The position numbers and the translations under genes were made by a program. Under the pieces are notes generated by a model that made no database searches, had not been told where the DNA came from, and saw nothing but the letters and a program-made list of their open reading frames with translations. This document shows, in pieces, positions 1 through 28,728 of a stretch of 28,728 nucleotides of DNA; positions within the stretch are counted from its first letter, which is position 1; each line of letters begins with the position of its first letter. Origin of the DNA: a virus. The DNA lies in IMG/VR virus record IMGVR_UViG_3300030382_000395, positions 626 through 29,353 of that record; one strand, 5' to 3'.

Positions 1-220
1 CCTTTCCAAATCTTACGCCAAGCCTAAAGGCATCAACTACTTGGTTGAATGTCATTTTACCAAATCGTCTTTCTCTAATTAAGTCCTGAGCAAATATCTT
101 ACTCAGACTAGCTAGACTTTTAGGGTCTGACTTGTGTCCTATTTCAACTGATGTCTTTGCTATCAAGTCTAATACTTTAGCTGTAAGCTCTTTTAAGTTT
201 TCTTGCTTAAGTGGTTTCAT
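1..220 (-). CDS. Partial protein of unknown function (3' end outside window)
   Basis: An open frame starts with ATG at 220 and stays open to the left edge, giving 73 residues beginning MKPLKQENLKELTAKVLD. The visible part is predicted helical and charged (a run LIRERRFGKMTF near residue 50) with no membrane segment. I do not recognise a family. The start overlaps the end of the upstream cysteine-rich gene by 14 nt, typical of the coupled genes here. It lies just after the left replication block, where the right-hand block has its DNA methyltransferase, so an early DNA-metabolism or packaging role is possible, but that is position only. Confidence 0.65.
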   Translation of the reverse strand, partial: MKPLKQENLKELTAKVLDLIAKTSVEIGHKSDPKSLASLSKIFAQDLIRERRFGKMTFNQVVDAFRLGVRFGK

Positions 221-419
221 AATAATTATTTAATTTTTTTTGGAATTCAATATCTTTTAAATCAGGTACTTGCTCAGGATTTTCTTCATCAAATGCTAAT
301 TGACATTCTTCACAACAAAATATTTCACCTTCATCTATATCTATATAAGCAAAACAATATAAACATTCATCATCTTCTACTGCTATTATTTCTTTTGGAT
401 ATAAAGGTATAACTTTCAT
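207..419 (-). CDS. Small cysteine-rich, probably zinc-binding protein
   Basis: A 70-residue protein with a CLYC pair near residue 20 and a CCEEC cluster near residue 35, a spacing that suits a small zinc knuckle. The rest is strongly acidic (DEENPEQVPD) with a charged C-terminus. Its ATG overlaps the TGA of the upstream replisome-organiser-like gene, so the two are probably translated together. Such small zinc proteins are common in phage early regions; no specific activity can be assigned. Confidence 0.7.
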   Translation of the reverse strand: MKVIPLYPKEIIAVEDDECLYCFAYIDIDEGEIFCCEECQLAFDEENPEQVPDLKDIEFQKKLNNYYETT

Positions 420-1018
420 AATAATTTTTTAGCTTCTTGCCAAGCATTGATTTGAGAGTCTAGCTTTGACATTGTTGGTTTTTTATATTCTCTTTTTTCC
501 CAAGTTACTATTGCTTGTTTCCAATTTTTCATTTTATTTTTACCAATGAACCAACCTTTAGATTCATAGAAACTAATAAAGGCTTCTGCATCTATATTAT
601 TCTTGCGTAAGATACAATAATTTTTAACTTCATCTAACTTAGGTTTTTTAAAGAGAGCCTTTTTATTACTATCTGTAAGATTAGTATTAGTTATAGTTAT
701 ATTAGTATTATCTGTATAAATTTTTAACTTAGGGTTGTCCACTAATTTAATTGACCTTGACTCAATTTCTCTACTACCTTGTCTATATTTTACCTCTCTA
801 ATTATAAACCCATTTTCTTCTAATATTTTTAGCCAATTTTGAATTGAAGACCTACTTACTTCATAAAGCCTACAGAAGTATTGAGTTGAAGCTGTACATT
901 TACCATTCATATTACATAGTGCTGTTATCTCTGCATAAAGAAGTTTAGAATTTGGTGTCAGCTTTTTGTTGTATCTAACCTCAGCAGGAATAACAGCATA
1001 GTAATTTGGTTTGGTCAT
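416..1018 (-). CDS. Replisome-organiser-like winged-helix protein (left copy)
   Basis: A 200-residue protein. Residues about 1-80 form a phage-replication HTH domain: KPNYYAVIPAEVRY at the start, then KLLYAEITALCN and SRSSIQNWLKILEENGFI, the recognition-helix region. A polar Asn/Thr-rich linker follows (about 100-115). The C-terminal part has a DnaT/DnaD-like helicase-loader look (FISFYESKGWFIGKNKMKNWKQA). Proteins of this layout bind phage origins and recruit the host helicase. It follows the DnaA-domain-IV gene with a 4-nt ATGA overlap. The homologue at 25431-26102 shares the N-terminal half almost exactly but differs in the C-terminus. The function is inferred from domain order and context. 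Confidence 0.75.
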   Translation of the reverse strand: MTKPNYYAVIPAEVRYNKKLTPNSKLLYAEITALCNMNGKCTASTQYFCRLYEVSRSSIQNWLKILEENGFIIREVKYRQGSREIESRSIKLVDNPKLKIYTDNTNITITNTNLTDSNKKALFKKPKLDEVKNYCILRKNNIDAEAFISFYESKGWFIGKNKMKNWKQAIVTWEKREYKKPTMSKLDSQINAWQEAKKLL

Positions 1019-1524
1019 ATGATCTTAATTGTGTAATGATAATTTCTGAGGGCTAACTTAACAATTTCTAATTGATTACTGAAGTCAAAGTAAGAAGTTT
1101 TTATTTTACATTTAACTTGACCACTCTTAACTTCTAATATTACTTCAGGCTTTAATGTTTCAACTACCTCATTTTTAAGCAGATAGCTCTTCATAAAATC
1201 ACCATCTATAAATACCTCTTTGACTCCATCTATGTCCTTATATGCTTTATAGACTTTATTAAAAGTATTTCTGTAAACTTCACAGTTTGCATAATTAGAC
1301 TTGTGAGTATTTTCATAGTGATAAATAAGAGTTCTATCTCTATTCAGAACCTTACCAATTATCTTTTGGTTTATATCTTCTTCAGTTCTTCCTATATATC
1401 CTGCTATTGCACGTGCAACCTGTAATGGTCGCTTTCTACTCTTTAAAGCAAGAGCATCATCAGGCAATCCTAATAGCTTTGTAGTAAGATTGCAGATATT
1501 TTTAAAGTTATATTCTTCTGTCAT
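1015..1524 (-). CDS. Stand-alone DnaA domain IV-like DNA-binding protein (left copy)
   Basis: A 169-residue protein. Residues about 25-75 match the C-terminal DNA-binding domain of the bacterial initiator DnaA: a basic start (KSRKRPLQVARAIAGYIGR), a middle helix, then NRDRTLIYHYENTHK, in the place of the DnaA signature GRDHTTVLHA. The AAA+ ATPase domain is absent. About 70 extra C-terminal residues, possibly beta-rich, are not part of DnaA but are conserved in the right-hand copy. The start codon overlaps the SSB stop (TAATG). A protein that binds DnaA-box-like sites without ATPase could direct origin recognition; the iteron block at 3566-3629 is its likely target (inference). Confidence 0.8.
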   Translation of the reverse strand: MTEEYNFKNICNLTTKLLGLPDDALALKSRKRPLQVARAIAGYIGRTEEDINQKIIGKVLNRDRTLIYHYENTHKSNYANCEVYRNTFNKVYKAYKDIDGVKEVFIDGDFMKSYLLKNEVVETLKPEVILEVKSGQVKCKIKTSYFDFSNQLEIVKLALRNYHYTIKII

Positions 1525-1835
1525 TAGAAGGGCATATCTTCATTAGCAGCTACTGTTTCTTCACCTAACTTAGCTATAAACCAACCATCAATATTATGGT
1601 AGTATCTTCCGTTGTATTCTCTTGAAGATAAGTTGATTGAAACACTAACTTCTGATCCTTCCTCAATATCTCTAAGACTTTTAATCTTATCACCAAAGAA
1701 ACTTATAACTACTTCTTTATTGTAGTCTGTTCCTGTTTGTTCTATCAAGATAGCTTGTTTTTCCCAAGACTTACCTGATTTACTAACTCCTTTTTCAGAG
1801 TCAAATTTCTGTACTAATTTTCCTATTATTTGCAT
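1524..1835 (-). CDS. Single-stranded DNA-binding OB-fold protein, DUF3127-like
   Basis: A 103-residue protein with the pattern of DUF3127 proteins of Bacteroidetes: GKLVQKFDSEKGVSKSGKSW, a middle EVVISFFGDKI strand, and the closing SREYNGRYYHNIDGWFI. This is the OB fold of an SSB analogue. It ends in an acidic tail, EDMPF, which resembles the DDIPF tip by which SSBs recruit partner proteins. It sits directly upstream of the DnaA-IV gene, with a TAATG junction, so it belongs to the replication block. It probably coats ssDNA during phage replication or recombination. Confidence 0.8.
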   Translation of the reverse strand: MQIIGKLVQKFDSEKGVSKSGKSWEKQAILIEQTGTDYNKEVVISFFGDKIKSLRDIEEGSEVSVSINLSSREYNGRYYHNIDGWFIAKLGEETVAANEDMPF

Positions 1836-1847
1836 TTTTTTTATTTA

Positions 1848-2240
1848 TTAATTATTACTCTTTTTAAAATCTTCTGCTTCATCTTCACCGAATACTCCAC
1901 CTAATTCATAGAACCCTGTGAGTTTTAGTACAGCTCTTGACATAGCTCGTTTCTCTGCCATCTCCATTACATACCAAGTGTTACAGTTACCATCTTTGAA
2001 TCCACCTTTTAAAGCTGATCCAAATGTTTGAATAAAAGCACCTTCTTTTCTTGCATTAGCTTTTACTACACAAAAATCCTTTTCGCAATTAATTACATCA
2101 TAGTCAATAGTGATTCCTTCTTGTGCTTGAATCTTGTCGATTCCAGATCTACATATTATAATGTAGTGTTGATGCTTAAAGACATCATCTTTTGTAAGGC
2201 TGTACTTAATGTACTTTTCCTTTAATACTTCTGTTTTCAT
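1848..2240 (-). CDS. Possible single-strand annealing / recombination protein
   Basis: A 130-residue protein. The C-terminal segment (about residues 90-122) reads YVMEMAEKRAMSRAVLKLTG then FGEDEAED, resembling the 'AE..A.gRAL...G....DeaED' segment common in Erf/Rad52-like single-strand annealing proteins. The N-terminal two-thirds is mixed alpha/beta with no other motif I recognise. It lies upstream of the SSB gene, the usual partner of annealing proteins in phage recombination modules. It is shorter than typical annealing proteins, so the assignment is tentative. No equivalent gene is seen in the right-hand block. Confidence 0.5.
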   Translation of the reverse strand: MKTEVLKEKYIKYSLTKDDVFKHQHYIIICRSGIDKIQAQEGITIDYDVINCEKDFCVVKANARKEGAFIQTFGSALKGGFKDGNCNTWYVMEMAEKRAMSRAVLKLTGFYELGGVFGEDEAEDFKKSNN

Positions 2241-2276
2241 ATATATTTCTTTATGTTAATAATTTGGTTAAAAATA

Positions 2277-2612
2277 CTATTTTAAATTTAATATCAAAGC
2301 TCTTTTATTTATTTTGTATGCTTCTTTGTATTGCTTGAGCTTTTTAGCAATTATTTTATTCTGTTCTTTATTGTAATGAAATGAGCCTGGCTTTTCAATC
2401 TCATAAGTATAACATTCATCAAGATTAAGTTTTGTCAAAGTACAGATGTCTTTAAAGGCTGCATCTATTTGTTTCTGAGTTCCAAATATTCTAACTGCTG
2501 TGCTGATCTGATGACAGTCATTATCAAAGCAGTATAATTGGCTATCCCATTTAGAAAATGATTTGTATTCTCCATTAGGATAAAAGTAGTAGTCTTCACA
2601 TTTTAATTTCAT
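2277..2612 (-). CDS. Hypothetical early protein
   Basis: A 111-residue protein with an aromatic N-terminus (YYFYPNGEYKSFSKWDSQLY), three cysteines in the first half, and a lysine-rich helical end (KIIAKKLKQYKEAYKINKR). It has no signal peptide or membrane segment. I do not recognise a family. It ends with TAG, which shows that amber is a working stop in this genome. It sits between the membrane-protein gene at 2759-3001 and the recombination/SSB genes. Confidence 0.65.
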   Translation of the reverse strand: MKLKCEDYYFYPNGEYKSFSKWDSQLYCFDNDCHQISTAVRIFGTQKQIDAAFKDICTLTKLNLDECYTYEIEKPGSFHYNKEQNKIIAKKLKQYKEAYKINKRALILNLK

Positions 2613-2623
2613 ATCTATTTTTT

Positions 2624-2737
2624 TTAAAAAAAGTAATAAGGTGCATATAGCTTGTTTTTACGTGGCTTTACAGTTACTGCAACCTATTTTTTAGGGAGCA
2701 AATTATGACCTTTCTAGCCATACTGCTTTATGCCCAT
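2624..2737 (-). pseudogene. Small reading frame interrupted by two amber codons, or noncoding element
   Basis: The 146-nt gap between two genes contains a 37-codon frame from ATG at 2737 to TAA at 2624. It would read as MGIKQYG, stop, KGHNLLPKK, stop, then 19 residues ending KNKLYAPYYFF. Both internal stops are TAG and the composition looks protein-like. Other genes here end in TAG (2277, 12290, 14593, 21351), so general amber recoding is unlikely. An imperfect inverted repeat (AAAAGTAATAAGGT type at 2630-2642, ACCTTATTTACTTT type at 2744-2757) brackets it, so a structured RNA or regulatory element is an alternative. Confidence 0.3.
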
Positions 2738-2758
2738 ACCACAACCTTATTTACTTTA

Positions 2759-3001
2759 TTAATAATTTAATTGTATGTGTAGCAATACTGAAGCTACTGT
2801 TAATATTATAAGAGCTGTGTATAATACATAAGACGGGATTCTGTCTATCAATCTCTTATCTGTGTTTTCTATTGTGTATTTTTTGTAGTCATTTTTGAAT
2901 ACAAATGTAGCTAGTTCTTGAGCATTCATAAACTGAACTGATTTAGTCAGCTTGTGAGTTACTTTGTAGTCTGCTCCTGTTGTAATGTTTAGTGTTTTCA
3001 T
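2759..3001 (-). CDS. Small protein with C-terminal membrane anchor
   Basis: An 80-residue protein: a soluble N-terminal part (MKTLNITTGADYKVTHKLTK) and one hydrophobic segment near the C-terminus (about residues 57-78, YVLYTALIILTVASVLLHIQ). The topology is that of a tail-anchored inner-membrane protein. The right-hand block has a protein of the same size, layout and relative position (27749-27985, including a similar run about a FVFKNDYKKY / FFKYLGDGKY segment), so this is a shared early gene. The function is unknown. It is preceded by the A-rich leader AATAACTAAAAAAAAG, which suggests efficient translation. Confidence 0.7.
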   Translation of the reverse strand: MKTLNITTGADYKVTHKLTKSVQFMNAQELATFVFKNDYKKYTIENTDKRLIDRIPSYVLYTALIILTVASVLLHIQLNY

Positions 3002-3025
3002 TTTCTTTTTTTTAGTTATTAAAAT

Positions 3026-3043
3026 GGGGGTTTTTACACCCCC
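3026..3043 (-). terminator. GC hairpin, probable terminator or attenuator
   Basis: On the minus strand the RNA would form a G5/C5 stem with loop TGTAAAAA, followed by ATTTTAATAAC. It lies just after the stop of the 59-residue gene (3050) and before the leader of the next gene. The T-tract is short, so it may only attenuate readthrough. The loop is almost the same as that of the hairpin at 10590-10609. Confidence 0.5.
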
Positions 3044-3049
3044 TGATTA

Positions 3050-3229
3050 TTATATAAGATTTACTTTTCTTTTCATTAGTTGCAACATAGACCACATTGT
3101 GTCAAATGATGTTGATTTCTTAACTCTCTTTATGTCTACATTAAAACCATAAACATCATTAAGAATTTCAAATTCTTTGTAAAGATTTCTCCAATCTTCT
3201 TTGTTTGAGTAAATTGTGTATTTTGACAT
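3050..3229 (-). CDS. Small hypothetical early protein (59 aa)
   Basis: An open frame from ATG at 3229 to TAA at 3050 encodes MSKYTIYSNKEDWRNLYKEF and 39 further residues, charged and probably helical, with a basic C-terminus (LMKRKVNLI). It is supported by an A-rich leader nearly identical to that of the next gene and by filling the gap between two genes exactly. I recognise no family. Confidence 0.6.
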   Translation of the reverse strand: MSKYTIYSNKEDWRNLYKEFEILNDVYGFNVDIKRVKKSTSFDTMWSMLQLMKRKVNLI

Positions 3230-3252
3230 TTTCTTTTTTTTTAGTTATTAAT

Positions 3253-3489
3253 TTATTTAAGTTCAATCTCATCAAACTCTACTTCTTCAAAAAGTTGTCT
3301 ATCGCTCATTTCTAAAATCTCTTCTAAGTAATCTCCGACTTTATGTAATGCTGTTTCAACTCCTATTCTTACTTGGCTTTCAACTGCTCCCTCATTACTA
3401 TCATAACAATCTTCTCTATAATCTTTTAGCCAATCCTTTAATACATTCAGCTGAAGTTGTGTTCGTTGTGCTTTGTTTTTTAATTCCAT
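3253..3489 (-). CDS. Small acidic helical protein, first gene of the left early operon
   Basis: A 78-residue protein: a basic, glutamine-rich start (MELKNKAQRTQLQLNVLKDW), then long helices with many acidic residues and an acidic end (EVEFDEIELK). No catalytic motif or membrane segment. It is the first gene after the origin-like region at 3490-3716, the position held on the right by the coiled-coil gene at 28004-28228, although sequence similarity between the two is not evident. An early regulator or host-takeover peptide is possible. Confidence 0.65.
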   Translation of the reverse strand: MELKNKAQRTQLQLNVLKDWLKDYREDCYDSNEGAVESQVRIGVETALHKVGDYLEEILEMSDRQLFEEVEFDEIELK

Positions 3490-3716
3490 TTTGTTTTATC
3501 CTTTAAATTAATTTTGTTTTATAGCGTTTTGTTTCGCTTTTAATACTGCAATAATACAAAGAGTTTTTGAATTAACTGACATATTAACAGAAGTATTTAC
3601 AAAGTTATTAACAATTTAAGTGTTAATAGTGGTTTGACTAGATAAGCGACTTTAGGTGCTGTCTAGTATATTAGTATAAAAAGTGCGAGAAAGTGCCTAA
3701 AAAGGCTAAAGGGGTA
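3490..3716. other. Intergenic origin-like region (left)
   Basis: About 230 nt without a convincing gene, separating the end of the lysis/metallophosphoesterase cassette from the first early gene. It holds the iteron block 3566-3629, a weak hairpin (GCCT-TTTT-AGGC on the minus strand near 3693-3704) that could end transcription from the metallophosphoesterase, and a short AT-rich leader before 3489. The only part clearly conserved with the matching right-hand region (28229-28430) is the iteron block. Confidence 0.55.
3566..3629. repeat. 12-bp iterons with DnaA-box-like 9-mers (left origin candidate)
   Basis: Four TTAAC-type cores lie exactly 12 bp apart within this 64-bp block (GAATTAACT, ATATTAACA, GTATTTACA, TTATTAACA), followed by one inverted copy (GTTAATA). 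The 9-mers resemble the DnaA box TTATNCACA with an altered centre. The block is 54/64 identical, without gaps, to 28285-28348; the cores are conserved and the spacers vary. A replication origin bound by the phage DnaA-IV protein is the simplest reading; an operator is the alternative. Confidence 0.6.
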
Positions 3717-3794
3717 CTATAAACTAAGCAATATTAGAGCTACTATAATAAGTAGATAGACTGCAAAGACTTGCCAAGTAATGTCTTTCTTCAT
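3717..3794 (-). CDS. 25-residue single-span membrane peptide
   Basis: A frame beginning with an ATG that overlaps the metallophosphoesterase stop (ATGA) encodes MKKDITWQVFAVYLLIIVAL plus five more hydrophobic residues, ending TAG. The layout is a short charged N-terminus and one complete transmembrane helix. Translational coupling and the clean hydrophobic pattern argue that it is made; its small size keeps this uncertain. It could be a holin/antiholin-like or phage membrane peptide. No equivalent follows the right-hand metallophosphoesterase. Confidence 0.45.
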   Translation of the reverse strand: MKKDITWQVFAVYLLIIVALILLSL

Positions 3795-4522
3795 AAGGGC
3801 ATTGGTTCTATTATAGGAAGCTGACCTGAATCTAAAATGACAGCACACCCTAAAACAGGTTTAGCAGTATGAAACTTAGCATATCCATAGGCAAAACTCT
3901 TATAGTCAATGCCACAAGGACACTGTAAGCCGAACCGTAAATCTGAAAGTGAAGCTGTATAGTCTATAAATGACTGAGTATGGATATGACCTTGTACCAT
4001 TGAAGTTCCCCAATTCTGAACACGCTTTATGATACCTTTACCACTACACCCTGTTCCATGAGTGTATAATACGTTATCATGTACAAATTGTTCTTCAAAT
4101 ATCCAATCAGGACAGCCAAGAACTTCATTAAGATTTCTGACAAATCTTTTATCTATTCCTGCTTCTTCTGATTTCCTTGCTATGATTAAATCATGATTTC
4201 CTAACGTTATGGTTGCATTTGGAAATGCTTCATACCATCCTTTGACTTGTTCAATAGCCATATCAAGCTCATATTTAGCTCCATGAGATTCCGTACTTGT
4301 AGAATGAAAACTTGAAAAATGTGAGTCTAAAATATCGCCCGTGAAACTGACCTCTGAACAATTATATTTGTTATAAATGGAAATGCAGTGCTGAAGATAA
4401 TTTTTATGCGTATAAGGTAAATGAACATCACCAACGATTAAACGATTAATCTTCTTGCTCCGCAAATCCTTTATAACTTGAACCTCGTGAGGCTTTAATC
4501 TGTATCTATTATTTTCTCGCAC
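3791..4522 (-). CDS. Calcineurin-like metallophosphoesterase
   Basis: A 243-residue protein carrying the full metal-binding set of the family in order: GDVH (about residue 32), GDILD (about 62), GNHD (about 108), YTHG (about 153) and GHIH (about 178). It should bind two metal ions and hydrolyse a phosphomono- or diester; the substrate is unknown. It overlaps the preceding small membrane-protein gene by 14 nt and is the last large gene of the late cassette, so a role at the end of infection (nucleotide, DNA or envelope processing) is plausible. The partial gene at 28430-28728 is a diverged homologue in the same place before the right origin-like region. Confidence 0.85.
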   Translation of the reverse strand: MRENNRYRLKPHEVQVIKDLRSKKINRLIVGDVHLPYTHKNYLQHCISIYNKYNCSEVSFTGDILDSHFSSFHSTSTESHGAKYELDMAIEQVKGWYEAFPNATITLGNHDLIIARKSEEAGIDKRFVRNLNEVLGCPDWIFEEQFVHDNVLYTHGTGCSGKGIIKRVQNWGTSMVQGHIHTQSFIDYTASLSDLRFGLQCPCGIDYKSFAYGYAKFHTAKPVLGCAVILDSGQLPIIEPMPL

Positions 4523-4691
4523 TATCAGCGATTCCTTGTCCTAATACTAAAGCAAGACAAGCATAAAATAGATTTGATGCAGTTGCTTCATCAACTCCTA
4601 AATAGGTAACTATTAAAGGAATAACGACACTACTTACTGCATACCAAAACTTCTTGGATTTGAACATTGTTAAAATAAGCCAATTTTTCAT
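4509..4691 (-). CDS. Small two-span membrane protein, holin-like
   Basis: A 60-residue protein with two hydrophobic segments (KFWYAVSSVVIPLIVTYLGV at about 14-33, and LFYACLALVLGQGIA at about 41-55), a basic N-terminus and a basic end (DSARK). The length and topology fit small class II-like holins or phage-tail-associated membrane proteins. It lies in the cassette with the DUF5675 protein and the metallophosphoesterase and overlaps the latter by 14 nt. An A-rich leader precedes it. Holin function is inferred from topology and position only. Confidence 0.6.
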   Translation of the reverse strand: MKNWLILTMFKSKKFWYAVSSVVIPLIVTYLGVDEATASNLFYACLALVLGQGIADSARK

Positions 4692-4714
4692 TTGTTTAAT
4701 TTTTTAAGTTATTA

Positions 4715-5107
4715 TTAAAGTTTATAAGATAGTCCTACATTAAAAGAACCTTCACCATCTTTTCTTGTGTAGTTTGGTTCTACATAAAGTTCTTCCCAGA
4801 TCTTAATAGAAGTTCCAACTCCTACAGTTAAGTTATCTGTTGCATTTTCTGTTGGAGCTTGTACTGATAAATACATATTGTCATTTAGACTGTATCTAGC
4901 TACAAAATCATAGTCATCACCATTCTTTTGAAGTCCTAACATTACATCATCGCTTACTTGATAGCCAACACCTAAGTTATTAGTGAAGCTGTCTACACTC
5001 CAACTAGCACCTTCATCAGGTGTATTGACATTACTCATTACTGTAAACTGAGCTGAAGCACTTAAACAAAATAATGCTATTACTGTTGTTAAAATTGTTT
5101 TTTTCAT
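4715..5107 (-). CDS. Secreted outer-membrane beta-barrel-like protein
   Basis: A 130-residue protein with a clear Sec signal peptide (MKKTILTTVIALFCLSASAQ, cleavage after ASA). The mature part of about 112 residues consists of alternating polar/hydrophobic strands (NLGVGYQVSDDVMLGLQ, DFVARYSLNDNMYLSVQ, NLTVGVGTSIKIWEELYVEP) and ends in SFNVGLSYKL, the strand-turn pattern of a small outer-membrane barrel. Such a protein is unusual among structural and lysis genes of a phage. It could alter the host surface (superinfection exclusion) or help disrupt the outer membrane. Both are inferences. Confidence 0.65.
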   Translation of the reverse strand: MKKTILTTVIALFCLSASAQFTVMSNVNTPDEGASWSVDSFTNNLGVGYQVSDDVMLGLQKNGDDYDFVARYSLNDNMYLSVQAPTENATDNLTVGVGTSIKIWEELYVEPNYTRKDGEGSFNVGLSYKL

Positions 5108-5108
5108 T

Positions 5109-5591
5109 TTATCTATTTTTGATTATTAAATTAATATTTGTTCCGCCTAAATTAATGATTTCTTTCACAAGTAAATCCATAGCTAATCTTGAGTTTTGAA
5201 CGAAGTCCTGTTGACTTCCTAAGCCTACCAGAATACATCCGCTTGTGTCTTTAGCTGAGTTACCTCTATGAAATAATATCCAATCTCGGTTCGGTACATC
5301 TTGAACTAGAAGGTGCAAGTAATCTCTTGTTGCTGATTCTCTTGGCAGTCTTAATCTTACCTTGTACTCACCTTCAGGAATACAAGATATTTTTCTTTCA
5401 TTATTTATATAAGGGTTTTCTAAAGTATCACACATTCTTTCACCATTTAGAAACAGTTCTCCAATGGTTGAGTTTTCTGTGAATGTATCTCTGATAATAA
5501 GAAGATTGATAGAATCCAAATTAGATTGAATAGGTTGCGTATATTTTAACCCCTTTAACTTCTTTAATAAATTTTCTAAGCACTTTATCAT
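5109..5591 (-). CDS. DUF5675 family protein, probable lysis-cassette enzyme
   Basis: A 160-residue protein. From about residue 30 it follows the DUF5675 pattern: LLIIRDTFTENSTIGELF, MCDTLENPY, CIPEGEYKVRL, then ILFHRGNSAKDTSGCILVG. The last segment, with H, an SGC and the spacing between them, resembles the active-site arrangement of L,D-transpeptidase-type peptidoglycan enzymes, although activity of this family is not something I can show. Members are common in phage lysis cassettes. It lies between small membrane-protein genes, and no other endolysin candidate is visible in the unit. The first 28 residues overlap a small basic reading frame. Confidence 0.7.
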   Translation of the reverse strand: MIKCLENLLKKLKGLKYTQPIQSNLDSINLLIIRDTFTENSTIGELFLNGERMCDTLENPYINNERKISCIPEGEYKVRLRLPRESATRDYLHLLVQDVPNRDWILFHRGNSAKDTSGCILVGLGSQQDFVQNSRLAMDLLVKEIINLGGTNINLIIKNR

Positions 5592-5652
5592 CTCTTATAA
5601 CTTCTGGTTTATACTTAGGGTTTTTGCTGTTGAGTTTTCGTTTCTTAGGCAT
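5521..5652 (-). CDS. Small basic peptide (43 aa), coupled to membrane protein
   Basis: ATG at 5652 overlaps the stop of the upstream membrane-protein frame (TAATG). It reads MPKKRKLNSKNPKYKPEVIR and 23 more residues, ending TAA at 5521, and overlaps the start of the DUF5675 gene by 71 nt in another frame. The strong positive charge and coupling favour it; the overlap is a reason for caution. I recognise no family. Confidence 0.4.
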   Translation of the reverse strand: MPKKRKLNSKNPKYKPEVIRDDKVLRKFIKEVKGVKIYATYSI

Positions 5653-5822
5653 TATCTATTTTTTTTATGATACCACCATTTGTCAACAGTATATACTATT
5701 GAAATTACTAATAAGATTATCTTTAATAAGACTTCTAAATTAGTGAAGGTTGTTATGCTTAGGATTGCTGTGTTTACTCCTAGCACTTCCCCTACTTCCT
5801 TTGTTATCTGTTTGAGTGGCAT
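5652..5822 (-). CDS. Small single-span membrane protein, holin-like (56 aa)
   Basis: ATG at 5822 to TAA at 5652 encodes MPLKQITKEVGEVLGVNTAI, a hydrophobic segment (LEVLLKIILLVISIVYTV, about residues 29-46) and a tryptophan-rich basic end (DKWWYHKKNR). This is the layout of small phage holin or spanin-like proteins. It lies at the start of the lysis cassette, before the DUF5675 gene. It overlaps the 46-residue basic frame upstream by 83 nt, so one of those two may not be made; this one has the better protein character. Confidence 0.5.
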   Translation of the reverse strand: MPLKQITKEVGEVLGVNTAILSITTFTNLEVLLKIILLVISIVYTVDKWWYHKKNR

Positions 5823-5880
5823 TGATATATGTCTTTAGTTTAGTTACGTTCTTAGGTTTTGTTTTGTAGTGTTTCTTCAT
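5740..5880 (-). CDS. Small basic peptide (46 aa), uncertain
   Basis: ATG at 5880 overlaps the stop of the connector gene (TAATG). It encodes MKKHYKTKPKNVTKLKTYIN and continues as a Ser/Asn/Lys/His-rich, probably disordered end to TAA at 5740. More than half overlaps the holin-like frame. The start coupling supports it, the low-complexity end does not. Confidence 0.35.
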   Translation of the reverse strand: MKKHYKTKPKNVTKLKTYINATQTDNKGSRGSARSKHSNPKHNNLH

Positions 5881-6437
5881 TAATCTCCTGCGCTTAAAAA
5901 GTTTCTTAATGTAAGTTTGGTTCCTTGAGCTGGTGTATCAAGATTCATTCCGTTATAATAGTTTTCAGTTGATGGTGAAACGTCAGATCCTGTGTTGGTA
6001 CTGTAATCAGGGAATGAAGCAGTATTGTTTCTAATGTAGTCTATCATTCGTTCCCTATAATAAGAGGCTGTATTTAAAACCTCCTCTCTAAGATGTTGAG
6101 CTTCTTCCGTAGATAAGGCCGTTCCTGTTTCTGATGTCTTAGAGTAAATATTCCCATTCTCCACTTTAAAGCGTAGGTACGGAATAGCATGATACAGCGA
6201 GTAGCCTGGAAGCATATCGCCAATATAATCATCTACTAGCGTCTTGTCTGCTCCCGCTAAAGTTCCTGCTACTATTTCAGCTTTTAAATATGCTGTTAAA
6301 TCCGTTCCAAGTGCAGTTTCTACATAGAGCTTCTGTGCTTCACGTACAAACGGAAGCAAGATATCTACGTCAACATTAAGATTGATTGCTGTGCTATCTT
6401 TTAGCTTTGCTTCTGATATAAATAGTACGTATGACAT
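5880..6437 (-). CDS. Probable head-tail connector / neck protein
   Basis: A 185-residue, mainly helical protein: LPFVREAQKLYVETALGTDL near the start, a central DDYIGDMLPGYSLYHAIPYLRF, and LREEVLNTASYYRERMIDYI. This resembles the DUF6712-type proteins that follow portal or capsid genes in Bacteroidetes phages and act as adaptors beneath the portal; I assign it on pattern and position, immediately after the portal gene (2-nt gap). A flexible Ser/Thr/Asn-rich end closes the protein. No catalytic motif is expected. Confidence 0.5.
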   Translation of the reverse strand: MSYVLFISEAKLKDSTAINLNVDVDILLPFVREAQKLYVETALGTDLTAYLKAEIVAGTLAGADKTLVDDYIGDMLPGYSLYHAIPYLRFKVENGNIYSKTSETGTALSTEEAQHLREEVLNTASYYRERMIDYIRNNTASFPDYSTNTGSDVSPSTENYYNGMNLDTPAQGTKLTLRNFLSAGD

Positions 6438-6439
6438 AG

Positions 6440-8299
6440 TTATCTTGGTTCTAAAAATCCGTTATTTTTCATTCGTTTTGGGGGTCTTGCTACTAGCTTG
6501 TCATTTCTTTCTGCTGTAAATCCTTCTGATAAAGCCTTAGTATAAGATATTGCTTCACTAGGCTTAATGTTACTCTTAGCACCTCTTAGTGAAGTTTTAT
6601 AGATTTGTCTTAACCAAAAGTGATGGCAATTACCACCGCCTTTGTAAAGCCAGATTGAGTAAGTTGCAGCGCCTCTCGGCCCCCATCCAGGATTTACAGC
6701 TCTATCTCCCATTTGTAATAAATCTTCTTTTCGATATACTTTCTTAGCCGAAGTCATTAATTTACAAAATTCCCTTGTAGGCCCTGATTGACTTAAGAAG
6801 TTATCTTGAGTGTAAACATATCTTACTTTATAAAATTCATTGTCTTCTTTATTTGTTCCATCCTGCTTACTTCTAGCGTTTGGTCTTGCTGTTCCTGTTG
6901 AAGCTAACTCTGTTTTGTTATTGGCTAGATTATTAAGCTCAGTTTCAAAGTCAAAATCTTGGTGTTCACCATCTACAATTTCTTCTTCAATCATTTCCCA
7001 ATCTTCAGGAATATCTTCACCAAATTCTTCAATCCAACTTTCAAGTTCTGTCTTTTCTGTTTTACTAAAATCTACTGTTTCATCAACTACTTCTTCATCC
7101 CCTAAAGGTTCAAGTCCAAGTTCTTCCCTTATCTCGTCTTGAGTCATAACCTCTCTGATAGTCTTAGAATCAAATTGTACTGTTATAGGTTTAAGTTGTA
7201 CAAAGTTTACTTCCATATCCATATTGTTGATTTGGAATATCTTTCTTAGTTGTTTAACTAACTGATCTTGGAAGGGTTTAATCACCGTGTTTAAGTAGAA
7301 ATTTGCAGCGTTGATAATTTCGTCTGTATTGCTTGAAAAACCGTTAGCAGTATCTATACCCATAAGAGTCTTAGAAGTTACTCTGTGACCGCTTAAAATG
7401 TTGCTAGTGAGCAGTTCTTGGAGTGCTAAATACTGTTTATCTAAATCTGAAGGTGTTATCGCTTGTATCTCAGGAGTTCTAGTCTTATCATCTGAGAATG
7501 TCAATATAAATTTCCCTGCATTGTTTTGTCCTGTGAACTTATCTGTAAGGCTTTGTTCTATTTGGTGACGTTCTTCAGATGTCGGTATGCCATTACTGAA
7601 GTTCACCATAAAGGAGCCTGAGAATCCTGAACTGATTGCGTTCAAATGATACTCAGATATACGTGCATCTATCAAAGCCCAATTTGAGCAACTAACATAA
7701 TCAGGCGTGTAGTATGAGTTCATATTAGGACTGTAAAGGCCTGAATACATAATCTGGTTAGCTGAAGTTCTATCATTAGCATTAAATGCTGGTACGTAAT
7801 AAGGCTTGTTCTGTCTAGTATTAGACCAATCTGAAGATATGTAAAAGCCTGGAGTCTTGCCAAATTCATCAGGTCTAGCGCATCTTATTTTAGAAACATC
7901 TACGTGGTAGACTTCCGCTATTTGAGTCCTATCCTTCGACCACACTACATTCAAAGCAAATCCACCTTGTAGTTTAAAATCAAAAGATAGTTTCTTAATA
8001 ACTTCATGTAGGCTTTCATTTCCATTAGCTCTATCCATAAAGTTCTGAAGTTTAACTCTTGCTTCTAAATCTCTATCTTCTTCATCTTCAATAATAAGAT
8101 CTTCTCCTGCAATCATCTCAGCACTAGAATTTACAATAGCTGCTGTAATTGAACTAGAATAGTACAAGTCTATAAGAAACTGTGGATATAAGTTTCTCCA
8201 ATCTTCTGTTCCATATTCTATCCAATCTCTACCTCTTACCTCTTGAACTGTAGGAGCTGTTGACGTTTCCAGATTGATGTTAATAATGTTATCTTTCAT
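6440..8299 (-). CDS. Portal protein with MuF-like C-terminal extension
   Basis: A 619-residue protein. Residues about 1-410 have portal character: a helical N-terminus with LYYSSSITAAIVNSSAEMIA, the central SYYTPDYVSCSNWALIDA and a wing/stem part (KTLMGIDTANGFSSNTDEI, LNTVIKPFQDQLVKQLRKIF, TQDEIREELGLEPLGDEEVV). An acidic linker (about 410-490) follows. The last about 130 residues contain SGPTREFCKLM, GDRAVNPGWGPRGAATYSIW and GGGNCHHFWLRQIY, which resembles the Cys/His end of MuF/SPP1 gp7-like minor head proteins. This suggests a portal-MuF fusion. In this genome it stands at the far end of the structural block, not beside the terminase. Confidence 0.75.
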   Translation of the reverse strand: MKDNIININLETSTAPTVQEVRGRDWIEYGTEDWRNLYPQFLIDLYYSSSITAAIVNSSAEMIAGEDLIIEDEEDRDLEARVKLQNFMDRANGNESLHEVIKKLSFDFKLQGGFALNVVWSKDRTQIAEVYHVDVSKIRCARPDEFGKTPGFYISSDWSNTRQNKPYYVPAFNANDRTSANQIMYSGLYSPNMNSYYTPDYVSCSNWALIDARISEYHLNAISSGFSGSFMVNFSNGIPTSEERHQIEQSLTDKFTGQNNAGKFILTFSDDKTRTPEIQAITPSDLDKQYLALQELLTSNILSGHRVTSKTLMGIDTANGFSSNTDEIINAANFYLNTVIKPFQDQLVKQLRKIFQINNMDMEVNFVQLKPITVQFDSKTIREVMTQDEIREELGLEPLGDEEVVDETVDFSKTEKTELESWIEEFGEDIPEDWEMIEEEIVDGEHQDFDFETELNNLANNKTELASTGTARPNARSKQDGTNKEDNEFYKVRYVYTQDNFLSQSGPTREFCKLMTSAKKVYRKEDLLQMGDRAVNPGWGPRGAATYSIWLYKGGGNCHHFWLRQIYKTSLRGAKSNIKPSEAISYTKALSEGFTAERNDKLVARPPKRMKNNGFLEPR

Positions 8300-8308
8300 A
8301 TTTTATTT

Positions 8309-9100
8309 TTAAGGTACTTCTGTTACTATGTCGCCTGAAGCCATATTAGTCATGGTTCCATCATTACTGTTAGCACTATAATCTTCAATAGTAGGATATA
8401 CTGAAGTTCCTGCTGTATCTCCGTTTCTCCAATAGCCTAATAAATAATCTTCACCACTTAAGTCTGTAGGAGTTCCACTGTTATAAATAGCAGTTGCTTG
8501 TGCTTCAGTCATTACATCATCAAATAAAGCTACTTCATCAATATTACCCCCAAAATACCATGTACCATCACCCCTTCTTCCCATATTTAACGGTGCTGAA
8601 GTATTACTAACAGCAGACCATGTACCCGCAGAGCTGTAAGTAGCACCTGCATCAGCATCAGTATATTCAACACCATCTACAAACAATGATAAAGAAGTAG
8701 AAGCATCTGCTAAATTAAAACTTGCTGCTACATGATGCCAATTATCATCCCCGACAATAGGTGTATTAAGTTTTAGGCTTTGAACGTTACTTCCATTATT
8801 ACCACCAATAAAGACAACTTCAAGTTTACCATCCCTTCCTACTTCAAATTTATATTCTTCATTACTACCATCTACCTTTGAAAGTATTTCATCTTGACCA
8901 CCACCACCTGAAGTTTTAATCCAACATGCTATACTAAAACCTCTATTTGCTCCTGAATTATTAGGAGTAAATACATCAGCATCACCAAAATCAACATAGT
9001 CATTAGTTCCATCAAAGTCTAAAGAATATAAGTTATCAAAACCTGCACCACTTGGAGCATTTGAACCCCCTAGCATTTGTCCTAATTTAAGAATCTTCAT
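8309..9100 (-). CDS. LamG-like (concanavalin A-like) lectin-domain virion protein
   Basis: A 263-residue protein, nearly all of it one LamG-like jellyroll: LDFDGTNDYVDFGD near residue 28, FSIACWIKTSG, DNWHHVAASF, LSLFVDGVEY, GGNIDEVALFDDVMTEAQAT and IYNSGTPTDL, the usual order for Laminin_G_3. A closing YWRNGDTAGTSVYPTIEDYS stretch completes the fold. No signal peptide, so it is a virion component and not a secreted lectin. It is likely to bind carbohydrate on the host surface or decorate the head. It lies between the small structural genes and the portal gene. Confidence 0.75.
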   Translation of the reverse strand: MKILKLGQMLGGSNAPSGAGFDNLYSLDFDGTNDYVDFGDADVFTPNNSGANRGFSIACWIKTSGGGGQDEILSKVDGSNEEYKFEVGRDGKLEVVFIGGNNGSNVQSLKLNTPIVGDDNWHHVAASFNLADASTSLSLFVDGVEYTDADAGATYSSAGTWSAVSNTSAPLNMGRRGDGTWYFGGNIDEVALFDDVMTEAQATAIYNSGTPTDLSGEDYLLGYWRNGDTAGTSVYPTIEDYSANSNDGTMTNMASGDIVTEVP

Positions 9101-9384
9101 TAGAGAACTTGTTCATAGTAACATAAAGCTACTCCACTCGCTAAATTTATAGCGGTACATTGGAGAAACAAAGTTGTTCCCGCAGGAATTGTAGTGTGAA
9201 GATTTGCTATAGCACTTCCTGTTGCTGTAGTAGCATTTGTTGCTGCTATTGAAGTTATTACACTTTCTGTAACAAAGTGGATTGCATAATAATCTTTCCC
9301 TGTCATAGCAGTTGTATTAATTACATCACATCTGTTTTTACCTAATTGCTCTGTTAAGAGTTGTTGTACATTTTCTATTGCCAT
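9100..9384 (-). CDS. Small structural protein, possible head decoration
   Basis: A 94-residue protein: a short helical start (MAIENVQQLLTEQLGKNRCD), then Ala/Thr-rich beta strands (VITSIAATNATTATGSAIAN) and LHTTIPAGTTLFLQC, ending in CYYEQVL. The composition resembles a small decoration or fibre-base protein. It is followed at once by the LamG gene (1-nt overlap), which suggests a shared complex. No family is recognised with confidence. Confidence 0.5.
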   Translation of the reverse strand: MAIENVQQLLTEQLGKNRCDVINTTAMTGKDYYAIHFVTESVITSIAATNATTATGSAIANLHTTIPAGTTLFLQCTAINLASGVALCYYEQVL

Positions 9385-9394
9385 TTTTTAAATT

Positions 9395-9877
9395 TTATTG
9401 TCCGTAGTATATATAATTTGTTTCAGCTGGAGCTTCCCTCTGAGTGTATTGAACTTGAGCTGTTCCTGCTTTATCTGTTAAGTTTAATTTTCCTTTTGTT
9501 ACCAAGCCTTGTACTATTCCTTTGTCTGCTGCTGGAGGACTTAAAACATCTGTTTCACTTGCAGGAGCATTTCCTGAAGATACTGTTACAGTTCCTGTCC
9601 AACTAACTTCATAGACTTCATACTTATAATACCCTGAAGGAATAAGTTTAGTCTTTCCTTCATAAATATTAGGAGTTGCATTATAAAGGAATGTGAGCTG
9701 AGTATATCTATTGTAAATTGTTTCTGCTGAACCATAAGCATATTGAATAGAGCCATCCATATCATTAATGAACTTGACTAAGTGCCTTATCTGAGTTGAG
9801 GCTACAGAAGTATCTATACGATTATCTTCTGTAGATAAGTATGCATAAAAGGTAGATTCTGTTGTTGCTTGTATCAT
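9395..9877 (-). CDS. Minor structural protein
   Basis: A 160-residue beta-rich protein: FYAYLSTEDNRIDTSVASTQ and RHLVKFINDMDGSIQYAYGS, then YNRYTQLTFLYN, and the strand GYYKYEVYEVSWTGTV. The last part (KGKLNLTDKAGTAQVQYTQR) ends in NYIYYGQ. This pattern is common in virion proteins next to capsid and lectin genes in Bacteroidetes phages; I cannot name a function. It begins a new transcription segment: a terminator (9921-9945) and the repeated 12-nt motif (9884-9895) lie directly upstream. Confidence 0.55.
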   Translation of the reverse strand: MIQATTESTFYAYLSTEDNRIDTSVASTQIRHLVKFINDMDGSIQYAYGSAETIYNRYTQLTFLYNATPNIYEGKTKLIPSGYYKYEVYEVSWTGTVTVSSGNAPASETDVLSPPAADKGIVQGLVTKGKLNLTDKAGTAQVQYTQREAPAETNYIYYGQ

Positions 9878-9883
9878 TCTACT

Positions 9884-9895
9884 ATATAATAGAAA
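9884..9895 (-). promoter_or_regulatory. Repeated intergenic motif TTTCTATTATAT (copy 1)
   Basis: The minus-strand 12-mer TTTCTATTATAT lies 6 nt upstream of the ATG at 9877 and after the terminator at 9921-9945. The same 12-mer occurs at three other gene boundaries (12272, 22034, 23553). It does not match the Bacteroidetes -7 box, so a phage-specific promoter or RNA processing site is possible. Confidence 0.45.
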
Positions 9896-9920
9896 AAGTC
9901 TGTTTTTGTTTGCCTTTAAA

Positions 9921-9945
9921 AGAAAAGAGCAGCTTTAAGCTGCCC
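9921..9945 (-). terminator. Rho-independent terminator after tail-tube gene
   Basis: On the minus strand GCAGC-TTAAA-GCTGC (9929-9943) forms a stable hairpin followed by TCTTTTCTTTT. It lies between the stop at 9978 and the start at 9877 and would end transcripts coming from the capsid gene. Confidence 0.75.
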
Positions 9946-9977
9946 TAATCCAGAATATATGAAAACTACTAATTGTG

Positions 9978-10562
9978 TTATGAAGTCGTTATTGACACAC
10001 CTGTAAATGCTCCGTTATCAAACGGATTTGTAGTATAGTCTGCCACCATTGGAAATGGTTCTGCCTCCATTCCATCAAAGGTCAGAGTATATCCATTTTT
10101 ATCTCCCCAAGCAGCGCCTGTGTCCATAGTTCCTGCATTTAATTCCATACCATTAACTCTTCCAAGACAGATGATAACATCATGCCCGTTAGTTAAAAGC
10201 TGTTGATTTAATTGAGCAAAGATAACTACTTTTGTAGCACCTAAGAGCTTAATTTGGTTCTGGTCTTCCTTCGTCAGTCTGTTAAATAATACCTGAGCCG
10301 TTGGTGTGTAATAAATCGTTCCGTTTTCTCTTGAGCCTACAATAGTATCTGTAACTGAAGCTACACCTAAAGGCATAGAATATCGGTAAAGCCCTCCTGA
10401 GTCCATTTCAATATCAGTAACTTCTCCTGCTGTTACTGCTATTCCTGTTCCGTCAATTGGAGCTGTAAATGTATCATAGACTCCAAAGTAGATAAATTTT
10501 ACTCCTCCTGAAATTCGGTTACAATCGAGTCCCCTTCCTTTTGTTAAAGCTGTACATGCCAT
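9978..10562 (-). CDS. Probable major tail (tube) protein
   Basis: A 194-residue protein. It begins MACTALTKGRGLDCNRISGG, then VKFIYFGVYD, a short start of the type seen in tail-tube proteins of Bacteroidetes siphophages. The body is beta-rich with a helical LFNRLTKEDQNQIKLLGATK and a strand VVIFAQLNQQLLTNGHDVII. It follows the capsid gene and is bracketed by hairpins at 10590-10609 and 9921-9945, which suggests separate expression at a high level, as expected for a major virion protein. A second head protein is the main alternative. Confidence 0.5.
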   Translation of the reverse strand: MACTALTKGRGLDCNRISGGVKFIYFGVYDTFTAPIDGTGIAVTAGEVTDIEMDSGGLYRYSMPLGVASVTDTIVGSRENGTIYYTPTAQVLFNRLTKEDQNQIKLLGATKVVIFAQLNQQLLTNGHDVIICLGRVNGMELNAGTMDTGAAWGDKNGYTLTFDGMEAEPFPMVADYTTNPFDNGAFTGVSITTS

Positions 10563-10589
10563 ATTGTTTTATTTTTAAGGGTTAAAAGT

Positions 10590-10609
10590 AGGGAGCTTTT
10601 ACACTCCCT
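10590..10609 (-). terminator. Hairpin between capsid and tail-tube genes
   Basis: Minus-strand AGGGAG-TGTAAAAG-CTCCCT followed by ACTTTTAACC, 11 nt after the capsid stop. It may be a partial terminator or protect the 3' end of capsid mRNA. The loop is nearly the same as that of the hairpin at 3026-3043. Confidence 0.55.
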
Positions 10610-10620
10610 TCTTTGTATTA

Positions 10621-11532
10621 TTATGATTGAAGTAAAATATCTGCTCCTACTCCTAATTGAACTCCACCTGAATACCTAGCTACTAAACGCATATTGTCTG
10701 AACCATCCAAAGCACCCATATCCATTAAAGTTATTCTAGTAGCGTCTGAAAGCAGATCTGTTCCGAAGAACAAGTTTGATTTTTCAGCTATTACAATCTT
10801 ATTGTCAAGAACACCTGGACAAACTGCGATCTTGTACCCTTCAAAAACAGGCTCATAATCTCCGTTCATATTGTAAGCATTTACATATCCTAAAGTAGAT
10901 ACTGCTGATATATACATAGCATAAGTTTTAGCATTCATATAAATATGTAAATCGTCTTTTCTTAATACTCCTGGTATGTTTCCTGCTAAATCAGAAGTTG
11001 CAGTTTGTAAGTTAGCTATAATATTTCCTGCTGTATAAGCACCTGAAGCTGATGAAGATACTACTGTTCCATCTACTGCAAAGATTCCTGTTGTTCCTGT
11101 TAAAAATCCTTCAAATTCACCATTTGTTGCTGCTGCTCCACTCCATATAGAGTTTTCAGTTGCTTCAGCTATGATGTTACCCATGTAAGATATTACATAG
11201 TCATCAAAAGATGCAGGTGGTGGTGCTCCTGCTCCTGCTCTCATTTGTAATGCTTCCCATGAATCTAATAATGTAGCTTTACAAAGATCTAAATTTATTT
11301 GTAGGTTTTCAGGAGTTAATACTTTTTCCGTAAGTGCTAAAGTTCCATAATCTGTAAAATCACAAGTAGCATCTCTAACAACAGAACTTCCTGCTTGTCT
11401 TTGAATATTACTCTTATATTTTATGTTTTCTATCATTGTCATATAGTCTAATGATGTTGCTTCTTTTAAAGCTGCGGACACATAGAATCCTGCTGCTTTT
11501 CCTGCAAAGTTTGATGTTGTAGTAAACGCCAT
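10621..11532 (-). CDS. Major capsid protein (HK97-fold)
   Basis: A 303-residue protein with the look of an HK97-fold capsid: N-terminal helix (FAGKAAGFYVSAALKEATSL), E-loop region with RQAGSSVVRDATC, spine-helix part SFDDYVISYMGNIIAEATEN, a P-domain stretch (LRKDDLHIYMNAKTYAMYIS), FEGYKIAVCPGVLDNKIVIA and the final beta strands (GSDNMRLVARYSGGVQLGVG). It follows the scaffold and protease genes in the usual order. The unusually A-rich leader (AATAACTAAAAAAAAACAAA) fits a very highly expressed gene. Confidence 0.8.
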   Translation of the reverse strand: MAFTTTSNFAGKAAGFYVSAALKEATSLDYMTMIENIKYKSNIQRQAGSSVVRDATCDFTDYGTLALTEKVLTPENLQINLDLCKATLLDSWEALQMRAGAGAPPPASFDDYVISYMGNIIAEATENSIWSGAAATNGEFEGFLTGTTGIFAVDGTVVSSSASGAYTAGNIIANLQTATSDLAGNIPGVLRKDDLHIYMNAKTYAMYISAVSTLGYVNAYNMNGDYEPVFEGYKIAVCPGVLDNKIVIAEKSNLFFGTDLLSDATRITLMDMGALDGSDNMRLVARYSGGVQLGVGADILLQS

Positions 11533-11553
11533 TTTTTTGTTTTTTTTTAGTTA

Positions 11554-12243
11554 TTATTTATTTAAGTTATATAAGAACTTTTCTTGCTTAGATAACTTGT
11601 TATATTGTTTTTTAGTTAATGCAGGTCTATCAGCACTAAACTTATTTGTATTTATCGGAGCATCAGCAGGACTTTCTGCTAGTTCCGTTTTAAGTTTTTC
11701 ATTCTCAGCTTTTATTGCTTCAACTTCTTCGGCTGAAAATTCTACTGTTTCTGTAGTCTTAATAGACTTAGGTTTGTCAGATACTTCTTCAGCCATTTCT
11801 TCAACTTCATCATCACCACCTTCCTTAGCTTCTTTAAGTTTTGCAACCGCTATTTCAAGATTTTCAATCCGCTTTTCCATTCCCTGCCAATCAGCTACAT
11901 CTGCTTCTTCTTTTCTGTCATCATCTTCAGGAGCTAGTTCAACTGACTCTTCTGATAATTCTTCTTCTTCAACTTCTTCTGTTTCTGATTCAATAACTTC
12001 AGCAACAATGCCTTCTTCTTCTACTCTAAAAGATACTCCTGTATCTGTTTTATACGTTCCTACAGGTAATAATATTGTAGTTCCGTCTTCCGTTAATACT
12101 GAGATGTCCACCCCAGCTTCAAGCTCTTCAGCAGTAGATACAAAGATAGTTCCATCTTCACTTTTTGACTGCCAAGCTAACGTAACTTCTTCTTCTTTTT
12201 TATTAAGACCAAGAGCTACTAAAATTTGTTCTTTTAAATCCAT
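11554..12243 (-). CDS. Scaffolding protein
   Basis: A 229-residue, highly acidic protein (for example ESETEEVEEEELSEESVELA) with a coiled-coil part (WQGMEKRIENLEIAVAKLKE; EVEAIKAENEKLKTELAE) and a basic helical C-terminus (LTKKQYNKLSKQEKFLYNLN). Acidic coiled coil with a small basic capsid-binding end, placed between the protease and capsid genes, is the standard layout of a capsid scaffold removed during maturation. The N-terminal part has beta strands (TILLPVGTYKTDTGVSFRVE) often seen in such Bacteroidetes phage proteins. The repeated motif at 12272-12283 lies upstream. Confidence 0.7.
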   Translation of the reverse strand: MDLKEQILVALGLNKKEEEVTLAWQSKSEDGTIFVSTAEELEAGVDISVLTEDGTTILLPVGTYKTDTGVSFRVEEEGIVAEVIESETEEVEEEELSEESVELAPEDDDRKEEADVADWQGMEKRIENLEIAVAKLKEAKEGGDDEVEEMAEEVSDKPKSIKTTETVEFSAEEVEAIKAENEKLKTELAESPADAPINTNKFSADRPALTKKQYNKLSKQEKFLYNLNK

Positions 12244-12271
12244 AGTAATTTTTATTTATAGTGAGTTTGTA

Positions 12272-12283
12272 ATATAATAGAAA
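12272..12283 (-). promoter_or_regulatory. Repeated intergenic motif TTTCTATTATAT (copy 2)
   Basis: Exact copy of the 12-mer, 28 nt upstream of the scaffold ATG at 12243 and 6 nt after the TAG stop of the protease gene. Conserved with copies at 9884, 22034 and 23553. Confidence 0.45.
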
Positions 12284-12289
12284 TAAGTT

Positions 12290-13006
12290 CTATCCGTTTG
12301 ATTTTGTGATTATTTCGTTTAAAGCCTTTAGTATTTCTTCACTTGTTGGTTCTTGTTCTTGCATTTGCTGAAACTTTGAAGTAAAGTAGCCTTCAATACT
12401 TAGTCCTTTAATATCACCTGATTTTACCTTTTCCCAAAGGTCATCATTTTCTATTTTCATCTTCACCATCCAAGTTCCTTTTTTTAATTCAAATCCGTAA
12501 AGCCTAGACTTGTCAACTTTAGGATCTTCAATTATCCAAGATTCAACAGTCAAGACTCCTGAAACTCTATCTTGATGCTCTAAGGTTGCTTTGTGATGAT
12601 TGTTATTTTTTAAGAAACTATAAGCACAATTTTTTACAGTATCTTTTGAAAAGTAAACATAGTAGTCTGAGTCGGTATCGGCATCATATCTGTAGATATT
12701 CTTATCTGGGATAAGAGCGGGGCTGATTAATTCACGCTTGTCTTCATCAATCTTAGCTAGAGTCAAATTGTTCTTAGCCTTAGACATGTAAACCATATTT
12801 TCTTCTATGGCTGGAGCTGATACAAGACTGATACAATCAATTGCCAACTCTTCTTCTGACGGATCTATAATTAATTCAACAATTTTAGTTTCCTTCATTT
12901 CTTCATAAGAGGCATTAGCTGCTTCACAGTCTTGGAGTGTATCATATTGACACTCTCCTGTTTCCCCCCATTTATATTTTCCTTCTTCACATTGTGTACA
13001 CGGCAT
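12290..13006 (-). CDS. XkdF-like prohead protease with cysteine-rich N-terminus
   Basis: A 238-residue protein. Residues about 45-210 match the XkdF-type putative phage serine protease: LVSAPAIEENMVYM, ISPALIPDKNIYRY, YYVYFSKDTVKNCAYSFLKN, KATLEHQ (H144), VESWIIEDPKVDKSRLYGF, GTWMVKMKIENDDLWEKV and GLSIEGYF (S203). H144 and S203 are candidate catalytic residues. The position before scaffold and capsid fits maturation of the prohead. Residues 1-30 hold four cysteines (CTQC, then single C at 19 and 27), probably a small zinc-binding or disulphide knuckle not usual for the family. It ends in TAG. Confidence 0.8.
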   Translation of the reverse strand: MPCTQCEEGKYKWGETGECQYDTLQDCEAANASYEEMKETKIVELIIDPSEEELAIDCISLVSAPAIEENMVYMSKAKNNLTLAKIDEDKRELISPALIPDKNIYRYDADTDSDYYVYFSKDTVKNCAYSFLKNNNHHKATLEHQDRVSGVLTVESWIIEDPKVDKSRLYGFELKKGTWMVKMKIENDDLWEKVKSGDIKGLSIEGYFTSKFQQMQEQEPTSEEILKALNEIITKSNG

Positions 13007-13042
13007 ATTATTAAATAGATTTTAGTTAATTATATTTGATTT

Positions 13043-14587
13043 TTAGATTGTAGCTCTTCTTCTTATATTTGCTAATTGGTTTTGGCTGTTAGTCATTTCA
13101 TCTGTAAGAACGTAAGCACGAGTTGGTTCAGGTTCTACTCCGCCTGTTAAGTCAAAAGCACCTGACATCATTTGAGGTGCAGGAGTTCCACCACTTGCTG
13201 CTGCTGAAGCACCCCCTCCTGCTGATGCTCCACCACTAGGACTTGTAGATAGTATCTTTTTTACTGCTAATGCCCCCATAACTCCCGTTGCTATTGATTG
13301 AGCTATATTAAACGGAGCTGGTACATTAGCCATAGCATTCATTATAGCTTGTTGAGTATTATAGATTGTCTTTGCTACTGCAACTGCCTTTGAAGCAGCA
13401 TCACTTTCTTCAACTAATGCCTCCGCAGCTCCAAAGCCCATATCTATCGTTTTTAATTTAGCATTTTCTAATTCTTTCTCAATTCTCAACTTTTCTTTTG
13501 CTGCTTCTTCTTCAATTCTAACTTTTTCGTCTGCTACTCTTTTTGCTTCATCTAATTCTTTCTGTCTTGCTTTTTCATCATCTTCAGCCTTCTTTTTAGC
13601 AATATCTTCTAATCTTTTAGCTTCAGCTTCATCATCAGCTATTTTTTTATCTGCTGCTGCTTGTATCTCTGCTTTCTCTTGCTCTCTAAGACCATTTAAG
13701 AAGTTCTGTAAACTTATTTGCCTTCCTGCACTTTCTTGTCTTACATTTGCTAAGTTGATTTCTAGTTCAGCTAAAGCATCTAAATCTTGAGCCATAACTC
13801 CATCTACTCCCATCATTCTATGTCTTTCTACTTCTAGTGCAACTGCTTGTTCTGCTAATGCAATTCTTTTATTTTCTAATTCAGTTTCTTTAGCAAAAGC
13901 CTGTGTTGCTGCTGCTTCTCTTTCAGCATAACTCTTTGTAATATCTTCTGCAAGTAATTTCAGCTTTTCAATATCTGCTACACTTTGTGCAGTTTCTACA
14001 TTTAATGCTCTTTGTGCATCTCTTAATTTTTGGTTCACATCTACCATTTTAACAGTAGCTTTAACTTCTTCTTTTATCTCACTTACTATTCCTGTAACTG
14101 AAGCCTTAGCGTCTTCTGCTGCACCTTTAAAATCTCCCTTAAAGAATTTAATAACTGCTCCACCAAACTTAGCAACTCTATCTGTTATGACTGAAACAGC
14201 AGCTCCAAGTGTTTGAAATGTTTTCTCTAAAGCCTCTGCTCCTTTTTTAGTGTTTGTCACATGAGCCACTAAAGAACCAAAAGCAACAACTAATAGACCT
14301 ATTCCTGTTGCTGCTATTCCTGTCTTTATAACAGTGAACAAAGTTTTAGCACCACCTATTATTTGACCGCTAAACATTTTCTTGAATCCAACCCCTGCTA
14401 ATTTAGCTTGTAATGCTACTTGTTTAAGACCATTCATCATAATCTTACCCATATCTTTGAACTTATCCTTTATTCCACCAATAGTTATTCCAAATGCACC
14501 AAACTCATTAGTTAAATCTTTAGTTTCTTTAGATACTGTTTTTATATTTGATTTTATCTCTGCTTCTAATACTACTTTATCTGCCAT
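13043..14587 (-). CDS. Tape measure protein
   Basis: A 514-residue protein. It starts with a helical part (KSNIKTVSKETKDLTNEFGA), followed by hydrophobic, glycine-rich segments (about 55-115, TGIAATGIGLLVVAFGSLVA), long coiled coil (about 180-390, rich in Lys, Glu, Ala) and a second hydrophobic part (about 400-440, FNIAQSIATGVMGALAVKKI). This is the usual design of a tail tape measure. At about 0.15 nm per residue, the family rule, the tail would be near 75 nm, a rather short siphovirus tail. It is unusual in standing directly before the protease/capsid genes. Confidence 0.8.
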   Translation of the reverse strand: MADKVVLEAEIKSNIKTVSKETKDLTNEFGAFGITIGGIKDKFKDMGKIMMNGLKQVALQAKLAGVGFKKMFSGQIIGGAKTLFTVIKTGIAATGIGLLVVAFGSLVAHVTNTKKGAEALEKTFQTLGAAVSVITDRVAKFGGAVIKFFKGDFKGAAEDAKASVTGIVSEIKEEVKATVKMVDVNQKLRDAQRALNVETAQSVADIEKLKLLAEDITKSYAEREAAATQAFAKETELENKRIALAEQAVALEVERHRMMGVDGVMAQDLDALAELEINLANVRQESAGRQISLQNFLNGLREQEKAEIQAAADKKIADDEAEAKRLEDIAKKKAEDDEKARQKELDEAKRVADEKVRIEEEAAKEKLRIEKELENAKLKTIDMGFGAAEALVEESDAASKAVAVAKTIYNTQQAIMNAMANVPAPFNIAQSIATGVMGALAVKKILSTSPSGGASAGGGASAAASGGTPAPQMMSGAFDLTGGVEPEPTRAYVLTDEMTNSQNQLANIRRRATI

Positions 14588-14592
14588 AATTT

Positions 14593-15432
14593 CTATACGT
14601 TTATTTCATAAATGTTAAGAGTGCAACTCCAACTAATATTCATATCTGCTGCACCTGTTACTGAAAAGAGCATATCATTAGTCCCAGTGAACCTTGGTTC
14701 TCCTTCCCATCCTGTTACTGTTCCAAAACTTCCTAGTTCTGTTTTTGTGGCGTCCCTTGCTGTTAAATAGATTAATCCTGATACTCTTTGAAAAAGTCTA
14801 TCATCAACCGCACCACTACCCGAGCTACCGCCTGTTCTTACTGCTAACAAATGAGCTTCGAAACCTTGAAAAGAGCCTGTAGTTTTGCCTCGAATTATAA
14901 TTGTCTGTGAACTATCTCCATTAATAAAAAGGTCAGTTGCTACGCCATCAGTAGTTGTTCCTGTTAAAGTTATTGTAGAGCATTGAGCATATCCTTTACC
15001 TGCACCACTAAAACCACCACCACCTACAACAAATTCTCCATCTCTTTCTGCTAAACCATAATTACCTACTACTGTTGCATTATTAACTCCATTTGATATT
15101 TCATTATTGCTACCTATTATCAGGTTATTCCTAGACATTCCTCCAACTGTATTACTTTCACCCATTACAAGAGTATTGTTCGTTCCTGTTTGTGTAGTGT
15201 TTCCAACTCCTTTTATAAAGTTGCTTAAATTACTAAAAGCCCTTCCAAGAGCTGTGCTATATGTAAAAGTACTACAAGTTCCTGAAGCTTTATCATAAGT
15301 ATATCCATAGGCTTCGCATTGCAATTGATTCGGTGTTATTTCATTTGTACCATCAGTAAAGATAACAGTTCCTGTTTCTGTTGTTCTTTCAGGTTTAACT
15401 GAAAAGCCTTTTATGTAGGGGATTGTAGCCAT
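14593..15432 (-). CDS. Tail fibre-like protein with YadA-head-type repeats
   Basis: A 279-residue protein. Residues about 70-125 contain repeats of the Hep_Hag/YadA-head type (GNTTQTGTNNTLVMGESNTV, NNLIIGSNNEISNGVNNATV), about 14 residues apart, which form trimeric beta-rolls in fibres. The following Gly/Ser-rich part (FVVGGGGFSGAGKGYAQCS) and beta-rich C-terminal domain (FSVTGAADMNISWSCTLNIY) suit a receptor-binding fibre tip. It lies between the large tail protein and the tape measure. Fibre role is inferred from repeats and position. It ends in TAG, 6 nt before the tape-measure ATG. Confidence 0.6.
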   Translation of the reverse strand: MATIPYIKGFSVKPERTTETGTVIFTDGTNEITPNQLQCEAYGYTYDKASGTCSTFTYSTALGRAFSNLSNFIKGVGNTTQTGTNNTLVMGESNTVGGMSRNNLIIGSNNEISNGVNNATVVGNYGLAERDGEFVVGGGGFSGAGKGYAQCSTITLTGTTTDGVATDLFINGDSSQTIIIRGKTTGSFQGFEAHLLAVRTGGSSGSGAVDDRLFQRVSGLIYLTARDATKTELGSFGTVTGWEGEPRFTGTNDMLFSVTGAADMNISWSCTLNIYEINV

Positions 15433-18224
15433 TAGGGTATAAGTATAAATTCAACAGTTGCTAAGTCGTTAGGCTTGTAGTCTATTTTGTTCACTCTAAA
15501 TTGTCTATTCTTAATCATTACAGTATCATTAAATTTGAATGTATTAATTTCTGAAGGACTTAAATTGACTTTAATAGTCATAGTTCTTGTGTCAGGATTG
15601 TACAGCTCTTGATAATAAGGAAGCCAATACAAATTGAATAAGTTATTTAAAGTGTAGCCCACACCAGGAGCTGTCTGGCATTCTCCAAAGTGAAAATCTT
15701 GATAGTTTGATAGTGAAGTACCTCCATTTTTTATATGACTAAACTGTAAATAATCAGATTGATTTTCACTAGATAATCCATTCTGTGCAGGAATGAAGTA
15801 AGAAGCTCCTGTAGGGTTGATTCCATTATTATAAAGTACTCTAGGAGCATTGTCAAACCCTTCAGTTTCATCATCACTATTTGCATAAATCTTAGGTATT
15901 ACTATACCAGAATATTGAGGCATTAAAGCAGCACATATCGTAGCTGCAAAAGGTTCTGCAATTATTTCTTTTTCACCCTGTAAAACTGTAGCAAGTCCAC
16001 CTGAAGAAAGTGAGGCATCATATGTTAGGCTTCCGTACAGATGACCTCCTACTTGTCTTTTATATTCCATAAAACAAAAATCCTCATCATCTTCAACAAA
16101 TTTAAAGATTGTATTTTTATTTAAGTCAGTTAAAGGTGTAAGTTTTATTTCAGATACATCTATCTTATCAGTCCAATCATGCTGAATACTTCTATCAGAT
16201 AAAGTTCTCCCTGCTGTATCACTAATAAATATATCACCATAAGGTTCAAACTTTATATTGTTAGGGTCATCTTCATCAGGAAGACTAACTAAGTTAAACA
16301 TTGTCATTATACCTTTTAAGAATCCCCATTGTTCAACTTCACCTCTTGTTGTTAATAATACTTCTGAATTTATTAATGAAGTTGATTGAACAAATATAAC
16401 TTTTGATTCGAATGATTGATGTTGCTCTATGTTAGAAGGCCCATCAAATTGAGCCTCTAAAGTGTCACCCGTATTAAGTGTTATATCGAACACACCAAAA
16501 TAGAGACCACTACTATTACCAAATGGAAACGATAGATTCCTTAAATTAATAGGCGGTTGAGCTACTCCCCCTATTTTATGAATCCATCTACAAAGACAAC
16601 TACTTCCAGAGCCTGAATTATTTCTAAGATTAAATCTATAATTGACGTTGTACATTTCATTAGTGGTTGTTGCTGTTAGAATATAAGGATTTGCAGCAGA
16701 AGGATCACCCTGATAATTTGGAGGTACTTGTGAGCCTGTTAATAATGGTTCTACTGATTCAGGAACTACTCTTAATGCTTTAAATGAGCCTGTTCCTGTA
16801 TTTGCAGAAAGACTACCAACCACTTCCCAGAGGCCTATATAAGTGTTACTGGGAACAGGGAACTCATTACCACCCCAATTAAAGTCCATAAACAACTTTC
16901 CAAAATCTACACTATCAAAGAAACTAGACTCCCAAGTAAAAGGAGTTGGTTCAAATATTTTATTTATTAAATACTTTAATTGAATAAAAGGTCTAAATGC
17001 ACTTTCTAAGTTTGGTAATTGTGGATTTCCCTCTGTTGGTGTACCACCTGGCGCAGCTACTATAAATTGATGATTCCAATCTACAAAAGGATATTTTAAT
17101 ACATTAGTTTGACTTGTTCCATAAGCGGGTTGATTTGTAGTGTCATAAGCATAGCTTGATGTTGATAGCGGAATATTTAAGGGTAATCCTGTACCTGTTG
17201 ATGGTTCATACCAAGAGTCTTTTATGGATGCCTTGGTGTAGTCATGACTTAATTCTGTAAAGTCAAGTTCACTAAAAGTTCTGTCTTTTAAAATATCAGC
17301 TAGTGCTACTACTTCTGAATAAAGGTTTACATTGTAACTTATTTCACCTTCCTTGTCAGTAATATCTAGCATCTTTAAATAGCCTTTAAATAAGATAAAA
17401 CCATCTTGTTTTAAAACACATTCAGTCTTATTGTATGGATTAAAGATAATACCATCATCAGTTCTTGTTATCTCAAACATATTATCGAATATGCGGTTGT
17501 TTCTTTTTGTAGCTGGTAGCTTAAAAGCCTTTGAATAAGATTGTACTTTTTCTGCTACGTTCTTAAAATTATCTACACTAAGACTTAAAGGTATATCTTC
17601 ATCTTCATAAAGGTCACATATTACTTGACCATTATCTAAACTCTGGACAGCTCCTGATGGTGCAACTGCTGAGGGCTGTACTGATATACTACTTATTGTA
17701 ACATTATTAACTATAGTATTAAAGTAACTAATCATTATAGTATTATTAGCCGCTGTTGCTGTAAATGAATGAGTAATCTGTGATAATGAAGCCGAAACTG
17801 AGTGTTGAGTTAAGATAGATGTTCCATCAAAAGCAGAAACTACTACACTCCCATTAGCTGCTGGAGTTGATATATCAATAGTAAAAGTATATTGCTGTCC
17901 GACTATTAAATTAGAAAGTCTTTGATAAACTCCTGAAAGTGTTGTAGTAGTAGTTGAATTTAAAACTAAATTCCCAGACGTTACAGTTGGTAAACTAGGA
18001 GTCCCTGCTGATGTTGTTCTGAATCTATACCAAGTATTAACAATAGATGGTGCAGCATTTGTAAGAACATCTAAAATAGTATTAGCAGCAGAACTATCAT
18101 AAGAACTAGCAATATCTAATCCTACAAAATTAATTCCATTAACTACAGACTCATTGGCACTAGCTGCTAGTGGAGAACCATACCCCCTATAGTTTTGTGG
18201 ATATATTATTAATTGTACTGACAT
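15432..18224 (-). CDS. Large tail protein (tip/baseplate-like)
   Basis: A 930-residue protein, the largest here. Residues about 1-190 form a beta-sandwich region rich in Ser/Thr (LIVGQQYTFTIDISTPAANG), like a carbohydrate-binding or adhesive module. From about 200 there is a tail-protein core: DIPLSLSVDNFKNVAEKVQS then SKAFKLPATKRNNRIFDNMF, then KQDGFILFKGYLKMLDI, of the type found in flavophage tail-tip proteins. A C-terminal segment ends MIKNRQFRVNKIDYKPNDLA. It is likely to form the distal tail structure around the tape measure end. The start overlaps the stop of the next gene upstream by 1 nt. Confidence 0.65.
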   Translation of the reverse strand: MSVQLIIYPQNYRGYGSPLAASANESVVNGINFVGLDIASSYDSSAANTILDVLTNAAPSIVNTWYRFRTTSAGTPSLPTVTSGNLVLNSTTTTTLSGVYQRLSNLIVGQQYTFTIDISTPAANGSVVVSAFDGTSILTQHSVSASLSQITHSFTATAANNTIMISYFNTIVNNVTISSISVQPSAVAPSGAVQSLDNGQVICDLYEDEDIPLSLSVDNFKNVAEKVQSYSKAFKLPATKRNNRIFDNMFEITRTDDGIIFNPYNKTECVLKQDGFILFKGYLKMLDITDKEGEISYNVNLYSEVVALADILKDRTFSELDFTELSHDYTKASIKDSWYEPSTGTGLPLNIPLSTSSYAYDTTNQPAYGTSQTNVLKYPFVDWNHQFIVAAPGGTPTEGNPQLPNLESAFRPFIQLKYLINKIFEPTPFTWESSFFDSVDFGKLFMDFNWGGNEFPVPSNTYIGLWEVVGSLSANTGTGSFKALRVVPESVEPLLTGSQVPPNYQGDPSAANPYILTATTTNEMYNVNYRFNLRNNSGSGSSCLCRWIHKIGGVAQPPINLRNLSFPFGNSSGLYFGVFDITLNTGDTLEAQFDGPSNIEQHQSFESKVIFVQSTSLINSEVLLTTRGEVEQWGFLKGIMTMFNLVSLPDEDDPNNIKFEPYGDIFISDTAGRTLSDRSIQHDWTDKIDVSEIKLTPLTDLNKNTIFKFVEDDEDFCFMEYKRQVGGHLYGSLTYDASLSSGGLATVLQGEKEIIAEPFAATICAALMPQYSGIVIPKIYANSDDETEGFDNAPRVLYNNGINPTGASYFIPAQNGLSSENQSDYLQFSHIKNGGTSLSNYQDFHFGECQTAPGVGYTLNNLFNLYWLPYYQELYNPDTRTMTIKVNLSPSEINTFKFNDTVMIKNRQFRVNKIDYKPNDLATVEFILIP

Positions 18225-19651
18225 TAGACAGATTGAGTTCTTAGAGTCTTACTTTTCTCTACTTCAAAAGTGTACTGCATTAGTTTGTCATTTGCTACAG
18301 TCTTTCTTGTATAACTAGAAGTTGTAAGTCTAACAGGTATTATATATTGATTTAAAGCTGATGTAGTTTCTACTATATTTTCATATCCTTTTAACATATA
18401 AACTTCAGGGCTGTTTATTAGTTCTTCAAACCATACTGACTCTGATTCATTAACAAAATCTGTATTCATAGTAATCTTTTCAGTAGCATTAACTCTAAAG
18501 GCTTTCTTTCCGCCTTTAAAACCATCTATTCTGTAAGTCTCTTCATTCCAAGTTCCTTCTAGTTGATTATATGTACTTCCTTTAGTTGATAGCATTCTAC
18601 TAGACTTCATAGTGAAAGTATAGTAATCCCAAGCGCCCCATTGATTAAGCCAAGCAAGTCTAATAGGTTCATAACCTTTAAGAGTAGGGCAATTAACATT
18701 AATAGTATAAGTGTTACTGACACCTACAAGAGAGCCATTATTCCAAAGCCCCTCAACTGTATAATAAGCTGGTGTATTACCTGCATTTACTAAAATTTTA
18801 AACTGACTATGCCAATTTCTAAGATTACCAGGAAATGCTCCTATATATAAAACCTCGTTTTCTATCATAGCATTGTGCTTAAAATAAGCTCCATTTGCAA
18901 CAGTTCTATCTATTTGGTCGGCCGAACCAATTTGAACACCACTACTATTATAATAGATAAACTTAATACCTCTAAAATCACCTGAAGGCGTATTACCTTG
19001 AGAGGCTAATATTGGTAAAACTCCATAATCATCAACATTTGCATATTGAGTTGTAGGTGCATTAGTTAAGAAGTCTGTCCCCGCCCCTATCATATCAAAA
19101 GAAGATATATTATATCCAAAATTATTAGCAGTAACATTAGTTCCTATATCTAGTACATCATTGTATTTTAAATAGCCATTAAATATTTTATAGGAGTCTG
19201 AGTTTTCTGCTTGAACTTGTATTAATTCATTATTCGTAGAAGAAGTAGGATCTTGGTCAAGATATTGCACTCTAAATTGAATGGTTAAATATTTTATAAT
19301 ATTATTATTTAAGGAAAACTTATCAATTATATGAAGAGGATATGTTGAAACTGCAAATCCTTTATATACACTACCTCTAGCTGATAAGTTATCAGCCTTT
19401 ACATAGCTTTCAATAATAGGTCTAAAATTAAACATCCCAACTCCTGCATTATTTGGGGTTGTTTTAAATGTACCAATAACATCAGTAGCTACTGCTGTAT
19501 TAGGTGGGAGTGAGGAACTTATATGTACTTCAGCAATAAACTTAACTTTAATTTGATTGGATACTATTAGATTATTTGATACCGAAAACATTACGTCCTG
19601 CCCAACAGGTAGTGTACTGTATAAAGGTTGTTGTTCTATTATTGTTGCCAT
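18224..19651 (-). CDS. Tail protein, probably distal tail/baseplate component
   Basis: A 475-residue beta-rich protein beginning MATIIEQQPLYSTLPVGQDV. Distinct stretches are FNFRPIIESYVKADN, QFRVQYLDQDPTSSTNNELI, WLNQWGAWDYYTFTMKSSRM and the C-terminal RKTVANDKLMQYTFEVEKSK. The 'W.n.wGawD.ytF' segment is typical of tail proteins next to tip proteins in Bacteroidetes phages. It lies between the completion protein and the 930-residue protein, contacts with both are probable. I cannot assign a named family. Confidence 0.55.
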   Translation of the reverse strand: MATIIEQQPLYSTLPVGQDVMFSVSNNLIVSNQIKVKFIAEVHISSSLPPNTAVATDVIGTFKTTPNNAGVGMFNFRPIIESYVKADNLSARGSVYKGFAVSTYPLHIIDKFSLNNNIIKYLTIQFRVQYLDQDPTSSTNNELIQVQAENSDSYKIFNGYLKYNDVLDIGTNVTANNFGYNISSFDMIGAGTDFLTNAPTTQYANVDDYGVLPILASQGNTPSGDFRGIKFIYYNSSGVQIGSADQIDRTVANGAYFKHNAMIENEVLYIGAFPGNLRNWHSQFKILVNAGNTPAYYTVEGLWNNGSLVGVSNTYTINVNCPTLKGYEPIRLAWLNQWGAWDYYTFTMKSSRMLSTKGSTYNQLEGTWNEETYRIDGFKGGKKAFRVNATEKITMNTDFVNESESVWFEELINSPEVYMLKGYENIVETTSALNQYIIPVRLTTSSYTRKTVANDKLMQYTFEVEKSKTLRTQSV

Positions 19652-20184
19652 TATTTAACTGTTGTTTTATTTAGAGTGTCTATTATATCTTGTTTTACAT
19701 TTCCTAATAAGTCTTTGCCAAATTGTTTAAGTCCAAGCCCTAAAGGTTTTTGAAAGAAGCTAAGGCTTTTAATTCCATCTCTTTTTATAGCTCTACCTAT
19801 TATAAAAGCTAAAGATAAATTAGTTATAAATCTCCCTGACTTCTTATCTCTTCCTTTTATTCCTTTTTTGCTTATCCACTTAGATAGTATTCCTGTTGGC
19901 GGTTGCTTATTAGTATATTTATAAGGGCTTGATATTACTTTACCTTTATAGTCTTTGTATTTCTGTTGTTGTTTATTTCCTGAAACTCCTTTATCTTGAA
20001 AGGCTCCATAACTATTCATATAGAACTGTACTGTAAAACCATCAGCATCAGTTACTACTTCAAAGCGTATTGATTGCTCTAAAGCAGTTCCGCCACCTTT
20101 AGCTTTTTGTAAATTACCTTTAGCTCTATTTACTACTTGTTTCCCAAAGCTATTTAAGTACCTTTCTATATTGTCAGTATTCAT
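19651..20184 (-). CDS. Tail completion / HK97 gp10-like neck protein
   Basis: A 177-residue basic protein. It begins with a helix (DNIERYLNSFGKQVVNRAKG), then beta strands around YMNSYGAFQDKGVSGNK, and GILSKWISKKGIKGRDKKSG, then AFIIGRAIKRDGIKSLSFFQ. 'YGAFqDkGVsG' and 'I.rdGik...FF' occur in HK97 gp10-like and related tail completion proteins of Bacteroidetes phages. The place, next to the tail terminator-like gene, agrees. Role inferred by pattern; conserved length about 150-180 in such proteins. Confidence 0.55.
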   Translation of the reverse strand: MNTDNIERYLNSFGKQVVNRAKGNLQKAKGGGTALEQSIRFEVVTDADGFTVQFYMNSYGAFQDKGVSGNKQQQKYKDYKGKVISSPYKYTNKQPPTGILSKWISKKGIKGRDKKSGRFITNLSLAFIIGRAIKRDGIKSLSFFQKPLGLGLKQFGKDLLGNVKQDIIDTLNKTTVK

Positions 20185-20639
20185 TACTCAGCCACCCCTA
20201 CAAATATTTCTACTCTAGGGTCAAAAGAAACTCCAACAGGTTGAACTTCAATAGCTGTAAGATTTTCCAGAGTACCAAAACTTGGGTCTGTATCTTCTTC
20301 AGCTAAAGCTACTGCTTCCGCTCTACATAAGATATGTGATTCACCTGGAGTTAATAAGACTTGATAGTTACTTGCTGTTGTTATTATTCCTACTTCTATC
20401 CAAGCCTCTGTATCTAAATTTGTTACACGAATATACCTACATCTGTCTACATCTATTGCTCCTGCTGAACTATAGGGTTGTGTTCCAAAGGTTGCTATTA
20501 TAGTAACATTACCATTTATGCAAGTTACTATTCTTTCAAAGACATCATTGACGCCTGTTGTAGTTACTGAATTACTAGAACCCCTAAGACTTCCGTTCAA
20601 TGTAACTGTTTCTGTTATTGTTGTTACTAAATCTGCCAT
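20184..20639 (-). CDS. Small beta-rich structural protein
   Basis: A 151-residue protein rich in Thr/Val strands: MADLVTTITETVTLNGSLRG, then RIVTCINGNVTIIATFG, YIRVTNLDTEAWIEVGIITT and NYQVLLTPGESHILCRAEAV. The pattern 'vRitNld...wi.vgi......y...L.pGeshil' suggests a jelly-roll or decoration-type virion protein. It has no signal or membrane segment. It lies among tail genes; the exact place in the virion is unknown. Confidence 0.5.
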   Translation of the reverse strand: MADLVTTITETVTLNGSLRGSSNSVTTTGVNDVFERIVTCINGNVTIIATFGTQPYSSAGAIDVDRCRYIRVTNLDTEAWIEVGIITTASNYQVLLTPGESHILCRAEAVALAEEDTDPSFGTLENLTAIEVQPVGVSFDPRVEIFVGVAE

Positions 20640-20705
20640 GTTATATGTTTATTGTTATTTTAAAAAATCCTATTTCTATTTTATATTTACCTATTCTAAA
20701 TTTCA

Positions 20706-21257
20706 TTAATATCCTGCACCTAATCCTTTTGCAGGTATATCACAAGTCTGAAAATCATTCTGTACTAATATTCCTATTTGAAAGACGTAGCCACAAAGTA
20801 AGTTATCAAATCTTTCTTGAAAAGGTTCTAAAGTAAATTGGTCTTGTGTAAAATAAAGAGGTTGATTAATATCATCTACTCCTTCTAATGATTGTCTTTC
20901 TGAATGTCTTAGCATTCCTATAAAATCTGTTGCTATTTGTAGAGTCTGATTAAATACATCTTGCTCATTACTTAGAGTCTTAACTAGCTTTGTAAAATTA
21001 GCATCTGCATTATTCTCAGTCCAATTTGCTTTCTCACTTACTAAGTCACAAATAAAAATTTGAAAGTTGTAGGAAAGTTGACTATCACCTGTAACTACTG
21101 AGATAGGGTTGACGTGCATCAATGGAAACTTTTCCATCTTTTCAATATTTATGCTCCAAATATCTCCTACTGATGTAGAGCTTATCTGATTATGATATTC
21201 TCCCATTCTTAGTAGGGTATTGATTACGTTGTTATATGTCTTATTGCTGACTGCCAT
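20706..21257 (-). CDS. Tail terminator-like protein
   Basis: A 183-residue protein: helical start (NKTYNNVINTLLRMGEYHNQ), an FPLMHVNPISVVTGDSQLSY segment, then strand FQIFICDLVSEKANWTENN, helix FNQTLQIATDFIGMLRHSER and C-terminal strands (NLLCGYVFQIGILVQNDFQT). Alternate 'fPl.....' and 'f.i.v.D' strands with a long helix resemble the tail terminator/minor tail proteins in the same place in flavophages. It overlaps the end of the tail chaperone frameshift extension by 17 nt. The assignment is by pattern and position. Confidence 0.5.
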   Translation of the reverse strand: MAVSNKTYNNVINTLLRMGEYHNQISSTSVGDIWSINIEKMEKFPLMHVNPISVVTGDSQLSYNFQIFICDLVSEKANWTENNADANFTKLVKTLSNEQDVFNQTLQIATDFIGMLRHSERQSLEGVDDINQPLYFTQDQFTLEPFQERFDNLLCGYVFQIGILVQNDFQTCDIPAKGLGAGY

Positions 21258-21503
21258 GTTTTACTTTATTTTGTGATTCTAAATCTGTTTCATAACTTAA
21301 CCAAGTTAAAGCTTCTAAAAGACTAAGCTTTGTTATCTTTTCTAAATTTACTATTTGCCCTCCTGTGAGCCGATAGAAGACTCCGAACCATGACCACTTT
21401 TCGGCAAAGGATTCTGAGGCAATTGCTGATTCATTTCCCTCAGCCGCTCCATCAAATATAATGGCAAAATCAGTGACAACTCTTTCCCTAAAACAAAAAA
21501 AAA
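21241..21503 (-). CDS. Tail assembly chaperone, -1 frameshift extension (gpGT-like)
   Basis: From the T9 run the -1 frame is open for 84 codons to TAA at 21241, with no ATG, GTG or TTG start. Its product ends in a domain-like segment: AEKWSWFGVFYRLTGG, IVNLEKITKLSLLEALTWLS, YETDLESQNKVKHGS. This looks like the C-terminal 'T' domain of tail chaperones (short aromatic segment, then a helix with 'LsY'). The fused protein would be about 259 residues. It overlaps the start of the next gene by 17 nt. Known as a mechanism in most siphophages; the case here rests on frame and residue pattern. Confidence 0.65.
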
Positions 21504-22019
21504 CCGTAAAGCACTTTCTACCTGTTCAGCTGACATCTGTTTCATTTCTTCTGTCCGCATCCTAATATCTCCATCATAAGCCGCAATAGTATATATATCA
21601 TTCTTCTTTTCTGTTATTGGTCTATACAATACTGCCATCAATTCAGGTAGTTGTGTTTCTATTCCATTCTTGATAAACGTTTCAATATCGGCATATTCGC
21701 CAAGCGTTATTGAATCAAGGTCTGGATGAAACCCATACTCAACTTCATTTATCTTAACTATCCTTTTTAAAGAACTATCTTGCTTCTGTTGTAACTCTGC
21801 TATCCTACTCATTATAACTGCTACATCTTTTATGCTAAGCTCTTTTATTAATTGCTTAGGAATATCTGATAAAGCTGCTATTGTTTCTTCTGCTTCTTTT
21901 GTCTTACTTCCTGTTTCAAGGTCTATTAATCTAAGCCAAGATTCCAAACTTACATCCGACCAACTTTTTATTAATTTAAACTCCTTTGTCTTTCCCTGCT
22001 TCTTAATCTTTACTTTCAT
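21351..22019 (-). CDS. Tail assembly chaperone, short form (zero-frame product)
   Basis: A 222-residue protein beginning MKVKIKKQGKTKEFKLIKSW, with a helical core (YADIETFIKNGIETQLPELM) and the AALRFFF-type hydrophobic helix near 170. It is the gpG-like partner of a gpG/gpGT pair: a run of nine T at codons 173-175 and an open -1 frame that continues to 21241 point to programmed frameshifting. The short form ends with a polar tail (SGHGSESSIGSQEGK) and TAG. In other siphophages the two products bind the tape measure during tail assembly. The gene follows the large terminase; the repeated motif at 22034-22045 is 14 nt upstream of its ATG. Confidence 0.65.
   Translation of the reverse strand: MKVKIKKQGKTKEFKLIKSWSDVSLESWLRLIDLETGSKTKEAEETIAALSDIPKQLIKELSIKDVAVIMSRIAELQQKQDSSLKRIVKINEVEYGFHPDLDSITLGEYADIETFIKNGIETQLPELMAVLYRPITEKKNDIYTIAAYDGDIRMRTEEMKQMSAEQVESALRFFFVLGKELSLILPLYLMERLREMNQQLPQNPLPKSGHGSESSIGSQEGK
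21495..21503 (-). promoter_or_regulatory. Slippery T9 run, probable -1 ribosomal frameshift site
   Basis: Minus strand reads CGG TTT TTT TTT GTT in the zero frame. The heptamer T TTT TTT fits the X XXY YYZ rule. Slipping by -1 gives TGT TTT AGG and enters the long open frame ending at 21241. Confidence 0.6.
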
Positions 22020-22033
22020 AGTGTTCGGTTATA

Positions 22034-22045
22034 ATATAATAGAAA
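22034..22045 (-). promoter_or_regulatory. Repeated intergenic motif TTTCTATTATAT (copy 3)
   Basis: Exact copy of the 12-mer, 14 nt upstream of the tail chaperone ATG and 15 nt after the terminase stop codon. The flanking CTTTTTCTATTATAT is shared with copy 1. Confidence 0.45.
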
Positions 22046-22060
22046 AAGTTAATATTTAGT

Positions 22061-23263
22061 TTACTGTACAAAGTACCTTCCTGCATTTGGATTATCTAAG
22101 TGATATATAATGTTATATCTTATTCCGTCTATTGCATGATTGTAGTTATCCACGTATAGCTTAGATCCTTTATCAGCATATACATAATTGTTCAATTCTT
22201 TAGCTATGTTTGTAGAATCAGGACTTACTACTAAGTGATAATCTTGCATTCTAGTAATACCACTTTCAATAGTTCCTTTTTTAACAGGCTTAATGTTTAC
22301 GCCTAAATGCTTGAGGTCTGCTATTAGTCTAGGCTCTGCTGAATCAGCAATTATAAGTTTGTCATCTACTTTGTCTAATACTATCTTAGCTAGTTCTTGA
22401 CTCTTTAAACCATTACGATAAATATGTTCTTTTAAGTAAATCTTTTTATGCTTCTTATCAATAGCAATTTCTGTAAGACTATCAGGGTCTATACTAAAGC
22501 CAAAGTCCATTCCACAAGAAGTCTGTAAGTCATCAGGATTGAATTCTCCTATTGACCAATTGTCAAATACAACTCCCTCTGCTTTGTCTAACCAGCCGCC
22601 CATTATTTTGTGAGTGTACTTTTTAAAGTTAGTATGCTTTATGCTCTTAATACGCTCTAGGAAGCTCGTAGAGAGATTATCTTTATTGTCTAGGTATGTA
22701 CTATGGATATAACATACATTGTCTCTAACGCCATTAAAACCACCTTCAACGCCTTTGCTCTCAAAGAATCTATCGTATATCCAATGTTCTTTTGTTACAG
22801 GATTTAAGATCAAGATGATTCTATTATGTATATCCTTTTCTCTAATACTAAGGTCTATTGTATCAAATATATCTTCATCAATTAATTCTTCAGCTTCATC
22901 AAGCACCCAATTAGAAACGCCTGTTAAAGATTTTAGACTTGCTGTCTGATTACCTGCTGATGTCTTAATACCTCTAAATAGAATATCTGATTTATTCTTT
23001 AAGTTTACAACTTCAGCTTTATTTACACTAAATATATCTTCATATCCTAAAAGACTTATCTTTTCTAAGAACTCAGGAATGATTGACAAGTGAGCTGACA
23101 CCATAGTGTATCTTGTAAACAATACCCTAATGTTTCTTGACATTGTAAGTAACGTCAGAAAGACTGTTACCGCAAATGACTTACCCGAACCCCGCCCGCC
23201 TGTTATTATAAAATAACGACAGTCAGACTGAAATAAGGGGTTGTATTTCTCGTTAAGATTCAG
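22061..23263 (-). CDS. Large terminase subunit (non-ATG start or +1 frameshift)
   Basis: An open frame of about 400 residues with the whole terminase motor and nuclease: Walker A GGRGSGKS (about residues 22-29, counted from CTG at 23263), Walker B VLDEAEE (about 120-126) and nuclease aspartates in GMDFG (253), IADS (307) and HAIDG (379), as in PBSX-type Terminase_3. The first ATG is at 23143 and would drop Walker A, so that start is rejected. An in-frame TAA stands at 23269-23267; CTG at 23263 (giving NLNEKYNPLFQSD) is the only plausible start. Otherwise a +1 frameshift at TCT TAA of the small subunit gene would join the two. Motor for DNA packaging. Confidence 0.85.
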   Translation of the reverse strand: MNLNEKYNPLFQSDCRYFIITGGRGSGKSFAVTVFLTLLTMSRNIRVLFTRYTMVSAHLSIIPEFLEKISLLGYEDIFSVNKAEVVNLKNKSDILFRGIKTSAGNQTASLKSLTGVSNWVLDEAEELIDEDIFDTIDLSIREKDIHNRIILILNPVTKEHWIYDRFFESKGVEGGFNGVRDNVCYIHSTYLDNKDNLSTSFLERIKSIKHTNFKKYTHKIMGGWLDKAEGVVFDNWSIGEFNPDDLQTSCGMDFGFSIDPDSLTEIAIDKKHKKIYLKEHIYRNGLKSQELAKIVLDKVDDKLIIADSAEPRLIADLKHLGVNIKPVKKGTIESGITRMQDYHLVVSPDSTNIAKELNNYVYADKGSKLYVDNYNHAIDGIRYNIIYHLDNPNAGRYFVQ

Positions 23264-23543
23264 TTTTTACAAAGTTTATTAAAGGCATATTCAGGCTTTC
23301 TTCATTTGAAGTTACATCAACTCTTTGTTGAGGTTTACCATAGAAGTATTCAAAGAATAACTTAACAGCCCATTGTTCTTTTTTCTCTAAGCCCTTTTGT
23401 AATGACTCTAAAGCCATTGGGTTCATAGGTGTTAGATTCTCTATTAGTTTTTGTTCTTCTGCTTTGCCTTTACGCCCTGCACCTTTTCTTGCTCCACCAT
23501 TGTTTGTTCGTTTATCCATAATTGAAAAAGATTGATTATTCAA
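23253..23543 (-). CDS. Small terminase subunit-like protein
   Basis: A 96-residue protein with RTNNGGARKGAGRKGKAEEQ near the start, a basic motif common in phage small terminase/DNA-binding proteins, and WAVKLFFEYFYGKPQQRVDV, which resembles the small terminase helix followed by a 'GKP' turn. It is shorter than many small subunits. It directly precedes the large terminase, with overlap, so DNA recognition for packaging is the likely role. The motif at 23553-23564 lies 9 nt upstream of its ATG. Confidence 0.65.
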   Translation of the reverse strand: MNNQSFSIMDKRTNNGGARKGAGRKGKAEEQKLIENLTPMNPMALESLQKGLEKKEQWAVKLFFEYFYGKPQQRVDVTSNEESLNMPLINFVKTES

Positions 23544-23552
23544 TCCTATACT

Positions 23553-23564
23553 ATATAATAGAAA
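23553..23564 (-). promoter_or_regulatory. Repeated intergenic motif TTTCTATTATAT (copy 4)
   Basis: Exact copy of the 12-mer, placed right after the stop of the NinB-like gene and 9 nt before the small terminase ATG. It marks the boundary between early and packaging genes, where a late promoter would be expected. Confidence 0.45.
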
Positions 23565-23948
23565 TTAGTTGTATTCATTTGGCAGCATTAGTCTGATACC
23601 TAGTTCTGTTAAAGCCCAAATCCTTATTTGGTCTGCATATACTTCAAAGTCCTTAGTGTTCATTCTTGCTGTGCTGTTTACTGTTTGAAGTCCTATCTGT
23701 TTATCGTTTATCTCTATGCTTTGCCATTCACTTGCAAACTTAACTTTGAGTGTATCGTGCATTTCGTCAGGAAAATATCCTAGCTCTTGACCTAATGGTT
23801 GTACTATACAAGCCCAATAGTAATTGTTCTGCATATTGCTTCTATTGTTTCTTTGTTTCTTTACGCTAACTATGTAATCACTATCAAGTTCTTTTAGGTA
23901 ATTAAAAAGACTCTGCTTATCTTGCTTGTTCTTTATTACAAAGTTCAA
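23565..23948 (-). CDS. NinB-like recombination protein
   Basis: A 127-residue protein with features of the NinB/Orf group: a basic run (VKKQRNNRSNMQNNYYWACI), then QELGYFPDEMHDTLKVKF and TARMNTKDFEVYADQIRIWA, ending LTELGIRLMLPNEYN. 'R..qQN.yyWa.i..pl', the 'e.H..lK..f' segment and 'sTa.mntkdf..yid.I..wA' agree with NinB-type proteins that bind ssDNA/SSB and help recombination. It overlaps the methyltransferase stop by 4 nt and lies at the end of the early block. Confidence 0.6.
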   Translation of the reverse strand: MNFVIKNKQDKQSLFNYLKELDSDYIVSVKKQRNNRSNMQNNYYWACIVQPLGQELGYFPDEMHDTLKVKFASEWQSIEINDKQIGLQTVNSTARMNTKDFEVYADQIRIWALTELGIRLMLPNEYN

Positions 23949-25447
23949 AATAATTCTTGTTGTGCTTCTGCTTGTTTCTTATCTTCTATTGCTTTATCTA
24001 TTCTTGCCTTTGCTATTTCGCAATAGTCTTTGTCTAAGTCTATCCCTACAAATTCAAACCCTTCTAAGGCACAAGCCTTCCCTGTTGAACCTGAACCCAT
24101 AAAGCAATCTAATACTATTCCGTTCTTAGGTGTTACAAGTCTTACTAAGTATTTCATTAAGTTAGTAGGTTTTACAGTTGGGTGGTGATTTTGCTTTTTA
24201 GTGTTAGTTCTGTTTCTAGGATTTTCTCCACCTTTACCATCTGCTATTTTGCGGTCTGCTTTTCTTTTATATTCAAAATCTTCTAATCCTTCATTCCTGT
24301 CTTGCTTACTTGCTTTTGCACAATAGAAAAATCTACTTGCTGAACCACTATCTCCTTTCATTTGTTTTTTTACACCTGATTGTTTCCCATATACATTTTT
24401 CCCACTTGTATTTGTATAAGGTATTGCGTTTGTGTCTCCTGTTTTCGTATAAGGAAACAAATCTTTTACCTCATCACTTCCATCGTGTATAAAGTTAGCA
24501 GGAAATCTGCCAACAGGAACTTCCCAAGATTTATTTGTATTTTTTTTATCATCAATATTCCCTACACCAAAATTGTTGCCCTTTGCTGATTTTCCATTAT
24601 ATCTATCACCTCTACTTGTATCATTTCCGACCCTACATCCATCTATATTAATACCACCTACTCCATTCTTTAATACATTATTAGCTACTGTTCCTTTAAA
24701 GGGTTTACGTGCCATTGTAATAGGCTCTAATGCAGGTTTTAATGCAGTACCCCACCCTTCCCATTGTTTTGCTTGTTCTGTTTTAGGAATACTTATATCT
24801 ACTTCTTCTGCTTTTCCTGATTTCCATTCTCCTTTACCGAAAGAAGTTCCAATTCCTGATGTTTTTTTGCCAATTACCTCTCTTTCTGCTTCAATTCTTT
24901 GTATTAGTAAATCAAACCTATTATCTAAATCAAACAGCACCTTTAATTTATTATAGTGTTCTTGTGTTGGTAGTTGTGTTCCTTTTGGTCTGCCTTCATA
25001 CCAAGAGTATAATGTAATCGTTCCAAGATAATTATCTACTTCGCTTTTTGTTATACCCTTATTCTCACGACTTTCTTTAAGGTATTTTGCCACTTTAAAA
25101 TTGTCCTCATATTTCCTACCATTTAGTTTATCAATGGCTTTACCTATATTATGACTTTTCGGAAAGCCACTACCATACACCCAAGCAATCATATCTCTTA
25201 TTTCAAATCCTGCATCTTCTATATTTACTGCCATTCTATGCTGAGTTCTTGTTCCTGCAAATGCTAACAAATATCCTCCTGGTTTTAATACCCTAAGAAC
25301 TTCTTCCCAAAGTTCTACAGTAGGAACATCGTAATCCCATTTTGAGCCCATAAACTCGATTCCGTAAGGGGGGTCAAGAACTACTGAATGAAAGTAGTTA
25401 TCAGGAAACTTCTTTAATTCTTCTAAGTTATTACCGTTTATTATCAT
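23945..25447 (-). CDS. DNA adenine-N6/cytosine-N4 methyltransferase with embedded HTH
   Basis: A 500-residue beta-class amino-methyltransferase: DPPYGIEFMGSKW (motif IV, residues 25-37) comes before the AdoMet site FMGSGSTG (motif I, about 449-456), with HHPTVKPTNLMKYLVRLVTP just ahead. Between them, residues about 118-178 look like an XRE-type HTH (AKYLKESRENKGITKSEVDN, then SWYEGRP) inserted in the recognition region, so target choice or autoregulation could involve it. There is no restriction enzyme nearby, so it probably protects phage DNA from host enzymes. It overlaps the preceding replisome-organiser gene by 17 nt. Confidence 0.85.
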   Translation of the reverse strand: MIINGNNLEELKKFPDNYFHSVVLDPPYGIEFMGSKWDYDVPTVELWEEVLRVLKPGGYLLAFAGTRTQHRMAVNIEDAGFEIRDMIAWVYGSGFPKSHNIGKAIDKLNGRKYEDNFKVAKYLKESRENKGITKSEVDNYLGTITLYSWYEGRPKGTQLPTQEHYNKLKVLFDLDNRFDLLIQRIEAEREVIGKKTSGIGTSFGKGEWKSGKAEEVDISIPKTEQAKQWEGWGTALKPALEPITMARKPFKGTVANNVLKNGVGGINIDGCRVGNDTSRGDRYNGKSAKGNNFGVGNIDDKKNTNKSWEVPVGRFPANFIHDGSDEVKDLFPYTKTGDTNAIPYTNTSGKNVYGKQSGVKKQMKGDSGSASRFFYCAKASKQDRNEGLEDFEYKRKADRKIADGKGGENPRNRTNTKKQNHHPTVKPTNLMKYLVRLVTPKNGIVLDCFMGSGSTGKACALEGFEFVGIDLDKDYCEIAKARIDKAIEDKKQAEAQQELF

Positions 25448-26102
25448 TTATTTTATCAATCATTTCTCTAGCTTTACTATATGTATCTAATTGAGCTTTT
25501 AATTTAGATGCTGGTCTTTTAGTATTCCATTTTTTAGTATTATTTTTCCATCTGATCATACGAGCTCTTAAATCCCAAGTGCGTTCAAGCTCGTATCTCA
25601 TCTTAGTTTTGCTCTTATTTTTTTCTGACCAATAGTTTAAAAAATCATTAGCCATTTCAACAGGCATTTGTAATTCTGCTGAAATTTCAGAAATTTCTGC
25701 TCCAAATTCCATTTTTTTAAATTCTACCCAAGTATGTTTATCTTTATTACTATATGTAATATTATTATTATTTATATTTATATTAGTATTATCTGTATAA
25801 ATATTTAGCTTAGGCTTATCTACCAAAGTAATAGACCTAGACAATATTTCTTTACTACCTTTTTTATATATAACATCTCTTTCAATATAGCCATGATTAT
25901 CTAATAGTCTTAGCCAATTTTGAATTGAAGCTCTGCTAACTTCATAGAGCTTACAGAAGTATTGAGTTGACGCTGTGCATTTACCATTCATATTACATAG
26001 AGCTGTTATTTCTGCATAAAGTAATTTTGCGTTAGGAGTTAAAGATTTATCATATCTTACACTAGCAGGAATAATAGCATAGTAATTAGGCTTTTCTTTC
26101 AT
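25431..26102 (-). CDS. Replisome-organiser-like winged-helix protein (right copy)
   Basis: A 223-residue homologue of the protein at 416-1018. The first half is almost the same (KLLYAEITALCNMNGKCTAS is identical), including the HTH and the IYTDNTNI linker. The second half is unrelated or strongly diverged (MPVEMANDFLNYWSEKNKSK, ELERTWDLRARMIRWKNNTK), resembling DnaT/DnaD-type helicase-loader ends. A shared origin-binding part with exchanged partner domains fits module swapping. It overlaps the DnaA-IV gene by 4 nt (ATGA) and the methyltransferase by 17 nt. Confidence 0.75.
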   Translation of the reverse strand: MKEKPNYYAIIPASVRYDKSLTPNAKLLYAEITALCNMNGKCTASTQYFCKLYEVSRASIQNWLRLLDNHGYIERDVIYKKGSKEILSRSITLVDKPKLNIYTDNTNININNNNITYSNKDKHTWVEFKKMEFGAEISEISAELQMPVEMANDFLNYWSEKNKSKTKMRYELERTWDLRARMIRWKNNTKKWNTKRPASKLKAQLDTYSKAREMIDKINDNKR

Positions 26103-26605
26103 AATATTTGCATTTCATATTTATAATCTCTAAGTGCAAACTTAACATTTTCTAATTGATTTGAAAAATCCATGTAAGAAGTTGATATAATTACTTCTAT
26201 TCTATCTGACTTAATAAGTATTTGAGCTTCATTTTTAGGGCTTTCTTTAACACCATTCTTTAACAGAAACTCTTTCATATAAAGTTTATCTACAAATACT
26301 TTCTTACTTTGTTCAATCTGCTTATAAGTCATATAAACTTTATTAAATACATCACGATATTTTTCCCAAGTATAATTACCCTGATGACATTTTTCATAAT
26401 GATAAATAGAAGCTCTATGCCTACTTAAAACTTCAGCAATAACACTATGATTAATTCCTTCTTCAGTTCTTCCTATTACTGCTGCTACCATTCTAGGTAT
26501 TTGTATTTTCTGCTTTCTACTTTTATCAGCAAGTGATCCTTTAGGCAATCCCATTACATTTGTAGTGAGGTTGCATATATGTATAAAGTTATCTTTTGAA
26601 GTCAT
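26099..26605 (-). CDS. Stand-alone DnaA domain IV-like protein (right copy)
   Basis: 168 residues from ATG at 26605 (MTSKDNFIHICNLTTNVMGL), which aligns with the start of the left copy. An upstream ATG at 26659 in the same frame would overlap the SSB-like gene by 53 nt and add residues with no match, so it is rejected. The DnaA-like HTH lies at about 28-80 (DKSRKQKIQIPRMVAAVIGR; SRHRASIYHYEKCHQ). The signature GRDHTTV is changed to SRHRASI here and NRDRTLI in the left copy. No ATPase domain. The shared C-terminal extension ends FSNQLENVKFALRDYKYEMQ. Probable binder of the iterons at 28285-28348. Confidence 0.8.
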   Translation of the reverse strand: MTSKDNFIHICNLTTNVMGLPKGSLADKSRKQKIQIPRMVAAVIGRTEEGINHSVIAEVLSRHRASIYHYEKCHQGNYTWEKYRDVFNKVYMTYKQIEQSKKVFVDKLYMKEFLLKNGVKESPKNEAQILIKSDRIEVIISTSYMDFSNQLENVKFALRDYKYEMQIL

Positions 26606-26606
26606 A

Positions 26607-27074
26607 TTAAAAAGGGAAATCGTCATTATCACCATTAAACATAGTATCTTTATTGTCAAGAATGTTCTTAGTATGTTTTTTATCTTCCATTACCCAAGCA
26701 ACAAATTCGTCAGCCACTTTTAAAATATCAGAAGTACTGCAATTACCACCACTACAATAATCTACTGCTGCCTTTAGGCTTGATTGTTTAACAATCATTT
26801 TTTGTACATTATCATTTTTTTTGTAACCACCTGAACCTAAATTACTTGAAAACTCAGGTTTTTTATATACAGGTTTTACTTTAGGAAATTTACCATTTAT
26901 AAATTCATATTCCATTTCTTGACCTTCTACAAATTTAGTTTGCTCCTGTGTCTTTGAAGAATATTCTCCTATTGAGCCATCTTCAAATTCTACTTCAAAC
27001 TTATACATTATACCATATTGTCCTTCCCAAGTTCCATTGGCTTGTACGCTTTTTACTGTGCTTGTTTTAATCAT
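26607..27074 (-). CDS. SSB-like OB-fold protein with acidic PF tail
   Basis: A 155-residue protein. Its N-terminal part (TVKSVQANGTWEGQYGIMYK, then FEVEFEDGSIGEYSS, and VEGQEMEYEFINGKFPKVKP) looks like an OB barrel. Residues about 100-130 form a helical segment (AAVDYCSGGNCSTSDILKVA), and the protein ends NGDNDDFPF, an SSB-type partner-binding tip. It is not clearly similar to the DUF3127-like protein at 1524-1835, but holds the same position just before the DnaA-IV gene (1-nt gap), so the two may be analogues. ssDNA-binding is inferred. Confidence 0.65.
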   Translation of the reverse strand: MIKTSTVKSVQANGTWEGQYGIMYKFEVEFEDGSIGEYSSKTQEQTKFVEGQEMEYEFINGKFPKVKPVYKKPEFSSNLGSGGYKKNDNVQKMIVKQSSLKAAVDYCSGGNCSTSDILKVADEFVAWVMEDKKHTKNILDNKDTMFNGDNDDFPF

Positions 27075-27075
27075 T

Positions 27076-27378
27076 TTATTTTGTTTTTATGTAGTTAATT
27101 AATTGTTCTTTTATATATTCTAATTGTTCTGTATCTATCCAATCTAAGAAGTTATAAGCATCAAAACAGATCTGAAAGTCTTTGCCATATTCATCTGTTC
27201 CTCTTAAATATACTTCGTTTTCGTGGGCTTGAAAAGTATTAATATCATTCATTCTTTTGTGTATCAATTCATCAGGTTCATCTGAAATTACTCCTGTGTA
27301 GGAGTGTTCTTCCAATTGAGAATCCGTAAATTGAGAATTGTTTTTTATTTGTGTTTCTTCTAAAGGTATTGGTATCAT
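27076..27378 (-). CDS. Hypothetical acidic early protein
   Basis: A 100-residue protein: acidic and polar N-terminal half (SQLEEHSYTGVISDEPDELI), then EVYLRGTDEYGKDFQICFDA and a helical end (WIDTEQLEYIKEQLINYIKT). No signal, membrane segment or catalytic motif. The ATG overlaps the preceding stop (ATGA), and the gene lies directly before the SSB-like gene, so it belongs to the replication operon. I recognise no family. Confidence 0.65.
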   Translation of the reverse strand: MIPIPLEETQIKNNSQFTDSQLEEHSYTGVISDEPDELIHKRMNDINTFQAHENEVYLRGTDEYGKDFQICFDAYNFLDWIDTEQLEYIKEQLINYIKTK

Positions 27379-27758
27379 ATTAAGTTTATTATTATTGGTT
27401 GAAGACTATTCTTCACATACAAATCTAAATATTCTTTTTTAACTTCTGCTTCCCATTCATCTTTTATTTGCCATCCATTCTGATCTGACATTTTACAAAA
27501 TAAATTATAAAGCTGTAGCTCTGTTCCTATTACTCTAACATCACGACCTACTGATTTGTAGTCAGAAATGTAACCACCTGATCTGCCTTTATTGTGCGAC
27601 CATACAGCACTTGCCTTCAACATAGGTTTTAGCCACCAATCCTGAGCTAGTATTACAGTATTATTTAAAGGTTTTTTAGTAAAGAAAGAAATCTTAGGCT
27701 TGTTATAATTATAACTATCTTCTTTCCAATCTTGATAATCAGCGTCTTTTATATCCAT
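27375..27758 (-). CDS. Hypothetical early protein
   Basis: A 127-residue protein rich in aromatic residues (ADYQDWKEDSYNYNKPKISF; LAQDWWLKPMLKASAVW), then GRSGGYISDYKSVGRDVRVI and a helical stretch LQLYNLFCKMSDQNGWQIKD. Mixed alpha/beta and soluble by appearance. It overlaps the membrane-protein gene by 10 nt upstream and the next gene by 4 nt. No family recognised; no homologue is visible in the left block. Confidence 0.65.
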   Translation of the reverse strand: MDIKDADYQDWKEDSYNYNKPKISFFTKKPLNNTVILAQDWWLKPMLKASAVWSHNKGRSGGYISDYKSVGRDVRVIGTELQLYNLFCKMSDQNGWQIKDEWEAEVKKEYLDLYVKNSLQPIIINLI

Positions 27759-27985
27759 TGCATTATAAGTTTAGTGATTAAAATTACTAAAGAGATCCCT
27801 ATTAAAGATATTACTAGTGTTACAATTATATCTTCTGCTGATGTGACTACACTTATTGCATAATCACTCCATTTATTATTGTACTTCCCATCTCCTAAGT
27901 ATTTAAAAAATGTTTGTAATTCGTCTGAATTAAATATTTGTTCTTTTCTTGATACTCGATTGATTACTTTAAATTGTCTTTTCAT
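27749..27985 (-). CDS. Small protein with C-terminal membrane anchor (right copy)
   Basis: A 78-residue protein: soluble N-terminal part (MKRQFKVINRVSRKEQIFNS) with DELQTFFKYLGDGKYNNKW and a C-terminal hydrophobic segment (about 52-76, DIIVTLVISLIGISLVILIT). The same size and topology as the protein at 2759-3001 and the same place in the block. The function is unknown; the conservation of topology in both blocks suggests a general need, for example attaching replication or takeover factors to the membrane. Confidence 0.7.
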   Translation of the reverse strand: MKRQFKVINRVSRKEQIFNSDELQTFFKYLGDGKYNNKWSDYAISVVTSAEDIIVTLVISLIGISLVILITKLIMQWI

Positions 27986-28003
27986 TTTATTTTAATTAAG
28001 TTA

Positions 28004-28228
28004 TTACCAATTAATTTTCTTCCAATTTTCAAATTCTTTTTTTAAGGCATTTATTTTCTTGTCAATTTCTTTTGTAATGCGTTCTTTGCCTTCTTCTAAA
28101 ATATTAATTCGTGCATTGTATTCATCCCTTTTGTCTATGTACGCTAAAAATTCAGGGGTTGGAATAATAGGGTCTAACTTTTGCATTTTATTTAATATGT
28201 TTTCGATATTTTTAGTATTAATTGCCAT
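28004..28228 (-). CDS. Small coiled-coil protein, first gene of right early operon
   Basis: A 74-residue protein: MAINTKNIENILNKMQKLDP, then PTPEFLAYIDKRDEYNARIN and a heptad-like basic/acidic helix (EGKERITKEIDKKINALKKE). No membrane or catalytic motif. It is the first gene after the origin-like region and lies about 30 nt downstream of the start site predicted for the promoter at 28268-28297. An early host-interaction or regulator protein is possible. Confidence 0.65.
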   Translation of the reverse strand: MAINTKNIENILNKMQKLDPIIPTPEFLAYIDKRDEYNARINILEEGKERITKEIDKKINALKKEFENWKKINW

Positions 28229-28267
28229 TTTCTTTGTTTATTTTTATTTTTTTTAATAATTATAGTG

Positions 28268-28297
28268 CAAACATACAACTAATATTTGAATTAACAA
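28268..28297 (-). promoter_or_regulatory. Bacteroidetes-type promoter of right early operon
   Basis: On the minus strand TTG (28297-28295), a 19-nt spacer and TATGTTTG (28275-28268) fit the Bacteroidetes consensus TTG-N19-TAnnTTTG. Transcription would begin near 28261, 33 nt ahead of the first early gene. The -33 element lies inside the iteron block, so binding of the iterons by the DnaA-IV protein could regulate it. No equally good match is seen at the left site. Confidence 0.6.
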
Positions 28298-28348
28298 CTA
28301 TATTAACACAATTATTTACAAAGTTATTAACAATTACTATGTTAATAG
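28285..28348. repeat. 12-bp iterons with DnaA-box-like 9-mers (right origin candidate)
   Basis: Same structure as 3566-3629: TTAAC-type cores at an exact 12-bp period (GAATTAACA, ATATTAACA, TTATTTACA, TTATTAACA) and one inverted GTTAATA. Ten differences in 64 positions from the left block, all in the spacers between cores. Confidence 0.6.
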
Positions 28349-28400
28349 AGAATTAAAGAGAAATAAGTAATACGATTAGTATTATTAACATATATACTAT

Positions 28401-28432
28401 AAAAATGCGTGTAGAAGCGTTTAGACGCATTA
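28401..28432 (-). terminator. Rho-independent terminator after right metallophosphoesterase
   Basis: The minus-strand stem AATGCGT/ACGCATT (28431-28425 with 28410-28404; 14-nt loop) runs into TTTTTATAG. It begins inside the stop codon (TAATGCGT) and would isolate the late operon from the early one. Confidence 0.7.
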
Positions 28433-28728
28433 TAAGGGCATTAAAAGATTAATAGGTAGTGTACCATTGTTTAGCACTACAGCAGCTCCTATAGCTTGTT
28501 TTTTAAAATTCTTTGCGTATGCTGCTGCATAAGTGGAAGAATCCACTCCGCAACCTACCTGCATTCCAAATACTCTAAAGCGTTTTCCAACGAACCACTT
28601 ACAATACGCTTCAGTATGAGTATGTCCACAAACGCTAGACATTAAATTGTTTTTTGCTTTGGTTTGAGCTTGACCGCCTTCTCCATGTTCATAAAGAACA
28701 TCATCATAAACTACTGATTCAACCCAAT
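28430..28728 (-). CDS. Metallophosphoesterase, C-terminal part (5' end outside window)
   Basis: The frame is open to the right edge and reads WVESVVYDDVLYEHGEGGQA and on to the stop at 28430. It contains LYEHG and GHTHT, the last two metal-binding motifs of calcineurin-like phosphoesterases. It aligns with the last 100 residues of the protein at 3791-4522 (VLYTHG, GHIHT, CGIDYKSFAYGYAK versus CGVDSSTYAAAYAK, and the shared end LPI..LMPL / LPI..PMPL). It therefore marks the end of another, related late cassette upstream of this unit. An internal ATG at 28642 is only a methionine codon. Confidence 0.85.
   Translation of the reverse strand, partial: WVESVVYDDVLYEHGEGGQAQTKAKNNLMSSVCGHTHTEAYCKWFVGKRFRVFGMQVGCGVDSSTYAAAYAKNFKKQAIGAAVVLNNGTLPINLLMPL

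Follow-up and report, generated by a model that had tools for sequence, protein, structure and literature searches.

What is the function of a 64-bp block of DnaA-box-like nonamers that stands in two noncoding gaps of one viral record, and which protein reads it? The stretch of DNA analysed (hereafter the window; 28,728 nucleotides) corresponds to bases 626–29353 of the 29,353-bp linear IMG/VR record IMGVR_UViG_3300030382_000395, and all of its recognisable genes read leftward. The two blocks and their nonamers are the following:

3566–3629, plus strand: array A, 64 bp, in a noncoding gap.
3569–3577 (GAATTAACT), 3581–3589 (ATATTAACA), 3593–3601 (GTATTTACA) and 3605–3613 (TTATTAACA), plus strand: direct nonamers of array A.
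3621–3629: inverted nonamer of array A, CTATTAACA on the minus strand.
28285–28348, plus strand: array B, 64 bp, in a noncoding gap.
28288–28296 (GAATTAACA), 28300–28308 (ATATTAACA), 28312–28320 (TTATTTACA) and 28324–28332 (TTATTAACA), plus strand: direct nonamers of array B.
28340–28348: inverted nonamer of array B.

The first-pass annotation had described one 64-bp block at two noncoding sites 24.7 kb apart, and both the coordinates and the cores were recovered as it gave them. The blocks are separated by 24,719 bp and are identical at 54 of 64 positions, with 5-bp cores starting at block positions 7, 19, 31 and 43 (an exact 12-bp period) and an inverted core at position 57. The ten differences, located at block positions 12–15, 25, 28 and 52–55, all avoid the five cores (hypergeometric P = 0.004). 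The assertion that every difference falls in the spacers thus holds for the 5-bp cores and fails for the 9-mers, which include positions 12 and 28. Conservation in the manner of protein-binding sites, also proposed at that stage, is supported. The arrangement of four TTWAC cores with a 12-bp period is present twice in the window, at arrays A and B, and in none of 100 dinucleotide-preserving shuffles of it; chance alone would not be expected to produce it, and the exact period ascribed to the DnaA-box-like nonamers is confirmed at both blocks. The block had no match in Rfam, and neither a sigma-70 promoter nor an intrinsic terminator was found at block A. To the right of array A, an imperfect stem (window 3634–3705) pairs ACTAGA with TCTAGT and TTTAGGTGC with GTGCCTAAA; a similar stem recurs in many relatives and is missing at array B, in L144 and in others.

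Each block had been placed ahead of an operon for a DnaA-IV-only protein, a single-stranded DNA-binding protein (SSB) and a replisome organiser. The first and the last of these are encoded on the minus strand in both modules, whereas the SSB was recognised in module A only, the candidate of module B (26607–27074) having no family match. The early genes that could be assigned are:

416–1018, minus strand: HTH_36 replisome organiser A.
1015–1524, minus strand: DnaA-IV protein A, 169 aa, with DnaA domain IV in residues 1–100 and a small α/β tail in residues 101–169.
1524–1835, minus strand: SSB-like protein A (DUF3127, SSB in PHROG).
25431–26102, minus strand: HTH_36 replisome organiser B; its gene holds a 21-bp tandem repeat (25744–25805).
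26099–26605, minus strand: DnaA-IV protein B, started at a conserved Met; the longest open reading frame extends to 26659.

The Pfam family Bac_DnaA_C matched protein A with an E-value of 2.8e-6 (below the curated cut-off) and protein B with one of 7e-4. Residues 1–100 of the AlphaFold model of protein A have a mean pLDDT of 90 and superpose on DnaA-box-bound DnaA domain IV with Z-scores of 15.6 (3pvp) and 14.7 (1j1v), the next unrelated fold scoring 5.3. The DnaA-IV protein is thereby predicted to possess the domain-IV fold of DnaA, with its DNA-binding helix-turn-helix. It is not a full-length DnaA, in which an AAA+ ATPase accompanies domain IV: its approximately 169 residues hold domain IV and a 69-residue tail, and neither the AAA+ nor any other DnaA domain. 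The tail is itself a conserved small α/β element that resembles PII-type folds only weakly (Z-scores under 4). To our knowledge, most stand-alone DnaA domain IV proteins carry no annotation beyond 'DnaA-like', and targets are known for few of them. The role of this domain without the rest of DnaA becomes directly testable here.

Outside the recognition helix, a simple pairwise comparison with domain IV of E. coli DnaA proved unreliable, and a profile alignment was used instead. It equates R30 and R38 with E. coli R399 and R407, arginines also shared with DnaA domain IV of 1j1v and 3pvp, and places R64 at the position of H434, a difference from DnaA. R38 and R64 are invariant, the latter being arginine in every sequence that covers the site, and R30 is arginine in 77 of 80 sequences; the D433 position is mostly D, and the T435 position is S, T or A. 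R399 of E. coli DnaA recognises the 5′ TTA through the minor groove, and TnCACA is recognised by the helix that starts at residue 434 (PMC5742627). The phage boxes keep TTA and ACA (TTAT and ACA are shared with the DnaA box TTATNCACA) and differ from DnaA boxes in their changed centre, their strict 12-bp period and their location on a promoter. We infer that this is what would be expected if DnaA-IV reads the phage boxes, and arginine in place of H434 is consistent with the changed centre and an altered specificity. Covariation between boxes and recognition helix, assessed by eye among modules that recombine, gave no clear pattern. The matched proteins and sites provide material for work on changes in the DnaA box code.

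Relatives of protein A are encoded in 62 viral contigs and relatives of protein B in seven. In those contigs that extend sufficiently, a similarly built array lies upstream of the DnaA-IV gene on the opposite strand, mostly at 1–2.5 kb. The search for the 12-bp period in related phages that had been suggested at the outset found the pattern in dozens of viral contigs, as two to four direct nonamers (consensus TTATTAACA), usually followed by an inverted one. Across 44 distinct loci, direct boxes 2–4 nearly always differ from TTATNCACA at one or two positions. Box 1 varies, and conservation of the inverted core is good; exact TTATTCACA is present in L138 and L163. Relatives that carry the gene and lack the block, named beforehand as the finding that would speak against the proposal, were looked for, and the apparent absences that were inspected all resolved, with two boxes in L163 and L130. 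A diverged array with TTATGAACA boxes is found in L158, and TTTTTCACG boxes occur in L164.

The converse scan used the DNA pattern alone, blind to genes. Most of its 120 collection hits were coding low-complexity repeats, rejected as chance 12-bp patterns; ten block-like contigs were chosen by eye from the sequence, prior to gene content. Seven of these carry a DnaA-IV gene on the expected side, and the other three end within 0.85 kb on that side, so that all seven informative contigs bear out the linkage to a DnaA-IV-only protein, compared with one weak match to the gene among 40 other pattern hits. Since box pairs are rare elsewhere in the genomes, the main target appears to lie ahead of the operon of DnaA-IV itself.

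Towards the early operon, the array is flanked by CAAANNTA; in the direction of that operon, this sequence reads TAnnTTTG. The -7 consensus of Bacteroidota is TANNTTTG (PMC6847099). In the window, the elements are:

28268–28275, minus strand: -7 element of early promoter B, TATGTTTG (CAAACATA on the plus strand), 23 bp from the proximal core.
3549–3556, minus strand: probable -7 element of early promoter A, TATTATTG (CAATAATA on the plus strand), with 23-bp spacing.

The promoter-proximal core and the -7 element are 22–25 bp apart in 44 of the 47 distinct loci that have two to four boxes, at a background rate for TAnnTTTG of 7.6e-4 per position. Four-, three- and two-box arrays keep this same distance to the proximal box, and only the number of boxes varies. 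When the same spacing test was applied to 471 other CAAANNTA sites, five were positive, some of which are probably duplicates of arrays already counted; duplicate copies exist in L146, L155 and L172, which repeat L145, L154 and L171. No exact -7 element was found in L150, L164 and L180. The -7 element of promoter A is imperfect, with one mismatch to TAnnTTTG. Both points count against control of the early promoter through the array. Approximately 12 of the 44 elements are TATGTTTG, the G of which is rare in F. johnsoniae promoters (PMC6847099). Compared with the housekeeping promoter of Bacteroidota (TTTG / TANNTTTG), TAnnTTTG is matched exactly at -7 in most relatives, whereas the -33 region is overlapped by the box array and shows no clear -33 element, which is often missing from F. 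johnsoniae promoters too (PMC6847099). With the G of TAnnTTTG set at -5, the proximal nonamer would cover approximately -25 to -33, and the array would reach to approximately -85. This predicted geometry is that of an operator or activator array, and the array is one half of a larger conserved unit, the other half of which, the predicted promoter, the first-pass annotation had overlooked.

The function that we consider probable, with a fair margin of doubt, is that of an operator array through which the DnaA-IV protein would control the early promoter. The two to four direct nonamers, usually joined by the inverted one, would act from just upstream of the leftward-reading -7 element, and their most likely binder would be DnaA-IV, a product of the early operon. 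Host RNA polymerase would begin early transcription before any DnaA-IV exists; as the protein can appear only once this promoter has been used, DnaA-IV could only modulate it later, and repression is for the same reason somewhat likelier than activation. As it accumulates, DnaA-IV would fill the array over the -33 region and shut down or reset the promoter. The simplest effect of a protein bound at -25 to -33 would be to exclude the sigma factor, resulting in autorepression, with an activator as the alternative. The array, the -7 element, their constant spacing, the linkage to the DnaA-IV gene and, in a model, the domain-IV fold are observed; we infer DnaA-IV as the binder, the effect of binding on transcription and the sign of that effect. 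A distance between the -7 element and the core that stays constant however many boxes there are argues in the first place for control of transcription. A phage-derived precedent for a DnaA-like domain at work in transcription is GafA, the regulator of the gene transfer agent RcGTA: its DnaA-like domain is needed for activation of the RcGTA promoters (PMC9638019). As in the phage protein, a DnaA-like DNA-binding domain is there detached from DnaA within a phage-derived system. When the descriptions are compared, GafA (42 kDa) adds regions for C-terminal DNA binding and for binding RNA-polymerase omega, whereas the phage protein, with 169 residues, is much shorter, and the part of that account considered here describes no 12-bp box array like that of the phage (PMC9638019). 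The promoter-control reading suggests how marine, probably flavobacterial, phages may time early transcription.

A different binder for the array, be it host DnaA, the HTH_36 organiser or another small early protein, strikes us as improbable. Organisers of other phages bind repeats, and the present one has an HTH domain. The array persists, however, where the organiser differs: a different protein (MKHLLSSSAFLV...) replaces it, with DnaA-IV kept, in L218 (5124–5762), L220 (4082–4792) and L228 (1342–1980), and the array is retained in the first two, which counts for DnaA-IV as the binder. Host DnaA also reads boxes of the TTATNCACA type (PMC5742627), but box 4 departs from that sequence at position 6 in 44 of 44 loci, which leaves it unsuited to host DnaA. 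As for the small early proteins, the first small genes of modules A and B had no match in the relatives compared.

The block had originally been put forward as a replication origin, and two further sites compete for that function. One is the tandem repeat of organiser gene B, which comprises three copies of a 21-bp AT-rich unit within an Asn-rich linker and is possibly an origin of the lambda kind, by analogy. The other is:

2254–2274, minus strand: second site, a pair of DnaA-box-like nonamers at a 12-bp interval, opposite in orientation to the array.

It precedes the start codon of the gene at 1848–2240, next to the stretch of lowest duplex stability in this region, and such a two-box site was found at 17 distinct loci including the window, fronting different genes. 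There are thus at least three origin candidates, none of which is singled out. For the block to be the origin, DnaA-IV on an iteron-like array would bend or open the AT-rich flank and the organiser would load the host helicase, overlap with the promoter being secondary; we regard this as unlikely. Like iteron-type origins such as ori-lambda, the array consists of short, evenly spaced direct repeats in the neighbourhood of replication genes. Replication genes sit in the early operon, the block, which is 73–84% AT and combines DnaA-box-like direct repeats with an inverted one, has soft DNA at or near it, and averaged detrended skew reaches its minimum near the early operon. As a putative origin, the array differs from those of the iteron type in lying outside the initiator or organiser gene and in being tied to a promoter. 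Third-position skew showed no consistent pattern in eight genomes, a test weakened by the one-way genes, and the block is soft but seldom softest: in several genomes the softest DNA lies approximately 0.9–1.4 kb away, often beside the second two-box site. The AAA+ domain of DnaA, which opens oriC, is absent from DnaA-IV. With the array fixed to the -7 element, a box number that falls to two, no origin signal in third-position skew and rival candidates at hand, the origin claim is not supported in its initial form.

Between these two readings, DnaA-IV on the array might both tune the early promoter and mark or activate an origin, coupling transcription to replication; we hold this to be possible but doubtful. 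All the evidence for promoter control would apply, together with the replication setting of the operon. The origin of phage lambda is activated by early transcription, and DnaA is both a transcription regulator and a replication initiator. An array of four to five boxes, one of them inverted, also resembles origins, which counts against an operator alone, and the same DnaA-IV/array complex may possibly serve replication too. Skew and duplex softness gave no direct evidence for the replication half, and we only tentatively entertain a detached DnaA domain turned dedicated phage regulator, with an altered box code, for which one promoter-anchored 12-bp array is at once early switch and origin. 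If true, a small ATPase-less protein would couple the two processes. This dual role was also counted under promoter control, so the likelihoods given to the readings overlap and do not sum to one.

The phages that bear the array are uncultured and marine, probably with flavobacterial hosts. No DnaA-IV relatives were found in cultured phages (tblastn against 50,697 phage records), and a pattern scan of GTDB genomes gave no match to the array. Papers on a phage DnaA-IV protein with a 12-bp array were not found in a search that covered few subscription journals. The single parts are of known kinds, and their combination, a DnaA-IV protein with a promoter-anchored array, represents a new variant: in dozens of viral contigs, a DnaA-IV family goes together with a conserved target site that sits on a defined promoter.

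The two blocks of the record had been described as one pattern conserved at both sites. The record has two early modules, one per end (window 1–4700 and 25431–28726), the DnaA-IV proteins of which are approximately 53% identical, and the late region between them is mostly closest to record G007. By comparison, each of the 25 related records tested (up to 30.9 kb, several of them evidently circularly permuted) has one DnaA-IV gene, so that blocks A and B probably represent a single locus in two allelic forms, contributed by two phages and joined in one contig. On the same count, two origins within one genome are unlikely. On the simplest reading, the population was mixed, and the assembly circled the genome once and ran into two alternative versions of the early module; a tandem, or a genome that truly has two modules, is possible. 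The right-hand gene order looks natural, since a methylase related to that at 23945–25447 is also encoded downstream of the DnaA-IV/organiser module in contig L228.
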